A stretch of DNA of 64,000 nt. Origin: Parvularcula sp. LCG005. GTDB lineage: Bacteria; Pseudomonadota; Alphaproteobacteria; Caulobacterales; Parvularculaceae. Where the stretch lies: the NCBI RefSeq assembly GCF_032930845.1, contig NZ_CP136758.1, positions 1,875,001-1,939,000 of the forward strand. The letters run 5' to 3'. The position numbers and the translations under genes are program-made. The notes beneath the pieces are model-generated. The model searched no databases and had not been told where the DNA came from. It saw only the letters and a program-made list of their open reading frames with translations. Shown here one piece after another: positions 1 to 64,000 of the stretch (position 1 is its first letter; every line of letters begins with the position of its first letter).

Positions 1-839
1 GCTCGGGCTCAGGGCGGGATGTCTACGCCCTGGCGCAGATGGTCGGCCCTGAGGGCCATGTCGTCGGTGTCGACATGACCGACGAGCAGCTGGACGTCGC
101 ACGCCGCCATCAGGCCTGGCACGCCGAGAAGTTCGGCTTTGCCAATGTCTCATTCGAAAAAGGCACGCTTGAGGAACTCGACCAGATCGGCCTCGAACCT
201 GCCTCCTTTGACGTCATCGTCTCCAACTGCGTGATCAATCTCTGCACGGACAAGCCTGCGGTTCTGCGGCACGTCAAATCCCTGCTCAAGCCCGGCGGCG
301 AGTTCTATTTTTCCGATGTCTACGCCGATCGCCGCCTGCCGGAATCGGTCGTCAGCGACCCTGTGCTGTATGGCGAATGCCTTGGCGGCGCGCTGTACTG
401 GAACGATTTCATCAACATGTCGAAAGGCGCAGGTTTTGCTGACCCCCGCCTCGTCACCGCCCGCCCGCTGACGATTGAGAACGAAATCCTCAAGGAGAAA
501 CTGGGACAGTCACGCTTCTGGTCCGCCACCTACAGGCTGTTCAATCTCGACGGTCTGGAGCCTGCCTGTGAAGATTATGGACAGGCCGTGATCTACAAGG
601 GCACGGTGGAACACGCGCCGGATGCGTTTATTCTTGACGGTCACCATGTCATTGAAAAGGGAAAGGTTTTTCCTGTCTGCGGGAACACATGGCGGATGCT
701 GGCCGAAACGCGGTTTGCGGAGCATTTCTCTTTCATCGGCGATATGACGACTCATTACGGTATCTTCGAAGGCTGCGGAACAAACGTGCCTTTCGAGGAT
801 GACAGCGCCGGGGTCACATCCGCCGGTGCCTGCTGCTAG
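1..839 (+). CDS. arsM: Arsenite S-adenosylmethionine methyltransferase, 5' end cut by window edge
   Basis: The enzyme methylates As(III) in the cytoplasm using S-adenosylmethionine. The reading frame is open from position 3 and starts inside SAM-binding motif I (SGSGRDVYAL), so the N-terminus and the first conserved cysteine lie outside the window. Visible are VVGVDMT (acidic residue after beta-2), ASFDVIVSNCVINL, and two cysteine motifs typical of ArsM, YGECLGGAL and EPACEDYGQ, which hold the arsenic-binding thiols in characterised ArsM proteins. The chain ends in Cys-Cys. The C-terminal part (PVCGNTWRM onward) matches the usual ArsM tail. No arsR, arsB or arsC gene follows; the next genes are convergent, so any ars operon must lie upstream. 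The family call is firm; activity is inferred. Confidence 0.9.
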   Translation, partial: SGSGRDVYALAQMVGPEGHVVGVDMTDEQLDVARRHQAWHAEKFGFANVSFEKGTLEELDQIGLEPASFDVIVSNCVINLCTDKPAVLRHVKSLLKPGGEFYFSDVYADRRLPESVVSDPVLYGECLGGALYWNDFINMSKGAGFADPRLVTARPLTIENEILKEKLGQSRFWSATYRLFNLDGLEPACEDYGQAVIYKGTVEHAPDAFILDGHHVIEKGKVFPVCGNTWRMLAETRFAEHFSFIGDMTTHYGIFEGCGTNVPFEDDSAGVTSAGACC

Positions 840-848
840 GTCATCAGC

Positions 849-1598
849 CTAGCGCGCAGGCCGCCAGCGGAAGAATAGGATGGCGAGGATGGCCGCGCCG
901 GCTGTCCACGCCAGCAAAATCTGCGCGTCGAGCAGGCGCACGTCTCCACCCGTCAAGGCGCCCACAGCCAACTGCCCCAACGGGCGAAATGGCAGCGCCC
1001 CCGTGATCGCAACCAGCCAACCCGGACTGTTCTGTACGGGGAAGAAAATATTCGACGCGAAGAGCAGCGGGAAGGAAATGGCGTTCAGGATGGCCGGTGC
1101 CGCCTGCGCGTTTGGCACCATGTTCACGACCGCCAGTCCGAGCGCGGAAAAACACGCCGCGCCGAGCACGATCACACCGAAAAACAGGATCAGCGATATG
1201 GCATCCGGCACCACCCCGAACACCAATCCACCGATCAGCAGGCAGACGAGAACAGTAGCCAATCCGACGATGATCGAAAACAGGATGCGGGCAGCCACAT
1301 AGGCAGAGATCGGCGTGGGCGTTGACCGTTGCCGTTTCAACCGTCCCTGATCGCGGTCAAATGCCAGCGTGATCGCCAGGCCGGTGAAGCAGACGGAAAT
1401 AATTGCGAATGCTGACATGGACGCGACATAGAATTTCAGGATGCCGTCGCCCGGCTGCATTTTGCCAAAGAACATCCCATTGAACAGAAGCAGGATGACG
1501 GGAAAGCCGATCCCGAAAAAAGCGGCACTGGGATTGCGGAAATAGGAAAGAGCCGCGAACCGCAAATGATGCGCGGTGACCGAAAACCATGAACTCAT
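849..1598 (-). CDS. ABC-2 type transporter permease
   Basis: This is the membrane subunit of an exporter of the ABC-2 (DrrB/NodJ-like) superfamily. The 249-residue protein has about six hydrophobic segments, roughly at residues 20-45, 55-80, 100-125, 128-155, 165-188 and 222-243. Between the second and third segments is a basic cytoplasmic stretch (FDRDQGRLKRQRSTP), characteristic of the family. Its start overlaps the end of the ATPase gene by 4 bp, so the two are translationally coupled and form one transporter. The substrate cannot be read from sequence; drugs, lipids or polysaccharides are all possible. The gene is convergent with the arsenite methyltransferase gene, leaving only 9 bp between the stops and no visible terminator. 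Confidence 0.85.
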   Translation of the reverse strand: MSSWFSVTAHHLRFAALSYFRNPSAAFFGIGFPVILLLFNGMFFGKMQPGDGILKFYVASMSAFAIISVCFTGLAITLAFDRDQGRLKRQRSTPTPISAYVAARILFSIIVGLATVLVCLLIGGLVFGVVPDAISLILFFGVIVLGAACFSALGLAVVNMVPNAQAAPAILNAISFPLLFASNIFFPVQNSPGWLVAITGALPFRPLGQLAVGALTGGDVRLLDAQILLAWTAGAAILAILFFRWRPAR

Positions 1599-2524
1599 GA
1601 CGGGCTTCCTTCCGCTTCCGCTGATTTGATGAGAGACAGATAGATATCTTCGAGGCTGGGGCGGATGATTTCGAGGTCCGCTATTTCCATCCCATTGGCG
1701 ACCGACCAGCCGGTCAGTTCATTCGCGACACGGATAACCCGCTCGTTCGGCACCACCAGCGTGTAGGCATTATCATGATGTGTGGTCACAAAACCGCTGA
1801 TCGATGAGGGCAATGTTGCGCTGTCACCGTTGAGAGAAAACCGGATCGTCGCGTCTTTCGCGACAGCCCGACGCAGCGCCGCAGGCGTCCCTTCAGAAAT
1901 GATCCGTCCAGAGACGATGACGGCAATCCGGTTCGCCAGATTCTGGGCTTCGTCCATATAGTGCGTGGTCAGAATGACCGTCAGCCCGGCCTCATTGAGA
2001 GTGCGGATCAAAGCCCATGCTTGCCGCCGGGCATCTGGATCAAACCCGGTCGTCGGTTCATCCAGGAAAAGAAGGTCAGGATTACCGACCAGAGCCAGGG
2101 CCACATCCAGGCGACGGCGCTGCCCGCCCGAGAGCTTGCCGGTCCGCACATTGGCCTTGGCGGCAAGTCCGACGAGAGTGATGAGTTCATCAACGGGCCG
2201 TGGGTCCGGATACGTTCCATGGGCCATCTGGACCATTTCCCGGACCGTCAAATGGGGGTCGGCCACCGATTCCTGGGGAACAATGCCGATCCGCTGCCGC
2301 AGAGCCACCTCCCCCTTTGCGGGATCATGGCCCAGCACCCGCACGGTCCCGGAATCGGCCCGCAGGAAGCCCTCAAGGATCTCGATCGTCGTCGTTTTAC
2401 CGGCCCCGTTCGGGCCGAGCAGCGCGAAAATCTCGCCGCGCCGAATGGTGAGGTCAATGCCGTCAACGGCCATCAATGGGCCATAGCGCTTCACCAGCCC
2501 CTTAATCTCAATCGCGTCATCCAC
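1595..2524 (-). CDS. ABC transporter ATP-binding protein (DrrA-like)
   Basis: This cytoplasmic ATPase powers the permease encoded just downstream. It is 309 residues long. The nucleotide-binding domain occupies about residues 5-225: Walker A GPNGAGKTT near residue 38, signature LSGGQRRRLD near 130, Walker B LLFLDEPTTG near 152 and the switch histidine in TTHYMDEA near 185. About 85 residues follow, in the style of the DrrA C-terminal domain, and probably regulate the dimer. It precedes the permease with a 4-bp overlap. Kynureninase upstream lies on the same strand 72 bp away; joint transcription is possible but there is no functional link. The substrate is unknown. Confidence 0.9.
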   Translation of the reverse strand: MDDAIEIKGLVKRYGPLMAVDGIDLTIRRGEIFALLGPNGAGKTTTIEILEGFLRADSGTVRVLGHDPAKGEVALRQRIGIVPQESVADPHLTVREMVQMAHGTYPDPRPVDELITLVGLAAKANVRTGKLSGGQRRRLDVALALVGNPDLLFLDEPTTGFDPDARRQAWALIRTLNEAGLTVILTTHYMDEAQNLANRIAVIVSGRIISEGTPAALRRAVAKDATIRFSLNGDSATLPSSISGFVTTHHDNAYTLVVPNERVIRVANELTGWSVANGMEIADLEIIRPSLEDIYLSLIKSAEAEGSPS

Positions 2525-2596
2525 TGAGCCGCCTCCCGTCTGTTTTTCAAACTAAGTTGAAAATCAGATCTGTGCAAGGGCCCCTTTGTGATTCCG

Positions 2597-3826
2597 TCAG
2601 GTCACCTTCTGGCGATGCTTGAACTCTGGTCGGTCCCACAACCGATTGTCGAGGATATTCTGAAGTCGATCCATCATGTCCCACACCTCCGTATGGCTGA
2701 TGAACAGCGGTGAGAAACCGAAGCGAATCGTCGTCGGTGTGCGGAAATCCGCGAGGATGCCATCTGCTGCCAGAGCCTGCACCACCGCATAGCCGTCGGG
2801 ATGAGACAGGCTTACATGCCCGCCCCGGTCTGCCGGATCGGCCGGGCATTGGATCTGAAGACCCATGGCCTCCGCCCGCGAAACGCACAGGGCGCCCAGC
2901 GCCATGGCTTTGTGTCGTAGATCGCCGAGCGATACGCCGTCGAAAGCATCCAGCGCCCCATCCAGCGCGGCCAGGGAAAGGATGTTGGGCGTGCCCGCGA
3001 CGAACCGGGCGACACCTTCAGCCGGTTCGTACTCAGCGGCAAAAGCAAAGGGTTCAGCGTGTCCCAGCCAGCCCGGCAGCGGCGTGCGCAGCCTGTCGGC
3101 CACATCCTCTCTCGCGTAAAGAAACGATGGCGCACCGGGCCCGCCGTTGAGATATTTGTACGTACACCCCACCGCAAATCGGGCACCGGCATTATTCAGG
3201 GCCAGGTCCATGACCCCCGTCGCGTGGCTGAGGTCCCAGATGATCACACCGCCCGAAGCCGCAACAACCGCTTCGTCCGCCGTCATATCGGCGACCAGTC
3301 CGTCCCGGAAATGCACAGCGCTTTTCAGGACCACACCGCCCTTGGCCAGCACCGCCGGCTCATCCTTCCGGCGATAGATGTCGACCGGAATATCGAGATG
3401 CTCGGCCATGCCCTTGGCGATATAGCGGTCGGTGGGGAATTCATCCTCACACACTGCAATGGAGCGATGTCCAGCCAACGGCAGGGTGGACACCGCCAGC
3501 TTGAACAGGTTCACGGTGACGCTGTCGCAAACCACGACCTCATGGCTCCGCGCTCCGATCAGCTCTGCCAGACGCGCGCCCACGCGGGCCGGCAGGTCAA
3601 TCCATCCCGCACTGTTCCACGACCGGACGAGACCATCGGCCCAGTCCCGCGCCGCCGCATCCTGCACCCGCTGCAAGGCGCTGTGAGCGGCAGGGCCGAG
3701 CGAATGGCCAACCAGATACGTCACATCCGGTGGCAAGGCGAAGAGGTCGCGGCGGGATGCCAGAGGATCCGCCCGGTCAAGAAGGACGGCGTCTTCGCGG
3801 CTTTCGGGCAATTGAATCGGGCTCAT
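2597..3826 (-). CDS. kynU: Kynureninase
   Basis: This PLP enzyme cleaves L-kynurenine to anthranilate and L-alanine (and 3-hydroxykynurenine to 3-hydroxyanthranilate) in tryptophan breakdown. The 409-residue length fits the family. The N-terminal YLVGHSLG motif, the PLP-contacting aspartate in IIWDLSHATG (about D198) and the Schiff-base lysine in CTYKYLNGGPG (about K224) are all present, as is the C-terminal TPTTIRFGFSPLF segment. The ATG is preceded by AGGACAGGGC. An alpha/beta hydrolase with an HGGCW motif starts divergently about 105 bp away and could supply the preceding deformylation step. No kynA (tryptophan 2,3-dioxygenase) is in the window. Confidence 0.95.
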   Translation of the reverse strand: MSPIQLPESREDAVLLDRADPLASRRDLFALPPDVTYLVGHSLGPAAHSALQRVQDAAARDWADGLVRSWNSAGWIDLPARVGARLAELIGARSHEVVVCDSVTVNLFKLAVSTLPLAGHRSIAVCEDEFPTDRYIAKGMAEHLDIPVDIYRRKDEPAVLAKGGVVLKSAVHFRDGLVADMTADEAVVAASGGVIIWDLSHATGVMDLALNNAGARFAVGCTYKYLNGGPGAPSFLYAREDVADRLRTPLPGWLGHAEPFAFAAEYEPAEGVARFVAGTPNILSLAALDGALDAFDGVSLGDLRHKAMALGALCVSRAEAMGLQIQCPADPADRGGHVSLSHPDGYAVVQALAADGILADFRTPTTIRFGFSPLFISHTEVWDMMDRLQNILDNRLWDRPEFKHRQKVT

Positions 3827-3930
3827 GCCCTGTCCTGCAATAGAGCGGGCCTGCGGACCAGCCCTTTCATCCCAACAGGTGACGATGACACAGGCGGCGC
3901 GGCGCGATAGGCTTGAGACAACAATACGGG

Positions 3931-4878
3931 ATGATGTTCATGCGTGCCTTTGTGCTTCTGCCTCTTTTTGGCCTGTGGGCCTGTACCAGCGCACCACCGC
4001 CGACATCGGTCGCGCCGCCTGAGGCAGCGTCGGCATCAGCCACTACGCCTCTGATGAGCTGGGGGGACCTGACCTCCCGCCCCCTGCCGCAGCCAACCGA
4101 AACGCTACGCTATGCCGAGGGCGACCACGGCGTCATTGACGTCTGGCTGCCTGAGGGCGACGGCCCTCACCGGCTTGTCGTGATGATCCACGGGGGCTGC
4201 TGGCAGAAAGCGATCGCCGACCGCACCTTGATGAACTACGCAGCCGAAGATCTGCGCCAGGCCGGCTTCGCCGTCTGGAACATTGAATATCGCGGTGTGG
4301 ACGAGGATGGCGGCGGCTATACTGGCACCTATGAAGACGTCGCGGCAGCCGTAGACGCCGTCCGGGATGCACCAGCAGAATGGTCACTCGACACATCTAG
4401 CGTCATGGCCATTGGCCATTCTGCCGGTGGCCATCTGGCCGTCTGGGCCGCCTCCCGCTCGCGCCTGCCGCAGACAAGTCCGTTATGGTCCGCCGATCCG
4501 TTGCCAATCGGGGCTGTGCTGAATTCCGGCGGGCTCGTGGATCTCGAAGCTTCAGCCCCCGTCACGCTGCCAAGCTGCCTTGCAGACGTCATGGACAGCC
4601 TGACCGGCCCAGCGACGCCTGAGCGCCCCGACGTTTTCAGTGATACCTCGCCGGCGACCTTCCTGCCGCCGCCGGCGACGATCGTCAGTGTGAACGGCGA
4701 GCGGGACCGAATCGCGCCGCCTGAACTGGGGATCGCGCTGACCGAAGCCATCAATGCCAGTGGCGGCGAGGCCCGCTATGTGGAGATTGCCGGAGAAGGC
4801 CACGTTGAACTGATAGCCCCCGGCACCGATGCATTCACCCAGCAGACAGCGATCCTTATATCGCTCCTCGACCAATAA
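3931..4878 (+). CDS. Alpha/beta hydrolase lipoprotein, kynurenine-formamidase-like
   Basis: This is a serine hydrolase of the alpha/beta fold, probably anchored as a lipoprotein. The N-terminus is a short hydrophobic signal ending in a lipobox-like LWAC, followed by an Ala/Pro/Thr-rich linker. The catalytic elements are HGGCW (oxyanion hole), GHSAGGH (nucleophile Ser), the acid in NGERDRIAPP and the His in GEGHVEL. HGGxW is the motif of eukaryotic-type kynurenine formamidases and related esterases. Kynureninase is its divergent neighbour, which hints at formylkynurenine hydrolysis, but an exported form would not meet a cytoplasmic substrate, so a general esterase is an equal alternative. Three ATGs (3931, 3934, 3940) and an upstream TTG (3913) are possible starts. 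Confidence 0.7.
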   Translation: MMFMRAFVLLPLFGLWACTSAPPPTSVAPPEAASASATTPLMSWGDLTSRPLPQPTETLRYAEGDHGVIDVWLPEGDGPHRLVVMIHGGCWQKAIADRTLMNYAAEDLRQAGFAVWNIEYRGVDEDGGGYTGTYEDVAAAVDAVRDAPAEWSLDTSSVMAIGHSAGGHLAVWAASRSRLPQTSPLWSADPLPIGAVLNSGGLVDLEASAPVTLPSCLADVMDSLTGPATPERPDVFSDTSPATFLPPPATIVSVNGERDRIAPPELGIALTEAINASGGEARYVEIAGEGHVELIAPGTDAFTQQTAILISLLDQ

Positions 4879-4926
4879 CGCCGCCAAGCTGCGGCGAACT
4901 GGCCTTGAAGCTATTCTCACCAGCCT

Positions 4927-4988
4927 TTGAGCGCTGAACGGGTTGATCGCGACAGGCACCCTATCCATAACCCGCTTTCAACGCTCAA
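4927..4988. repeat. Imperfect inverted repeat upstream of fpr
   Basis: An 18-nt arm at 4927-4944 (TTGAGCGCTGAACGGGTT) is nearly complementary to 4969-4988, leaving a loop of about 24 nt. It lies 40 nt before the ferredoxin-NADP reductase start. There is no T-run, so it is not a classical terminator. It could be a leader hairpin or an operator. Only the repeat itself is seen. Confidence 0.45.
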
Positions 4989-5027
4989 TAGCGCGCGATC
5001 CGCGCGGCCCGCCAACAGGAAATACGC

Positions 5028-5798
5028 ATGTCTGCTTTCACGACAGAAAAGGTCATTTCGGTCGATCACTACACGGACCGGCTGTTCCGGTTCCGCACCA
5101 CACGGCCCCAGTCGCTTCGGTTTCGGTCGGGCGAGTTCGTGATGATTGGCCTTGCAGGTGAAGCCAAGCCGATTTTGCGCGCTTACTCCATCGCCAGCCC
5201 ATCCTGGGATGAAGAGCTCGAGTTTTTCTCGATCAAGGTGGAGGATGGCCCCCTCACCTCCAAGCTGCAGAAGATCCAACCGGGCGATGAGCTTCTGATC
5301 GGCAAGAAGCCGACCGGCACACTGGTGCTTGACGCCCTGACCCCCGGCAAGCGGCTCTACATGTTCTCGACCGGCACCGGTTTTGCCCCCTTCGCGAGCC
5401 TCGTGCGGGAACCCGAGACCTATGAAAAATTCGACGAGGTCATCGTGACCCACACCTGCCGTCAGTGTGCTGAGCTGCAATATTCCATGGATATTGTCGC
5501 CAGCCTGCCGGACGACCCTCTTGTCGGCGAAGAAGCACCGTCCAAACTGCGCTATGTCTCTTCCTGTACTCGCGAAGAGCATCCGCTGAAGGGACGCATC
5601 ACGGCGCTGATCGACAATGGCGGCCTGTTCGAGCATCTGGGCGTGCCCAAGCTGAACCCGGAAACTGACCGCGTGATGATCTGTGGTTCGATGGAAATGA
5701 TCCAAGATACCAAGCAGCGCTGTATCGATGCCGGCATGACGGAGGGCTCCAACGCCCAACCAGCCCAGTTTGTCGTCGAGAAATCATTCGTCGGCTGA
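5028..5798 (+). CDS. fpr: Ferredoxin--NADP reductase, bacterial subclass
   Basis: This FAD enzyme transfers electrons between NADPH and ferredoxin or flavodoxin in the cytoplasm, for oxidative-stress defence and Fe-S or biosynthetic redox needs. At 256 residues it has the normal length. The FAD-binding motif RAYSIASP lies near residue 50, the NADP-binding STGTGFAPFAS near 113 and the second nucleotide motif MICGSMEMI near 222. The C-terminus VVEKSFVG is the flexible tail of the bacterial subclass I (alphaproteobacterial) enzymes. The gene appears monocistronic, with an inverted repeat in its leader. Confidence 0.95.
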   Translation: MSAFTTEKVISVDHYTDRLFRFRTTRPQSLRFRSGEFVMIGLAGEAKPILRAYSIASPSWDEELEFFSIKVEDGPLTSKLQKIQPGDELLIGKKPTGTLVLDALTPGKRLYMFSTGTGFAPFASLVREPETYEKFDEVIVTHTCRQCAELQYSMDIVASLPDDPLVGEEAPSKLRYVSSCTREEHPLKGRITALIDNGGLFEHLGVPKLNPETDRVMICGSMEMIQDTKQRCIDAGMTEGSNAQPAQFVVEKSFVG

Positions 5799-5840
5799 TC
5801 GTGAATTCCGCGTAACGCGTGTGGCCATTTTGGGGCACGC

Positions 5841-5865
5841 GGAACGCCTTTCATTCTTAACCATT
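5841..5865 (+). promoter_or_regulatory. Possible EcfG-type general-stress promoter
   Basis: GGAAC at 5841-5845 is followed after 16 nt by CATT at 5862-5865. The alphaproteobacterial sigma-EcfG consensus is GGAAC-N16-17-CGTT, so there is one mismatch. The next start codon is 30 nt downstream, a suitable distance. A single mismatch in a short motif can arise by chance. Confidence 0.35.
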
Positions 5866-5894
5866 AGGTTGGCATGGAATGAAAGGAGTTCATC

Positions 5895-6620
5895 ATGAAC
5901 AAGTATCTCGGTACCGCTGCTGCTGCCGCTCTTCTGTTGGGTGCAGCTGCCTGCTCTGACGACAGTACACAAACCACTGCCCAAAACGACGCCTATGACG
6001 CAACTGAAACGGCACAAAATTCGCCAGTAAGCGCGGATGAAATGGCCGTTGAGGACGATCAATATGGCGATACCGCCGCAACGTCGCCAACGATGGGCCA
6101 GAGCCGGATGGCAACAAACGAAACAGCACGCACAGGTGCTGCTTTCGATCAGTCAGAAAACGCGGCTAACCGCCAGCGTGCGGGCATGGACACCGCATCC
6201 CTGTCTGACGACATGCAGCAGGACGTCGCCAGCGTGACGTTGAACGTGTCCGGCGTTGAGGAAGATGGCGGCATGCTCGTCGCAACGCTCGAACCGCAGT
6301 CTGGCGCTGAAGACATGTACAATCAGAATTCGGCAACCATGAGCAATGACGATATGGCAACGCCCTATACCGTCGAGGCGCAAGCTGATGGCGATGAGGT
6401 GGAACTGAAACTCGATAACGTCCGCCCCGGCACTTATCTGGTTTCGGTCTTCCAGGACCGCGATGGCAATGGCGAAATCACCGTTGACGACCGCGGCCCT
6501 ACAGAAGCCTGGGGGACCGCTGATACCGGCGCTGCCCAGTCAGAAGAATACGAGCCGCAAATGATCACCGTGGCCAGGGATGGCAATGTGACAAACGTCA
6601 CGCTCAAACAGTCCTCCTAA
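5895..6620 (+). CDS. Lipoprotein with C-terminal DUF2141-like domain
   Basis: This is a predicted secreted lipoprotein of unknown function, 241 residues long. The signal is an Ala/Leu-rich core ending in the lipobox LGAAAC (C20). Residues 21 to about 105 are low-complexity, acidic and rich in Thr, Ala, Asp and Gln, with no recognisable domain. From about residue 112 the sequence is beta-rich and ends in NVRPGTYLVSVFQDRDGNG, the pattern of DUF2141 domains. The segment DRDGNGEITVDD also resembles a calcium-binding EF-hand loop. The start is fixed by AAAGGAG 7 nt upstream. An EcfG-like promoter precedes it and a strong terminator follows. A role in envelope stress is only an inference from the promoter. 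Confidence 0.75.
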   Translation: MNKYLGTAAAAALLLGAAACSDDSTQTTAQNDAYDATETAQNSPVSADEMAVEDDQYGDTAATSPTMGQSRMATNETARTGAAFDQSENAANRQRAGMDTASLSDDMQQDVASVTLNVSGVEEDGGMLVATLEPQSGAEDMYNQNSATMSNDDMATPYTVEAQADGDEVELKLDNVRPGTYLVSVFQDRDGNGEITVDDRGPTEAWGTADTGAAQSEEYEPQMITVARDGNVTNVTLKQSS

Positions 6621-6630
6621 TATCAGAACA

Positions 6631-6662
6631 GCCCCCGGCACGATCTGCCGGGGGCTTTTTTT
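6631..6662 (+). terminator. Rho-independent terminator
   Basis: A perfect 10-bp stem (GCCCCCGGCA with TGCCGGGGGC), a 5-nt loop and seven T residues follow the DUF2141 lipoprotein gene by 10 nt. The T-run touches the stop codon of the convergent gene. Confidence 0.93.
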
Positions 6663-7194
6663 AGTCAGTATGCACCGCTACAATCTGCTCATGCAGGCGG
6701 CGCACGGTATATCCCAGAACTGTGACATGGCCTTCATTGATAATGGTGCCTGTGTCAGCAATATAAAGGGTTTGGTGTACCCGCCCGAACGGAAGATCCT
6801 TCACAGGATAGGTCAGGCTGAGACGATCTTGATGTACCGTCAATTGAACAGCGCCTCCGGCATTGCTGAGTTTTGCCGTTATCGTACGCTCTGAACTTGG
6901 CGTGAATGACCACCGCCGTTTTTCATGTTCACCATCTGCGTAATGAATATCCTGAACGATCTCAAACCGCCCATCAGGCGTGCCCGCTCCGGTACTGTAG
7001 ACGGTAAACCGGCGGTCGATTTCGCCATCCCGAAAAGTCAGCACACCCTGTCCGACATGGTGTCCAGCAAACATGTTTTCCGGTCTCAAGGCCGGATCGA
7101 CGGGTCCGACGGGCGCGCCGCTGACGCAGCCCGGCAGAAAAACCAGAGTGGCCAATAGCGGGCCCCTCAATAAACGCAGGCAGTGTCTGATCAT
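6661..7194 (-). CDS. Putative DUF3833-like lipoprotein
   Basis: This 177-residue predicted lipoprotein has a basic N-terminus, a hydrophobic core and the lipobox FLPGC near residue 23. The mature part is beta-rich and matches the pattern I associate with DUF3833 (ENMFAGHHVGQGVLTFRDG, then RFTVYSTG, then a YADGEHEKRRWSF stretch), which suggests a lipocalin-like outer-membrane lipoprotein of unknown function. The start lacks a Shine-Dalgarno sequence and sits beside overlapping inverted repeats. The 3' end abuts the terminator of the convergent gene. The family assignment is tentative. Confidence 0.65.
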   Translation of the reverse strand: MIRHCLRLLRGPLLATLVFLPGCVSGAPVGPVDPALRPENMFAGHHVGQGVLTFRDGEIDRRFTVYSTGAGTPDGRFEIVQDIHYADGEHEKRRWSFTPSSERTITAKLSNAGGAVQLTVHQDRLSLTYPVKDLPFGRVHQTLYIADTGTIINEGHVTVLGYTVRRLHEQIVAVHTD

Positions 7195-7220
7195 TGAGTG
7201 GAATTAGACACCACCACTCA
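7183..7220. repeat. Two interleaved inverted repeats at a lipoprotein start
   Basis: GTGTCT (7183-7188) pairs with AGACAC (7206-7211), and TGAGTGG (7195-7201) pairs with CCACTCA (7214-7220). The two hairpins are mutually exclusive and cover the start of the DUF3833-like gene. They may be operator or RNA structure; no function is shown. Confidence 0.35.
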
Positions 7221-7297
7221 GCCGGCAATCGGGTGCGCCGATGCGTCACTATGCCAGCGTCATTGTCTCTTCATGATCTATCCGCCAAATGGGGCTC

Positions 7298-7732
7298 ATG
7301 ACTGAACAAACCCTACCCCACCCTGCTGTCGATGAAGGCGAGTCCCGGCCCGTCTGGCCAGCCATCTGGCGCGGCATTAAAAACCGCTGTCCGCATTGCG
7401 GTGAAGGTCGCCTGCTCTTCAACTATCTCTCGGTTCACGATCACTGCAGTGAATGTGGCCAGTCGTTTTCGGGTCACGCCGCGGACGATGCCCCGCCCTA
7501 CATTACGATGGTCATTGTCGGGCACCTGTTGGCCGTGCCGATCGTTGAGCTGAAACGCCATTTTGATCCATCGCTCGAGTTCCAGCTTTTCCTGTGGCTT
7601 GGTCTTGCGATTTCCATGACGCTGCTCCTTCTGCCGATGTCCAAAGGCGGCATGATTGGCCTGCAATGGGCCAACCGTATGCACGGCTTTGGTGAGGACG
7701 GAGACGATCCCGAAGACCTGTTACGCGAGTGA
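7298..7732 (+). CDS. DUF983 membrane protein
   Basis: This is a small inner-membrane protein of the DUF983 family, whose function is not established; members often sit near cytochrome oxidase genes in alphaproteobacteria. It is 144 residues long. A zinc-ribbon-like pair of CxxC motifs (RCPHCGEG and CSECGQ) is followed by two transmembrane helices at about residues 68-88 and 95-115. The ATG at 7298 is preferred over 7289 because its context is equal and the extra three residues add nothing. The gene overlaps the MFS gene by 4 bp (GTGA), so the two are translationally coupled. Confidence 0.85.
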   Translation: MTEQTLPHPAVDEGESRPVWPAIWRGIKNRCPHCGEGRLLFNYLSVHDHCSECGQSFSGHAADDAPPYITMVIVGHLLAVPIVELKRHFDPSLEFQLFLWLGLAISMTLLLLPMSKGGMIGLQWANRMHGFGEDGDDPEDLLRE

Positions 7733-8889
7733 CCACGAGGACGGATCGGGCGTCGCTCGATTGGGGAGGCCTGATCGCCTCGATCGCCGCCATCTCGGTC
7801 GCGGCAGCAGCATTCGGGCATTCGCTTCCCCTCTTTTCTATTCTCTTGAAGACCTACGGCGCAGCCGACTGGGAGATTGGCCTGAATACCGGCGCCAACG
7901 CCGTCGGCGCGGTGATCGTGACCCCGTTCTTTCCCAAGCTGATCTACCGGTTCGGCCTGCGCAACTTCCTGTACGGCTGCATCGGCCTGATGGTGGCGAC
8001 CTATTTTGCGATCTATCTCACCGGTGGCGCCTACAACTGGTGGTATCCACTGCGCTTTGTGTTCGGCCTGGCGGGTGCGGGCTTGTTCGTGGCGTCGGAG
8101 ATGTGGATCAACACGCTGGCGCCGGATCATTTGCGCGGTCGGATCCTCGGGATCTATGGCACATCACTGGCCGCCGGGTTCGCGCTTGGCCCATGGCTGA
8201 TCGACCTGTTCGGCTATAGCGGGATTGCACCGTTTCTGGCGGGCATGGCCGTCTTCAGTCTGGCGGCTCTGCCGCTCATCTTTGTCCCCGCGCCAAAAGC
8301 TGATCCACCCGATGAGGCGCAGGGCTTTTTCCGTCTCATCCGGCGAGCGCCCGCGACCTTCTCAGCGGCCGCCATGTTTGCCGGGCTTGAAGCGGCGGTG
8401 CTGATCTTCCTGCCGGTTCTGGCGATCGACAAGGCGTGGTCACCGGAGGTCGGCGCCAGGGCCATCTCGGTCTATGGAATGGGCATTCTGGCCCTGCAAT
8501 ATGCGATCGGTCATCTGACCGACACGGTCGGCCAACGACCGATGATGATGGTCTGCGCCGTTGGCGCCACCCTTGGAGCTCTTGCGTTCGTCCTCATCGA
8601 TGAAAGGGTAATGACCCTCTACGCCGTGCTGTTCATCTGGGGCGGTCTGATTGGCGGGTTATACACAGTGGGGCTGACCATTGTTGGCCAGGCCTATGAC
8701 GAATCGCGCCGGGCTGCGGCGAACACCGCCTATGTGTTCATGTATGGGGTCGGCGCCATAGTGGGGCCGGTCAGTGCCGGGATCGTCCGGGACCTTGCTG
8801 GACCGGATGGCCTCAACACGCTGCTGCTGATCGCCCTCGTCAGCTATGTCGTTCTGCTGGTTTGCAGACGGCGGGCGGCTATTCCGTAA
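7729..8889 (+). CDS. MFS transporter (YcaD-like)
   Basis: This is a twelve-helix major facilitator transporter of the inner membrane, 386 residues long, with a GTG start embedded in the DUF983 stop (GTGA). The two six-helix halves are joined by a cytoplasmic loop at about residues 185-205 (APKADPPDEAQGF). Loop 2-3 has a degenerate signature (FFPKLIYRFGLRN). ASEMWINTLAPDHLRGR between helices 4 and 5 is the pattern of the YcaD group. The substrate is unknown. rpmG follows with its own promoter. Confidence 0.85.
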   Translation: MTTRTDRASLDWGGLIASIAAISVAAAAFGHSLPLFSILLKTYGAADWEIGLNTGANAVGAVIVTPFFPKLIYRFGLRNFLYGCIGLMVATYFAIYLTGGAYNWWYPLRFVFGLAGAGLFVASEMWINTLAPDHLRGRILGIYGTSLAAGFALGPWLIDLFGYSGIAPFLAGMAVFSLAALPLIFVPAPKADPPDEAQGFFRLIRRAPATFSAAAMFAGLEAAVLIFLPVLAIDKAWSPEVGARAISVYGMGILALQYAIGHLTDTVGQRPMMMVCAVGATLGALAFVLIDERVMTLYAVLFIWGGLIGGLYTVGLTIVGQAYDESRRAAANTAYVFMYGVGAIVGPVSAGIVRDLAGPDGLNTLLLIALVSYVVLLVCRRRAAIP

Positions 8890-8905
8890 AACGGCGGAAA
8901 AGCAA

Positions 8906-8933
8906 TTGACATGCAGCCCGCAATCGCTAGTTT
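8906..8933 (+). promoter_or_regulatory. Likely housekeeping promoter of rpmG
   Basis: A perfect TTGACA (8906-8911) and TAGTTT (8928-8933) are separated by 16 nt, 39 nt before the rpmG start codon. The -35 box is strong and the -10 box weak. Confidence 0.5.
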
Positions 8934-8971
8934 CCGCGCCTTGCATTTAACCCCAGACACCGGGACCGACC

Positions 8972-9139
8972 ATGGCCAAGCCGACCACGATCAAAATCCG
9001 CCTGAACTCGACTGCCGGGACGGGCTACTTCTACGTCACCAAGAAAAACAGCCGTACAATGACCGAGAAAATGGTCGTTCGTAAGTACGACCCTGTGGCC
9101 AAGAAGCATGTTGAGTTCAAAGAAGGTAAGATCAAGTAA
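8972..9139 (+). CDS. rpmG: 50S ribosomal protein L33
   Basis: This ribosomal protein of the large subunit is 55 residues long, the standard length. The translation begins [20 protein letters not shown], continues with the L33 motif TKKNSRT and ends KEGKIK. It lacks the zinc-binding cysteines, so it is the C-minus form typical of alphaproteobacteria. It has its own TTGACA promoter upstream and a terminator downstream, so it is probably a single-gene unit. Confidence 0.96.
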
Positions 9140-9211
9140 GATCCTGCCCTGCCCCTGGCGCCCCTCCCCGCAGGAGTGGTGCTGCCGAAGGGATGATGGA
9201 CGACAAATCAA

Positions 9212-9243
9212 AACGCCCCGTCGAGTGATCGCGGGGCGTTTTT
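9212..9243 (+). terminator. Rho-independent terminator after rpmG
   Basis: A 9-bp stem (AACGCCCCG with CGGGGCGTT), an 11-nt loop and a T-run at the 3' end. It may also serve the convergent DUF1217 gene, because the A-rich left arm gives T residues on the other strand. Confidence 0.88.
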
Positions 9244-9273
9244 GTATTTACCATTGAGGTCGAGGTCAGTCCG

Positions 9274-10749
9274 TCAGAGCGAACCGACGAGACTGTAAAG
9301 ATTGCCAGACGTCGTCGCGTTGCTGGCGGTCAGGATGCTCAGCGCCATACTGGTGTCGGAATAGCCTGCGCTCGTCGCGCCGCCCGTGTCCGAATTGATC
9401 AGATAGCGATTGACGAAATTCTCGAGTTTCGCCGGATCCTGCAGGTCGGCAATATCCATCCGGTCTTCCAGCGTCTTGATCATCCGGTCGAGGTCCAGCG
9501 CGCCAATCGCAGCCGGCAGATCCAACGCCGTCAGCGCCATGTTGAGAAGACGGGTGTCTGCAGCCACTTCAAGCCAACTGTTGATGGTCGGCGCTTTGCG
9601 CTGGAAATAGGCGGCGATTTCTACCGCGCCATTTTCTTCGCCAGCCTCATTTTCGCGGCTGACGCGCTCAAAACGCTGCACAATCATGTCGATCACGGCC
9701 GGGTCGCGGAGGTTCCGCAGGCCAAATTCCTCAATGCCCAGCGTCCGGGCCATGTCTGCATAGCGTGGGTCGGACAGCTTGTTTGCCAGCGCATCTTGAT
9801 CAAGGACGCCGTCATTCAGCACCTTGCGAACGAGGCCGGTCTTGTTCGTCTCGCCGCCTAGGTCAAACGCGGTCATCACGTAGTTGTAGAGCTTGAAATT
9901 ATCCACGAGGTCATCGACGCTGCCGACCTTGGAGATCATTGATCGGAATTCTGCGGACGCCTTGCTCTCATCGGCGCTGGCCGTCGAGGTCGTCAGGCCC
10001 TCAGCGCGCTTGAACCGCTCCACCACAGAATTGGCAAAACGCGGATCTTGGATGCGGTCCGTCCCATTATCAAAGCCAAACGCCGCCGCCAGATCGTAGA
10101 GTGCCGGATCCTGCAGCGTGTTGGCGAGATCTGTCGCGTCGCCCGTCCCGCCATCCAGAACGCCCTGGATCAGCGCCGTATCGCGGGCGCGATCCTTGAG
10201 GCCAAAGGCGGTCATGGTGAAATTATAAAGGCCGATATCGTTGACCAGATCGGCAGCTGATTCGACGCGACCGATATTTTGCAGGAAATAGGTCGCCTGG
10301 GTGTCCGTCCGTGTAGGAATGGTCGACGTCGGGGCGTCAGCCGCAGCCGATTTGTTGATGTATCGGCGAACGACGCTTTCCACAAAGGCAGGATCGCTCA
10401 GCTTGGTTGTCTTGAATTCGGCAAAGGCAAAATTCCGGACCATATCCTCAATGCGGTAATCCACACTGCGGTTCGCAAAAGAACTGGCCGAGGTCGAGCC
10501 GCCCTCCAACGCAAGCGCAAGGACGCTATCGGGATTTTCATTGGCCGCAAAACCGAACGCGGTTTTGGCAAACCGGAACAGGCGGCTGTCTTCGACAAAC
10601 GCGTCGACATTCTTGATCGCGCCAATATTATCCCGCCAATAGTCGACCTCCGCCTGGATAGCGGTGTCATCGGTGCGAGCGGCGACGTCGATCCGGATCG
10701 GCGCCGCCGTTTTCTGGAACAGGGTGAAGGCTGCGAGGGACGTCGTCAT
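9274..10749 (-). CDS. DUF1217 protein with four tandem repeats, probably flagellum-related
   Basis: This soluble, helical 491-residue protein consists of four copies of a unit of about 100 residues: about 34-132, 151-250, 267-364 and 378-452. Each unit runs x-YFxxN-I/V-xxxxDLVxDxxLYxFxMTAFxL, then a Gly/Asp turn, then DPxFxxxVVxRF. The repeat style matches DUF1217, found in flagellar gene clusters of rhizobia and Caulobacterales; its mechanism is unknown. The N-terminus (TTSLAAFTLFQKT) resembles that of flagellar export substrates, but this is only suggestive. No flagellar gene is adjacent; however, a CtrA-like box lies upstream, as for early flagellar genes in Caulobacter. Confidence 0.75.
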   Translation of the reverse strand: MTTSLAAFTLFQKTAAPIRIDVAARTDDTAIQAEVDYWRDNIGAIKNVDAFVEDSRLFRFAKTAFGFAANENPDSVLALALEGGSTSASSFANRSVDYRIEDMVRNFAFAEFKTTKLSDPAFVESVVRRYINKSAAADAPTSTIPTRTDTQATYFLQNIGRVESAADLVNDIGLYNFTMTAFGLKDRARDTALIQGVLDGGTGDATDLANTLQDPALYDLAAAFGFDNGTDRIQDPRFANSVVERFKRAEGLTTSTASADESKASAEFRSMISKVGSVDDLVDNFKLYNYVMTAFDLGGETNKTGLVRKVLNDGVLDQDALANKLSDPRYADMARTLGIEEFGLRNLRDPAVIDMIVQRFERVSRENEAGEENGAVEIAAYFQRKAPTINSWLEVAADTRLLNMALTALDLPAAIGALDLDRMIKTLEDRMDIADLQDPAKLENFVNRYLINSDTGGATSAGYSDTSMALSILTASNATTSGNLYSLVGSL

Positions 10750-10791
10750 TCTGGCACCAAAAGCTACTTTTGGAGCTATGGGCCACCTTGG

Positions 10792-10806
10792 CTAAGTTTC
10801 TCTTAA
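10792..10806 (-). promoter_or_regulatory. CtrA-like box upstream of the DUF1217 gene
   Basis: On the minus strand the sequence reads TTAA-N7-TTAG; the CtrA full site is TTAA-N7-TTAA, so one base differs. It is centred about 50 nt before the start codon, inside the likely promoter. Binding is inferred. Confidence 0.45.
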
Positions 10807-10832
10807 TTCAGCGAAAAATCCACCCTACCTCG

Positions 10833-11411
10833 TCAGTGTGCGGCACCAAAGCGTTTGGCAATTTTGGCGATACGCGCGCCGTAATGAAACGCTGTCTTGA
10901 TATCGCCTGCCGGTGGGTTGCCCTCTTCAGCTGGCGCGTTCTCTGACTGCGCCATGGCGCCAAGATAACCGCCGATGCGGTTGACGGCGTCTGGGTGCCC
11001 CGCCTGGCCAGCCTCATCGCTGCCATTAGGCTCGCCCTGACCGACCCAGATCATGCCGTGTTGCGCCGCCAGAACGACGAATTGAAACAGGGTGTTGACC
11101 TTGTCACCGGAGAGCGAATGGGAGTTGGTGAAACCGCCGGCGATCTTGTCTTTCCAGCCCTGGCTGAACCAGACCTTGGACGTCGCATCCATGAATGTTT
11201 TCATCCCGGCAGAGGCGGAGCCCATATAGGTCGGCGCGCCAAAGATGATCGCATCAGCATCCGCGAACTGATCGAGATTGCCTGCCGCGTCCTCGGCTGG
11301 GACGAGCAAGGTTTCAACACCATCGACGGACGCTGCGCCCTGTTCGACGGCTTCCGCCTGCAGTTTCGTATGGCCGAAGCCGGAGTGATAAACGATGGCA
11401 ACTTTAGTCAT
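10833..11411 (-). CDS. Flavodoxin-fold NAD(P)H:quinone oxidoreductase, WrbA-like
   Basis: This cytoplasmic FMN protein, 192 residues long, belongs to the flavodoxin/WrbA superfamily and probably reduces quinones by two electrons to limit redox cycling. Evidence is the phosphate-binding loop VYHSGFGHT near residue 7, FGAPTYMGSASAGMKTF around the isoalloxazine site near 72, and SGDKVNTLFQFVVLAAQHGM as in WrbA-type proteins. The start at 11411 is chosen over an upstream in-frame codon because GAGAGGA lies 7-8 nt before it. The gene is divergent from purQ. Confidence 0.85.
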   Translation of the reverse strand: MTKVAIVYHSGFGHTKLQAEAVEQGAASVDGVETLLVPAEDAAGNLDQFADADAIIFGAPTYMGSASAGMKTFMDATSKVWFSQGWKDKIAGGFTNSHSLSGDKVNTLFQFVVLAAQHGMIWVGQGEPNGSDEAGQAGHPDAVNRIGGYLGAMAQSENAPAEEGNPPAGDIKTAFHYGARIAKIAKRFGAAH

Positions 11412-11569
11412 GATAGTATCCTCTCGCGTGGCCCACGGCCCTGCATTCAACGAAGATTTAGCGGGCATTCCCCGCTGAATAAGCCGCCGCTGGCGCAAAT
11501 CGCCTTTGCGTCAGCGTCAAAGCCATCGAACAGATTGCGCCAGCGCCCGGCCCGTCGTAGAGGGCAGGC

Positions 11570-12232
11570 ATGAAAGCCGCTGTCATCGTTTTCCCCGCCT
11601 CCAACTGCGATCGTGATGCGCAGGTCGCCCTGAAAGAAATTTCGGGAACCGAACCGCACATGGTGTGGCATGCCCAGACCGAACTGCCCGACGCCGATCT
11701 GATCGTCGTGCCCGGCGGATTCTCCTATGGTGACTATCTGCGTTCAGGCGCCATGGCGGCGCGTTCCCCCATCATGGCTGCGGTCATTGAGCGGGCGCAG
11801 GCGGGCGTACCGACCCTCGGCATCTGTAATGGCTTCCAGATTCTAACTGAAGCGGGCCTTCTGCCCGGCGCGCTGTTGCGCAATGCGGGCCTCGATTTTG
11901 TCTGCGGCACACGGACACTGCGCGTGGAAAACACGGACAGTCCTTTCACCAGGAGCTTTTCCCAAGGTGATTTCGTGCGCTTCCCCGTGGCACACCATGA
12001 TGGCAACTACACGGCCGACGAGGACACGCTGGACCGCCTCGAAGGCGAAGGCCGCGTCGCGTTCCGGTATGTGGAATCGGTCAATGGTTCCGCACGCAAC
12101 ATTGCCGGTGTACTGAATGATCAGGGCAATGTGCTGGGTATGATGCCCCACCCAGAGCGGGTCATTTCCCCCCTCCTCGGTGGTGAGGACGGCGCGAAGT
12201 TCTTCCGCGGGCTGATTGAAGCGGTATCCTGA
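11570..12232 (+). CDS. purQ: Phosphoribosylformylglycinamidine synthase, glutaminase subunit
   Basis: PurQ releases ammonia from glutamine for PurL in step 4 of purine synthesis. At 220 residues it has the usual length. The class-I amidotransferase nucleophile is in LGICNGFQ (about C86) and the His/Glu pair in [21 protein letters not shown] is also typical. In most alphaproteobacteria a short purS gene lies directly upstream; here the 158 bp between the WrbA-like gene and purQ contain none. purL follows after 351 bp, so the pair is clustered but not tightly coupled. Confidence 0.96.
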
Positions 12233-12583
12233 TCGACGCCTGCTCGACTGGTAACGCCTCTGTTGCAACGACCGCCGGGTCGATCTTTGCCCTGCGATCT
12301 GGCCAGACGGCAATTACAGCCGCCTTTGACTGCCCGAAGAAATGTTACTGGACTTGGCATGGCCCGCCACCCGCTCGCGCGACCATACCGCCGCGAGCTG
12401 TTTGCCGACCAGAACGCGATGGCGAGACGGCCGGAAATCGTCGTCTGAAAATGGCGAGACACTTTGTCCCACGCGATAGACGGTGTTTCTGCCACGAGAT
12501 GAACGCGCCACACCCGATAATATGCGGCTCTGCTGGGCCACATCCTCTTGCCTCGCGCTGCTAACGCGGGCACATCGCGGGCC
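12233..12583. other. 351-bp spacer between purQ and purL, no gene recognised
   Basis: Short ORFs exist on both strands (for example 12263-12448 and 12314-12655) but their translations are rich in Arg and Pro, lack a ribosome binding site and resemble nothing known. I see no terminator, tRNA or repeat here. A promoter for purL may be present, but I could not identify convincing -35 and -10 boxes. Confidence 0.5.
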
Positions 12584-15313
12584 ATGACCATCGCACCTGA
12601 AATCGTCGCCGAACACGGCCTGACCCCCGAAGAATACAGCCAGATCGAAACGCATCTGGGTCGATCCCCCAATCTGCTCGAACTGGGCATTTTTTCGGTG
12701 ATGTGGTCAGAGCACTGCTCCTACAAATCCTCACGCCGTCATCTGGCCAAATTGCCGACCAAGGGGCCGCAGGTCATCCACGGACCTGGTGAAAATGCTG
12801 GCGTGGTCGACATTGGCGACAATCAGGCCGTCATCTTCAAGATGGAGAGCCACAACCACCCTTCGTTCATTGAACCCTATCAGGGCGCAGCGACGGGCGT
12901 CGGCGGTATCATGCGCGACGTCTTCACGATGGGCGCGCGGCCTGTTGCGATGATGAACGCCCTGCGTTTTGGTGCGATCGATCATCCAAAGACCAAGCAC
13001 CTGCTGTCCGGTGTCGTCGCGGGTATTGGCGGCTATGGCAACTGTATGGGCGTGCCGACGATTGGCGGTGAGACCAATTTCGACAGCCGGTACAATGGCA
13101 ACATCCTCGTCAACGCCATGTGCGTCGGCTTGGCTGATCAGGACAAGATCTTCCTCTCCGCGGCCAAGGGTGCCGGGAACCCGGTCGTCTATGTGGGCGC
13201 AAAAACGGGCCGCGACGGGATTCACGGCGCGACAATGGCATCGGCTGAGTTCGACGATGAGTCTGAAGAGAAACGCCCGACGGTCCAGGTGGGCGACCCC
13301 TTCATGGAAAAGCTGCTGCTGGAAGCCTGTCTTGAACTGATGGCTGAAGACGCGATCCTCGCCATTCAGGATATGGGCGCTGCCGGGCTCACCTCGTCCT
13401 CTGTTGAAATGGCAGCTGGCGGCATCGCTGCCGGTGCGGGGGGGTTTGATCTCGATCTCGACCTCGTCCCCCAGCGCGAGGATGGCATGACGGCCTATGA
13501 AATGATGCTGTCTGAAAGCCAGGAGCGGATGCTCATGGTGCTAAAGCCCGGCAAGGAAGACTTTGCGCGGTCGATCTTTGACAAATGGGGCGTGGACTTT
13601 GCGGTGATCGGTCAGACGACCGACACGGGTAAGCTCGTCATCCGTCACAAAGGCGCCGTCGAGGCGGACCTGCCCGTCGGTCCTTTGGCGGATGAGGCAC
13701 CAAATTATGACCGCGCCCACCATGCTGTGGCGGATGTAGCCGTCATCGATGATCCGCTCGTCACGGTGCAGGAATGCCGGGTCACCCTGGAAAAGGGTGA
13801 AGGCAGTCTCGAAGACATCACCGAATCGCTGCTGGCCGAGACGGTCAGTGGACAGAGCACTATTGCCGCTGCCGGAGTTTCTTTCGCGCCGCATAGTGTG
13901 ACAATCCACCTGCGCAGCGTCGCCGACGCGGCCGAAGACTGCTTTTCAGCTGTCATCTCCGCCGCTGACAATCTGGCCACGACGCCGATGATCGCTGCCG
14001 CGAGCCATGAGCTGCACAGCGAAAAGGTGTCCCTCGCCGACAGCCCGGCCGGGTCGACGATGCTATCCACCCTCGGCCGCATGATGAGCAGCGCCGACCT
14101 GTGTTCCCGCGAATGGATCTGGTCGCAATATGACCACACGGTCATGGGCGACACGATTGTTGCTCCGGGCTCAGATGCTGGTGTTGTCCGTGTACACGGA
14201 ACGAAAAAAGGTCTGGCCATCACGACCGACGTGACGCCGCGCTATTGCCATGCCCATCCCGTCGAGGGCGGCAAGCAGGCCGTCGCCGAAAGCTATCGCA
14301 ACCTGTGTGCGACCGGTGCGCGGCCCCTCGCCATCACCAACTGCCTGAATTTCGGCAACCCGCAAAAGCCCGAGATCATGACCCAGTTCGTGGGCTGTCT
14401 GCAGGGCATGTCGGAAGCCTGTGAAGCGCTCGACATGCCCGTCGTCTCGGGCAACGTGTCACTCTACAACGAAACGAACGGTGAAGGGATCCTGCCAACC
14501 CCTGCCATTGGTGCCGTCGGTCTGATCGACGATGTCGCGAGCACAGTCCGCATGAACACGGCGCAGGAAGGCGATGCCATCATCGCCCTTGGCGTCACGC
14601 GCGGCTGGCTGGGACAGTCGCTTTATCTGCGTGACAATTTTGGAATCATGGAAGGGGCGCCGCCGCCAGTTGATCTGAAGGCGGAGCGTCTGACCGGCGA
14701 ATTCGTTCTCAAGCTGGTCACTGAGGCGCCGGTAACGGCCGTGCACGACGTCGCCGATGGGGGCCTTCTGGTGGCCATTGCCGAAATGGCCCTGTCCAGC
14801 GGTCAGGGACTGGCGCTGCACACACCGGTGAAAGATCGCCGAGCCGCCTTCTGGTTTGGTGAGGACCAGGGTCGATACGTCATCAGCGTCCCGTCATCAG
14901 AGGCGGATCGGATCGTGCTGAAATGCGCAATGGCTGGCGTTCAGGCATCGCGTCTGGGCGTTTTCGGCGGCGAAGACATCATTTTGGATGGACGGGATCG
15001 GCTGTCCCTCTTTGATCTGGCCGAACTTCACCGCCGGCCTCTCTCCGACCTGTTTGCAATGAAAAAGGAGCACGACATTATGCCGATCGCTCAAGACGAT
15101 TTGAAAAGCCTTCTGGTCGCCGGTTTTCCGGATGCCGAGATCGAAATAACCGACCTCGCCGGCGACAATGATCACTACAAGGCACGGATCGTGTCAGCCG
15201 CCTTTAACGGCCTGAACCGGGTCAAGCAGCATCAACTGGTGTATCAGGCCCTGAAGGGGAAGATGGACAGCGAGCTGCACGCGCTCGCGCTTGAAACCGT
15301 CGCCCGCGGCTAA
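12584..15313 (+). CDS. purL: PurL with an extra central domain and an in-frame C-terminal BolA domain
   Basis: PurL is the ATP-dependent synthase subunit converting FGAR to FGAM. This ORF encodes 909 residues against about 720-745 for the PurS/PurQ-dependent type. The N-terminal part ([53 protein letters not shown]) and the second half ([42 protein letters not shown]) are canonical. Between YDR (about residue 376) and LGRMMSS (about 490) lie about 115 residues where the family has a linker of about 25. After about residue 832 the chain continues without a stop into a BolA-family domain of 77 residues. The ATG at 12584 follows the family N-terminus. Frameshift or sequencing error at the fusion point cannot be excluded. 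Confidence 0.93.
15062..15313 (+). other. BolA-family domain with its own internal ribosome binding site
   Basis: The last 77 codons of the purL ORF encode a BolA/IbaG-type domain: DLAGDNDHY, then [20 protein letters not shown], then LHALALET. BolA proteins pair with monothiol glutaredoxins in Fe-S and iron control. AAAAAGGAG at 15062-15070 stands 9 nt before an in-frame ATG at 15080, so a free BolA protein could also be made by internal initiation. In relatives I know, bolA follows purL as a separate gene and grxD comes next; here an aldo/keto reductase follows instead. Confidence 0.85.
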
Positions 15314-15317
15314 CGGC

Positions 15318-16208
15318 ATGCGCCTTGGATTTGGCGCGTCCGGCCCCTGGGGAAGCTCGTGGTTCAGTGAAAAAAAGGCCGCTGCGTTGATCGCAACGGC
15401 ACTTGACGTTGGCATCCGCCATTTCGACACTGCCGGATTTTACGCCGGCGGTCTGGCCGAAGAGCGTTTAGGGCGCACGCTTCGCGACGCGCTTGCCCAT
15501 GCTGGGCTGCGTCAGGAAGATGTGACCATCAGCACTAAAATCGGCAAGCGTATCGACGGGCAGAACCGAACCGTGCGGGATTTCTCGAGCAGCGCCATTG
15601 AAGACAGTCTGGCGTTGAGCCGCCGTCGACTTGGTACGGATACGCTCGACATCGTCTATATGCATGGACCCAATAAACATGAACTCTCCTCCTCAATTCC
15701 CCTCTTATTAGATCAGAAATCTCAAGGCAGAATTAAGGCTATAGGTGTGTGCAGCGATGGACTGCCCCTGCGCGATGCTGCACTGACCGATGGCGTTGAT
15801 GTGATCATGGGTCGCTACAACGTGCTTTCAACTGAGCACGAAGACATTTTTTCTGCAGCGCGGCAGGGCAACAAATCGATCACCGCGATAGCACCACTCG
15901 CTCAAGGGTTATGGCAGAAATCACTTTTTTTCCCGCGGACACTGCAAGATGTTTGGTACCTCGCTCGCGCCATTCTTCGAAACCGTGATGACTTGCGAGA
16001 AAGCCGCGATGCAAAGTGGCTGAGCGATCTGGAGGGGTGGTCTCCGGTCGATCTCGCCTTTGCGTTTGTCCGATTGAACAGCGCGATCGACACGGTGGTG
16101 ACCACCACCACCCGGCCGCATCACCTGCGCCAGTCAGCGCAGGCGTTTGCGCGCGCCATCCCGCCCGAGGTCGAAGCGTATCTGCGGGAACGCGTGCCTA
16201 CGGATTAA
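15318..16208 (+). CDS. Aldo/keto reductase
   Basis: This NADPH-dependent oxidoreductase of the AKR fold has 296 residues. The catalytic tetrad region is visible: D and Y in IRHFDTAGFYAGG (about residues 35-46), the lysine in ISTKIGKR (about 76) and the histidine in IVYMHGPNK (about 116). The rest (IKAIGVCS, then TTTTRPHHL for cofactor binding) fits the pyridoxal or fucose-dehydrogenase-like branch. The start at 15318 lies 5 nt after the purL stop, without a clear Shine-Dalgarno, so translation is probably coupled. A TTG at 15291 inside purL is an alternative. The 3' end overlaps the convergent protease gene by 11 bp. The substrate is unknown. Confidence 0.85.
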   Translation: MRLGFGASGPWGSSWFSEKKAAALIATALDVGIRHFDTAGFYAGGLAEERLGRTLRDALAHAGLRQEDVTISTKIGKRIDGQNRTVRDFSSSAIEDSLALSRRRLGTDTLDIVYMHGPNKHELSSSIPLLLDQKSQGRIKAIGVCSDGLPLRDAALTDGVDVIMGRYNVLSTEHEDIFSAARQGNKSITAIAPLAQGLWQKSLFFPRTLQDVWYLARAILRNRDDLRESRDAKWLSDLEGWSPVDLAFAFVRLNSAIDTVVTTTTRPHHLRQSAQAFARAIPPEVEAYLRERVPTD

Positions 16209-17520
16209 TGTGCGCGTAAAACAGCTTGTCGCCACGCTGCACGAGAATCTGGACGGGCCCTGAGCGCGCGGCGCGCAGGCGATTCAGATGATCTTCGACA
16301 TCTTCCGCATCAACGGCCTTGTCCCAGCCAATTTCCAGAATGACGTCTCCCGGTTGCAGGCTTTGGGAAGCATCCGTGCGCACATCGACATGGGTGATGA
16401 TCACACCATCGGTCTGGTCCGGCAGGCCATACATCGCCTTCACATCATCCGTCGGTGTCTGAAGCGTCAGGCCAGCGGTTTCCACCGTGCCCGTCGACAT
16501 GGCGGTCATGGTCTCGCGCCGTGCGATCGTCACGCGAACGGTGATTTTCTTGCCGTCCCGCACCAGCACCACAGGAACCGTTGCCCCGACCGGGGTGTCC
16601 GCGACGTAGCGCGTCAGGTCCCGACGCTCCTTCACTGTCTTCCCGTCGAATTTGATGATGACATCGTCTGGCGCGATGCCGGCAATCTGGGCGGGTCCCC
16701 CCATCGTAGGCAACCCGGCGACCAAGGCGCCGTTCATCGAATCGAGCGAGAGGCGCGTTTGCGTTTCCGTCGTCACATCTTCCAGCAGGACACCAAGATA
16801 TCCGCGCTGGGTCTGACCAAACTCTATCAGTTGCGAAACGACACGGCTGGCCAGATTGCCCGGTACCGCAAAACCAACCCCCACCGAGCCCCCGGTCTGG
16901 GAATAGATGACCGTGTTCACGCCGATCACTTCACCGCTCATGTTGAACAGTGGCCCGCCTGAGTTCCCGCGATTGATGGCCGCGTCGGTCTGGATGTAAT
17001 CGTCATAAAGACCGCTCTCGATATTGCGGTTCCGTGCCGACACGATCCCTGCAGAGACGGAGCCACCCAGACCAAATGGCTGGCCGATAGCGACGACCCA
17101 GTCGCCGACGCGCGACGAATCGCTGTTGCCGAATTTTACCGCGGGGAATTTTCGACCGTCGGCCTGGATTTCCAGCACAGCGAGATCCGTTTCCCGATCA
17201 ACCGCTTTCAGGATGGCAGGAAATTCCTCACCACCCTCGAGGGTGACGGTGATGGTGTCGGCATTGTCGATGACGTGGTTGTTGGTCACCACAATGCCGC
17301 TCGTGCTGACGATAAAGCCGGATCCAAGAGAGACGGCATCGCCACTCGAATCGCCCGGCTTGAAGCCGATGACTTTCTGACCGGTCGATATGTTTACGAC
17401 GGCCGGCATGACGTCTTCAACCAGCTCCGCAAAGCTGTCGGGTGCGCCGCGTGACACGGCCTCCGGTGCAAAAGCGAAAACCGAAGCGGTCGCAAATAGT
17501 CCAGCCAACAGATGACGCAT
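16198..17520 (-). CDS. Periplasmic serine protease of the DegP/HtrA family
   Basis: This exported trypsin-like protease/chaperone of 440 residues degrades or refolds damaged envelope proteins. The N-terminus is a signal peptide (HLLAGLFATASVFAFAP). The catalytic triad is His in VTNNHVI (about 82), Asp in RETDLAV (about 112) and Ser in RGNSGGP (about 187). Two PDZ domains follow at about 240-325 and 345-435; the second is somewhat diverged. The start at 17520 is chosen over an ATG five codons upstream because GGGGGA sits 8 nt before it and the signal then begins with MRHLL. A perfect hairpin just upstream may affect translation. hflC and hflK, also membrane quality control, are next on the same strand. 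Confidence 0.93.
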   Translation of the reverse strand: MRHLLAGLFATASVFAFAPEAVSRGAPDSFAELVEDVMPAVVNISTGQKVIGFKPGDSSGDAVSLGSGFIVSTSGIVVTNNHVIDNADTITVTLEGGEEFPAILKAVDRETDLAVLEIQADGRKFPAVKFGNSDSSRVGDWVVAIGQPFGLGGSVSAGIVSARNRNIESGLYDDYIQTDAAINRGNSGGPLFNMSGEVIGVNTVIYSQTGGSVGVGFAVPGNLASRVVSQLIEFGQTQRGYLGVLLEDVTTETQTRLSLDSMNGALVAGLPTMGGPAQIAGIAPDDVIIKFDGKTVKERRDLTRYVADTPVGATVPVVLVRDGKKITVRVTIARRETMTAMSTGTVETAGLTLQTPTDDVKAMYGLPDQTDGVIITHVDVRTDASQSLQPGDVILEIGWDKAVDAEDVEDHLNRLRAARSGPVQILVQRGDKLFYAHINP

Positions 17521-17531
17521 CGGGCGGTCCC

Positions 17532-17555
17532 CCAACAGATTGCAATATCTGTTGG
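17532..17555 (-). promoter_or_regulatory. Perfect 9-bp inverted repeat abutting the HtrA ribosome binding site
   Basis: On the mRNA strand CCAACAGAT pairs with ATCTGTTGG across a 6-nt loop, and the 3' arm runs directly into the GGGGGA Shine-Dalgarno. It could be a hairpin that limits ribosome access, an RNA thermometer, or a dyad operator. Only the pairing is seen. Confidence 0.55.
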
Positions 17556-17599
17556 AGGCTAGCCTAACTGTCTCACTGTGGGAAGGTCACCCGCCAAGC

Positions 17600-18661
17600 T
17601 TAGCGAGCCCCCCCTTCTCCGTTGAAATAGCGGAAGAACTCCGAGTTCGGAGACAGAACCATCGTGTCGCCGGTCTTCAGAGCGGTCTGATAGGCTTCAA
17701 GCGAGCGATAGAAGTCAAAGAACTCCTGCCGCGATGCATCACGCACCGGCCCAGTCGACGTCGACTGACAGGTCACGCCAAGGATAGCGGCAATCTGTGC
17801 GTCAGTGAGACTGGTTCCGTTTTCGCCCGCATCGGCAATCGGTGCGTCGCTTGGCGGGGTGTCAGCGATCCTTGCAGGCACACCCTGATAGGCATTGGCG
17901 AAGATGCAGTTGCGGATGGCATCGGCCCGACCGCGTATGATCTGCGAGCGTTCTTCGGCCACGGCCAGAATGCGGACCACTTCCTTGTCAGCTTCAGCCC
18001 GGATCTCCTGTGCGCGGCGTTGCCCTTCGGCACGAATACGCTCGGCCTGCTGATTATAGTCTGACACCATGCGGCGATAGACGTTGTCAGCATTGGCATC
18101 TGGGAAGTCCGCCTGACGGATGCGCACATCGATGATCGTAACGCCCAGCTTGCGGGCTTCCTCAGTCACGTCAGCTTTGATGGCCGCCATGATCTGCGCC
18201 CGCTGTTCATTGATGATCAGCCGGATGGTCTTCGACCCCAACTGTCCCCGCATCGCCTCACTGAGAATGTTTGTCAGGCGATTGTTGAACTGGGCCCGAA
18301 TTTCATTTGCATTCGAAGAGGCGGCACCGAGGCTTTGGTAATAAAGGAGCGGATCGGTGATCTGATAACGGACAAACGCGTCCACCAGCAGTCGTTCCTC
18401 GTTCGCGACAACGATCTCAAGCGAGCTTGGCAGATCGAAATCGAGGTTCCGCGCATCCAGATAGATGACATTCTGCCATGGCAGTTTCATCTGCAGGCCA
18501 GCCTCATCGCTGCCTGGCTCATTGATGGCACCACCCTTCGGGGCACCAAATTCGAGCACAATGGCCTGCTGCCATTGTTTCACGGTGAAAAAGATGGAGC
18601 CCGCAAAGATCAGCGCGCCGCCCACCACAACGATGGCAATAAATCGCATAAAGGGGTTCAT
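17600..18661 (-). CDS. hflC: HflC, membrane protease regulator (SPFH/band 7)
   Basis: HflC forms with HflK a large periplasm-facing complex that modulates the FtsH protease. One transmembrane segment lies at about residues 5-27, then the SPFH domain (QAIVLEFGAPKG to about residue 190) and a charged coiled coil (RAEGQRRAQEIRAEADKE). The C-terminal EFFDFYRSLEAYQ and MVLSPNSEFFRYF motifs are conserved. Between IFANAYQG (about 256) and that motif there is an insertion of about 45 residues, rich in Ala, Pro, Asp and Thr and holding one cysteine, absent from the E. coli protein. This gives 353 residues against about 334. It starts 2 bp after the hflK stop. Confidence 0.95.
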   Translation of the reverse strand: MNPFMRFIAIVVVGGALIFAGSIFFTVKQWQQAIVLEFGAPKGGAINEPGSDEAGLQMKLPWQNVIYLDARNLDFDLPSSLEIVVANEERLLVDAFVRYQITDPLLYYQSLGAASSNANEIRAQFNNRLTNILSEAMRGQLGSKTIRLIINEQRAQIMAAIKADVTEEARKLGVTIIDVRIRQADFPDANADNVYRRMVSDYNQQAERIRAEGQRRAQEIRAEADKEVVRILAVAEERSQIIRGRADAIRNCIFANAYQGVPARIADTPPSDAPIADAGENGTSLTDAQIAAILGVTCQSTSTGPVRDASRQEFFDFYRSLEAYQTALKTGDTMVLSPNSEFFRYFNGEGGAR

Positions 18662-18663
18662 GG

Positions 18664-19833
18664 TTACTGGCCTCCGGCTGTGTTGTCGGTGCGGTTGGCC
18701 CGGTTGATTTCATTCAGGTTGAGGTACGGCACGGCACCGCTGGTATTCTCATCGATGAAGACCTTGTTCATCTTGTTGAGGACCTCTTCCATGGATTCCA
18801 GATACATCCGCCGACGGGTCACTTCAGGGGCCTGAAGATATTGTTCATAGACGTCCTTGAACCGGCTGGCCGCACCACGCGCTTCACGCACGACACGCTG
18901 GCCATAGCCTTGCGCGGTAAGTTCCGTCTGCCGCGCCTCACCCCGTGCACGGGGCACGATGGAGTTGGCATACTGTGTTGACTCGTTGACCACCCGCTCA
19001 GCTTCGGAGCGTGCGTCGATCACATCGCTCTGGGCTGGAATGACCTTTGGTGGCGGATCAGCCTGACCGAAGTTCACCCGGATGATCTCGATCCCGCTAT
19101 CATAGCTGTCTAGAATCTCCTGCAGGATCTCTTCGGTTTTCTCGTTCACTGAGGAACGGTTCGCCGAAATGATCGGGCCAAACTCGCTTTCGCCCACTAC
19201 CTGCCGCAAGGCTGATTCAGTGGCGGAGCGGACCAGATTTTCAGGGCCTTCGACGTTAAAGACGAACTTCGCCGCGTTCGGCAGCTCACCATCCTGAATG
19301 ACAGCATCGTTCTTGACCTTGTAGTTCACCGTCATCTCAACATCGACGATGTTGAGGTCAGAGGTCAGCATGGAGGTCTTGCCGCCGGCACCACGACCGA
19401 TGGTGACCGTCTGGTCCTGATCCACCGGTACAACCACCACGTCCTGGATCGGCCATGGCGCATGCCACTTCAGACCCGGACCAGTGAGACTGGAATAGGC
19501 GCCGAAAGTGGTCACGATACCGCGCGCACCCGGCGACACCTGATAAATGCCGGATGCCAGATAGAGGACGACAACAACAATGCCGATCAGGCCGAGAATA
19601 GGGCCGCTGGGCATTTTGAATTCGCTGGCACCGCCGCCACCGGCGCCGCCATTGCCGCCGCGACGAAAACGATCCCGACCGGATTTCAAAAGCTCTTCAA
19701 GGTCGGGAGAATTTCGATCGCCGGGACGTCGCCCGCCATTATTACGATTGTCATTCGGGCCGCCGCCGGGTTGGCCCCAGGGGCCTTGCCCGCCGTTATT
19801 TCCTGACCCGCCGGGTCTATCGGTCCATGGCAT
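18664..19833 (-). CDS. hflK: HflK, membrane protease regulator (SPFH/band 7)
   Basis: HflK is the partner of HflC in the FtsH-regulating complex. The 389-residue protein has the typical Gly/Asn/Arg-rich cytoplasmic N-terminus (about residues 1-72), one transmembrane helix (ILGLIGIVVVVLYLASGIY, about 79-97), then the SPFH domain (GARGIVTTFGAYSSLTGPGL) and coiled coil (PRARGEARQTELTAQGYGQR). It precedes hflC by 2 bp in a two-gene operon. It is divergent from mrp, with 118 bp between starts. Confidence 0.96.
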   Translation of the reverse strand: MPWTDRPGGSGNNGGQGPWGQPGGGPNDNRNNGGRRPGDRNSPDLEELLKSGRDRFRRGGNGGAGGGGASEFKMPSGPILGLIGIVVVVLYLASGIYQVSPGARGIVTTFGAYSSLTGPGLKWHAPWPIQDVVVVPVDQDQTVTIGRGAGGKTSMLTSDLNIVDVEMTVNYKVKNDAVIQDGELPNAAKFVFNVEGPENLVRSATESALRQVVGESEFGPIISANRSSVNEKTEEILQEILDSYDSGIEIIRVNFGQADPPPKVIPAQSDVIDARSEAERVVNESTQYANSIVPRARGEARQTELTAQGYGQRVVREARGAASRFKDVYEQYLQAPEVTRRRMYLESMEEVLNKMNKVFIDENTSGAVPYLNLNEINRANRTDNTAGGQ

Positions 19834-19951
19834 GTGTAAATGGTATTCCTTTTGGTCGCGTTTCTCTCAGCTTATCGCCAGTTTTGTTTAAAGACACAAA
19901 AAGAGCCTGTGGATCCGGCGAAAGCGTGACATATGTCCGTGATATATGTGA

Positions 19952-21121
19952 ATGACGAGCCCAGACGCAACAAAAGCCCCCGCAAAGAAAGATAAAACGC
20001 TCCGAATGTTCGATCGAATGAAAGATGCTGCGCAAAAAGGGATGGCCGAGCGTCGGCTACGCGGGGTTCTGCGCGAGGCGGGCGTGGACGGCGGGGCGAG
20101 CCTGTCTTTCCGCGTGACTGAAGATCGCTTGCGCGCGACGATCGTCCTTGCGGAAAATTGTGTGATAACAAGCGACAAAGCGGTAAATCTGGAAAGCCGC
20201 CTGAACGCTGTTGAAGGTCTGGCCGGGGTCACATTGGTGCAGACCGGCCATGGCGCGAAAACTGCGCCCGCCCCGCCGCCGTCTGCAGCCGGCGGGCACG
20301 ACAATCCCCTGCACCTGCCCCGCCGCGGCGATACGCCTCCCCCCTCCTTCAAGCCGGCTCGCCCCGAACGCCAACGGCCCGACGGCGTCGCTCGGGTCCT
20401 GGCCGTCGCCAGTGGCAAGGGCGGTGTTGGCAAGAGCACGGTCGCCGCGCGACTGGCGCTGGCGCTGTCCGCTCAGGGGCAACGCGTCGGCATTCTTGAT
20501 CTCGACATTTACGGCCCATCGCTGCCCGTGCTCTTTGGCATTGGCGATGAAACACCAGAGGTCGAGGACGGAAAACTCCTGCCAATCAAGGCTGCGGGCC
20601 TCGAACTCATGTCGATCGGTTTTCTGGTTGGCGAGGAAAAGTCTCTCGCCTGGCGCGGGCCGATGGTCATGGGTGCGGCGAAACAGTTGCTGACCGAAGT
20701 TCAATGGGGGCCACTGGACTGGCTCATCATCGACACGCCTCCGGGCACGGGCGACGCGCACCTGACTCTACTGCAACGAACCATTATTGACGGCACTGTT
20801 CTCGTGTCGCTGCCCAATCCGATGTCGCTGGCGGATGTGGTGCGCGGCGCAGCGCTGTTCCGGAAGATGAACATCCCCATTCTCGGACTGGTCGAAAACA
20901 TGGCCACCCTGCCCGACGGCTCCCGCCCCTTTGGCGACAGCCTGGCGACGGCCGTTGCAGACCAGGCGGACCTGCCCGTTATCGCAACGCTGCCCCTGAA
21001 CCCCGCATGGGCCGTCCCCATCGGGCGCACAGCCCCGGCGCCCCTGCCCGAATTTGCCAGTCTGGCGACACTGATTGCCGGAAAAATTGACGCGCTGGAC
21101 CCTGAACGCGGCGCACAGTAG
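19952..21121 (+). CDS. mrp: Mrp/ApbC-family P-loop ATPase lacking the CxxC motif
   Basis: Mrp/ApbC proteins are cytoplasmic Fe-S cluster carriers. The 389-residue protein has a diverged N-terminal MIP18/DUF59-like domain (about 33-98), a Pro-rich linker, then the deviant Walker A SGKGGVGKST (about 154-163), DLDIYGPSLP and IIDTPPGTGDAHL, all diagnostic. The family normally has CPxCG after the ENM motif, where the cluster binds. Here the sequence is VENMATLPDGSRPFGDS with no cysteine, so cluster binding in the usual way looks impossible. The nucleotide-binding residues are intact. The weak ribosome binding site leaves the ATG at residue 19 as an alternative start. Confidence 0.9.
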   Translation: MTSPDATKAPAKKDKTLRMFDRMKDAAQKGMAERRLRGVLREAGVDGGASLSFRVTEDRLRATIVLAENCVITSDKAVNLESRLNAVEGLAGVTLVQTGHGAKTAPAPPPSAAGGHDNPLHLPRRGDTPPPSFKPARPERQRPDGVARVLAVASGKGGVGKSTVAARLALALSAQGQRVGILDLDIYGPSLPVLFGIGDETPEVEDGKLLPIKAAGLELMSIGFLVGEEKSLAWRGPMVMGAAKQLLTEVQWGPLDWLIIDTPPGTGDAHLTLLQRTIIDGTVLVSLPNPMSLADVVRGAALFRKMNIPILGLVENMATLPDGSRPFGDSLATAVADQADLPVIATLPLNPAWAVPIGRTAPAPLPEFASLATLIAGKIDALDPERGAQ

Positions 21122-21130
21122 GACAAACTT

Positions 21131-21685
21131 ATGTCAAATGATGATGCTGAACTCGATTATGCGTACCTTGCCCAGAATGCCCTCCGCGGCGTGGTCCGGG
21201 ATGTCCTCTCGCTGACCCGCGAATTGGGCGCCCCTCCTGGCGACCACCATTTCTATATTGAATTTATGACTCACGCGCCGGGAGTTCAGATCCCGGGACA
21301 CCTGCGCGAGCAATATCCCGAACGCATGACCATCGTTCTGCAGCACCAGTTCGAAGCGCTCTTCGTGGAGCCCGATCATTTTGGTGTGACACTGCATTTC
21401 AATCGTGTGCCGGCCCCGCTAATCATCCCTTACGAGGCGGTGTCCCAGTTCGCCGATCCGTCAGTGAACTTCGCTCTACAGTTCCCGATCGACGACAGTC
21501 ATCCATCAGTGGAAGACGCCGCCGCAACAGATCCGTCCGCTCATTCCGCCGAAGTGCGGAGCTTCGGTTCGCATCGGAAGGACGCCGCCAAGGACGATGG
21601 GCCGGATGATGACGGTCCGGACGATCGCGGACCGTCGGGCGGATCGGCTGACGTGGTCAGCCTCGACCGTTTCCGCAAGAAATAA
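21131..21685 (+). CDS. sspB: SspB-alpha, ClpXP adaptor
   Basis: SspB delivers ssrA-tagged and other substrates to ClpXP. The N-terminal folded domain (about 1-122) contains HHFYIEFMTHAPGVQIPGHL and VTLHFNRVPAPLIIPYEA, typical of the alphaproteobacterial SspB. An acidic, low-complexity linker (DDGPDDDGPDDRGP) leads to the ClpX-binding tail VVSLDRFRKK. The gene begins 9 bp after mrp. Its stop codon directly abuts the stop of the convergent yajQ with no spacer. The CtrA encoded 0.8 kb away is itself a ClpXP substrate in Caulobacter. Confidence 0.93.
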   Translation: MSNDDAELDYAYLAQNALRGVVRDVLSLTRELGAPPGDHHFYIEFMTHAPGVQIPGHLREQYPERMTIVLQHQFEALFVEPDHFGVTLHFNRVPAPLIIPYEAVSQFADPSVNFALQFPIDDSHPSVEDAAATDPSAHSAEVRSFGSHRKDAAKDDGPDDDGPDDRGPSGGSADVVSLDRFRKK

Positions 21686-22171
21686 TCAGTCCCGGAAGTT
21701 TTTGTACTGGGTAGGCTGATCAAGTTTCATTGATTTGACGAGCGCAATGGCCTCCTGCAGGTCATCGCGCTTCTTGCCTGTCACCCGGACACTATCGCCC
21801 TGAATCGAAGCCTGAACCTTGAGCTTGGCGGCCTTGATCTCCTTGACGATTTTCTTCGCCATTTCAGTATCGATGCCTTCGATGACTTTCACCGTCTGGC
21901 GAACGGACTGTCCGGCCGCCTGTTCGACTTTCCCCATGTCCAGCTGACCCGGCTCAATCCCGCGGCGCTGCAGATGGCCGCGCAGGACCTCGTGCACCTG
22001 GTTGAGCTTCATGTCGTCGTCAGCCTTGATGGAAATGACAGCGCCATCGGCGGTCACCTCGGATGAAGATCCCTTGAAATCATACCTCGTACCAATTTCT
22101 CGCATCACGTTGGCACAGGCGTTTTCAACTTCAGAGAGGTCGACTTCGGAAACGATATCGAATGAGGGCAT
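21686..22171 (-). CDS. yajQ: YajQ family nucleotide-binding protein
   Basis: This 161-residue member of UPF0234/YajQ is made of two ferredoxin-like domains; homologues bind nucleotides, including cyclic-di-GMP in Xanthomonas. MPSFDIVSEVDLSEVENA, IGTRYDFKGS and the C-terminal VRVTGKKRDDLQEAI, then QPTQYKNFRD are family hallmarks. The ATG has a near-perfect AAGGAGGTAG ribosome binding site. It is divergent from ctrA. Confidence 0.95.
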   Translation of the reverse strand: MPSFDIVSEVDLSEVENACANVMREIGTRYDFKGSSSEVTADGAVISIKADDDMKLNQVHEVLRGHLQRRGIEPGQLDMGKVEQAAGQSVRQTVKVIEGIDTEMAKKIVKEIKAAKLKVQASIQGDSVRVTGKKRDDLQEAIALVKSMKLDQPTQYKNFRD

Positions 22172-22494
22172 TTTCTACCTCCTTAAACTATGTGTCGAAT
22201 AGGTGTGCAGAGCGCCTTAGCGCGTTAATGGCGAACTTGGCACACTGCTTTTTCCGGTCTTTTTCATTAACAATGACGCATACGCCAAAAGTAAATTCGC
22301 AGCCCTTTTTCCTTGAAAATACAATCGAAGCGGCGTTAATCTTTGTGAAGAGTCCTGCAAGGGTTGGACCCGGCGCCCTGCGTTCGTTACTGGCGTTAAT
22401 CATTACTAAAGTAAATTCTCGGTATGGTTCGGGGGCGATTGGTCGGCGCACGCGGCGCGGACCAGGAACGGATGAATTGAGGAGGGCCTGAGCC
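22172..22494 (+). promoter_or_regulatory. ctrA regulatory region with CtrA-like box and GANTC site
   Basis: This 323-bp spacer between yajQ and ctrA is AT-richer than its surroundings and carries several TTAA words. The best is TTAA-N7-TAAA at 22396-22410, one base from the CtrA full site, placed for autoregulation. A GANTC site (GAGTC, 22350-22354), the target of the cell-cycle methylase CcrM in alphaproteobacteria, lies upstream of it, as in the Caulobacter P1 promoter. GAGGAGGG at about 22478-22485 is the ribosome binding site. I found no unambiguous -35/-10 pair. Confidence 0.55.
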
Positions 22495-23187
22495 TTGCGC
22501 GTTCTGTTGATTGAAGATGATGGTGCAACGGCACAAAGCATCGAGCTGATGCTGAAGTCGGACGGGTTCAACTGCTACACCACAGATCTTGGTGAAGAAG
22601 GGGTCGACCTCGGAAAATTGTACGATTACGACATAATTCTTCTTGACCTTAACCTGCCGGACATGACGGGCTTTGACGTCCTGAAACAGCTCCGTGTAGC
22701 GAAGGTCAACACACCAATCCTGATCCTCACCGGTCTCGGCGATACCGAGAACAAGGTTCGCGGTCTGGGCTTTGGCGCTGATGACTACATGACCAAGCCG
22801 TTCCACAAGGACGAACTGGTCGCCCGGATCCACGCCATTGTGCGCCGGTCGAAGGGTCACAGCCAGTCTGTCATCACCACGGGTTCGCTTATTGTTAACC
22901 TCGATGCGAAAACCGTCGAAGTTGCCGGTCAGCGCGTTCATCTGACGGGTAAAGAGTATCAGATGCTGGAGCTGCTTTCGCTCCGCAAGGGCACGACCCT
23001 GACCAAGGAGATGTTCCTGAACCATCTCTATGGTGGTATGGACGAGCCGGAACTGAAAATCATTGACGTGTTCATCTGTAAGCTGCGCAAGAAACTCGCT
23101 GCAGCAACCGAGGGCGAACACTATATCGAGACCGTCTGGGGTCGCGGCTATGTGCTGCGGGATCCAGCCGAGGAAGTGGCCGCGTAA
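22495..23187 (+). CDS. ctrA: CtrA, cell-cycle response regulator
   Basis: CtrA is the OmpR-type master regulator of the alphaproteobacterial cell cycle, silencing the origin and driving division, flagellar and DNA-methylation genes. The receiver domain covers about 1-115 with the phospho-acceptor D51 in [11 protein letters not shown] in ILTGLG and K in TKPFHKDEL. The winged helix covers about 125-225 ([30 protein letters not shown]). The chain ends EEVAA; a terminal Ala-Ala is the ClpXP degron of Caulobacter CtrA. The start is TTG, preceded by GAGGAGGG, since no ATG fits the family N-terminus [10 protein letters not shown] terminator follows. Confidence 0.97.
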
Positions 23188-23209
23188 GCGCCCCCTCTTC
23201 AGAAATGCA

Positions 23210-23240
23210 AAAGGCCCGCTCAATCGAGCGGGCCTTTTTT
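23210..23240 (+). terminator. Rho-independent terminator after ctrA
   Basis: AAGGCCCGCT pairs with AGCGGGCCTT around a 6-nt loop, followed by T residues. It lies 22 nt after the ctrA stop and, being A-rich on the left, may also end the convergent secE-nusG transcript. Confidence 0.92.
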
Positions 23241-23304
23241 GTGCAGCGTGCAGAACAGTGGGCCTCAAAGACCGGCGCGAACCGGCCCTCGAACCATCAC
23301 GACG

Positions 23305-23841
23305 TCATGCCTGTTTGTCGACCTGACCATATTCCAGCTCGACCGGCGTGGCGCGGCCGAAAATCGAAACGGACACTTTGAGGCGCGCATTGTCCTCGTC
23401 AATATCCTCGACAACACCAGAGAACGAGGCAAATGGGCCGTCGATCACCTTCACCGTCTCGCCGATATCGTAAAGGATCTTCGGCTTGGCTGGCGCGGCG
23501 GCGGCTTCTTCCATTGCGCCCATGATCCGGTCGATTTCCTTCTGGCTCACCGGCAGCGGCTTTTTGCCAGACCCAAGAAATCCTGTGACTTTGGGTGTTG
23601 AATTGATGACGTGGAAGGCGTTGTCATTCATCACCATCTTCACGAGCACATAGCCGGGGAAGCTGACATGCTCGACATTGACCTTGCGGCCGCGGCGCAC
23701 TTCAACTTTTTCCTCGGTCGGAACAAGAATGTCCTCGAACAGATGGCCGAGCCCCTTATCCTCAGCTGACTGCCGGATCGCATCCGCAACCTTCTTCTCG
23801 AAGTTCGAGTAGGCGTGGACGATATACCATTTGGCTTCCAT
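23305..23841 (-). CDS. nusG: Transcription elongation/antitermination factor NusG
   Basis: NusG binds RNA polymerase and Rho and couples transcription to translation. The 178-residue protein has the NGN domain (KWYIVHAYSNFEKKVADAI, then FPGYVLVKMVMND) and the C-terminal KOW domain (IGETVKVIDGPFASFSGVVEDI). It follows secE by 18 bp in the near-universal secE-nusG pair. The ribosomal L11 genes that usually follow are absent; the operon ends here against ctrA. Confidence 0.97.
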   Translation of the reverse strand: MEAKWYIVHAYSNFEKKVADAIRQSAEDKGLGHLFEDILVPTEEKVEVRRGRKVNVEHVSFPGYVLVKMVMNDNAFHVINSTPKVTGFLGSGKKPLPVSQKEIDRIMGAMEEAAAAPAKPKILYDIGETVKVIDGPFASFSGVVEDIDEDNARLKVSVSIFGRATPVELEYGQVDKQA

Positions 23842-23859
23842 GGATCAGTTCGCTCTTGG

Positions 23860-24174
23860 TTAGGCGTTGATATTGAGAATGAGCGGCACGATGAAGCGCA
23901 GCACCTGATCGACGATCAGGAAGAAGACACTGGCCAGCGCCACCATGATCAGAACCATGATCGTCGAGACCATGGTCTCGCTGCGCGTTGTCCAGGTGAT
24001 TTTCTGACTTTCGTCGCGGACCTGCCGCAGGAACTGGATCGGCCCAACCGACGCCTTCTTGGTCTTTTCGGTCTTCTCGCGGTTCGGGGTGTCGCCCGCA
24101 GACGCCGACGACATGGCGATCGCGTCGCCCGTGCCGGTCCGACCTGTTTTCTTGCGATGTTTGGACTTCGGCAT
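23860..24174 (-). CDS. secE: Preprotein translocase subunit SecE
   Basis: SecE is the clamp subunit of the SecYEG channel. The 104-residue protein has a long basic and polar N-terminus, then the amphipathic motif FLRQVRDESQKITWTTRSE and one transmembrane helix (about 72-98), as in single-helix SecE proteins. The first 40 residues are rich in Lys, Ser and Thr and are longer than in most alphaproteobacteria. An internal ATG at residue 21 could be the true start. Confidence 0.93.
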   Translation of the reverse strand: MPKSKHRKKTGRTGTGDAIAMSSASAGDTPNREKTEKTKKASVGPIQFLRQVRDESQKITWTTRSETMVSTIMVLIMVALASVFFLIVDQVLRFIVPLILNINA

Positions 24175-24261
24175 CCGGTATTCCTTAGTGTTTCAAAGAC
24201 AGCGTCTCTTGATCGGCTTGGGCCGTTGATGCGGGAGACGTAATGTTTGGGAGACACAGAT

Positions 24262-24289
24262 GCCATAGCCGCATGGCATCAAATGTCAA
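24262..24289 (-). promoter_or_regulatory. Possible secE-nusG promoter with embedded palindrome
   Basis: The minus strand reads TTGACA (24284-24289), 16 nt, TATGGC (24262-24267). A perfect inverted repeat, GATGCCAT-N6-ATGGCATC (24259-24280), overlaps the -10 element and could be an operator. It lies about 90 nt before secE. Confidence 0.4.
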
Positions 24290-24314
24290 GCCATCATCAA
24301 ATCCTACCGGCTGC

Positions 24315-24875
24315 CTATTCCTGTACAGGTGGCAGCAGAACCGCATCGATCACATGGATGATTCCGTTGTCCGCCGCAATGTCAGGGCTGATGACAACCG
24401 CATCGGCGATGGTCACCACTTCGCCGGTCACACCGGACTGGAGCGGCATGCCCGCCAGGGTGGTGAGGGTTTGCCCCCCACTGCCCAGCGCCTCACTGTC
24501 AAACTGGCCCGAAACAACATGGTATTTCAGCAAGGCCGCCAGTTCCTCGCGGTTTTCCGGCCGGCGCAGCACATCAAGAGCACCTTCAGGCAAGGCTGCA
24601 AAAGCCGCGTTGCTCGGCGCAAACAGGGTTACGGAAGATGCACCGCGCAGATCGTCCTGAAGCCCGGCAATTGCCACCAGATCCTCAAGCGTTGAAAACT
24701 GGTCATTTGCCGCGACGACATCCACGATGGTCTGCGGCGCCTCTTCCGCGGGTGCGGCCGAAGCGCTCGGTGTCTCGCGGCTTCCCTCTGGAAAGGCACT
24801 CCCGTCATCCTGATTGCCGCAGGCGACAAGACCGAATGAGATCGCAATTACGGATAAGAGTGGCAGTTTCGGCAT
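24315..24875 (-). CDS. Fasciclin (FAS1) domain lipoprotein
   Basis: This predicted lipoprotein has a single FAS1 domain, a fold used for adhesion in secreted proteins. From the ATG at 24875 it has 186 residues; the signal ends in the lipobox GLVAC. An Ala/Pro/Glu linker precedes the FAS1 domain (about 48-183): TLFAPSNAAFAALPEGALD (H1 motif), LKYHVVSGQ, and DNGIIHVIDAVLLPP (H2 motif). An in-frame start six codons upstream is less likely because it weakens the signal peptide. It is followed by dnaE on the same strand but is likely a separate unit. Confidence 0.88.
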   Translation of the reverse strand: MPKLPLLSVIAISFGLVACGNQDDGSAFPEGSRETPSASAAPAEEAPQTIVDVVAANDQFSTLEDLVAIAGLQDDLRGASSVTLFAPSNAAFAALPEGALDVLRRPENREELAALLKYHVVSGQFDSEALGSGGQTLTTLAGMPLQSGVTGEVVTIADAVVISPDIAADNGIIHVIDAVLLPPVQE

Positions 24876-24907
24876 GACAACGGACCTCGGCAAAATCTGG
24901 TTTTTCC

Positions 24908-27900
24908 TTATTTAGCGGCAGATCGGTCCAGGGCCAATGATGACCGCGTCAACTCAACCGCGGCCACGCCTTCAACGGTTTTCAAACTGCCTTTGACTGC
25001 CGCGCTGATCGCGCAACTGGCCGGCATGGCGAGTTCAACCTCATATCCGGTATCCTGGGTCGGCAGAATCAGGACGACCGTGCCCGGCGGCCCGCCATTG
25101 GCGGGCGGCAATGCCTCCAGCCGCCGCTTGATGGACGGCAGCGCGTCCGGCGTTTCCAGCACGATCCGGACGCAATCATCCCGCTCGATCGGGCGCAGAT
25201 CGTCGAGGCGACGGATCCCCTCACCCGTCAGTCTGATACCGCCGCCTTGGTCTTCCGCCGTCACCGTCAGATGCAATCGCTGGCCGGGCTCAAGCATATC
25301 CTTGGCGTGTTCCAGAAGTTCCGAGAAAATCGTGATTTCGAAATCACCCGTCTGGTCTGACAGGGTCAGCCAAGCAAACGGCTTGCCGGACTTGGATCGC
25401 CGCCGCGAAACGTCGCGCACAATGCCCGCCAACTGTACCACGATCCGGCTGTCTTTCGCCTGCTCCATCGCCTGCGCGACCGAGATGACACCGCGTTCGG
25501 TCAACGCATCCCGGTAGTCGTCCAGGGGGTGGCCGGTCAGGTAAAAGCCAAGGGCCTCGGCCTCACGCTCAAGCTGGTCCAGCGACGACCATGGCTCGAC
25601 ATCAGGCACGTCGGGGCGGGCCAGTCCCGGTCCTGACTGTTCACCGAACAGGCCGCCTTGGTCGCTGGCCTTTTCCGCCTGTACGGCAACTGAGTAACGC
25701 AGGAAGAAATCAGCATGCTGAAAAACCTGCGCACGATTTTTCGTCAGGCAGTCGAAGGCCCCGGCTTTTGCCAGTTGCTCAAAGCCACGCCGGCCGATCT
25801 TGCGCACATCAACCCGCTCGCAGAAATCAAAAATATCCTCGAAGACGCCCCCGGCCGTTCGGGCCTTCACGACTTCCTGCATGGCCTCGACACCGACATT
25901 TTTCAGCGCGCCCATGGCATAGAGAATGGCATCATCCCGGACGGCAAAATCGGCGTCGGATTCGTTCACCGATGGCGGTTTGAGGATAACGCCGCACCGC
26001 CGAGCCTCGCTGGCGAACAGGGCCATCTTGTCCGTCAGCGCCATATCAAGGGACATCGACGCAGCGATGAAGGCGGCGGGATGGTTCGCTTTCAGAAACG
26101 CTGTCTGATAACTGATCCACGCATAGGCCGCCGCGTGAGATTTGTTGAAACCATAGCCGGCAAACTTGGCCACGAGTTCAAAGATGCTGTCCGCCTTGGC
26201 TGGATCGACCTCGTTCGCCGCCGCCCCTTCGACAAACCGCTTCTTCTGCTTGTCCATCTCCTCTTTTTTCTTCTTGCCCATCGCGCGGCGAAGAAGGTCA
26301 GCTTCGCCCAGCGAATAGCCTGACAGGATCTGGGCAATCTGCATCACCTGCTCCTGATAGATGATGACGCCGTAGGTTTCCTTCAGCACATCTTCGAGCA
26401 GCGGGTGGAGGTAGTCCGGCTCCTCCAGCCCCGCCTTCCGGTCGATATAGGTTGGGATGTTATCCATCGGACCGGGACGGTAGAGCGAGACGAGAGCGAT
26501 AATATCTTCAAGACAGTCAGCATTCAGCCCACGGAGGGTTGCGCGCATGCCCGAACTTTCAAGCTGAAACACGCCAACCGCATCGCCGCGGCCAAGCATC
26601 TCATAGGTGGCCTTGTCATCAAGCGGGATCGCATCGATGTCGAGCTCAACACCAGCCCCCTTCAGATAGTCGATGGCCCGCTTGATCACCGTGAGGGTCT
26701 TCAGCCCCAGAAAGTCAAATTTGACGAGACCTGCGGGCTCCACCCACTTCATGTTGAACTGGGTCACCGGCATGGGCGAGCGCGGATCCCGATAGAGGGG
26801 AACAAGCTCGTGCAGCGGCCGATCCCCGATCACGACGCCGGCCGCATGGGTCGACGCATGACGATAAAGCCCCTCAAGCTTCAACGCCGTGACAAGCAGG
26901 CTGTCGACCGCGCTGTCGCGTTTGCGTTCGTCCTTGAACTGAGGTTCGACCTCGATCGCTTCGGCCAGTGTGACAGGGTTCGCCGGATTGTTGGGCACCA
27001 TCTTGCAGAGGCGATCCACCTGCCCGAAGGGCATCTGCAGTACACGGCCAACATCCCGCAATACGGCCCGCGCCTGCAGCTTACCGAAGGTAATGATCTG
27101 GGCCACGCGGTCGAACCCATAGCGGTCCTGCACATAGCCGATGACCTCGTCCCGCCGGTCCTGGCAGAAATCGACGTCGAAGTCGGGCATGGACACCCGC
27201 TCTGGGTTGAGGAAGCGTTCGAACAGCAGGTTGAACCGCAAAGGATCAAGGTCGGTAATCGTCAGCGCATAGGCCACGAGCGAGCCCGCACCCGAGCCCC
27301 GCCCCGGCCCCACGGGAATATCGTGGTTCTTGGCCCATTTGATGAAGTCCGAAACGATCAGAAAGTATCCCGGAAATCCCATCCGGTTGATGATCCCCAA
27401 CTCCTTTTCGAGCCGGTCCCAATAGGCCTGTTCGGGCTGCGCCAAGGGGATGCTGGCGAGCCGGTTGCGCAGCCCCTCTTCGGCCTCTGCGCGCAAAGCC
27501 GCCTTCTCCCCTTCAAGGTCGCCGGCAAAACTGGGCAGGATGGGCGGAAAGGTACGTGGACGGAAGGCACAGCGCTGGGCAATCTCCACCGTCGCATCAA
27601 TGGCTTCGGGCAGGTCCGCAAACAGCGCTACCATCTCCTCAGCCGACCGGAAGTAATGACCGTCACTGACCTGGCGTCGGTCCGACTGGCTGATATAGGC
27701 CCCGTCGGCAATACACAGGAGCGCATCATGGGCGCTGTGATCGCCGCGGCCGTTGAAGTAGACATTATTCGCGGCAACGACTGGCAGGTCTTCGGCAATG
27801 GCCATGCCCACAAGCCCAGGCTCCGCCGGGTAGCGGCCATCCCGATCTGTCTTTTCACTCTCAGGGTGACGCTGAAGCTCGATATAGAGTCTGTCGGCAA

Positions 27901-28396
27901 AAGCGTCTTTCAGCGCCTTAAGCACGGTCAGGGCCGCATCCCCCTCGCCTGCCTCGATCAGCCGGTCGACAGGTCCCTGTGGCCCACCGGTCAGGCAGAT
28001 CAGACCTGCAGACTGGGCCATCAGAGATGTCAGGCTGACCCCGACCTCAAGCCCGTCGGCCGGGTTCAGATACGCCTCCGACCCCACGGCCATCAGGCTC
28101 TTGTACCCCTCCTCCGACTGGGCAAGGAGCACCACGCTAGGGGGCCGTCCCTCACTCAGTTCAATCTCCGGCAGATCGATCTTGATCGACAGCTCAATCC
28201 CGGTGATCGGCTGGATCCCCTGACCACTGAGCACTTCTGACGCTTCGAGGGCCCCGAAGAGATTGTTTGTATCCGTCACCGCAAGGGCTGGCATGCCCGA
28301 CTGCTGACACAGCTTGACCAGATGGCCGATATGGATCGCCCCCTCTGCGAGAGAAAAGGCCGAATGCAGATGAAGATGGACGAATGGCTGGCTCAC
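24908..28396 (-). CDS. dnaE: DNA polymerase III alpha subunit (replicative DnaE)
   Basis: DnaE is the catalytic subunit of the replicative polymerase. The 1162-residue length fits DnaE1, not the shorter DnaE2. The PHP domain (HLHSAFSLAEGA, then LAVTDTNNLFGALE) covers about 1-270. The polymerase active site has the catalytic aspartates in SMPDFDVDF (about 397-405), preceded by GPGRGSGAGS. Thumb and fingers include KTYGVIIYQEQVMQIAQ-like and NKSHAAAYAWISYQTAFLK-like segments, then an OB domain (about 970-1060). The start is GTG with AAGGTGG before it. A micro-ORF behind a LexA-boxed promoter lies 64 bp upstream on the same strand, with no terminator seen between, so SOS input is possible. Confidence 0.97.
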   Translation of the reverse strand: MSQPFVHLHLHSAFSLAEGAIHIGHLVKLCQQSGMPALAVTDTNNLFGALEASEVLSGQGIQPITGIELSIKIDLPEIELSEGRPPSVVLLAQSEEGYKSLMAVGSEAYLNPADGLEVGVSLTSLMAQSAGLICLTGGPQGPVDRLIEAGEGDAALTVLKALKDAFADRLYIELQRHPESEKTDRDGRYPAEPGLVGMAIAEDLPVVAANNVYFNGRGDHSAHDALLCIADGAYISQSDRRQVSDGHYFRSAEEMVALFADLPEAIDATVEIAQRCAFRPRTFPPILPSFAGDLEGEKAALRAEAEEGLRNRLASIPLAQPEQAYWDRLEKELGIINRMGFPGYFLIVSDFIKWAKNHDIPVGPGRGSGAGSLVAYALTITDLDPLRFNLLFERFLNPERVSMPDFDVDFCQDRRDEVIGYVQDRYGFDRVAQIITFGKLQARAVLRDVGRVLQMPFGQVDRLCKMVPNNPANPVTLAEAIEVEPQFKDERKRDSAVDSLLVTALKLEGLYRHASTHAAGVVIGDRPLHELVPLYRDPRSPMPVTQFNMKWVEPAGLVKFDFLGLKTLTVIKRAIDYLKGAGVELDIDAIPLDDKATYEMLGRGDAVGVFQLESSGMRATLRGLNADCLEDIIALVSLYRPGPMDNIPTYIDRKAGLEEPDYLHPLLEDVLKETYGVIIYQEQVMQIAQILSGYSLGEADLLRRAMGKKKKEEMDKQKKRFVEGAAANEVDPAKADSIFELVAKFAGYGFNKSHAAAYAWISYQTAFLKANHPAAFIAASMSLDMALTDKMALFASEARRCGVILKPPSVNESDADFAVRDDAILYAMGALKNVGVEAMQEVVKARTAGGVFEDIFDFCERVDVRKIGRRGFEQLAKAGAFDCLTKNRAQVFQHADFFLRYSVAVQAEKASDQGGLFGEQSGPGLARPDVPDVEPWSSLDQLEREAEALGFYLTGHPLDDYRDALTERGVISVAQAMEQAKDSRIVVQLAGIVRDVSRRRSKSGKPFAWLTLSDQTGDFEITIFSELLEHAKDMLEPGQRLHLTVTAEDQGGGIRLTGEGIRRLDDLRPIERDDCVRIVLETPDALPSIKRRLEALPPANGGPPGTVVLILPTQDTGYEVELAMPASCAISAAVKGSLKTVEGVAAVELTRSSLALDRSAAK

Positions 28397-28460
28397 AATG
28401 CCACCTTATCGAAGCTTGCGCTGCAGAAAACGGCTTCTTTTCAACAGCACGGCACGCGCA

Positions 28461-28544
28461 TCAGACCACGCCGCACAGGCAGGCTGCCCCCGAGATCATT
28501 CCAAGCAGAACGCAGAAACCGAGCATGTCCTTGAAGTGCGTCAT
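28461..28544 (-). CDS. 27-residue hydrophobic micro-protein behind an SOS promoter
   Basis: I do not recognise this sequence. It is an ATG-to-TGA frame of 28 codons with GAGGG 4 nt upstream. The N-terminus is polar (MTHFKD) and residues 7-27 form one unbroken hydrophobic stretch of 21 residues, the length of a membrane span, with three cysteines (11, 22, 24) and a GxxxG-like pair (G15, G19). It begins about 22 nt after the predicted transcription start of a strong promoter occupied by two perfect LexA boxes. In Caulobacter the SOS-induced division inhibitor SidA is a 29-residue single-span protein, so a SidA-like role is a reasonable hypothesis. It might also be a leader peptide for dnaE, 64 bp downstream. 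Confidence 0.5.
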   Translation of the reverse strand: MTHFKDMLGFCVLLGMISGAACLCGVV

Positions 28545-28572
28545 CGTACCCTCGCTATATGATTGCAAAATC

Positions 28573-28622
28573 ATCATAGTTCCTGTTATGTTCTCATGTC
28601 AACAATTGTTCTTTTTTTGTTC
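28573..28622 (-). promoter_or_regulatory. Sigma70-type promoter overlapped by two perfect LexA boxes
   Basis: On the minus strand TTGACA (28597-28602) and TATGAT (28573-28578) are 18 nt apart. Two copies of GTTC-N7-GTTC, the alphaproteobacterial LexA operator, lie at 28579-28593, filling the spacer, and 28608-28622, just upstream of -35. Starts of the copies are 29 bp apart. The placement is that of a tightly LexA-repressed promoter firing toward the micro-ORF and dnaE. The divergent helicase gene starts 140 bp away on the other side and may also respond. Confidence 0.82.
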
Positions 28623-28761
28623 TATCACCGACCATCCCGCAAGCTATTGAATTTCGTCATCCTTTCGGTTGCGAGAGGAGTTTTCCACAATGCGGGCCAT
28701 TTTCCTGCGAAGCGGATCTCAAGACTGGCGGCGATGGATAGTCGCGCGTTATAGGAGTGAA

Positions 28762-31098
28762 ATGACATCCAAACCTTCGTTGGCAGCCCGGGCTGCCGCC
28801 AGCATTGCGCCGCGTCCTGCCGCCGATGCGGCCTATCTTGATGGCCTTAATCCGCCCCAGCGCGAGGCGGTCCTCACCACGGAGGGACCCGTCCTCATGC
28901 TGGCCGGTGCCGGCACTGGCAAGACCAAGGCGCTGACATCTCGGCTGGCGCACCTTCTGGCGAGCGGCAAGGCACAGCCATGGCAGCTGCTGGCAGTGAC
29001 CTTCACCAACAAGGCAGCGCGAGAGATGCGTCATCGCATCGGTGCCATTGTGGGCGAGACCGTGGAGGGCATGCGGTGGCTGGGCACGTTCCACTCGATC
29101 GGCGCGCAGATCCTCAGACGTCATGCGGAAGTGGTCGGCCTGAAATCCAGCTTCACGATTATCGACACCGACGACCAGCTGCGCCTGTGCAAACAGGTCA
29201 TCGAGGCCGCGGGTCTTGATGAAAAACGCTGGACCGGCCGGGCGCTCGCCGGCGTGATCGACAATTGGAAAAATGCCGGCCTGATCCCGACCCAGGTCCC
29301 CAAGGACGATGCCTGGACCTTCGCCGATGGCAAAGCGATCGACCTCTACAGGGCTTATCAGGAGCGACTGGTCAGTCTCAACGCGGCCGATTTTGGCGAC
29401 CTTCTCGTCCACAACCTGTCCATTTTCCGGGCACAGCCGGATATCCTCGCGACCTATCACAAGCAGTTCCGCTACATGATGGTCGACGAATATCAGGATA
29501 CGAACGTCGCCCAGTATCTGTGGTTGCGCCTTCTGGCTCAACGGCCGGGCACGGACGAACCGAGCAATATCTGCGTCGTTGGTGACGATGATCAGTCCAT
29601 TTATGGCTGGCGCGGCGCCGAGGTTGAGAACATCCTGCGGTTTGAAAAGGACTTCCCCGGCGCGAAGGTCATTCGCCTGGAGCAGAACTATCGCTCGACA
29701 CCGTCGATACTCGCCGCAGCCTCCTCGATCATCAGTCGCAATGAAGACCGGCTTGGTAAGACGTTGTGGACGGCGCTGGAGGAAGGCGAATGCGTCCGCC
29801 TGCGCGGCGTCTGGGACGCCGATGAAGAAGCGCGGACGATCACGGACGATATCGAGGCGGAGCAATCCAAGGGCCGCAGCCTGTCCGACATCGCGGTTCT
29901 CGTGCGCGCCTCGTTCCAGATGCGGTCGTTCGAAGAGCGCTTCAACACCGCCGGTATCCCCTATCAGGTCGTCGGGGGGCCGAGATTTTACGAGCGGGAG
30001 GAAACCCGCGACGCCCTTGCCTATCTGCGCCTTGTCCGCAACCCGGATGATGATCTGAGCTTTTCCCGCATCATCAACAAGCCGCGCCGAGGATTTGGCG
30101 ACAAAGCCCTCCAGACGCTGATGATCGCAGGGCGTTCCGCCGGGGTCAGCCTGTTTGAAGCAGCGCAGCGCCTGCTGGAGACGGACGAGGTGAAGGGCAA
30201 GGCCAAGACGTCTCTTCGCCTGTTCATTGAGTCGCTGCATCGCTGGCGTGCATTGGCGGCCGATGTCCCGCCGGGCGACCTGAGCGAAACAGTCCTCGAA
30301 GAATCGGGGTACACGGATTTCTGGCGCCAGTCGAAGAGCGTTCAGAGCGGCACCAAGCTCGAGAACCTCAAGGAACTCGTGCAGGCGGCCTCCGAGTTCG
30401 AAACGCTGGACGGCTATCTTGATCATGTCAGCCTTGTGGCCGAGCGGTCCACCAACGATGACGGCAGCGGCATGGTCTGGCTGATGACGCTACACGCGGC
30501 CAAGGGGCTTGAATATCCTGTCGTCTTCCTGCCGGGCTGGGAGGAAGATCTGTTCCCCTCCGGACGATCCCTCGATGAGAGCGGCAAGGCCGGCCTCGAG
30601 GAAGAGCGTCGCCTTGCCTATGTCGGGATCACGCGGGCACGCGAGTCCTGCCGGATCAGCTTCGCCGCCAATCGCCAGGTCTATGGCCGGTGGCAGTCTG
30701 CCCTGCCCTCGCGATTTATCGATGAGTTGCCAGAAGAGCATGTAGACGTCATTTCCGAGCCCGGCCTTTACGGGGTGAAGGCACGCGACATGCCGAGCCA
30801 GTCGCGGTTTGACGCAGAAGCGCTCTCGACACGGAATGGCTACGATACCCCTGGCTGGCGCCGGGCGCAGCAATCCCGCCGGACCAGCCGCCCACCGGCC
30901 ATTGAAGGGTCCGCGAAACTGATCGCTTCCTCTGCAGCCGGATCATCGCCCTATAAGGTCGGGGACCGCGTCTTCCACCGCAAATTCGGTGACGGCACGG
31001 TCCAGCGCAACGAGGGCAACAAGGTCACGGTCCATTTCGACGATGACGGCGAAAAGAAAGTGATTTCAAGCTTCCTTACGCCATCGGCCGACGGCTGA
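28762..31098 (+). CDS. uvrD: UvrD/PcrA-type superfamily 1 DNA helicase
   Basis: This 3'-5' helicase acts in excision and mismatch repair and removes proteins from DNA. The 778-residue protein has all SF1A motifs: Walker A AGAGTGKT (near 52), LGTFHSIGAQILR, motif II VDEYQDTN (near 243), GDDDQSIYGWRGAE, QNYRSTPSI, MTLHAAKGLEYPVVFLPG and RLAYVGITRARE. A C-terminal Tudor-like PcrA domain, GDRVFHRKFGDGTVQ, closes it. The ATG at 28762 has GGAGTGAA before it and matches family length; an upstream TTG at 28669 is rejected. It is divergent from the LexA-boxed promoter. Confidence 0.95.
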   Translation: MTSKPSLAARAAASIAPRPAADAAYLDGLNPPQREAVLTTEGPVLMLAGAGTGKTKALTSRLAHLLASGKAQPWQLLAVTFTNKAAREMRHRIGAIVGETVEGMRWLGTFHSIGAQILRRHAEVVGLKSSFTIIDTDDQLRLCKQVIEAAGLDEKRWTGRALAGVIDNWKNAGLIPTQVPKDDAWTFADGKAIDLYRAYQERLVSLNAADFGDLLVHNLSIFRAQPDILATYHKQFRYMMVDEYQDTNVAQYLWLRLLAQRPGTDEPSNICVVGDDDQSIYGWRGAEVENILRFEKDFPGAKVIRLEQNYRSTPSILAAASSIISRNEDRLGKTLWTALEEGECVRLRGVWDADEEARTITDDIEAEQSKGRSLSDIAVLVRASFQMRSFEERFNTAGIPYQVVGGPRFYEREETRDALAYLRLVRNPDDDLSFSRIINKPRRGFGDKALQTLMIAGRSAGVSLFEAAQRLLETDEVKGKAKTSLRLFIESLHRWRALAADVPPGDLSETVLEESGYTDFWRQSKSVQSGTKLENLKELVQAASEFETLDGYLDHVSLVAERSTNDDGSGMVWLMTLHAAKGLEYPVVFLPGWEEDLFPSGRSLDESGKAGLEEERRLAYVGITRARESCRISFAANRQVYGRWQSALPSRFIDELPEEHVDVISEPGLYGVKARDMPSQSRFDAEALSTRNGYDTPGWRRAQQSRRTSRPPAIEGSAKLIASSAAGSSPYKVGDRVFHRKFGDGTVQRNEGNKVTVHFDDDGEKKVISSFLTPSADG

Positions 31099-31122
31099 TG
31101 GCGCAAGGCCCGCAAAACCGGG

Positions 31123-32106
31123 CTAGTGCGGATCGCGCAGAATGGCTGCTGCACCGCGCATGGCGGCATCGCCAGCGGTCAGCAGGAAGACCGGTACCTG
31201 CTCAAGATAGTGGGTCATTGCGCTCTGGCCGATAAACCGCTCGACAAACGGACTGGACAGAAGGATCTCCTGGAAGCGCGGCAGAATACCGCCAGCCAGC
31301 ATGACGCCGCCGCGTCCGCCGGTCGCCAGCACGGCATTGCTCGCCACAATGCCAAGGAAGGCGCAGAACTGATCAAGCGTCGCACGACAGCGGGCATCGC
31401 CCGCCAGCGCACCGGCCGTCACCTCGGCCGGCGTCGTTTCCGCCGCCACCACATTGTCGCACAGCGCCATCGCCAGATGCAGGCGGACAATGCCGGAGCC
31501 GCAGAGCACATCTTCCGCCGATGCGGTCCGGCGCAGAGTCTTGTTCAGGGCCATGACGATCGCATGTTCACGCTCATTGGTGGCGGGCAGGACCACGTGT
31601 CCTCCTTCAGCCGCAACGGGAACCGGCAGGTAGCGATGCGGGACGACCAGCCCCTGTCCGAGCCCGGTGCCGGGTCCGATGGTCACGACCGGCGCACCCA
31701 TCATCGGCATACCTGCCTTCACCGACACAATGTCATCCTGCAACGGCGTCAGCGCGAAGCGGCTCAGCGCCTCGAAATCATTGACGACCATCACGTCGTC
31801 CATGTTGAACATCTTGCACAGCTCACGCCGGTTGATGCGCCATGGCGAGTTGGTGAAGGAAGCCTGCCCTTCGGAAACCGGGCCAGCCACCGCAAAACAG
31901 GCCGCGGTCAGGCGGTCATCGAGATGATCCAGATAGTCCCGGAATGCGATATGGAAATCGGGATAGTCCTCAACCTTCAGGGTCTTGTGATGACGCACAT
32001 GTCCCTTCTCGTCGACCACGCCAAAGCGCGCATTTGTGCCCCCGATATCTCCCACGATAACGGCCCCGGGCACAGTATTGCCATTGGCAGGCATGGCGAT
32101 ATTCAA
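31123..32106 (-). CDS. glk: Glucokinase
   Basis: Glk phosphorylates glucose with ATP at the head of the Entner-Doudoroff or glycolytic route. The 327-residue protein has the phosphate-binding DIGGTNARFGVV near residue 20, the sugar-binding NSPWRINRREL and VVNDFEALSRF with the catalytic Asp, GPGTGLGQGL and AAEGGHVVLP. The N-terminal 14 residues before GAVIVGD are poorly conserved, so an ATG four codons later could be used. It is convergent with uvrD, 24 bp apart, and has no sugar transporter or edd/eda neighbour. Confidence 0.94.
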   Translation of the reverse strand: MNIAMPANGNTVPGAVIVGDIGGTNARFGVVDEKGHVRHHKTLKVEDYPDFHIAFRDYLDHLDDRLTAACFAVAGPVSEGQASFTNSPWRINRRELCKMFNMDDVMVVNDFEALSRFALTPLQDDIVSVKAGMPMMGAPVVTIGPGTGLGQGLVVPHRYLPVPVAAEGGHVVLPATNEREHAIVMALNKTLRRTASAEDVLCGSGIVRLHLAMALCDNVVAAETTPAEVTAGALAGDARCRATLDQFCAFLGIVASNAVLATGGRGGVMLAGGILPRFQEILLSSPFVERFIGQSAMTHYLEQVPVFLLTAGDAAMRGAAAILRDPH

Positions 32107-32192
32107 GGCGACCCTCCTTGGATTGCGTCTTGAGGCAATCTCGTCACCGACAGCGCGAAGAACACTTATCCGCTCGCGCCGCCCATTACTAA

Positions 32193-33674
32193 CTAGCGTT
32201 CAAACGACCGGCGAACCAGTGCGTCCAGCAAACGTACCCCATAGCCTGTTGCGCCTTTAGGGCAAACGTCTTGATCTTTGGTTGTCCACGCCATTCCTGC
32301 GATGTCCAGATGGGCCCATTTGACATTATCGTCCACAAAGCGCGCCAGGAAGGCTGCTGCCGTCGAAGAGCCACCTTCGCGGCCGCCGATGTTCTTCATG
32401 TCGGCAATGTCGCTCTTGATCATGTCGTCATGGGCTTTCGTCAGGGGCATGCGCCACAGCAGCTCACCGGTCTCTTCGCCCGCTGCCATCAGATCGGCAC
32501 CAAAGTCATCATCCTTGGTGAACATGCCGCCAAACTCGTGAGCGAGGCTGATGATGATGGCGCCGGTCAGCGTTGCAAGATCGACAATGGCCGATGGCTC
32601 GAACGTTTTCTGCGCATAAGCCAGCACATCGGCGAGCACCAGACGGCCCTCGGCATCGGTGTTGAGGACTTCAACCGTCTGGCCCGACATGGACGTCACC
32701 ACGTCACTTGGGCGCTGGGCATTTCCGCTAGGCATGTTTTCGACAAGACCGATCAGGCCGACAACGTTCGCCTTGGCCTTGCGGCCTGCAATGGCGTGCA
32801 TTGCGCCGGTGACGGCAGCTGCGCCGCCCATGTCGAACTTCATGTCCTCCATGCCGCCGGCCGGCTTGATGCTGATACCGCCCGTGTCGAACGTCACGCC
32901 CTTGCCCACGAGGGCCAGCGGCTTTTCACCATCCTTGCCGCCCTTCCAGTGCATGGCGACAAGACGGCTTGGTTTGACCGACCCCTGCCCCACACCGAGA
33001 AGGCAACCCATGCCGAGCTTGGTCATCGCATCGACGTCGAGAACGGTGACCTCGACCCCGAGCTTTTCAAGTTCGAGGCAACGATCAGCAAAGCTCTCGG
33101 GGTACAGCACATTTGGCGGCTCGGTCACCAGATCGCGGGCCACTTTGACACCGGCAACAATCGATTTGGCTTCATCGAGGCTGGCGGTCGCCCCCTCGGC
33201 ATCGGATGCCACGATCGTGACGCCCTCAAGCGCGACTGCATCTTTCGGCGCCGTCTTCTTGCGATAAATGTCGAAGTCGTATTGGCGAAGCATCATGCCA
33301 AGGGCAATCTTGCCAGCAAGGTCCGCGCCCGACTTGCCTGCGTAGGTCAGACCTTCAGACACCACCGAAATGTGGCTGATCCCCTTGCCTGCCGCCGCCA
33401 GGGCCTTGCCGCCGAGCGCCACCGCATCCACCGCGCCCTTGCCATCGCCGAGGCCCAACAGAACGACCACCGCGTCATCAAGGCCATCGGGCCCTGCCAG
33501 CATGACTTTCTCGCCAGCCTTCGCCTTGAAATTCGCCGCCTTCATGCCCCGCGCGAGCGCCCCCTTGGACTGCTCATCCACCAGTTTGACGGCGGGCGAG
33601 CTAAGACCACCCTGCAGCACAGGAACAATGATGGTGCCGTGTTGGGGGAGCGAGGACGAGAAGTTGATTTTCAT
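32193..33674 (-). CDS. pepA: Leucyl aminopeptidase (M17)
   Basis: This two-metal cytoplasmic exopeptidase removes N-terminal residues from peptides; some homologues also bind DNA. The 493-residue protein has an N-terminal regulatory domain (about 1-160) and the catalytic domain with GKGVTFDTGGISIKP (metal ligands and Lys), MKFDMGGAAAV and the signature NTDAEGRLVLAD. The C-terminus WTTKDQDVCPKGATGYGVRLL is normal. The ATG at 33674 follows GGAAGG; an upstream frame extension of 15 codons is not conserved. It is divergent from lptF, leaving 121 bp for both promoters. Confidence 0.96.
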   Translation of the reverse strand: MKINFSSSLPQHGTIIVPVLQGGLSSPAVKLVDEQSKGALARGMKAANFKAKAGEKVMLAGPDGLDDAVVVLLGLGDGKGAVDAVALGGKALAAAGKGISHISVVSEGLTYAGKSGADLAGKIALGMMLRQYDFDIYRKKTAPKDAVALEGVTIVASDAEGATASLDEAKSIVAGVKVARDLVTEPPNVLYPESFADRCLELEKLGVEVTVLDVDAMTKLGMGCLLGVGQGSVKPSRLVAMHWKGGKDGEKPLALVGKGVTFDTGGISIKPAGGMEDMKFDMGGAAAVTGAMHAIAGRKAKANVVGLIGLVENMPSGNAQRPSDVVTSMSGQTVEVLNTDAEGRLVLADVLAYAQKTFEPSAIVDLATLTGAIIISLAHEFGGMFTKDDDFGADLMAAGEETGELLWRMPLTKAHDDMIKSDIADMKNIGGREGGSSTAAAFLARFVDDNVKWAHLDIAGMAWTTKDQDVCPKGATGYGVRLLDALVRRSFER

Positions 33675-33795
33675 CGACAATACCTTCCGAGGGTCGTTCA
33701 AAACTGTAATCAGGGGCACGCTAGGCGTGCGCGCGACGCTGTGCTAGTCCCTCAACTCTTCCACGTGAAGTCCTATCCATCCGACGACGGCTGAG

Positions 33796-34965
33796 TTGCT
33801 CTTGAACCGCCTTGACCAATACCTTTTCCGTCAAGGGGCCATTCCCTTTTTGATGATCCTGCTGTGCAGCACGGCGGTCATCTGGCTGACGCAGGTCCTG
33901 CAACGGGTCGACCTGATGGTTGAGGATGGGGGATCGCTCTGGTCCTTCACCAAGGTAACGGTACTTCTGATCCCCAGTCTTGTCGGTGTCATCATTCCCT
34001 TCGCGATGCTTGGCGCGGTGCTGTACGCAATCAACGTACTGGCGACGGATAATGAGCTGCCAGTGATCAGCGCGGCCGGGGCCAGCCGCTTTCGTACGGC
34101 GCGTCCCATCCTTCTTCTGTCGGTGATGGCGTCGCTGGTCGTCCTGCTGATCAATGTCGATCTGCAGCCGCGCAGCTACAGGGTGATGAAGGAAACGGTC
34201 GAATCGGTGCGGTCAGATGTGGCCCGCACGCTCATTCGTTCCAAAATCTTCTCCGAAGTCAGCGATGGCATCACGGTCTACGCCGAGGAAGTCCGCCCGG
34301 GCGACCAATATATCGGTCTTCTGATTCATGACAGCCGCGATAGCGCAAAGCCGATCACCTACACGGCAGAGCGCGGCATGTTCAAACTTGTGAACGGCCA
34401 GCCGCGTCTCCTGATGGTTCGCGGTACAATTCAGCAAATCGATCCGGACACGGGGCGCGCTGAGATCCTTCGTTTCATCGAAACAGCGATCGACATGGCG
34501 ACCTTCAGCAAGTCCGAGAACCGCAGCCGCAATCTGGAGAGCACGGAGCGCTATCTGTCCGAGCTGTTTGCCCCGGATCTGACCAACCCCTATGCCGCCT
34601 CGCGCGCAGACAGCTTCCGGGCCGAGGGCCATTCGCGGCTGGCGACGCCACTTTATCCAATGGCCTTTGCGGCGCTCGCTCTCGCCATCATGCTGACCGC
34701 GCCCGTGTCCCGTCAGGGATATTCGCGGCGCCTTATGATGGCGATCGGTGCAGCCATTCTTTTGCGCACCGTTGGCTATGTCCTGCAGAACGCAGGGTCG
34801 GGCGGACCGGTCTTCAACACCCTGCAATATGTCCTGCCAGCGGCCGCGATTCTCGTCTCCCTCGCTGTAATCGCCGGAAAATTCTGGATCGTTAAGCGGC
34901 GGCCAGCACCGGATATCGGCCGTATCCTCGACAACCCGAACGGGTTGGAGGCGGCCAGCTCATGA
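33796..34965 (+). CDS. lptF: LPS export ABC permease LptF
   Basis: LptF and LptG form the inner-membrane part of the LptB2FG machine that extracts lipopolysaccharide. The 389-residue protein has three N-terminal helices (about 10-35, 50-80, 100-120), a periplasmic beta-jellyroll (about 125-275) and three C-terminal helices (about 285-375). DQYLFRQGAIPFLMILL, LLIPSLVGVIIPFAML and LATPLYPMAFAALALAIML are typical. The start is TTG; a second TTG two codons later is equally possible. Its stop overlaps lptG by 4 bp (ATGA). lptB is not in the window. Confidence 0.95.
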   Translation: MLLNRLDQYLFRQGAIPFLMILLCSTAVIWLTQVLQRVDLMVEDGGSLWSFTKVTVLLIPSLVGVIIPFAMLGAVLYAINVLATDNELPVISAAGASRFRTARPILLLSVMASLVVLLINVDLQPRSYRVMKETVESVRSDVARTLIRSKIFSEVSDGITVYAEEVRPGDQYIGLLIHDSRDSAKPITYTAERGMFKLVNGQPRLLMVRGTIQQIDPDTGRAEILRFIETAIDMATFSKSENRSRNLESTERYLSELFAPDLTNPYAASRADSFRAEGHSRLATPLYPMAFAALALAIMLTAPVSRQGYSRRLMMAIGAAILLRTVGYVLQNAGSGGPVFNTLQYVLPAAAILVSLAVIAGKFWIVKRRPAPDIGRILDNPNGLEAASS

Positions 34966-36062
34966 TCGTCACGAAGAAATATTTCACCTACCTGATGCGC
35001 CGTACGCTGATGGGGATTCTCGGTCTGCTGACGGTCATCTGGATGCTGGTGATCTCCGTCGACCTGATCGAGGCCATGCGCGAAGTGGGCAAGGTAGAGG
35101 GCGCCGGGCTGAAAGAAGCGGTGCAGATGACCCTGTTCCGCACCCCGCAGATCCTGCTGACCATGAGCCCGTTCGTCTTCCTGTTCGGGACGCTGTGGTC
35201 ATTTGGCCAGATGTCCAAGACATCAGAGGTCGCCGTCATGCGCGCTGCCGGCCTGTCCGTCTGGCGGATCGTCCTTGCACCAGTTGTGCTGGCGCTCATG
35301 ATGGGTCTGGTGCTCGTCACCACGCTTGACCCCATTGCGTCGCATCTCGCCAGCCGGGCGCAGGGCATCAAGAATGAGATGCGAGGCAAGGAAGCCAATC
35401 TTCTGGAGCAGTTTCAGGATGGCATATGGCTGCGCCAGACCGATGCCAATTCATCGTCCATCATCCGGGCCGCGGAGTACGATCCCGATGAGCAGCGCTT
35501 GTCCGGGGTCACCGTCTGGCGGCGCACCCTCGATGGCGTGTTCATCGAGCGTTGGGATGCCGAATACGCAGACGTGACGCCGACAGTCTTCTATCTGCGC
35601 AATGCACGCCGATCGACGCTGCACGGTGAAGGAGAAGTCCTGCAGGACACGCAGCCATTTGTGGTCAATATTGACCTGCGCGCGCTGCGCGAAGATGTGG
35701 CCAAGCCGGATGCGCTGTCTGTGTGGGAGCTGCCGACCTTTACCCGCGTCATGGGCAGCGCCGGCATGTCGACGATTGACTACCAGATCCGCTATCAGAA
35801 TCTGTGGTCCCTGCCCGTCAATCTGGCGGCGATGGCCCTTATTGCCTGCGGATTTGCGCTGAGCATGAACACCCGCTCCGGCGGCACTGCGGGGCTTCTG
35901 GGTATCGGTGTGGCGGCAGGTTTTGCCCTCTTCATCCTGGCCCGGTTTTCAACGGCAGTGGCCAAGGTGGAAATTGTCCCGGTGGCGCTGGCCGCATGGG
36001 CGCCGGGTCTTCTTGCCATGATGCTGGCCACCAGCCTTCTTCTCTATCGCGAAGATGGTTGA
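34962..36062 (+). CDS. lptG: LPS export ABC permease LptG
   Basis: LptG is the partner of LptF. The 366-residue protein shows the same layout: YFTYLMRRTLMGILGLLTVI as the first helix, TPQILLTMSPFVFLFGTLW, a periplasmic domain (about 125-270) and three C-terminal helices ending in LLLYREDG. The coupling helix region EVAVMRAAGLSVWRI, which meets LptB, is clear. It is translationally coupled to lptF and followed after 112 bp by lptD. Confidence 0.95.
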   Translation: MIVTKKYFTYLMRRTLMGILGLLTVIWMLVISVDLIEAMREVGKVEGAGLKEAVQMTLFRTPQILLTMSPFVFLFGTLWSFGQMSKTSEVAVMRAAGLSVWRIVLAPVVLALMMGLVLVTTLDPIASHLASRAQGIKNEMRGKEANLLEQFQDGIWLRQTDANSSSIIRAAEYDPDEQRLSGVTVWRRTLDGVFIERWDAEYADVTPTVFYLRNARRSTLHGEGEVLQDTQPFVVNIDLRALREDVAKPDALSVWELPTFTRVMGSAGMSTIDYQIRYQNLWSLPVNLAAMALIACGFALSMNTRSGGTAGLLGIGVAAGFALFILARFSTAVAKVEIVPVALAAWAPGLLAMMLATSLLLYREDG

Positions 36063-36174
36063 CGCCCGGCGGCAAAACATCGCCAATTCATTGTCATAAG
36101 TCACGCGCAGCGCTAGGCGCTAAGGTACAGGTGACCGGCCAGCAAGGCCGGGTCAAAAGGACGATGGGAAACTC

Positions 36175-38436
36175 ATGAAGGTGTCTCGCCAGGCATTGGC
36201 TGTTGCGGCGTTTGGCCTGACCGGCGTGTCCGGCGCGTGGGCCGTGCAGGAGACCACCGCCAATGAGAGCGAAACTGTCCTTCTTTCCGCCGACACCGTC
36301 ACCCGTGATGATGAGAATTCTCCCGTCACCGCCGAAGGCAATGTTCGCGCCTTTTTCGGCGAGCAGACACTGGTCGCAGATCGCCTGACCTATGACCCGA
36401 CGACCGATGTCGTCATCGCCGAAGGCCATGTGTCGATTTTTGATGGAGACGGGCAGAGCTATTTTGCCGACTCCGTTGAACTGACCGGCGACCTGAAAGA
36501 CGGCGTGGCGGCCAATTTTTCCGCCCTCATCGGCAAACAGACGCGACTGGCGGGCTCGTCCGTGGTGCGCCGCTCATCTGGCAACAATGATCTGAACAAT
36601 GCCGTCTTCACCGGTTGCAGTGTGTGCCGTGAGGATGGAAGCAAGAAGACCCCGACCTGGGCAGTCAAGGCACTCCGTGTCACGCAGGATACGGAAGACG
36701 AGACAATCAGATTTCGGAATGCGACGATCGAGGTTCTCGGCGTCCCTGTTCTCTACACGCCCTATTTTGAGTTTCCCGATCCCAGCGCCAAGCGTAAATC
36801 TGGCTTTCTGACCCCGAGCATCGGGAACTCGACCCGCGCCGGGTTCGAGGCTGAGATCCCCTATTACTGGGCCATCTCGGACTATCAGGATTTCACCTTC
36901 TCGCCGCGGGTCATGACCGAACTCGGTACGCTGGTAAAAGGCGAGTATCGGGTGCAGCGGCACAATGGCGGTGCCGTGGTGCAGGCGGGTATCATCGATC
37001 CATTGTCCGGCTACTCGGTCCGCAACGGCCGCCCGACCGAAAATCCAGACGACTGGCCCACCGGTCCGCGCTGGCATGTATTCTCTGCCGGGTATCGCGA
37101 ATTCCGCGACCACTGGCGCGGCGAGTACGATGTCAATCTTGTGTCGGACAAGGGCTATCTGCGGACCTATGACATCCAGCCTCAGGGTGAGCTGCGCGAG
37201 ACCATCGATATCGTTCAGCCCGATCGCCTCGAGAACAGATTGTCCTTCTCCCGGCGGACGAACAATTCGTTCACGGACATCTCCACGTTCATGTTCCAGA
37301 GCCTTAGGTTCAACGAGGACAATGACTACTTCGCCGACGCCATGCCCCGCATCCGGCACGAGCAGCGGATGCCGGTCCCGGTCATTGGCGGTGATGTGCA
37401 GGTAGAAGGCAATCTGCTGTATCTGAACCGGCCCGAAGGTCTCGACACCATGCGGGCCGTCGCGAAAGCGGGATACGAGAAGCGCTATACCACGCAGAAT
37501 GGTCATCGCCTGCGCGGCTTTGCCGAGATGCGCGCCGATATTTACCGCTATAGTGATGTGTCGCAGGGCATCGAGGCCTGTAACGTCGAAGACCGTGATT
37601 ACGACGTGTGCCGACTGAACCTGCCGCGTGAAGGTGAAGACGACACGTTCGAGACCACCCGGCTGCTTCCAACTGCGGGCGTTGAGTGGACCTATCCCCT
37701 CGCAAAGTTCACTGAAAAAGCGACCTTCATCATCGAGCCCAAGGTCCAGGCTGTGTTCAGCCCGGATCGGGACTACACCGATGACATCATCAATGAGGAC
37801 AGCGGCTTCTTCCAGTTCGACACGATCACCCTGTTCGACCCTTCCAAATCCAGCGGTCTGGATCTGTGGGAAGATGGACAGCGCCTTAATGTCGGTGTCA
37901 CTGCGAGCGCCCTCTACACCAACGGCCTGGAAGTCTCCGGGACCATTGGCCAGCAGTTCCGCGCCGAGGACAGCACGACATTCGATGACGATGTCGGATT
38001 GGGCGAGCGCAGTTCGGACCTTGTCGGCGATGTCAGCGTCAAGGTGGGCAATCGCTTCCAGCTCGACAACAAGATCCGCCTCGACAAGGCCGATGGGACG
38101 CTGCGCCGGAACGAAACCAATGCCCGGACGCGCATTGGTCCCGTCTCAGGCGCCCTCACCTATCTGCGGGTTGAAAGCCCTGAGTTCAGTGCCGAGGGCC
38201 GCCGCGACGAGTTCATGTCTGCCGCGCTCAGCTATCAGCTGACCGACAAATGGACGGTCGGAGGCAATTGGCGTGAGAACCTTGAAAGCGGGACAACCGT
38301 CAATCAGAGCCTGCTACTCCAATATCGGGACGACTGTACCATCTTTTCGCTCGCCTACAGGTTCGATAATACGACAGGTGACGGGTTTAACGAGAACCGC
38401 AGCCTGACCTTCAACGTGGATATCCTTGGCTTCTAG
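36175..38436 (+). CDS. lptD: LPS assembly outer-membrane protein LptD
   Basis: LptD inserts lipopolysaccharide into the outer leaflet with LptE. It is 753 residues long, has a signal peptide cut near AWA-VQ (about residue 23), an OstA-like N-terminal domain (LLSADTVTRDDENSPVTAEGN to about 165) and a C-terminal beta-barrel ending in an aromatic strand (SLTFNVDILGF). Four cysteines, CSVC near 146-149 and two near 469 and 478, could form the inter-domain disulfides known for LptD. In many alphaproteobacteria surA, pdxA and ksgA follow lptD; here a repressor gene follows instead. Confidence 0.95.
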   Translation: MKVSRQALAVAAFGLTGVSGAWAVQETTANESETVLLSADTVTRDDENSPVTAEGNVRAFFGEQTLVADRLTYDPTTDVVIAEGHVSIFDGDGQSYFADSVELTGDLKDGVAANFSALIGKQTRLAGSSVVRRSSGNNDLNNAVFTGCSVCREDGSKKTPTWAVKALRVTQDTEDETIRFRNATIEVLGVPVLYTPYFEFPDPSAKRKSGFLTPSIGNSTRAGFEAEIPYYWAISDYQDFTFSPRVMTELGTLVKGEYRVQRHNGGAVVQAGIIDPLSGYSVRNGRPTENPDDWPTGPRWHVFSAGYREFRDHWRGEYDVNLVSDKGYLRTYDIQPQGELRETIDIVQPDRLENRLSFSRRTNNSFTDISTFMFQSLRFNEDNDYFADAMPRIRHEQRMPVPVIGGDVQVEGNLLYLNRPEGLDTMRAVAKAGYEKRYTTQNGHRLRGFAEMRADIYRYSDVSQGIEACNVEDRDYDVCRLNLPREGEDDTFETTRLLPTAGVEWTYPLAKFTEKATFIIEPKVQAVFSPDRDYTDDIINEDSGFFQFDTITLFDPSKSSGLDLWEDGQRLNVGVTASALYTNGLEVSGTIGQQFRAEDSTTFDDDVGLGERSSDLVGDVSVKVGNRFQLDNKIRLDKADGTLRRNETNARTRIGPVSGALTYLRVESPEFSAEGRRDEFMSAALSYQLTDKWTVGGNWRENLESGTTVNQSLLLQYRDDCTIFSLAYRFDNTTGDGFNENRSLTFNVDILGF

Positions 38437-38546
38437 CCCTTGTTCCTGTTGGGTTTTACACTTTTTCAAGAAATTCCCGAGGGTGTGAGCGCCCTTCGGC
38501 ACACAACTTGAAGTGTTCCACTCATACACGAACAAAGGAGTGGCAC

Positions 38547-38951
38547 ATGGTGCATCCCATCGACCTTCATGTCGGACAAAGACTTCGTCAGCGTCGCTGC
38601 CTTCTGGGCATGACGCAGCAAAAGCTGGCTGAAGCCGTCGGCATCAAGTTCCAGCAAATTCAGAAATATGAATCCGGTGCCAACCGCGTATCGGCGTCAC
38701 GCCTCTGGGCGCTGGCTGAGGCCTTGGGCGTGCCGGTCAGCCACTTTTTCGAGGGCCTGTCCCGGGATGATCAGGAAGCGCTCGTCGGCGCCGATGGCGA
38801 CGACGGGGTCATGGACGATCGGCCATATATTGCGCCGGAAGTGTTCTCCGCCAAGGAAACCATCGACCTGGTGCGGGCCTATTACAATCTGAAAGAAGAG
38901 CCACGTCGCCGGCTTCTTGATCTGGCAAAGACCCTCGCGGGCGCTGCCTAA
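38547..38951 (+). CDS. XRE-family regulator, PraR/PhrR-like
   Basis: This cytoplasmic DNA-binding protein of 134 residues has a lambda-repressor-type helix-turn-helix at about 14-68 (IDLHVGQRLRQRRCLLGMTQ, QKLAEAVGIKFQQIQKYESG, NRVSASRLWALAEALGVPVS), which is the pattern of rhizobial PraR/PhrR and related alphaproteobacterial repressors. The C-terminal half (ETIDLVRAYYNLKEEPRRRL) is helical. The start has AAAGGAG 6-7 nt upstream. The leader contains ACAC/GTGT dyads (38457-38523) that could be an autoregulatory operator. Target genes are unknown; rhizobial PraR controls quorum sensing and attachment. Confidence 0.85.
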   Translation: MVHPIDLHVGQRLRQRRCLLGMTQQKLAEAVGIKFQQIQKYESGANRVSASRLWALAEALGVPVSHFFEGLSRDDQEALVGADGDDGVMDDRPYIAPEVFSAKETIDLVRAYYNLKEEPRRRLLDLAKTLAGAA

Positions 38952-38979
38952 GTCGTCTTGGGGGAGGGGCGCACCTGAC

Positions 38980-39019
38980 GCCGCGGGTTGAGGAGCACAT
39001 CTCCTCCCCGCGGCTTTTT
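38980..39019 (+). terminator. Rho-independent terminator
   Basis: GCCGCGGG and AGGAG pair with CTCCT and CCCGCGGC across a CACAT loop with a small internal bulge, followed by TTTTTC. It ends the XRE regulator transcript. Confidence 0.88.
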
Positions 39020-39056
39020 CTTGTCTGGGCCTCAGGCTTCGGCCACATGAGCGCGC

Positions 39057-39878
39057 ATGACCGAGATTGATCCCTCCAGCCTTCGCGCATTTTTCCATGA
39101 ACTGGCCGACGCCGCCGCGGCCGAGACCTTGCCCCGCTTTCGCGGCACTGGCGATGTGGTCAACAAGCTCGCGGACGCTGATGGCACGGCCTACGATCCG
39201 GTCACGGCCGCCGATCGGGAGGGCGAATCGGCTATCCGCCAACGGATCGAAGCGACCTTTCCTGATCACGCGATCTTGGGCGAAGAGCACGGCGCCCGCG
39301 CCGGGACGAGCGGCTATCGCTGGGTCATTGACCCGGTCGACGGGACGCGAGCATTTGTTTCCGGCGTTCCCGTCTGGACGACGCTCGTCGGGTTGGAGCG
39401 CGACGGAGAACTGATCGGTGGCCTTATCGATCAGCCCTGGCTGAAGGAGCGCTGGATCGGTATCAAGGCTCACGGCACTGAGTATTCTGCCCCACAAGGA
39501 TCAAAGCCTGCGAGCGTATCATCGTGCACCTCCTTGCCGGACGCACGGTTCACTGTGACTGACATGCGCCCGGGCAGCTATTTTACCGATGAGGAACTTG
39601 ATCGCCTTTACGCCGTGTCCTCGCCCTGCCGCATCGTTCGGCAGGGGCTGGATGCGTATGGGTTCGCGCTCATCGCCTCGGGGCATCTCGATCTGTGCAT
39701 CGAGGCCGGCCTGAACTGGCATGACATCGCAGCGATCGTGCCGGTCATCGAAGCCGCGGGCGGTGTGGTCTGCACCTGGGACGGTGCGCCTGTGACCGAA
39801 GCCTTCCCGCGGGGCCGGTGCGTCATCGCCGCGACTCAGGCCCTGGCCGATGCTGCCTGCACCATCCTGACAAAATAA
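39057..39878 (+). CDS. hisN: Inositol-monophosphatase-family phosphatase, histidinol-phosphatase-like
   Basis: This Mg-dependent phosphatase of 273 residues is best matched to HisN, which removes phosphate from histidinol phosphate in alphaproteobacteria and actinobacteria lacking HisB-type phosphatase. Metal-binding motifs are DPVTAADRE (near 48), ILGEEHG (near 73), DPVDGTRAFVSGVPVW (near 93; FVSG in place of NF is typical of HisN) and the C-terminal WHDIAAIVPVIEAAGG (near 220). No other his gene is nearby, so inositol- or other sugar-phosphate activity cannot be excluded. Confidence 0.85.
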   Translation: MTEIDPSSLRAFFHELADAAAAETLPRFRGTGDVVNKLADADGTAYDPVTAADREGESAIRQRIEATFPDHAILGEEHGARAGTSGYRWVIDPVDGTRAFVSGVPVWTTLVGLERDGELIGGLIDQPWLKERWIGIKAHGTEYSAPQGSKPASVSSCTSLPDARFTVTDMRPGSYFTDEELDRLYAVSSPCRIVRQGLDAYGFALIASGHLDLCIEAGLNWHDIAAIVPVIEAAGGVVCTWDGAPVTEAFPRGRCVIAATQALADAACTILTK

Positions 39879-39901
39879 AAGCGGCCCCGAAGGGCCGCTT
39901 T
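39878..39901. terminator. Bidirectional terminator between hisN and the POT transporter
   Basis: AAAGCGGCCC pairs perfectly with GGGCCGCTTT around a 4-nt loop, with A and T flanks giving U tracts in both directions. It overlaps the hisN stop codon by one base. Confidence 0.85.
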
Positions 39902-39921
39902 CAACTCAGATCGAGAGTGCC

Positions 39922-41529
39922 TTAAGGCATGTGGTCGACCGGTGCTTCGGCCAGCTTGCCCTGATCCTTCTTCAGACCTGTTCCGGTGTCGGTCAGGGTC
40001 TTGAGGTGCATCAGGTAATTGATGGCCGGAGAAATCACGATCAGGCCCACCCCGACGGCGACCGCGAGCCAGCCGACATTGGTGTAGACATTCAGGACCA
40101 TGCTTTCGCCATTCGGCCCCTCGACCGCCGTCATCTGCGCGATCTTGGACGACACGAAGTTGCCGGCGCCCGAGGCGAGGAACCAGGTCCCCATGATCAG
40201 ACCGACCATGCTTGGCACCGACAGGCGCGTCATGGCCGACAAACCGACTGGCGACAGACAGATCTCGCCGGTCGTGTGCAGCAGGTAAATCAGGAAGATG
40301 AAGATCACCGGCGTCAGGCCATCACCCGCCGCATTGGCACCCCAGACGAGAACGAGGAAGCCAAGACCGACCTGAATGACACCCAGACCGAATTTCTGCG
40401 GCGTTGTCGGTTCGAGGTTTTTTGACGCCAGGAAGCCCCAGACGGCGGCAAAGACCGGTCCGAAATAGATGATGTACATCGCGTTGAGGGACTGAAACAC
40501 CGACGCGGGCACTTCAGATCCAAGGAAGTTCCGGTTGACCTGCTCATCGGTGAAGATGTTCAGGGACGACCCCGCCTGTTCGAACAGCGCCCAGAACAGG
40601 ATCTGCACGCTGATCAGGAAGAGCGCGGCAAAGATGCGATCCCTTGAATGCGCCTCCAGCGTGATCACGGATCTGCCGATAATATACGCCACAGTCAGAC
40701 CGCCAAAGACGGATAGCAACAGGCCAACGGTGTCCTGGTCACGGACAACCCACCAGACACCGATCGTCAGGATGATTGTCCCGAGCGCGATCCAGACATT
40801 CGGGTGAATACCGGCAAAGCCCTTGATGCTGGCTTTGACTTCGTCGCTAAGCTCGCCGGCCCCTTGGAGGAGCGGCTTGCCGATGACGAAGACGATCAGG
40901 CCCAGTAGCATGCCGATACCGGCAAGACCGAAGCCATATTGCCAGCCGAACGTCTCACCGAGATAGCCGGCATAGAGAGCGCCGAAGAACGAGCCCGAGT
41001 TGATACCGACATAGAACAGCGTGAATGCCCGGTCGCGACGCGTGTCAGTGCGCGGGTAAAGCTGGCCGACGATGGCGGAGATATTCCCCTTCAGGAAGCC
41101 AACGCCCATGACGATCAGCGCCAGCGCCAGATAGAAGATGTTCAGATAGGTCCCATCGGTTTCGCCAGCGACCGCTGTTGGCGGCCCTTCGATCGCCATG
41201 GTGGCGTGACCAGCGACGAGCAGAACCGCGCCCCACATCACCGCGCGGCGGTGGCCGAGGAAGCGGTCCGCAACATAGCCGCCGATGACCGGCAGGATAT
41301 AGACCAGTGTCGTATAGGCGCCGTAGATCCCGTAGGCGGCATCCTCAGTGAACAGGAAATGCTTGGTCAGGTAGAAGATCAGCAGCGCCCGCATGCCGTA
41401 ATAGGAGAATCGCTCCCACATCTCGGCAAAGAACAGGATATAGAGACCCTTGGGGTGGGTGCGCATCATGTACAGCGCCGCCGCCAGCCCCACAAAGCCG
41501 ATCGCCGTCATTATAAGAATAAATTGCAT
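39922..41529 (-). CDS. POT/PTR family proton-coupled peptide transporter
   Basis: This inner-membrane symporter imports di- and tripeptides with protons. The 535-residue protein has about 12-14 helices. Diagnostic elements are AEMWERFSYYGMRALL (the ExxER proton site), GGYVADRFLGHRR (loop 2-3), YVGINSGSFFGALYAG and TGEICLSPVGLS. The ATG at 41529 is preferred since AGGAAC precedes it and the first helix then starts at once; the longer upstream frame of 38 codons lacks conservation. A pepA peptidase is 7 kb away, but there is no direct operon link. Confidence 0.93.
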   Translation of the reverse strand: MQFILIMTAIGFVGLAAALYMMRTHPKGLYILFFAEMWERFSYYGMRALLIFYLTKHFLFTEDAAYGIYGAYTTLVYILPVIGGYVADRFLGHRRAVMWGAVLLVAGHATMAIEGPPTAVAGETDGTYLNIFYLALALIVMGVGFLKGNISAIVGQLYPRTDTRRDRAFTLFYVGINSGSFFGALYAGYLGETFGWQYGFGLAGIGMLLGLIVFVIGKPLLQGAGELSDEVKASIKGFAGIHPNVWIALGTIILTIGVWWVVRDQDTVGLLLSVFGGLTVAYIIGRSVITLEAHSRDRIFAALFLISVQILFWALFEQAGSSLNIFTDEQVNRNFLGSEVPASVFQSLNAMYIIYFGPVFAAVWGFLASKNLEPTTPQKFGLGVIQVGLGFLVLVWGANAAGDGLTPVIFIFLIYLLHTTGEICLSPVGLSAMTRLSVPSMVGLIMGTWFLASGAGNFVSSKIAQMTAVEGPNGESMVLNVYTNVGWLAVAVGVGLIVISPAINYLMHLKTLTDTGTGLKKDQGKLAEAPVDHMP

Positions 41530-41607
41530 GAATAGTTCCTGCTTCTCCGGGCAGCCTGCCCTTGCTGTGACCGTTCGAACCGCGACCTTAACCTGTGTGA
41601 CAGAAAA

Positions 41608-42051
41608 ATGAACAGTGAAGTTACGACCGAAACGTCCAACCACGCGACTTTTCAGCGTGATTACCGCCTGGAAGCTGAAACGCTGACGTCGATTTCACTC
41701 AAGCTGAGTGATCTTCTCCTCCGCAATGAGGCGCGCTTTCCCTGGCTGGTGTTGATTCCGCGCCGTGTGGGTGCGCGGGAGACCTTCGACCTGCTGCCGT
41801 CAGACCGGGACCAATTATGGGATGAAATCAACCGAGTTGGTGCCGCTCTGAAGACCGTCACTGGTGCTGCGAAGATTAACACGGCGCTGTTCGGCAATAT
41901 GGTGCCGCAGCTGCATGTTCACATCATCGCCCGCACGCCCGAGGACCCAGCCTGGCCGGCCAGCGCCGTCGGCTTTGGCGCGCCCTCGCCCTATTGCGAC
42001 AATACGCCGCCAGACTGGTGGTCCATGGTCTGCGCTGCCGTCCAATACTAG
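41608..42051 (+). CDS. HIT family protein
   Basis: This small nucleotide-binding protein of the histidine triad superfamily has 147 residues. The triad is seen as PQLHVHIIAR (HxHxx with Arg), with the upstream ASN-like pattern replaced by INTALFGNMV. It most resembles bacterial HIT proteins annotated as Ap4A or nucleotide hydrolases; the substrate is unknown. The C-terminus (APSPYCDNTPPDWWSM) is lineage-specific. It overlaps the convergent small membrane protein gene by 4 bp at the stops. Confidence 0.88.
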   Translation: MNSEVTTETSNHATFQRDYRLEAETLTSISLKLSDLLLRNEARFPWLVLIPRRVGARETFDLLPSDRDQLWDEINRVGAALKTVTGAAKINTALFGNMVPQLHVHIIARTPEDPAWPASAVGFGAPSPYCDNTPPDWWSMVCAAVQY

Positions 42052-42317
42052 TCGGATTTGGGGTTTCGCTTCCTTACGGCTCTGACAAATCCGTAGACGC
42101 TGATAGCGAACCAGAAGATCTCGATCACCATGCTGGCGGCATTGAAATTGAACAGCAATGAGACAGCGATCAGCAACGCGGCGAGACCGTTGGCCGCCGA
42201 GTAGAGCGGATCGTCGGCGGAAATTTTCTTGAACTGCAGCGCTGCATAGGCGCCCAGCAATAATGCGACGCCCAGGAACCCGACGGCATCATGCCATGAA
42301 AATGTCCACTCGCTCAT
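42048..42317 (-). CDS. Small membrane protein, CBU_0592-like
   Basis: This 89-residue protein has three predicted membrane segments (about 10-28, 42-60, 62-82). The LGVALLLGAYAALQFKKI and LYSAANGLAALLIAVSL patterns match the uncharacterised CBU_0592-type family found in many proteobacteria. The ATG at 42317 is chosen because upstream codons add a Cys/Arg-rich, unconserved stretch. The ribosome binding site is weak. The function is unknown. Confidence 0.7.
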   Translation of the reverse strand: MSEWTFSWHDAVGFLGVALLLGAYAALQFKKISADDPLYSAANGLAALLIAVSLLFNFNAASMVIEIFWFAISVYGFVRAVRKRNPKSD

Positions 42318-42476
42318 TTGATGTCCGGTAAGGGTTATGGTTTGAAAGGGTATCTGCCGGGCCAACTGGCAAACGGCGGATCGCGGCCATAGACTTTCGT
42401 CCAACGCAAGGCAACACGCGCGTTGGGCCGGTGATGGCGTGTCGTCAGAGGGGCAGATCAGGGAGACGATGACAGC

Positions 42477-43178
42477 ATGAAACGCTTGATGACAACGCTG
42501 ATCGGGCTTGTTCCGCTTCTCGCGCTGGGCGCAGGTTGCGCGATGCACCAGGGTGTTGAAACACCGCCCGCTGCTGGTGACAGTGCGTCCGCCACACAAG
42601 CCCTCATCGTCGATCAGCTGCGTGCGGCCCAGTACAGTCTGGGGCCGGAGGAAACCGACATCGCATTCGCCGTCAAACCGGTGGGAATGTCGTCGGTCGC
42701 GGGGGCCTTTGACCTGTTCGATGGCAATGTGACCATTTCCGGTCAGTCACCGCAGGAGGTGATGCTTGTCGCCAATGTGGACATGCGTTCCGTTACGCTC
42801 CCCAATCCCATGCTGGAATCGATGGTCAAAAGCGCGGCCTGGTTCGACGTGGACAATCATCCGACAGCGCAGTTCACCGGTCGACTGGAGAATTGGGACG
42901 AGACCGGGAAAGGTCTCGTGACTGGTCAGATGACAATTCGAAACGTCTCCGTACCGGAAACATTCGATATCCGCTTTACCTGCGACGGTATTGCCAACTG
43001 CCCTCAGGAGGCCGTCGGCTTTCGCGGCGAAATTGCCGTCCGCCGCTCGGACTACGGCATGAACAGCATGCAGCGTATGGTGGATGATGAAGTCACGCTG
43101 TCGATCGCTGGCCGCCTGCACCGTCAGCCGGAACAGTTGATGGCCCAGACGCTGAGCCCAAATTACGTCAGCAGATAG
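42477..43178 (+). CDS. YceI-domain lipoprotein
   Basis: YceI proteins are lipocalin-like beta-barrels that bind long polyprenyl or fatty chains in the periplasm. The signal ends in the lipobox LGAGC (about C21), so the protein is probably membrane-anchored, unlike the soluble E. coli YceI. The YceI domain (about 50-220) runs from AAQYSLGPEETDIAFAVKPV through VTLPNPMLESMV, ASWFDV-like AAWFDVDNHPTAQFTG to RRSDYGMNSMQRMVDDEVTL. The last residues overlap the convergent ExoD gene by 16 bp. Confidence 0.88.
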   Translation: MKRLMTTLIGLVPLLALGAGCAMHQGVETPPAAGDSASATQALIVDQLRAAQYSLGPEETDIAFAVKPVGMSSVAGAFDLFDGNVTISGQSPQEVMLVANVDMRSVTLPNPMLESMVKSAAWFDVDNHPTAQFTGRLENWDETGKGLVTGQMTIRNVSVPETFDIRFTCDGIANCPQEAVGFRGEIAVRRSDYGMNSMQRMVDDEVTLSIAGRLHRQPEQLMAQTLSPNYVSR

Positions 43179-43756
43179 AGGGCGAGGCCTAATGTGCCGA
43201 TGCTGAAGACATAGCCCAACAGCATCATCAGCCCGTCTTTGGCCATCAGGCCGATCCCGAAAAACAGAAGACCAAGACCGGGGGCCGACACCGCTGCCGG
43301 GATGAGTTCCAGTGGGATCATGAAGAGACCCAGCAAAGTCGCCACGATGGCCGCCGCTCGCTCAGATACGGGGCCGGTGAATTGCCCCAGTCGACTGGTG
43401 AAAAGATGATCCAGCCTAGCCAGCACTGGCTGCGCCTTGTCTTGGGCCTTTCGCAGCCGCTCCGTCTTGATCGAGACTTTTTCCACGCGCTGGGGCAGCC
43501 AGATATGGTCGCGGCCAAAGACGAACTGCAGCGTGAAGAGGACAACCACCACGCCAAGGACGGCAGGCACCCCAGGCACGGCCCCGATCGGCGGGATCAT
43601 GACCATCAGCCCGATCAGCACGAGAATGGGCCCTATCGACCGGCTACCGAACGAATCAAGCAGATCGCCGATCGACGTCTTGTCGCCGTCGCTGGCATGA
43701 ACCGCCTCGTCCAGAATGTCTTCCAGTGGCGCTGTGGTTTCCTGTTGCGGGGGCAT
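43163..43756 (-). CDS. ExoD family membrane protein
   Basis: ExoD was described in Sinorhizobium as needed for exopolysaccharide production and alkaline tolerance; the biochemistry is unknown. The 197-residue protein has the ExoD pattern: an N-terminal acidic stretch, then SFGSRSIGPILVLIGLMVMIPPIGAVPGVP split over helix 1, FGRDHIWLPQRV, and two to three C-terminal helices. No exopolysaccharide genes are nearby. It lies 53 bp downstream of lpd's start-distal end on the same strand. Confidence 0.88.
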   Translation of the reverse strand: MPPQQETTAPLEDILDEAVHASDGDKTSIGDLLDSFGSRSIGPILVLIGLMVMIPPIGAVPGVPAVLGVVVVLFTLQFVFGRDHIWLPQRVEKVSIKTERLRKAQDKAQPVLARLDHLFTSRLGQFTGPVSERAAAIVATLLGLFMIPLELIPAAVSAPGLGLLFFGIGLMAKDGLMMLLGYVFSIGTLGLALYLLT

Positions 43757-43809
43757 GCGACAAAAACGTCAGGCCGCCGCAACTGTTCCAGAAATGGTGG
43801 GCGGGCCGG

Positions 43810-45222
43810 TCAGGCCTGCATCGTCCAGCCTTCAACGCCCATGGCCGCCTGGCGCAGGGCTTCCGACCGCGTCGGGTGGGCGTGACAGGTCCGGGCGATA
43901 TCCTCTGAGGCACCGCCGAATTCCATCACGAGGCCGGCCTCAGCGATCAGTTCGCCGACAGCGACGCCGATCATGTGGACGCCGAGGACGCGATCCGTCT
44001 TGGCATCCGCCAGCACTTTCACGAAGCCATCCGTCTGATGATTAGTCTTGGCCCGGCTGTTGGCACCGAACGGGAATTTGCCAACCTTATAGGCGATGCC
44101 CGCCTCTTTGAGCTGCTCTTCGGTCTGACCGACGGTGGCGACTTCAGGGTCGGTGTAAACCACGCCGGGAATGGTGTTGTAGTTCACATGGCCTGGCTTG
44201 CCAGCGATGATCTCCGCCACCGCGACAGCCTCTTCCTCAGCCTTGTGCGCCAGCATGGGGCCGGGAATGCAGTCGCCAATGGCGTAGATGCCTTCCACGC
44301 CGGTCCGGAAATGCTTGTCGACTTCAATAAAGCCGCGTTTGTCTACCTTGATGCCCAGGCCATCGAGTCCGACCTTGTCCGTAAACGGACGGCGGCCAAT
44401 AGCGATCAAGACGGCGTCGGCCTGCAGGGTCTTCGCATCGCCGCCCGCTGAGGGCTCGACAGTGATCGTGGCCTTGCCACCCTTGCTGTCGATACCGGTG
44501 ACTTTGGTGCCCAGCATGAAGTCCATGCCCTGCTTTTTCAGTATGCGCATGAACTGCTTGGCCACATCGGCATCCATGCCGGGTGTGATGCGGTCAAGGA
44601 ACTCCACAACGGTGACTTTCGCGCCGAGCCGACGCCAGACCGAGCCGAGCTCCAACCCGATCACACCGCCGCCCACAACCACCAGATGCTCAGGGATCTT
44701 TTTGAGATCTAGCGCGCCAGTCGAGGAGATGATGACCTTCTCGTCAAATTCGATGCCAGGCAGCGCCATCGGCTCAGAGCCCGTGGCGATGATAATGTTC
44801 TTTGCGCTGATGGTTTCGGTGCTGCCATCATCTTTTGCGACAGCAACCTTGCCCTTTTCAGGAATTGAACCCCATCCAAAATAGGAGGTGATCTTGTTTT
44901 TCTTGAACAGGTAATCAATGCCGCCGGTCAGGCCTTCGACCGCATCGTCTTTCTGTTTCAGCATCTGCTTGAGATCGACCTCAAGCCCCTTTATTTTCAC
45001 GCCCAGGGCAGCAAAGGATGTCTGAGCGTGGTGGTAGGCTTCTGAAGCGTGCAGCAGCGCCTTCGAAGGGATACAGCCCACATTCAGGCAGGTGCCACCC
45101 AGTTTCATCGTGTCGCGTTTTTCAACGCAGGCCACAGACAGGCCCAGTTGTGACGCGCGGATCGCCGCATTGTAGCCGCCGGGTCCGCCGCCGATTACGA
45201 CAACATCGAAGGAACTGGTCAT
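43810..45222 (-). CDS. lpd: Dihydrolipoyl dehydrogenase (E3)
   Basis: E3 re-oxidises lipoamide in the 2-oxoglutarate, pyruvate and glycine-cleavage complexes. The 470-residue protein has the FAD motif VVVIGGGPGGYNAAI, the redox disulfide in GGTCLNVGCIPSK (about C42/C47), the NAD motif VVVGGGVIGLELGSVWRRLG, ADAVLIAIGRRPFT and the C-terminal catalytic His/Glu in CHAHPTRSE. The ATG at 45222 follows AGGTGAG; a GTG four codons upstream is an alternative. The odhA and sucB genes that often precede it are not here, as a thioesterase gene lies upstream. Confidence 0.97.
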   Translation of the reverse strand: MTSSFDVVVIGGGPGGYNAAIRASQLGLSVACVEKRDTMKLGGTCLNVGCIPSKALLHASEAYHHAQTSFAALGVKIKGLEVDLKQMLKQKDDAVEGLTGGIDYLFKKNKITSYFGWGSIPEKGKVAVAKDDGSTETISAKNIIIATGSEPMALPGIEFDEKVIISSTGALDLKKIPEHLVVVGGGVIGLELGSVWRRLGAKVTVVEFLDRITPGMDADVAKQFMRILKKQGMDFMLGTKVTGIDSKGGKATITVEPSAGGDAKTLQADAVLIAIGRRPFTDKVGLDGLGIKVDKRGFIEVDKHFRTGVEGIYAIGDCIPGPMLAHKAEEEAVAVAEIIAGKPGHVNYNTIPGVVYTDPEVATVGQTEEQLKEAGIAYKVGKFPFGANSRAKTNHQTDGFVKVLADAKTDRVLGVHMIGVAVGELIAEAGLVMEFGGASEDIARTCHAHPTRSEALRQAAMGVEGWTMQA

Positions 45223-45311
45223 ATGGTTTCTCACCTATTGCGGGTATTTGACGTTGTCGGTCGGACTAGGCCCGGCGGCCCATAGGGTCAAGAACAAGGC
45301 GCGCCAACGTA

Positions 45312-45731
45312 TCATCCGCGGGGATAGAGAATCATTTGGGTGCACCGGAACAGGGCCATTTTCTTGCCCGTCTCCTGATGCGTGACCACAGCATCCCAGA
45401 CCTGTGTCATGCGGCCCCCATGCTGAAGCTCGGCCCGAGTCTGCACCACGCCGTCGCGGGCCGTCCCCAGATAATTGGATTTCAGCTCGATTGTCGTGAA
45501 GCTCTGCGCACCTTCCGGCAGCGACCGCATGCAGCCAAACCCGCAGGCGGTATCGGCGAGAGCGATGACACTGGCGGCATGCAAATAGCCGTGCGCCGTC
45601 ATGATTTCAGGACGGACGGGCATCTCGGCCTCAATCCATCCATCGCCGGCATCGGTAAAGACAATGCCCATGTGACCGGGCAGACGCCCCTGCCCGATCT
45701 GCGTCAATTGCTGACCCACATTTTCCGTCAT
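45312..45731 (-). CDS. PaaI-type hotdog thioesterase
   Basis: This 139-residue single hotdog-fold protein probably hydrolyses acyl- or aryl-CoA thioesters in the cytoplasm. AHGYLHAASVIALADTACGF contains the conserved HGG-like region (here HGYLHA, so the Gly-Gly is replaced by Gly-Tyr) and the active-site acid. IELKSNYLGTARDGVV and QVWDAVVTHQETGK follow as usual. No paa genes are adjacent. It sits between tig and lpd on the same strand. Confidence 0.85.
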   Translation of the reverse strand: MTENVGQQLTQIGQGRLPGHMGIVFTDAGDGWIEAEMPVRPEIMTAHGYLHAASVIALADTACGFGCMRSLPEGAQSFTTIELKSNYLGTARDGVVQTRAELQHGGRMTQVWDAVVTHQETGKKMALFRCTQMILYPRG

Positions 45732-45767
45732 CTGATGAACCTTCAGTTGCGTGTCACGGCCTTAAAC

Positions 45768-45799
45768 GAAAAACGGCGTCCCGTCAGGGACGCCGTTTT
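45768..45799 (-). terminator. Rho-independent terminator after tig
   Basis: A perfect 13-bp stem (AAAACGGCGTCCC with GGGACGCCGTTTT) and a 4-nt loop. On the minus strand it is followed by a T-run, 24 nt after the tig stop. Confidence 0.93.
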
Positions 45800-45822
45800 C
45801 CGGAAGTCAGTGTCGGCAGGTC

Positions 45823-47151
45823 TTACTCGCCTGGGTCTTTCATCAGCTCGTCTTTCGACACGGTCGTGTCGGTGACAGTGGCCGTTTCGATGATGTGGTC
45901 GATGACCTTGTCTTCGAACAATGGCGCGCGCAGCTGGGCATAGGCACCCGGTTGCTGGCGGAAATATTCCATGACCTGCTGGATCGGCACGCCCGCTTGC
46001 ATCGCCTGCATCTGCATGGCGCGCTCAACGTCCTTCTGCGGTACGGTGACTTCAGCCCTCTTGCCGATTTCGGCGAGAACCAGACCGAGGCGCACGCGGC
46101 GCTCAGCAATCTTGCGGTACTCTTCCTTCAGTTCATCGTCGGACTTGTCTTTATCCTCTTCGTCACGCTCAGCGCCTTCAACCTGGCGCCAGATGGCGTC
46201 GAATTCGGCATTGACCATGCCCGGCGGCAGATCGAACGACTGGTTCTCGTCCAGCGCGTCGAGGATCTTGCGTTTGACGTGGAGACGCGACTGGCTCGCA
46301 TAGCGACCCTGAAGCATTTCCTTGATCCGGCCGCGCAGCATTTCAAGATCGTCCATGCCGAGGGCCTTGGCCAGCTCGTCGTCGATCTTGCGCTCTTCAG
46401 GGGCTTTGACGGCCTTGACGGTGACGTCAAAGGTCGCAGCCTTGCCGGCCAGATGCTCGGCACCGTATTCTTCAGGGAACGTGATATCGAGCGTCTTTTC
46501 GTCGCCAACCTTCACGCCCACCAGGCCTTCTTCAAAGCCGGGAATGAACTGACCTGATCCAAGGACGAGCGGCACGTCTTCGCCGGCGCCGCCATCAAAG
46601 GCTTCGCCGTCGAGCTTGCCGAGGAAGTCGATCGTCACCTGATCGCCGTCCTGAGCAGCAGCGCCCTCGTCACGATCCGCATAGGCGGTCTGTTCCTTGG
46701 CCAGCTTTTCGAGCTCTTCGTCGACTTCTGAGTCTTCGACCTCGATAACCGGGCGTTCAAACGACATGGCCGCGAGATCGACTTCAGCGATCTCGGGCAG
46801 CACTTCGACGTGCATGTCGTATTCAAGGTCGGTCTTGCCCGCCAGAACCTCTTCGACGTGAGCGTCTTCGAGATGCGGATGCGGAGGCATGGCCGGTGTC
46901 AGATTATTGTCCTTGAGGGCTTTTTCCTGGGCGGCTGCCATCTCTTCCTGGATCAGCTCGGCCATCATGCCTTTGCCGTACATTTTCTTGAGGAATGAGA
47001 TGGGCGCCTTGCCCTTGCGGAAGCCTTTAAGCTGAACTTGGCCTTTGACTTCTTCCAGCTTCGACTCGAGTCTGGAGGTCAGGTGGGATTGAGGAATCAC
47101 CACGTGAAACTCGCGGCTGAGACCTTCGGCCGATTTTTCAGTAACTTGCAT
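45823..47151 (-). CDS. tig: Trigger factor
   Basis: Trigger factor is the ribosome-bound chaperone with peptidyl-prolyl isomerase activity. The 442-residue protein has the N-terminal ribosome-binding domain (signature LKGFRKGKAPISFLKK near 42-57), the FKBP domain (about 155-245: DGDQVTIDFLGKLDGEAFDG, then SGQFIPGFEEGLVGVKVGDE) and the helical C-terminal arms. It has a long leader; TTGACA at 47265-47270 on the minus strand is a candidate -35. The clpP and clpX genes that often follow tig are not downstream. Confidence 0.96.
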   Translation of the reverse strand: MQVTEKSAEGLSREFHVVIPQSHLTSRLESKLEEVKGQVQLKGFRKGKAPISFLKKMYGKGMMAELIQEEMAAAQEKALKDNNLTPAMPPHPHLEDAHVEEVLAGKTDLEYDMHVEVLPEIAEVDLAAMSFERPVIEVEDSEVDEELEKLAKEQTAYADRDEGAAAQDGDQVTIDFLGKLDGEAFDGGAGEDVPLVLGSGQFIPGFEEGLVGVKVGDEKTLDITFPEEYGAEHLAGKAATFDVTVKAVKAPEERKIDDELAKALGMDDLEMLRGRIKEMLQGRYASQSRLHVKRKILDALDENQSFDLPPGMVNAEFDAIWRQVEGAERDEEDKDKSDDELKEEYRKIAERRVRLGLVLAEIGKRAEVTVPQKDVERAMQMQAMQAGVPIQQVMEYFRQQPGAYAQLRAPLFEDKVIDHIIETATVTDTTVSKDELMKDPGE

Positions 47152-47309
47152 GCTGTTCTTCCGGGCGGCCGCGAGACATTCGCGGTCTTCGATTCTGTTT
47201 ATCCATTGGGTGGCCCTTAGGGGCGGGCGCGCGAGCGCGCAAATCGCCTGAACACCCCCCTACCTGTCAAGGGGGAACCGTGGATTTCAGTCGATTTGCG
47301 GAGAATTGT

Positions 47310-47849
47310 TCACCCTCGCGAGGCTTTGTCCGCCATCCGGCCGATCGGCACATATTGGGTCTTAAAGCGAAATGGTTTGGGCGGGCCCGGCGACAGGTGA
47401 AGATGCTGCTCACCATTGAAGAGTGTCGCAGCCACGTCCACCACCGCATCGATATCGAGCACATTGTCTTTGTGCGGTGAGGCCCATCCCCTGATCTCTT
47501 CCATCGCCTTCTTCTTGGCCGCCTGCGCGTCCGAAGCGACCACAAAGACATTCCGGTGAAGCTCTGTGAATTGCGCAGGGTCGTAGCCACCCAGATTGAC
47601 GAACCATAGCCGGTCGTCATTCACCGCCGGCTGATCGGACACGGTCACGTCATGGCCATCGGCATGAAGCAGCGGTCCCCAGGCGTCGAGATGAAGGCTC
47701 TTCGGCTCTCCCCACCACTGGGCACGCAGATCGTCCCAGCAATCCTCAGCTGACGCGCCGATGGCAAACCGCATGTCGTGCAGTTCGACATGGCAGCCTT
47801 TGATCATGCCGCCGACATAGAAGACAAAAAGGTGGGAGGTGTTCGACAT
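47310..47849 (-). CDS. DUF1543 domain protein
   Basis: This 179-residue protein of unknown function begins LFVFYVGGMIKGCHVELHDM and has WWGEPKSLHLDAWGPL and LWFVNLGGYDPAQFTELH, which match DUF1543. The family often has two repeats of this unit; here the second (NVFVVASDAQAAKKKAMEEI onward) is partial. The start at 47849 is taken because earlier codons are not conserved and GGAAAG precedes it. No signal peptide or membrane segment is seen, so it is cytoplasmic. Confidence 0.85.
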   Translation of the reverse strand: MSNTSHLFVFYVGGMIKGCHVELHDMRFAIGASAEDCWDDLRAQWWGEPKSLHLDAWGPLLHADGHDVTVSDQPAVNDDRLWFVNLGGYDPAQFTELHRNVFVVASDAQAAKKKAMEEIRGWASPHKDNVLDIDAVVDVAATLFNGEQHLHLSPGPPKPFRFKTQYVPIGRMADKASRG

Positions 47850-48084
47850 GGAGAATCTTTCCGGCCGTGGCGCTTCACTCGACCTTCGTCTAGCAGCGCC
47901 CAGCAGCGTCGCAACGCTCGTTACACAGGAAACCCAAGAGCCGCGCACAACTCTGGCCTGTCCAATATTGGCACCTTCGTCTAATTGTCAGCTACAAAGG
48001 CAAAAAGCTCAATCAATTGCATTGACCTGTCGCATTAACCTTTCAATTCTTCTTGCGGTGCAACATTTCAAGGGGAATTTGATT

Positions 48085-48618
48085 ATGCTGAAATCCATGT
48101 TGGCGGGCGCCACCGCATCACTCGCGCTACTCACCGCGTCGTCGTACGCCATACCGCTCACGCTCGACAGTGACTGGCAATATTTCGCTTTTGAGGGAGA
48201 AGGGTCGAGCTTCTCAACCACATTCGAATTTACGTTGACAGAGACCGCCTATCTGGCGGTGACAGATGCCTATCTGGCCGGCGACCAGTTTGAAATTTTC
48301 CTCAACGGTGATTCGATCGGGCTGACGTCAGTGCCCTTGGGCTTTGAGGACGAAATAGACGATGATTTCGATTTCGCATTCGGCAGTATGCTGTGGAGTT
48401 CCGCCGAGATTGCGTTGAGCCCTGGGACCTATGTGCTTTCAGGTCTCGCAGCCCTGTCGCCGTTTGATGGGGGCGGCGCCGCTCTGCAGCTGTCCTCCAC
48501 CGCTCTCGGTGGACCGGCCTTTATCACCTCTGAAGTGCCAATCCCTGCAGCGGCTGTCCTCTTCGGCACAGCCCTCATTGCCGGATCGGCCACACGCATT
48601 CGTCGTCGCAAGACCTGA
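48085..48618 (+). CDS. Exported protein with VPLPA-CTERM-like sorting signal
   Basis: This 177-residue secreted protein of unknown function has a signal peptide (LAGATASLALLTASSYA, cut near residue 23), an acidic beta-rich body (Asp/Glu-heavy around 95-105: EDEIDDDFDFAFG) and a C-terminal tripartite tail, EVPIPAAAVLFGTALIAG then RIRRRKT. This is the VPLPA-CTERM pattern processed by exosortase-type enzymes in Rhodobacterales and relatives. AGGGGA lies 9 nt before the chosen ATG; the longer upstream frame is rejected. No exosortase or polysaccharide genes are in the window. Confidence 0.75.
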   Translation: MLKSMLAGATASLALLTASSYAIPLTLDSDWQYFAFEGEGSSFSTTFEFTLTETAYLAVTDAYLAGDQFEIFLNGDSIGLTSVPLGFEDEIDDDFDFAFGSMLWSSAEIALSPGTYVLSGLAALSPFDGGGAALQLSSTALGGPAFITSEVPIPAAAVLFGTALIAGSATRIRRRKT

Positions 48619-48784
48619 CGCCATCGGCGCTCACGAATGTGGGCGCCGTTCTTTGCGGTCTGAACCGTCCAGCGGCGATCTGGCACACTGACCGTCCCAT
48701 CGCGACGCAAGACCGAACGATCTGCTTCACAGATCCAACAGTGAAGTTTCGGCCTCAAGCAGCGAAGCGGCAGGCCAACAGAAA

Positions 48785-48869
48785 TGGTGCGGATGAAGGG
48801 AGTCGAACCCCCACGCCTTGCGGCGCTGGAACCTAAATCCAGTGCGTCTACCAGTTCCGCCACATCCGC
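48785..48869 (-). tRNA. tRNA-Leu, anticodon UAG
   Basis: The minus strand folds as a class II tRNA of 85 nt with CCA encoded: 5' GCGGATG pairs with the 3' acceptor arm, D arm GGAACTGGTAGACGC, anticodon arm CTGGA-TTTAGGT-TCCAG giving anticodon TAG, a long variable arm, and T arm GGGGGTTCGACTCCC. It closely matches E. coli tRNA-Leu(UAG). It lies 43 bp downstream of the NAD(P)HX repair gene. Confidence 0.97.
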
Positions 48870-48912
48870 ACGCCGGTAGAGCGGCGCGAGATAGACGAGG
48901 CAGTTGTCAAAT

Positions 48913-50804
<1,892 letters not shown>

Positions 50805-50829
50805 CACGCCGACCGGGGGGAGAGGCGCC

Positions 50830-51945
50830 ATTACAACGAAAAGCATCGACGATCAGGAACGGCTGTCATGGCTGCGCCTGATCCGGTCTGACGGCGTTGG
50901 ACCTCTCACCTTTTTTGCGCTGCTTGAACGGTTTGGCTCGGCTGAAGCGGCGCTCTCCGAATTACCGGCCCTTGCAAAATCCGGTCAAAGGCGCCCGATT
51001 ACGATGGCGCCGGAGGGACTGGCTGAGCGGGAGGCAGAGGCTGTCGCCAAGGCGGGAGCGTCAATTCTCATCGCAACGGACCCGGACTACCCTCGCCCCC
51101 TCGCCGCCATTCCTGATCCGCCGCCGGTCATCACGGTGCTGGGTGAGGTGGCACATCTGTCGCGCGATGGGGTGGGTATTGTTGGCGCGCGCAATGCATC
51201 AGCGGTCGGTCGGCGCATGGCCTCGACCCTCGCGCGGGAATTGGGTGAAGCCGGCTACGTCATCAACTCAGGCCTTGCGCGCGGTATTGACGGTGCGGCC
51301 CACCATGCAGCGCTACAGACCGGAACTGTCGCTGTCCTCGCGGGCGGCGTGGATCAGATCTATCCGCCTGAACATCGCGATCTTTACACGGAAATTATCG
51401 ACCACGGCGCCATCGTCTCGGAAGTCCCCTTCGGCATGGTCGCCCGCGCCCGCGACTTTCCCAAACGCAACCGGATCGTGTCGGGGCTGAGCAAGGGGGT
51501 CATTGTCGTAGAAGCAGCGGACCGGTCGGGCACGCTGATCACCGCCCGGCTGGCACTGGAACAGGGCCGCGAAGTTTTCGCCATTCCAGGCTCACCGCTC
51601 GACCCGAGATGCGAGGGGACAAACCGCCTGATCCGCAACGGCGCGATCCTGACACGGCACACGGACGATGTGCTCGAAGGGCTACAGACGCTTCCAGGGA
51701 TTCGGGAGCCGGACCGGACCCATTATACCGCCGCCCCCCTGCCCGATGCGGCACCGTCGGATCGTCGCATCTGGCGTCGGCAGATCGTGGAGCTGCTGGG
51801 TTATACGCCCGTAACCCGCGACGTTCTGATCAGAGAAACAGATATACCGCCAGCCTATATCGCTGACATATTGCTGGATCTCGTACTGGATGGGAAAGTG
51901 GATGAAGCGCCAGGCGGTTTTACACTGTCTACGTCTGACAATTGA
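50830..51945 (+). CDS. dprA: DprA, DNA-processing protein, with apparent ATT start codon
   Basis: DprA protects incoming single-stranded DNA and loads RecA in natural transformation. Translation in frame back to 50830 gives about 371 residues, the usual size. The N-terminal helix domain (ERLSWLRLIRSDGVGPLTFF, FALLERFGSAEAALSEL) lies upstream of the first ATG at 51004. Between the in-frame stop near 50671 and that ATG there is no ATG, GTG or TTG. ATT at 50830 has GGGGGAG 7 nt before it, so I take it as the start. The Rossmann domain has IVGARNASAVGRRMA, SGLARGIDGAAHHAAL, PKRNRIVSGLS and AIPGSPLDPRCEGTNRLIR. A winged-helix-like tail follows. Confidence 0.9.
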   Translation: MTTKSIDDQERLSWLRLIRSDGVGPLTFFALLERFGSAEAALSELPALAKSGQRRPITMAPEGLAEREAEAVAKAGASILIATDPDYPRPLAAIPDPPPVITVLGEVAHLSRDGVGIVGARNASAVGRRMASTLARELGEAGYVINSGLARGIDGAAHHAALQTGTVAVLAGGVDQIYPPEHRDLYTEIIDHGAIVSEVPFGMVARARDFPKRNRIVSGLSKGVIVVEAADRSGTLITARLALEQGREVFAIPGSPLDPRCEGTNRLIRNGAILTRHTDDVLEGLQTLPGIREPDRTHYTAAPLPDAAPSDRRIWRRQIVELLGYTPVTRDVLIRETDIPPAYIADILLDLVLDGKVDEAPGGFTLSTSDN

Positions 51946-52874
51946 CGGTCCACATAGTCATCAAAATAGGCCCAGAACTGATTCCGGATGTCATCGGTCT
52001 CCATAAGGAGTTCGTGACGCGCGCCCTTGATCTGATGATACTCAATCTGCGGATAGAGGCCCGCTAGCCGGGCATGGTTCGTCGGGTCGACGACCTGATC
52101 CTTTTCGGCTGAGACCAGCAGCACCTTTTGCTCAAGCGGATCGAGCCCGCCCTTGCGATTGATCCGTGTCATGACGACCTGACCGGAATCAAGCCAGGCG
52201 AATTTTGGTGCCCCCGCCTGGGACTCAGGCGCCGCCAGCTGCAGGGTCTTGAACCGCGCATGGCGAGCGCGATCGTGAGTCAGATTGTTGGATTCAAAAC
52301 TCATGGAATGATTGGGGGCCCCGATCATCGGCCGGGTCCCTGCCCCCAGCATCATGCCGCAGCGGACAATCGTCCGTACCGCCGCGCGTTTGGCAGGGTT
52401 CGAGAAGAGCCGTGTCATCGGTGCAGACAGCGCCGTCGCTTTGACCTCCCGCCCCAGGCCTGCGCGCAGCCATTCAAGCGCGACCAGCCCGCCCATAGAG
52501 TGAGCGAGGACAACATAGGGCCCGTCAAACCGGCTTTTCGTAAACTCAAAGAAAACCGTCATATCCCGGACGAATTTGTGAAAATCGTCAATCAGGCCAC
52601 GGCGGTCTTCAGCCGCAAACCGCTGGGAATAGCCCTGCCCTCGCGGATCAATCAGCAGGACGTTGAACCCGCGGACGTGCAGGTCTTCAGCCACCTCAAC
52701 ATATTTTTCGAGATATTCTGCCCAGCCCGGATGCACGATGACCGTGCCCCGCGCGTCATCGCACGGATAGGTCGCGCAACGAAGGCGCGCGCCGTCCGTC
52801 GCAGTGACCCAGTGGGTTTGCAGACTTTCCGGTATGGGGTTTTCCGAAATGCGGATCAGCGGCACGTCGCTCAA
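51855..52874 (-). CDS. Alpha/beta hydrolase, lysophospholipase-like
   Basis: This serine hydrolase of 339 residues resembles PldB-type lysophospholipases and monoacylglycerol lipases. It has VIVHPGWAEYLEKYVEVAED, LLIDPRGQGYSQR, the nucleophile in VVLAHSMGGLVALEWL (about S125), the acid in LLVSAEKDQVVDP and the His in KGARHELLMETDD. No signal peptide is seen. The family ends near the FDDYVDRQL segment; the last 30 residues (SDVDSVKPPGASST and on) are encoded antisense to the end of dprA, a 91-bp convergent overlap. The ATG overlaps the upstream SCP2-like gene by 4 bp. Confidence 0.88.
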   Translation of the reverse strand: MSDVPLIRISENPIPESLQTHWVTATDGARLRCATYPCDDARGTVIVHPGWAEYLEKYVEVAEDLHVRGFNVLLIDPRGQGYSQRFAAEDRRGLIDDFHKFVRDMTVFFEFTKSRFDGPYVVLAHSMGGLVALEWLRAGLGREVKATALSAPMTRLFSNPAKRAAVRTIVRCGMMLGAGTRPMIGAPNHSMSFESNNLTHDRARHARFKTLQLAAPESQAGAPKFAWLDSGQVVMTRINRKGGLDPLEQKVLLVSAEKDQVVDPTNHARLAGLYPQIEYHQIKGARHELLMETDDIRNQFWAYFDDYVDRQLSDVDSVKPPGASSTFPSSTRSSNMSAI

Positions 52875-53203
52875 GAGTTCAGCTCCAATCGCGCCATAAT
52901 CGCCATGTCACCACTAATCCGGACCCGTCCGGCCACATAGCTGTTCTGGAAACGGCCCTTATCCGGTGTCAGAACGAGTCCCACATCGTCAGCATCGATC
53001 TGCCACAGACAGAACCGGTGACCGACACCATTCGGCGACTGGATGGAAACGGTCGGCGGTGACTGGCGTCCATCGACCCAGCACGCGCCGCCATCATCCA
53101 GGAGTTCGATGCGAATGACGCCGTCGAACGACTTTGTGAAAAGTCGCCGACCGGCCTCAAGAAGTTCGTTCTCTTCCAACTCGCTATTCCAGCAATGCGC
53201 CAT
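52871..53203 (-). CDS. SCP2-like lipid-binding domain protein (tentative)
   Basis: This small 110-residue protein follows the sterol-carrier-protein-2 layout: an early beta-rich sheet (SFDGVIRIELLDDGGACWVDGR), a mid segment and a C-terminal helix-strand pair, YVAGRVRISGDMAIMARLELN, in which the RISGD element is typical of the fold. No signal peptide is present. It is translationally coupled to the hydrolase downstream (4-bp overlap) and overlaps the exported methyltransferase gene upstream by 20 bp, so the three form one operon that may act on lipids. The family call is tentative. Confidence 0.6.
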   Translation of the reverse strand: MAHCWNSELEENELLEAGRRLFTKSFDGVIRIELLDDGGACWVDGRQSPPTVSIQSPNGVGHRFCLWQIDADDVGLVLTPDKGRFQNSYVAGRVRISGDMAIMARLELNS

Positions 53204-54134
53204 CAGCCATGATCGGCTTGCGGAATTTCAGTGTCATCCGATCACTCTCGCCAATCGCTTCAAAGGTTGCAGGGTCAAAGCCTTCCGGCGCCTCCTCGCC
53301 GTCACGCGGGCGACGGTTTGATGGAGGCAGCGTCCAGACCCCATAGGGGTGATCAGCCGTATCAGCAGCGTTCGCGTTGACCTCGGAGGCCTCGACGAAC
53401 TCAAAACCGGCGGCTTCGGCCAGCGCCTTGACGGTCGATTCCTTCACGTAGCCGGACGATTTTTCCATTTCCGCTGACGCCTCTTCGGGCAGACGGTGAT
53501 CGACGACGCCGAGCACGCCGCCCGGCTCCAGCGCGTCATAGAACTGCGCAAAAATGGTCTCTGCGGTGCCGCCCATGACCCAGTTATGGACGTTACGGAA
53601 GGTCAGTACCATGTCGGCCGAGCCCGCCGGCGCGATCGGCTCGCTGCCGCCCAGAACGGTCATGCGCACATCGCCATACTCTTCGGGGTTTTCGAGATAT
53701 TTGGTGCGGAAGTTTTCAAGCGCCCGGGACTGGTACCCGGCGGCTGTGGCCGGATCAAAATGCGCCGCATACAGCGTGCCGCCACCGGCCGCGAGATAAG
53801 GCGCAAGGATGTCTGAATACCAGCCGCCACCGGGCCATGCCTCGACAACCGTCATGTCCGGCTCAATCCCGAAGAATTCAAGCGTTTCAACCGGGTGCCG
53901 GTACATGTCGCGCGCTGCGGCATCACCACGGCGCGCATCGCCGATGACGGTCGAGAGCGAAACCGGCTCGACCACCTCATCCCCTGTGGACATGGCACTG
54001 TCGTCAATGGCGCCGGTCTCAGTGCCATCGGTCAGTTCGGGCGTCGTCGGTTCGGAAGGCTCATCGGCCGGGCCGCAGCCCATGATGCCGACGGCAAGGG
54101 CACCACAAAGGGCGATTCTCAACTGATCGTTCAT
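53184..54134 (-). CDS. Predicted exported SAM-dependent methyltransferase lipoprotein
   Basis: This 316-residue protein has a signal ending in the lipobox VGIMGC (about C20), then an acidic Thr/Glu/Asp linker and a class I methyltransferase-like domain (about 90-270): EFFGIEPDMTVVEAWPGGGWYSDIL with motif I as VVEAWPGGG, LYAAHF, VLTFRNVHNWV and LEPGGVLGVVDHR. This is the pattern of COG4798-type predicted methyltransferases, which commonly carry export signals. Because SAM is cytoplasmic, the domain may act on another ligand or be a non-catalytic binding fold. The ATG follows GGAGAG. It heads the hydrolase/SCP2 operon and is divergent from the Hsp20 gene. Confidence 0.8.
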   Translation of the reverse strand: MNDQLRIALCGALAVGIMGCGPADEPSEPTTPELTDGTETGAIDDSAMSTGDEVVEPVSLSTVIGDARRGDAAARDMYRHPVETLEFFGIEPDMTVVEAWPGGGWYSDILAPYLAAGGGTLYAAHFDPATAAGYQSRALENFRTKYLENPEEYGDVRMTVLGGSEPIAPAGSADMVLTFRNVHNWVMGGTAETIFAQFYDALEPGGVLGVVDHRLPEEASAEMEKSSGYVKESTVKALAEAAGFEFVEASEVNANAADTADHPYGVWTLPPSNRRPRDGEEAPEGFDPATFEAIGESDRMTLKFRKPIMADGALLE

Positions 54135-54211
54135 GACGTCTCTCCGGTCGTTATGGTCATACAGGATGTTGTAGGGGCGTTTTTTTGATCCTCCCACACA
54201 AGATAGAGGGG

Positions 54212-54237
54212 TTGAACAGCAAAAAAAGCGTCCCCAT
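54212..54237 (+). promoter_or_regulatory. Sigma32-type heat-shock promoter of the Hsp20 gene
   Basis: TTGAA (54212-54216) and CCCCAT (54232-54237) are 15 nt apart, matching the sigma32 consensus CTTGAA-N13-17-CCCCAT. They lie about 105 nt before the Hsp20 start, leaving a leader of about 100 nt. Confidence 0.75.
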
Positions 54238-54343
54238 CTTTTTCTAGCCGATGGCAGTTCTGCATCGGTGTCCGGTTTTGACGATCTTGCCCCGCGGGGG
54301 AGATGGCGTGCCGGGCCAGCGTTGTTGCTCAATGGAGAATGAC

Positions 54344-54808
54344 ATGAGAACCTACGATTTAACGCCCTTCCTTCGGTCCACTGTCGGTTTTGACCGGCTT
54401 TTCAACGAGTTGACCGATAACGCGACCAAGCTCGAGACAGGCGGTTATCCGCCCTATAATATTGAGCGGAGCGATGAGAACCATTACCAGATTACCCTCG
54501 CCGTGGCGGGTTTTGGCGAAGATGATATCGAGATCGAAATCATCGACCGCGACCTGCGCGTGACCGGCAGCCGCCGTCAGGAATACGACGAGCAGCGGGA
54601 ATTCCTGCATCAGGGCATAGCCGGCCGCGATTTTGATCGCCGGTTCCGCCTGGCCGATCATGTGAACGTCCTCGGCGCGCGCCTGCAGAATGGGCTTTTG
54701 ACCATCTCGCTTGAGCGCGAGATCCCTGAAGCCAAGAAACCGCGCAAGATCGAGATTTCGAGCGCGGTGCAGAAGCCACAGATCGTGAAGACGACCAACG
54801 CCGCCTGA
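54344..54808 (+). CDS. Small heat-shock protein, Hsp20/IbpA family
   Basis: This ATP-independent holdase binds unfolding proteins. The 154-residue protein has the IbpA-type N-terminus (MRTYDLTPFLRSTVGFDRLF), an alpha-crystallin domain (about 38-130: PYNIERSDENHYQITLAVAG, LRVTGSRRQEYDEQREFLHQ, ARLQNGLLTISLEREIPE) and a C-terminal tail with RKIEI, an IxI-type anchor. GGAG stands 7 nt before the ATG. A sigma32 promoter match lies upstream; the GC-rich leader might contain a translational thermosensor, common in alphaproteobacterial hsp20 genes, but I did not identify one. Confidence 0.95.
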   Translation: MRTYDLTPFLRSTVGFDRLFNELTDNATKLETGGYPPYNIERSDENHYQITLAVAGFGEDDIEIEIIDRDLRVTGSRRQEYDEQREFLHQGIAGRDFDRRFRLADHVNVLGARLQNGLLTISLEREIPEAKKPRKIEISSAVQKPQIVKTTNAA

Positions 54809-54835
54809 CCGCGTTGATCCATTCGCATTGATGAG

Positions 54836-54865
54836 ACGCCCGGGCCCTCCCTCCCGGGCGTTTTT
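54836..54865 (+). terminator. Rho-independent terminator after the Hsp20 gene
   Basis: ACGCCCGGG pairs with CCCGGGCGT around an 8-nt loop, followed by five T residues, 28 nt after the stop codon. Confidence 0.93.
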
Positions 54866-54973
54866 GTTTTGCAGTCGGCGATTCTGCCATGGCTGCGCCC
54901 TTGTCAGCAGGTCTGGAAAAAGAGACTATGGGCCGATGAGAGGGTCAGATGACCTTTGAGGAGGGGTGAGCCC

Positions 54974-55252
54974 ATGACTACACGACCTGTTTCGATGAAG
55001 GTCACCAAAGCCTTGGGGCTTTTCTGCGCACTGTGCAGCCTTGTTGCCGTTGGCGCCTGCACAACCACCGTCGGCGAGCCGAAGGACGTCGTGTCCGTCC
55101 AATATGATCCGAACAATTACGATCAGAAAGAGATTGAGCGCGCCGCCCTGGCCCAGTGCCGGGCCAAGAACTACAGCTACGCAGCAGCCTATGCGGCCCA
55201 GCCGAACATGGTGTCGAACGGCTGGACCTATAAAACCTTCGGCTGTTATTGA
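54974..55252 (+). CDS. Small lipoprotein of unknown function
   Basis: I do not recognise this 92-residue protein. A signal (VTKALGLFCALCSLVAVGAC) ends in the lipobox VGAC near residue 29. The mature part of about 63 residues is polar, with VQYDPNNYDQKEIERAALAQ and C-terminal YKTFGCY; two further cysteines (AQC and the penultimate residue) could form a disulfide. GAGGAGG just upstream supports the ATG at 54974. It is convergent with gpmA, 7 bp apart. Confidence 0.7.
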   Translation: MTTRPVSMKVTKALGLFCALCSLVAVGACTTTVGEPKDVVSVQYDPNNYDQKEIERAALAQCRAKNYSYAAAYAAQPNMVSNGWTYKTFGCY

Positions 55253-55259
55253 TCCTGCC

Positions 55260-55970
55260 TTACTTGATCTCAGGCAGCGGCGAGGCGCGCTTTTCATCGA
55301 GATAATGCGCGCTGACCACCTTCAGATTGTCATCGAGTTCGATCATCAGCGGATTGCCGGTGGGAATCTCGACCTGCGTGATCTCGTCATCCGCCACATT
55401 GAACAGCAGCTTGACCAGGGCCCGCAGCGAATTGCCGTGGGCTGAGATGATCACATCCCCATGCTTCAGCTTTGGCGCGATATCGCTTTCCCAATATGGG
55501 GCCACGCGATCGAGCGTCGTTTTCAGGGATTCAGTGGCGGGTGTTTCGATCCCCTTGTACCGTTCGTCGACAAGTGACGGATATTTCGCCGCGTCCTCAA
55601 TTGGCGGTGGCGGCACGTCGTAGCTGCGGCGCCAGATATGGACCTGCTCGTCGCCATGTTTCTCCGCTGTCTCCGCCTTGTCGAGGCCCGTCAGGCCGCC
55701 ATAGTGACGCTCGTTCAGGCGCCAGTCCTTGGTGACCGGTAGCCAAAGCATCCCCATACCTTCGAGTGCGTAGTTCAGTGTGCGGATGGCCCGTGTCTGA
55801 ACGGAGGTGAAGGCATAGGCCGGTTTGAAGCCGGCTTCCTTCAGCAGCTTACCGCCGCGGATCGCCTCCTCTTCACCCGTCGGGGTGAGGTCGACATCGA
55901 CCCAGCCGGTGAAGCGGTTCTGAAGGTTCCATTCACTCTGACCGTGACGTGTGAGACAAAGGCGGGGCAT
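55260..55970 (-). CDS. gpmA: 2,3-bisphosphoglycerate-dependent phosphoglycerate mutase
   Basis: GpmA interconverts 3- and 2-phosphoglycerate in glycolysis. The 236-residue protein has the phosphohistidine motif LTRHGQSEWN (about H9), NRFTGWVDVDLTPTGEEEA, the substrate residues LNERHYGGLTGLDKAETAEK and the second histidine in ISAHGNSLRALVK. RRSYDVPPPP is typical of the dPGM group. The ATG at 55970 has AGGAGAA before it. Upstream lies a strong hairpin (55993-56020). Confidence 0.96.
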   Translation of the reverse strand: MPRLCLTRHGQSEWNLQNRFTGWVDVDLTPTGEEEAIRGGKLLKEAGFKPAYAFTSVQTRAIRTLNYALEGMGMLWLPVTKDWRLNERHYGGLTGLDKAETAEKHGDEQVHIWRRSYDVPPPPIEDAAKYPSLVDERYKGIETPATESLKTTLDRVAPYWESDIAPKLKHGDVIISAHGNSLRALVKLLFNVADDEITQVEIPTGNPLMIELDDNLKVVSAHYLDEKRASPLPEIK

Positions 55971-55992
55971 GACATTCTCCTGAACGTTGTGT

Positions 55993-56020
55993 GTCCGCAC
56001 CGGTTACCGGGTTTGCGGAC
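55993..56020 (-). repeat. Hairpin between pntB and gpmA
   Basis: GTCCGCA and TGCGGAC pair around an inner CCGGT/ACCGG element. There is no T-run. It lies in the 95-bp spacer after the pntB stop and 23 nt before the gpmA ATG, on the transcribed side. It may stabilise a processed 3' end. Confidence 0.45.
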
Positions 56021-56065
56021 CAATGCAAATGGCGGGGCTACCCGGGATGTGGCCCGGGCAGCGGA

Positions 56066-57481
56066 TCAGTCCATCGCCTTGACGATGTCCTCGCACATTT
56101 TCTTCGCATCCCCGAACAGCATCATGGTGTTGTCGCGGAAGAAAAGCTCGTTCTGCACCCCGGCATATCCCGACGACATGCCCCGTTTCACGAACAGAAC
56201 CGTCCCGGCGTTTTCGACGTCGAGGATTGGCATGCCATAGATGGGCGAGGACTTGTCCGTCTTGGCCGCGGGGTTGGTCACGTCATTGGCGCCAATGACG
56301 AACGCGACGTCAGCCGTTGAGAATTCCGAGTTGATATCCTCAAGCTCGAATACTTCATCATACGGCACATTGGCTTCGGCCAGCAGCACGTTCATGTGCC
56401 CGGGCATCCGGCCGGCAACAGGGTGGATGGCGTATTTTACGTCCACGCCTTCGGCCTTCAGGATATCGCCCATTTCCCGCAGGGAGTGCTGGGCCTGGGC
56501 CACGGCCATGCCGTAGCCAGGGACGATAATGACCTTGCCCGCGTTTTTCATCACGAAGGCCGCATCATCGGCAGAGCCCTGCTTCACGGGCCGCTCCTCG
56601 ACATCACCGCCAGGACCGGCGGCAGCATCATCGGCACCGAAGCCGCCAAGAATCACCGAGATGAAGGACCGGTTCATCGCCTTGCACATGATGTAGCTGA
56701 GGATCGCGCCGGAGGAGCCGACAAGCGCGCCGGTGACGATCAGCGCCATGTTCTCCAGCGTGAAGCCGATACCCGCCGCAGCCCAGCCGGAATAGGAGTT
56801 CAACATGGAGACGACGACCGGCATATCCGCCCCACCGATCGGAATGATCAGGAGGAAGCCCAGCCCGAAGGCGATAATCGTCAGCAGCAGCATCAGCGCC
56901 ACAGATTGTTGCCCGGCGACCAGCAGCCAGATCAGGATGACCGATGTCACGGCCAGCACGATATTGATCAGGTGACGTGCGGGCAGCATGATCGGCTTGC
57001 CCGACATTCGGCCATCGAGCTTCGCAAAGGCGATGATGGAGCCCGAGAACGTCACGGCACCGATAAAGACACCGAGCGCGATTTCGATGATCGCCCTCGC
57101 CTCAATCTCCCCCGGTGCGCCAATCTCAAATGCCCGTGGGCTGAGGAAAGCGGACCAGGCGATAAGGACAGCCGCAAGACCAACCCCTGCGTGGAACGCG
57201 GCCACAAGCTGAGGCATGGAAGTCATGGCGACCTTTTTCGCGATCATCCCGCCAATCACAGCGCCGCCGCCGATCGCGGCAATGACCCAGAACCAGCTGC
57301 CAAAGCCTGCGCCCTCAAGGAAGCGGGCGGAAAACAGGGTCGCGCCGATGGCCAGCGCCATGCCGATCATGCCGTAGCGGTTGCCAGTGCGGGACGTCGC
57401 CGGACTGCTCAGCCCGCGGAGGGCCAAAATGAACAGTATCGCAGCGACGACATACAGGAGTGCGGTGAGGTTGTTTCCCAT
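56066..57481 (-). CDS. pntB: NAD(P) transhydrogenase subunit beta
   Basis: PntB is the membrane and NADP(H)-binding subunit of the proton-translocating transhydrogenase, which makes NADPH from NADH. The 471-residue protein has about eight or nine membrane helices (up to about residue 260) and the C-terminal domain III: KVIIVPGYGMAVAQAQHSLR, HPVAGRMPGHMNVLLAEANV and VIGANDVTNPAA. It is last in pntAA-pntAB-pntB, starting 6 bp after pntAB. Confidence 0.97.
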   Translation of the reverse strand: MGNNLTALLYVVAAILFILALRGLSSPATSRTGNRYGMIGMALAIGATLFSARFLEGAGFGSWFWVIAAIGGGAVIGGMIAKKVAMTSMPQLVAAFHAGVGLAAVLIAWSAFLSPRAFEIGAPGEIEARAIIEIALGVFIGAVTFSGSIIAFAKLDGRMSGKPIMLPARHLINIVLAVTSVILIWLLVAGQQSVALMLLLTIIAFGLGFLLIIPIGGADMPVVVSMLNSYSGWAAAGIGFTLENMALIVTGALVGSSGAILSYIMCKAMNRSFISVILGGFGADDAAAGPGGDVEERPVKQGSADDAAFVMKNAGKVIIVPGYGMAVAQAQHSLREMGDILKAEGVDVKYAIHPVAGRMPGHMNVLLAEANVPYDEVFELEDINSEFSTADVAFVIGANDVTNPAAKTDKSSPIYGMPILDVENAGTVLFVKRGMSSGYAGVQNELFFRDNTMMLFGDAKKMCEDIVKAMD

Positions 57482-57487
57482 GACGCT

Positions 57488-57964
57488 CTACCGCTCCTTC
57501 TTCTTGTACATGGCCAACATGCGCTGGGTGACAAGAAAGCCGCCGAAGATATTGATACTGGCGAGGAAAACAGCACCGACGCCCAAGATAAAGCTCCACG
57601 TCCCTGCCGCGCTATTGGCAACTTCCGCCCCGACGGCGATCAACGCGCCGACGATCACGACGGACGAGATGGCGTTGGTCACGGACATGAGCGGGGTGTG
57701 CAGGGCCGGTGTCACCGACCAGACCACGTAATAGCCGACAAAACAGGCGAGCGCGAAAATCGCGATGAGATAGACCCAGTCCGACGCGCCGCCGGAATGC
57801 GCCAATGCCTGCAGCGGGTCGATCAGACTACTGACGTCCTTGGACGCGATTTCTGCCTGTTGTGCGGCGTCGTTCAGGCGCTCTGCGGCTTCGCGCAGTT
57901 CTTCAGCAGCGATCTGGGCCTGTTCGGCGGCCTGTGCTGGGTCCTGGACAGTTTCAGTCTGCAT
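57488..57964 (-). CDS. pntAB: NAD(P) transhydrogenase subunit alpha 2
   Basis: This is the short membrane part of the alpha subunit, separate from the NAD domain as in many alphaproteobacteria. The 158-residue protein is longer than usual (about 100-140) because of an Ala/Glu-rich helical N-terminus at residues 8-50 ([20 protein letters not shown]). Three helices follow: [39 protein letters not shown]-like and [20 protein letters not shown]. The start at 57964 overlaps pntAA by 11 bp. Confidence 0.93.
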
Positions 57965-59132
57965 TGTCGACCTCTCCGGCGTCTTCAATTTCAGGGGTGG
58001 CGGGCACGGTCAGCGTGGCAAAGCGCTCATGCACGATGCGCCCGTCGCGGGTCAGGCAAACGCCCTTGACGATCTCATCGTCCCAGTCGACCGCCAGCTT
58101 CTTCTCTTCCTTATCCGTCAGCAGCGTGACGAAATTCAGAAGGTTGCGTGCATAGAGATTAGAGGCCTCACCGGGCAGGCCTTCGAGAATGTTTGATGGC
58201 GCAAGAACCGTGGCGGGTCCCATCTGGTACCGCCCCCCCGGCTGCCCGCCTTCGACATTGCCGCCGCGCGGGGCGGCCAGATCAACAATGACCGAGCCCG
58301 GCTTCATCCCGCCGACCATTGCTTCGGTCAGCAGTTTTGGTGCGGGACGCCCCGGGATCAGCGCCGTTGTGATGACGATATCCATTTTCTTGAGGTGCTC
58401 AGTCACATGCGCCGCCTGGCGCTGCTGGAAATCCGCCGACATTTCCTTGGCGTAGCCGCCTTTGGTCTCACCGGCCTTCATCGCCTCTTCATCGACGGTC
58501 ACAAAGCTACCGCCAAGGCTCTCCACCTGTTCCTTCGCCGCAAAGCGCACATCGGTGGCGGAGACAACGGCACCCAGGCGTTTGGCCGTGGCAACGGCCT
58601 GCAGCCCTGCGACCCCTGCCCCCATGACAAAGACCTTGGCCGGCGCCACCGTACCGGCGGCGGTCATCATCATCGGGAATGCACGCCCATAGGCAGCCGC
58701 AGCGTCGATTACCGCCTTGTAGCCGGCAAGGTTCGCCTGACTGGAAAGCACATCCATGGATTGGGCCCGCGTGATGCGCGGCAACAGTTCCATCGCAAAG
58801 GCGTCGATATTGGCGTTGGCGTAGTCGGCCAGCGTATGCTCGTGATCAAAAGGATTGAGCATGCCGATCAGCTTGGCACCGCCTGCGACCTTCCCGAGGC
58901 GCTCACGCCCTGGCGGGTCCGTCACAAGCACTACATCGGCGCCGGCAAGCACGGTCTCTGCCGGTCCGACAATGGCCCCCGCCCCTTCATAAAGGGCGTC
59001 AGAAATCCCTGCTGCGGTCCCGGCGCCTGTTTCAACAGCGACCTCTGCCCCAAGGGCTATCAGCTTCTTGACGGTATCCGTCGTCGCCGCCGTCCGCGTA
59101 TCCGCCTCGGCCTTGAGTACCGCAACCTTCAT
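57954..59132 (-). CDS. pntAA: NAD(P) transhydrogenase subunit alpha 1
   Basis: This is the soluble NAD(H)-binding domain I. The 392-residue protein has [40 protein letters not shown], the Rossmann motif [21 protein letters not shown] and [27 protein letters not shown] precedes the ATG at 59132; an upstream start adding 15 residues is not conserved. It is the first gene of the pnt operon, divergent in context from a small membrane protein gene that lies upstream on the same strand. Confidence 0.97.
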
Positions 59133-59260
59133 CGCTCCCCCCTTGTGGATGCCATCTGTCGCTACCTCATGCAGCAACCTGGACGGGACATATCATTCGA
59201 AGCTGCCAAAGCAACTCCACCACCTGTCCACCGGTGTCATAGACGATCCGTGCGGTTCGT

Positions 59261-59506
59261 CTAGTGGCCGTGGACGAAAAATGCCTTGGAGAAGATGCGC
59301 AGGGCAACGCCGACAACGACAGACAGAACAATCGCGATGATCGGGTTCATGCCAGCCAACAGCATGGCAATCATGAAGGTGATCGCGCCGCCTACGGGCA
59401 AGCCGACACCGAAACCGAAATCCATCATGCCGCGATACAGGGAGACCTTTGTATCGGCTGGATGATGGTCGGTGTTGGTGGTGTTCTCAGTTGTCGCCAT
59501 GGTCAT
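59261..59506 (-). CDS. Small membrane protein upstream of pnt
   Basis: This 81-residue protein has a polar N-terminus rich in Thr, Asn and His (ATTENTTNTDHHPADT), then SLYRGMMDFGFGVG and two hydrophobic segments (about 35-55 and 56-72). In alphaproteobacteria a short aa3-type oxidase subunit IV homologue often lies next to pnt genes, and the N-terminal layout is similar, but the match is weak and I would not name it. AAGGGA lies just before the first of two ATGs (59506 and 59500). It is probably cotranscribed with pntAA, 128 bp downstream. Confidence 0.6.
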   Translation of the reverse strand: MTMATTENTTNTDHHPADTKVSLYRGMMDFGFGVGLPVGGAITFMIAMLLAGMNPIIAIVLSVVVGVALRIFSKAFFVHGH

Positions 59507-59700
59507 GGTTCCCTTATTCGACTGGACGTTGTCTCCGTCATAATCCGCGCCGCGCCGAGCGCAATAGCCATCAGGGGCCATCACCGCCGCGTGGATCATA
59601 TCGAGACGCTTTCATCTCATGTTTACGCGGCCGCGATAAGACACGAACCGTTCGAGGTGTGTCCAGTAAAGTTCAGTCCCAGTTAGGATTCAGTATTCCC

Positions 59701-61221
59701 ATGGCTAAAACCGTTCTTCTTGTAGATGACGATCCTACTCAACGCCGCCTCATGCGAGCCGTTTGTGAACGGGCCGGATACTATGTTGAACAATGCGCGG
59801 ACGGCCAGAGCGCCATCGACCTGATCAGATCCACCAAGGGCCAGAGCGTCGACGTGATGATGCTCGACCTTGGCATGCCTGGCCTGTCCGGCATGGAGAC
59901 TCTCGAAGCCCTGCGCCGCTTCAACCTCGACCTTCCCGTCATTGTCCTGACCGCCCAAGGCAGTGTCGACACTGTCGTGAAGGCCATGCAGGCCGGTGCA
60001 AACGACTTCTTCGTGAAACCCGCCAGCCCGGAGCGGGTCGTCGTCTCGATCCACAATGCGCTGAACGTCAAGAATCTGCGCGGTGAGATGGACCGCCTCA
60101 AGCGCAAATCGGACGGGGCGATGGGTTTCAAGGATCTGGTAGGCACCAGCGCGAGCCTCGGCCGTGTCATGAAGACCGGCGAGCGGGCAGCCGCGTCGAA
60201 CATTCCCATCCTGATCACGGGCGAAAGCGGTGTTGGCAAGGAAATGATCGCGCGCGCGATACAGGGCTCCTCCGACCGCGTCGGACGCCCTTTCATCACG
60301 GTGAACTGCGGCGCCCTCCCCGAAAACCTGGTGGAATCCATCCTGTTCGGTCACGAAAAAGGTGCCTTCACCGGCGCCACCGGCAAGCATATGGGCAAGT
60401 TCCAAGAAGCCGATGGTGGCACGATCTTCCTCGACGAAGTCGGCGAACTGCCTCTTGAAGCGCAAGTCAAACTGCTGCGCGTCCTGCAGGAGGGGGAAGT
60501 TGATCCGGTCGGCTCCAAGAAAACAGTCAAGATCGATGTCCGTGTGGTCTCCGCGACAAACCGCAATCTGGAAGAAGAAGTTGCTCGCGGGACATTCCGC
60601 GAGGACCTCTTCTATCGGCTGAACGTCTTCCCCATCGAAGTGCCGCCATTGCGTGAGCGCCGCGAGGACATTCCCGACCTCATCCAGCACTTCATCAACA
60701 AATATAACGCCGAAGAGAACCGCGACGTTCAGGGCGTACGCCATGAAGTCATGGACGTCCTGCAGGTGCAGGAATGGCCGGGCAATGTGCGTCAGCTGGA
60801 AAACGCGGTCTTCAGGGCGGTGGTGCTGTGCGAGGGCGGCTGGCTCAGCGCGGATGACTTCCCCTTCCTTGCGGAGGCATTCGAGCAGGCCGGTGTTCAT
60901 TCGGGTCCCCCGGTTGCCGCCGCTGACGATCACGACAGCGACGATGACAGTGGCCATGAGGGAATTGGCGGCGCGCCCTTCTCGCTGCCCAATGACATCA
61001 GTCAGTATGCCCGCCCGAACGCTGATGAAGACCGCGTGGCCGTACTGGACCGCGAAGGTCACCTTCGCACGCTCTATGAAATCGAGCGTGATCTGATCGA
61101 AATGGCGATCGACAAGTATGATGGTCAGATGTCAGAGGTCGCGCGCCGGCTCGGTATCGGTCGTTCCACCCTGTACCGAAAGGTTCAGGAGCAGGGCATT
61201 GAGGTCAAACGCGCCGGTTAA
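59701..61221 (+). CDS. Sigma54-dependent response regulator, NtrC family
   Basis: This cytoplasmic transcription activator of 506 residues works with sigma54. The receiver domain (about 3-118) has D56 in DVMMLDLGMPG. The AAA+ domain (about 140-375) has Walker A TGESGVGKE, the sigma54-contacting GAFTGA, Walker B GGTIFLDEVGELP and the RREDIPDLI segment. The linker to the DNA-binding part is long and very acidic with histidines (ADDHDSDDDSGHEG). A Fis-type helix-turn-helix ends it (SEVARRLGIGRSTLYRKVQE). The ATG at 59701 matches the receiver N-terminus; the long upstream frame is rejected. No histidine kinase is adjacent, so it is an orphan here. Confidence 0.93.
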   Translation: MAKTVLLVDDDPTQRRLMRAVCERAGYYVEQCADGQSAIDLIRSTKGQSVDVMMLDLGMPGLSGMETLEALRRFNLDLPVIVLTAQGSVDTVVKAMQAGANDFFVKPASPERVVVSIHNALNVKNLRGEMDRLKRKSDGAMGFKDLVGTSASLGRVMKTGERAAASNIPILITGESGVGKEMIARAIQGSSDRVGRPFITVNCGALPENLVESILFGHEKGAFTGATGKHMGKFQEADGGTIFLDEVGELPLEAQVKLLRVLQEGEVDPVGSKKTVKIDVRVVSATNRNLEEEVARGTFREDLFYRLNVFPIEVPPLRERREDIPDLIQHFINKYNAEENRDVQGVRHEVMDVLQVQEWPGNVRQLENAVFRAVVLCEGGWLSADDFPFLAEAFEQAGVHSGPPVAAADDHDSDDDSGHEGIGGAPFSLPNDISQYARPNADEDRVAVLDREGHLRTLYEIERDLIEMAIDKYDGQMSEVARRLGIGRSTLYRKVQEQGIEVKRAG

Positions 61222-61274
61222 CGACGTAACGACCGTCCTATAGAACGGCGACTGACCCGGCGGCCGTTTGTCGC

Positions 61275-61300
61275 GGAACAGCCAGCCGTTCTGATCCGTT
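61275..61300 (+). promoter_or_regulatory. EcfG-type general-stress promoter of the SDR gene
   Basis: GGAAC (61275-61279), 17 nt, CGTT (61297-61300) is an exact match to the alphaproteobacterial sigma-EcfG consensus. It lies 30 nt before the SDR start codon, allowing a short leader with AAAGGAG. Confidence 0.75.
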
Positions 61301-61330
61301 TCCTTTGCCTAGCAAACAAAGGAGACCGCC

Positions 61331-62074
61331 ATGCAGCGATTTGCAGGCAAACGTATTCTTATCACAGGCGGCTCGAGCGGCATTGGCCTCGCCACCGCCA
61401 AGCGCATTGTCGCGGAGGGTGGCGAAGTGGCCGTTACGGGTCACAGTCAGGACCATCTTAATGAGGCGGGCTCCGTCCTGCCGGCCGGCAGCCTCGTCCT
61501 CAGAAATGACGCCAGCGATCCCGAAGCCGCCATCGTTCTGGCCGACAAGGTCAAGGAAAAGATGGGTGTCCTTGATGGCGTCTATCTGAATGCAGGCTAC
61601 GGCACCTTCAAACCGACCGAAGATGTGGACGCTGAATTCTTTGACGCGATGAACGATACCAATGTGCGGGGCCCTATCCTGCAGATGGCAAAGCTTCAGC
61701 CGCTGATCGCCGATGGTGGTTCGGTGCTCGTGACGTCATCAGTCGCAGCGTATCTGGGACACGGATCGGTTTACGCCGCAACCAAGGCCGCCCTCACCGC
61801 TATCGCTCGTGCCTGGTCCAACGAATACGCCAGCCGGAACATTCGTGTGAATGCCGTCGCGCCTGGACCGATCGAGACCAACTTCATCAACAAGACTGGA
61901 ATGGATGAAGATCAGCGTGAGGAATTTGCCGAAGAAATCAGGAAGCAAGTGCCACTGGGACGCTTTGGCAAGGCCGAGGAAGTTGCTGCCGTCGCGGCCT
62001 TCCTTCTGTCAGAGGATGCGTCCTATGTGACGGGCTCTGAATATTTTGTCGATGGTGGCATGACGAAGCGATAA
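61331..62074 (+). CDS. Short-chain dehydrogenase/reductase
   Basis: This NAD(P)-dependent classical SDR has 247 residues. The Rossmann motif TGGSSGIGLATA lies near residue 12, followed by NAG in LNAGYGTF, the catalytic Ser in LVTSSVAAYL and the YAATK motif (Tyr and Lys). VNAVAPGPIETNFI and VTGSEYFVDGGM are the usual tail. The substrate is unknown. AAAGGAGACCGCC precedes the ATG and an exact EcfG promoter lies upstream, so it is likely part of the general stress response. A terminator shared with dps follows. Confidence 0.93.
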   Translation: MQRFAGKRILITGGSSGIGLATAKRIVAEGGEVAVTGHSQDHLNEAGSVLPAGSLVLRNDASDPEAAIVLADKVKEKMGVLDGVYLNAGYGTFKPTEDVDAEFFDAMNDTNVRGPILQMAKLQPLIADGGSVLVTSSVAAYLGHGSVYAATKAALTAIARAWSNEYASRNIRVNAVAPGPIETNFINKTGMDEDQREEFAEEIRKQVPLGRFGKAEEVAAVAAFLLSEDASYVTGSEYFVDGGMTKR

Positions 62075-62092
62075 GCGTCCTCTGCCTAATGG

Positions 62093-62125
62093 AAAAAGCC
62101 GCCCGGACCATCCGGGCGGCTTTTT
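62093..62125. terminator. Bidirectional terminator between the SDR and dps genes
   Basis: A 15-bp perfect stem (AAAAAGCCGCCCGGA with TCCGGGCGGCTTTTT) and a 3-nt loop give U-tracts on both strands. It directly abuts the dps stop codon. Confidence 0.95.
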
Positions 62126-62126
62126 A

Positions 62127-62576
62127 TCAATCACCAATGGAGCTGTTCAGCATCCACATCATTTTTTCGTGGGCAGAGATGAGCGGGGTCAGGAGATCTT
62201 CGGTCCCGGCGTCTGCCGCATCGCTGGCAATTTCTAGGGCGTCCTCTGCGCCCTGGACCCAGATCTTGTGATCGGCGACGAGATTACGGAGCATCGTATT
62301 GGCGCTCGGCACATCGTTGTCAGTCTCCTCAATCGCAGACGCTTCTGCCATCAACCGAGTCGATGTCGGCGCGTAGGCGCCCAGCGCACGAATACGCTCC
62401 GCAATATCATCAAGGCTCTGCCACATTTCAGTGTACTGGGTTTCAAACAAGGTGTGCAGCGAGCTGAAATTCGCCCCTGTCACATTCCAGTGGTAGGAAT
62501 GGGTCTTTGCGTAAAGGACGTAAGTGTCGCCCAGGACCCGGTTCAACGCACTCACTACTGTTTCAGTGTCGGCCAT
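62127..62576 (-). CDS. dps: Dps family ferritin-like DNA protection protein
   Basis: Dps oxidises and stores iron in a 12-subunit shell and protects DNA during stress. The 149-residue protein has the Dps ferroxidase residues split across subunits: HSYHWNVTGANFSSLH (H28-type and H-W-N) and FETQYTEMWQSLDDIAERIR. The N-terminal tail is short and acidic, so direct DNA binding by a lysine tail is unlikely. AAAAGGAGGACC precedes the ATG. It is convergent with the stress-regulated SDR; I searched for an EcfG box before dps and did not find one. Confidence 0.94.
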   Translation of the reverse strand: MADTETVVSALNRVLGDTYVLYAKTHSYHWNVTGANFSSLHTLFETQYTEMWQSLDDIAERIRALGAYAPTSTRLMAEASAIEETDNDVPSANTMLRNLVADHKIWVQGAEDALEIASDAADAGTEDLLTPLISAHEKMMWMLNSSIGD

Positions 62577-62664
62577 GATTGGTCCTCCTTTTCACACCAG
62601 AGATAAGCACCCCGCGCCTATTCCACAAACATAACGTGTTCATGGCAGCTATCGAAGAAACCGA

Positions 62665-63870
62665 TCAGTCGGTCAGCCCTTCCACAAATTGGCCAATTCG
62701 GCTCAACGCTTCGGTCAGGCTCGCATCATCGGTGGCATAGGACAGCCGCAGGAACGGGCTCATGCCAAAGGCTGTGCCGGGCACGGTGGCGACGGCCTGT
62801 GCTGAGAGAATGGCTTCCGCCACATCGAGATCGGTCTGCAGAACCTGCCCTTCGTGACGTCTGCCGATCAGACCGGCGCATGAGGGGTAGACATAGAACG
62901 CGCCCTGGGGCGTCTGGCACTCAAAACCCGGGATGGCGTTGAGGCTGTTCACGACAAGGTCGCGACGGCGGCGATAGGAGCTGCGCCAGTCGTCGAGAAA
63001 CAGATGATCGCCTTGCAGCGCCGCGCGACAGGCAGCTTGCGAAACCGAGCACGGGTTGGTGGTCGACTGGCTCGCCAGCTTGCGCATCGCGGTGATGAGG
63101 GGCGCGGGCCCCGCGCCGAAGCCAAGGCGCCAGCCGGTCATGGCGTAAGCTTTTGATGCCCCATGCACGATCAGTGTCCGGTCTTTCAGATCGGGTGCTA
63201 CCGCCGCGATCGTGGCGAAAGGCGTATCGAAAACGATGTGCTCATAAATATCATCGCTCAGGATCCAGACATGAGGATGCCGACGCAGGACCGCGGCCAG
63301 CGCGGCCAGATCGTCATGGGAATAGACAGCACCGGTGGGATTGCCCGGCGAGTTCAGAACCAGCCATTTTGTTCTGGGCGTGATCGCCGCCTCAAGCGCA
63401 TCGGGTTTGAGAATAAACCCATCATCAGCGGTCGTCGGAGCAATGATCGCCTCGGCCCCCATCAATTGCGGGATCGCAGGATAGGACACCCAGTAAGGTG
63501 CCGGAATGATGACCTCGTCGCCCGCGTTGAGCGTCGCCATGAACGCGGCGAAGATCAGGAACTTGCCGCCTGGCGTGGCAGCAACTTCGTTATCATTATA
63601 AGTCAGACCGTTGTCCCGCTGGAATTTGGCGGCAATCGCCGCCTTCAGCGCCGGGGTGCCGTCAATCGCAGTGTACCGCGTGTCCCCTGCCCTGATCGCC
63701 GCGATCGCCGCCTCAGCCACGTGCGGCGGCGTATCGAAATCAGGTTCACCCACTGACAATGCGATCACGTCTCGGCCCGCGGCTCTGAGCTCACGCGCTT
63801 TCTGCGTCATGGCGACGGTTGGCGATGGGGCAATGCGCGAAATCGCGTCAGAGAAAACGAGATTATTCAT
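62665..63870 (-). CDS. aatA: PLP-dependent aminotransferase, aspartate aminotransferase type
   Basis: This class I/II aminotransferase has 401 residues and is closest to the Ib aspartate aminotransferases of alphaproteobacteria. Visible are ALSVGEPDFDTPPHV, the substrate and PLP motifs VLNSPGNPTGAVY, ILSDDIYEHIVFD, the Schiff-base lysine in VHGASKAYAMTGWRLG (about K232) and the substrate arginine in FLRLSYATDD. Prephenate or other oxo-acid specificity cannot be told apart by eye. The 130 bp beyond its start to the window end show no further gene. Confidence 0.92.
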   Translation of the reverse strand: MNNLVFSDAISRIAPSPTVAMTQKARELRAAGRDVIALSVGEPDFDTPPHVAEAAIAAIRAGDTRYTAIDGTPALKAAIAAKFQRDNGLTYNDNEVAATPGGKFLIFAAFMATLNAGDEVIIPAPYWVSYPAIPQLMGAEAIIAPTTADDGFILKPDALEAAITPRTKWLVLNSPGNPTGAVYSHDDLAALAAVLRRHPHVWILSDDIYEHIVFDTPFATIAAVAPDLKDRTLIVHGASKAYAMTGWRLGFGAGPAPLITAMRKLASQSTTNPCSVSQAACRAALQGDHLFLDDWRSSYRRRRDLVVNSLNAIPGFECQTPQGAFYVYPSCAGLIGRRHEGQVLQTDLDVAEAILSAQAVATVPGTAFGMSPFLRLSYATDDASLTEALSRIGQFVEGLTD

Positions 63871-64000
63871 GACCTACTTTCATCCGCAAGGAACACGTTG
63901 GGCGTTGGCGCGTTGTGCCCATCTATGGTTTATGCGCAATAAACACGTCAATGGACGGGTGCTGCGTGCGGGCAGAGGGGCTATCCTATGATATCACGCG

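Follow-up and report, generated by a model that had tools for sequence, protein, structure and literature searches.

A LexA-type promoter and a one-span micro-ORF directly before dnaE in Parvularcula: a positional counterpart of sidA and an apparent far-diverged relative of the Caulobacter division inhibitor

A micro-ORF and its promoter upstream of dnaE

The window analysed here is a stretch of 64 kb from Parvularcula sp. LCG005, whose 3.08 Mb genome is assembled as a single contig. On its minus strand, a micro-ORF with a single hydrophobic span is followed on the same strand, after a gap of 64 nt, by the gene for the alpha subunit of DNA polymerase III, while a helicase gene of the uvrD/pcrA type diverges from it on the other side (Table 1). 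The first of two LexA-type boxes, together with the trinucleotide TGA, makes up the 18-nt spacer of a TTGACA/TATGAT promoter on the minus strand, and about 22 nt lead from the expected transcription start to the GAGGG and ATG of the micro-ORF. The initial annotation, made from the letters, had described just this arrangement, with two perfect GTTC-N7-GTTC boxes, one within the promoter spacer and the other adjoining the -35, and with GAGGG before an ATG that opens 27 codons; each of these elements was borne out. Between positions 28300 and 28850 the promoter was the sole promoter-like site (shuffled sequences gave a mean of 0.2), and a scan of this same region found no terminator-like site between the micro-ORF and dnaE.

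Table 1. Features of the micro-ORF locus, in window coordinates.
Feature	Positions	Strand	Basis or detail
Micro-ORF MTHFKDMLGFCVLLGMISGAACLCGVV	28461..28544	-	27 codons, ATG at 28544, stop ends 28461; one hydrophobic span
LexA-type box GTTCCTGTTATGTTC, in promoter spacer	28579..28593	.	exact GTTC-N7-GTTC
LexA-type box GTTCTTTTTTTGTTC, 5 nt upstream of -35	28608..28622	.	exact GTTC-N7-GTTC
Sigma-70-like promoter TTGACA-18-TATGAT	28573..28602	-	11/12 consensus matches
GAGGG, ribosome-binding-like site, ends 4 nt before ATG	28549..28553	-	sequence
dnaE, DNA polymerase III alpha subunit, GTG start at 28396	24908..28396	-	NF004226, 1423.6 bits
uvrD/pcrA-type helicase, divergent from micro-ORF	28762..31098	+	found upstream of dnaE in the window's genus only

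The number of boxes in the window is by itself unremarkable (two, against a mean of 2.02 in shuffles); two of them within 44 nt on one promoter are notable. GTTCN7GTTC is given as the SOS box of Caulobacter (PMC9578287). Across the source genome GTTC-N7-GTTC occurred 91 times, as opposed to 45 occurrences of a reversed-pattern control, and exact boxes preceded lexA, recA, uvrA, and radA, with lexA directly after its box (box at 1682655, lexA from 1682732). Because of this genome-wide excess and these neighbors, it is very likely that LexA uses this motif as its operator in this organism, in agreement with the identity proposed for it earlier. Box neighbors were surveyed in 16 stretches around AT-rich examples picked by eye, which held 17 boxes. 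Specifically, among the 10 box-adjacent ORFs scanned, recA, radA, and a DNA-repair-linked radical SAM protein scored above their curated cut-offs; uvrA (cut by the end of its stretch), an RmuC-like protein, and an MraZ-like protein scored below them; and one had no match. With two exact boxes of a motif shared with lexA and recA, the promoter of the micro-ORF is, by sequence, predicted to be LexA-controlled.

Two other exact boxes of the source genome were noted, both outside the window. One, at genome positions 1735967-1735981, lies about 161 nt before the MraZ-like gene. The MraZ gene usually heads the division and cell-wall cluster, and through this box the SOS response may have a second connection to division. 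The other, at genome position 2320713, precedes an ORF of 245 aa, and a second dnaE-type gene lies some 2.5 kb away. NCBIfam models gave no hit to this ORF at E up to 1e-10; box and ORF, near that dnaE-type gene, perhaps represent an imuA-like mutagenesis cassette.

Conservation and coding constraint

Comparison was based on 107 dnaE loci, comprising 30 from whole genomes and 80 named loci, minus three duplicates (L042, L043, and L044, equal to L015, L026, and L021, respectively). Among the 41 whole genomes, dnaE was not found in two (G016 and G017, 78% complete), and nine further dnaE-bearing genomes, all from other families of the order, were left out of the whole-genome loci. To call micro-ORFs, we used a hidden Markov model, A1, with a minimum score of 8 bits; A1 was built from 35 micro-ORFs of the sampled loci, which match it by construction. 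Start codons were assigned by rule, as the nearest ATG or GTG with a Shine-Dalgarno-like stretch, and lengths are approximate.

With A1, a forward micro-ORF was found before dnaE in 83 of the 107 loci. The window's micro-ORF scored 34.7 bits, against a best score of 8.6 bits in 2140 trials with shuffled upstream regions. Named genera that carry it include Caulobacter, Phenylobacterium, Brevundimonas, Asticcacaulis, Maricaulis, Robiginitomaculum, and Parvibaculum, as well as Bradyrhizobium and Jiella, both of which are Hyphomicrobiales. The 24 loci in which no micro-ORF was called include every one named as a Rhodobacteraceae-type genus or as Magnetospirillum/Phaeospirillum, and two of the 24 had short upstream sequence (77 nt in L071, 307 nt in L100). 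The Asticcacaulis copies (L057, L059, and L081) have HN in place of the basic-acidic pair before the span, together with one-mismatch boxes only, and two of them are the lowest calls of all, at 8.3 and 8.8 bits, level with the best shuffle.

The boxes accompany the micro-ORF. In the 160 nt ahead of the start codon, an exact box was present in 68 of the 83 micro-ORF loci and a one-mismatch box only in the other 15 (0.5% and 5.8%, respectively, in shuffles), and 75 of the 83 had two or more boxes. An exact box within 500 nt was found in 67 of the 83 loci with the micro-ORF versus one of the 24 without (Fisher p 5e-12, a value that is overstated since the loci are related). The start codon follows the last exact box at a median distance of 21 nt, and the gap between micro-ORF and dnaE ranged from 31 to 452 nt, with a median of 93. 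In eight Bradyrhizobium/Pseudolabrys-like loci (L086, L087, L092, L093, L113, L114, L117, and L120), two exact boxes stand in opposite orientation with their starts 18 nt apart; box pairs elsewhere point in the same direction.

This distribution bears on a further reading, namely that it is the divergent uvrD that the boxes control, the micro-ORF being incidental. In its favor, uvrD could plausibly belong to the SOS response, and its ATG comes 139 nt after the outer box; however, uvrD stands upstream in only eight of the 107 loci, all from the window's genus, and boxes and ORF persist elsewhere. Within that genus itself, uvrD was absent upstream in two of 10 loci (upstream sequence reached at most 1.5 kb in the whole-genome set and 3 kb in the named set). 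Moreover, the inner box lies within the promoter that faces the micro-ORF. We consider an incidental micro-ORF highly improbable, while the box pair may also control uvrD in the window's genus.

Among the Parvularculaceae in which dnaE was found, an intact one-span micro-ORF was present in 23 of 23 loci, with an exact box in 21 and a one-mismatch box in two. A frame broken in close relatives while the boxes persist, which the initial annotation had named as evidence against a gene, was thus not what we found: frame and boxes occurred together throughout. Additionally, a search not centred on dnaE, across 289 genomes of the class, returned an A1 match in 43 genomes at E<=0.1 and in 12 at E<1e-3. 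In the 11 genomes that remained of the latter after setting aside the window's own, 10 hits stand ahead of dnaE in its own orientation, whereas the eleventh lies at a contig end; two of these genomes (G026 and G030) were already represented in the 107 loci, though outside A1. For A1 hits weaker than E 1e-3, 18 loci were inspected; six of them had dnaE nearby, and one of these six (L137) lay inside the dnaE frame. None of these hits was counted.

At the codon level, pN/pS was 0.26-0.52 in six groups of same-length copies, chosen by hand, and third codon positions varied most. The group of the window is one pair, with a value of 0.52 and synonymous sites near saturation, and for this reason the better evidence of constraint on the window's own copy is the frame kept intact across its family, alongside a match of 16.2 bits to a model of 13 copies from other Parvularculaceae genera (p 0.0025, above all 400 shuffles of the span). 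The ten copies of the window's genus gave p 0.0025 to 0.027 against this same model. As judged from these comparisons, the micro-ORF is a real conserved gene.

A leader peptide, the translation of which governs dnaE on a shared mRNA, would also stand where this gene stands. The micro-ORF precedes dnaE on the same strand in 83 of 83 loci (by construction of the sample) and in 10 of the 11 strong hits of the unbiased search, and in the window no terminator was found between the two, which fits a shared transcript. We nevertheless regard a leader as improbable, given that the gap to dnaE is so variable (31 to 452 nt), that the peptide itself is under coding constraint, that the folding of 28380-28566 does not surpass that of shuffled sequence (z +1.74), and that Caulobacter SidA is reported to be active from plasmids (PMC4211646).

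In the window peptide, residues 7-27 are uncharged and form the single predicted span. The three Cys and the GxxxG-like pair singled out in the initial annotation are present (Cys at 11, 22, and 24; G15-x-x-x-G19), but they are not marks of the family: three Cys occur in one of the 83 copies, which is the window's own, 45 of 83 have no Cys, and GxxxG is found in 15 of 83. Both were dropped as functional marks. The mean helical moment of the family was 0.13.

Relation to SidA and to other SOS-induced peptides

SidA is described as a 29-aa inner-membrane protein that serves Caulobacter as its main inhibitor of division in the SOS response and interacts with FtsW and FtsN (PMC4211646); its gene is listed as CCNA_02004 (PMC10769358). 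The place of sidA was judged from C. zeae and Caulobacter sp. D5, standing in for C. crescentus. In both, an ORF with two boxes of one mismatch each lies directly before dnaE. The ORF in Caulobacter sp. D5 is SidA according to NCBIfam NF033228 (29/29 positions, 72.4 bits, cut-off 35), and that of C. zeae differs from it at the last residue only. Of 14 control genomes scanned with NF033228, that of Caulobacter vibrioides also gave a match.

The window peptide and SidA are similar in size and layout, each having a short N-terminus that carries a basic-acidic pair and leads into one hydrophobic span; both genes have LexA-type boxes upstream and stand directly before dnaE. Unlike the 29-aa SidA, the window peptide has 27 aa, lacks Trp, and falls outside NF033228, which did not match it at E up to 1 (cut-off 35 bits). 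This model gave 0 matches over the 289 genomes of the class. At E up to 0.01 it recognized six A1 members out of 35, which did not include the window peptide, and it was rejected as a means of finding the family.

For sequence similarity, we relied on a stricter test in which the hydrophobic span alone is shuffled, rather than on shuffling of the whole peptide; similarity groups were assigned by hand from record labels, and some members of the Caulobacteraceae type are generically labelled. Under the span shuffle, the window peptide gave p 0.51 against a model of 34 Caulobacteraceae-type copies, p 0.44 against the Hyphomicrobiales type, and p 0.055 against all copies from outside the Parvularculaceae. 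The best of the four models, at p 0.012, combined the Caulobacteraceae type with a mixed set of 12 further copies (from Maricaulis, Oceanicaulis, Robiginitomaculum, PS1, Parvibaculum, Tepidicaulis, and more). The whole-peptide shuffle favored homology more, because it scatters the N-terminal charges too (p 0.02 for all others, 0.005 for the mixed set, and 0.43 for the Caulobacteraceae type). Direct homology of the window peptide to the Caulobacteraceae-type copies was not significant by either procedure. When all 23 Parvularculaceae peptides were examined with the span shuffle, nine reached p<0.05 against all others, none against the Caulobacteraceae type, two against the Hyphomicrobiales type, and nine against the mixed set; the reverse search with a Parvularculaceae model recovered six of 60 other copies at p<0.05, barely over chance. 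Profile comparison gave E 0.029 and a probability of 0.9% for the Caulobacteraceae type, and E 5.5e-4 and 12.5% for the Hyphomicrobiales type.

The proposal of a SidA-like peptide in the initial annotation was therefore right in kind: place, size, layout, and LexA-type control agree with those of SidA as identified in Caulobacter sp. D5, while a match to NF033228 is lacking. By its location, the window ORF is the positional counterpart of sidA, and its peptide appears to be a far-diverged counterpart of SidA, a link that draws on position, LexA control, size, and layout, together with the weak bridging similarity of the mixed set. Common descent with sidA is the simplest reading of position and control, the sequence itself stopping short of proof, and the window peptide is not classed as a proven SidA. 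In searches of the open PMC literature, the titles and abstract openings returned described neither SidA relatives outside Caulobacter nor a link between sidA and dnaE, although the founding paper (Modell et al. 2011) may mention either; SidA is known, and none of these titles and openings named a dnaE-linked family across the class.

The main rival is a LexA-controlled peptide of the DinQ/TisB kind, which, once cells are damaged, would bring down the membrane potential or ATP without acting on the divisome. Escherichia coli DinQ is reported to be a one-span SOS peptide that depolarises the membrane and leaves filamentation unaffected (PMC3567139). Both kinds are tiny SOS-induced inner-membrane peptides and DinQ, too, has 27 aa, such that size and hydrophobicity cannot separate this reading from the SidA-like one, and the sequence of the window peptide gives no significant tie to the SidA of Caulobacteraceae. 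However, the window ORF occupies the place that SidA has in Caulobacter. Further, DinQ and TisB have antisense RNA partners, whereas no Rfam family matched in 27900-29200 at E up to 1, which argues against a described antisense RNA at this locus, the search being limited to described RNAs. We consider an action of the DinQ/TisB kind unlikely, and favor the SidA-like one. YneA and SosA, from Gram-positive bacteria, are larger than the window peptide. Compared by description alone, these resemble the proposed peptide in SOS-induced inhibition of division, YneA in Bacillus subtilis with a reported FtsW interaction (PMC13396833) and SosA in Staphylococcus aureus (PMC6851548).

Proposed action and a possible link to dnaE

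We put the probability at roughly 0.7 that the micro-ORF encodes a genuine LexA-repressed, damage-induced, one-span inner-membrane peptide that is the Parvularculaceae counterpart of the sidA product and most likely SidA-like in action. From the gene, its conservation, its boxes, its promoter, and its position, which are read directly in the DNA, we infer the following course. LexA bound to the promoter boxes would keep the micro-ORF off; upon DNA damage, LexA would be cleaved, leading to derepression, expression, and synthesis of the peptide. It would then insert in the inner membrane and hold the late septum-building complex (FtsW/FtsI/FtsN) inactive, with FtsW/FtsN as the putative target of the division block, until re-accumulation of LexA relieved it. 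The SOS transcript of the micro-ORF may run on through dnaE, and dnaE is perhaps raised in SOS on that transcript because no terminator was found between them.

An FtsW-like gene is present in the source genome, with a best match of 315.4 bits, below the model cut-off of 337.5. In Caulobacter, FtsW A31K is reported to suppress SidA (PMC4211646). The FtsW of the window's genome has Leu aligned with A31 (numbering checked against C. zeae FtsW at A31, F145, and A246, which fit), and because of this Leu the SidA-FtsW contact, if kept, would have changed.

On a broader scale, we see about even odds for an ancient family that has stayed directly in front of dnaE across the Alphaproteobacteria, from Parvularculaceae and Caulobacteraceae as far as Hyphomicrobiales, and whose members are membrane micro-proteins under LexA control; in this view NF033228, the one NCBIfam model, sees a small part of the family, and one SOS transcript would both halt division and supply the replicative polymerase. 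If the micro-ORFs act like SidA, an FtsW-type DNA-damage checkpoint would go far back in the class and yet mostly escape notice, since the peptides are short, at about 25-35 residues, and have diverged past the curated model. Finally, their recurrent place before dnaE raises the question of whether the SOS response raises the replicative polymerase while halting division.
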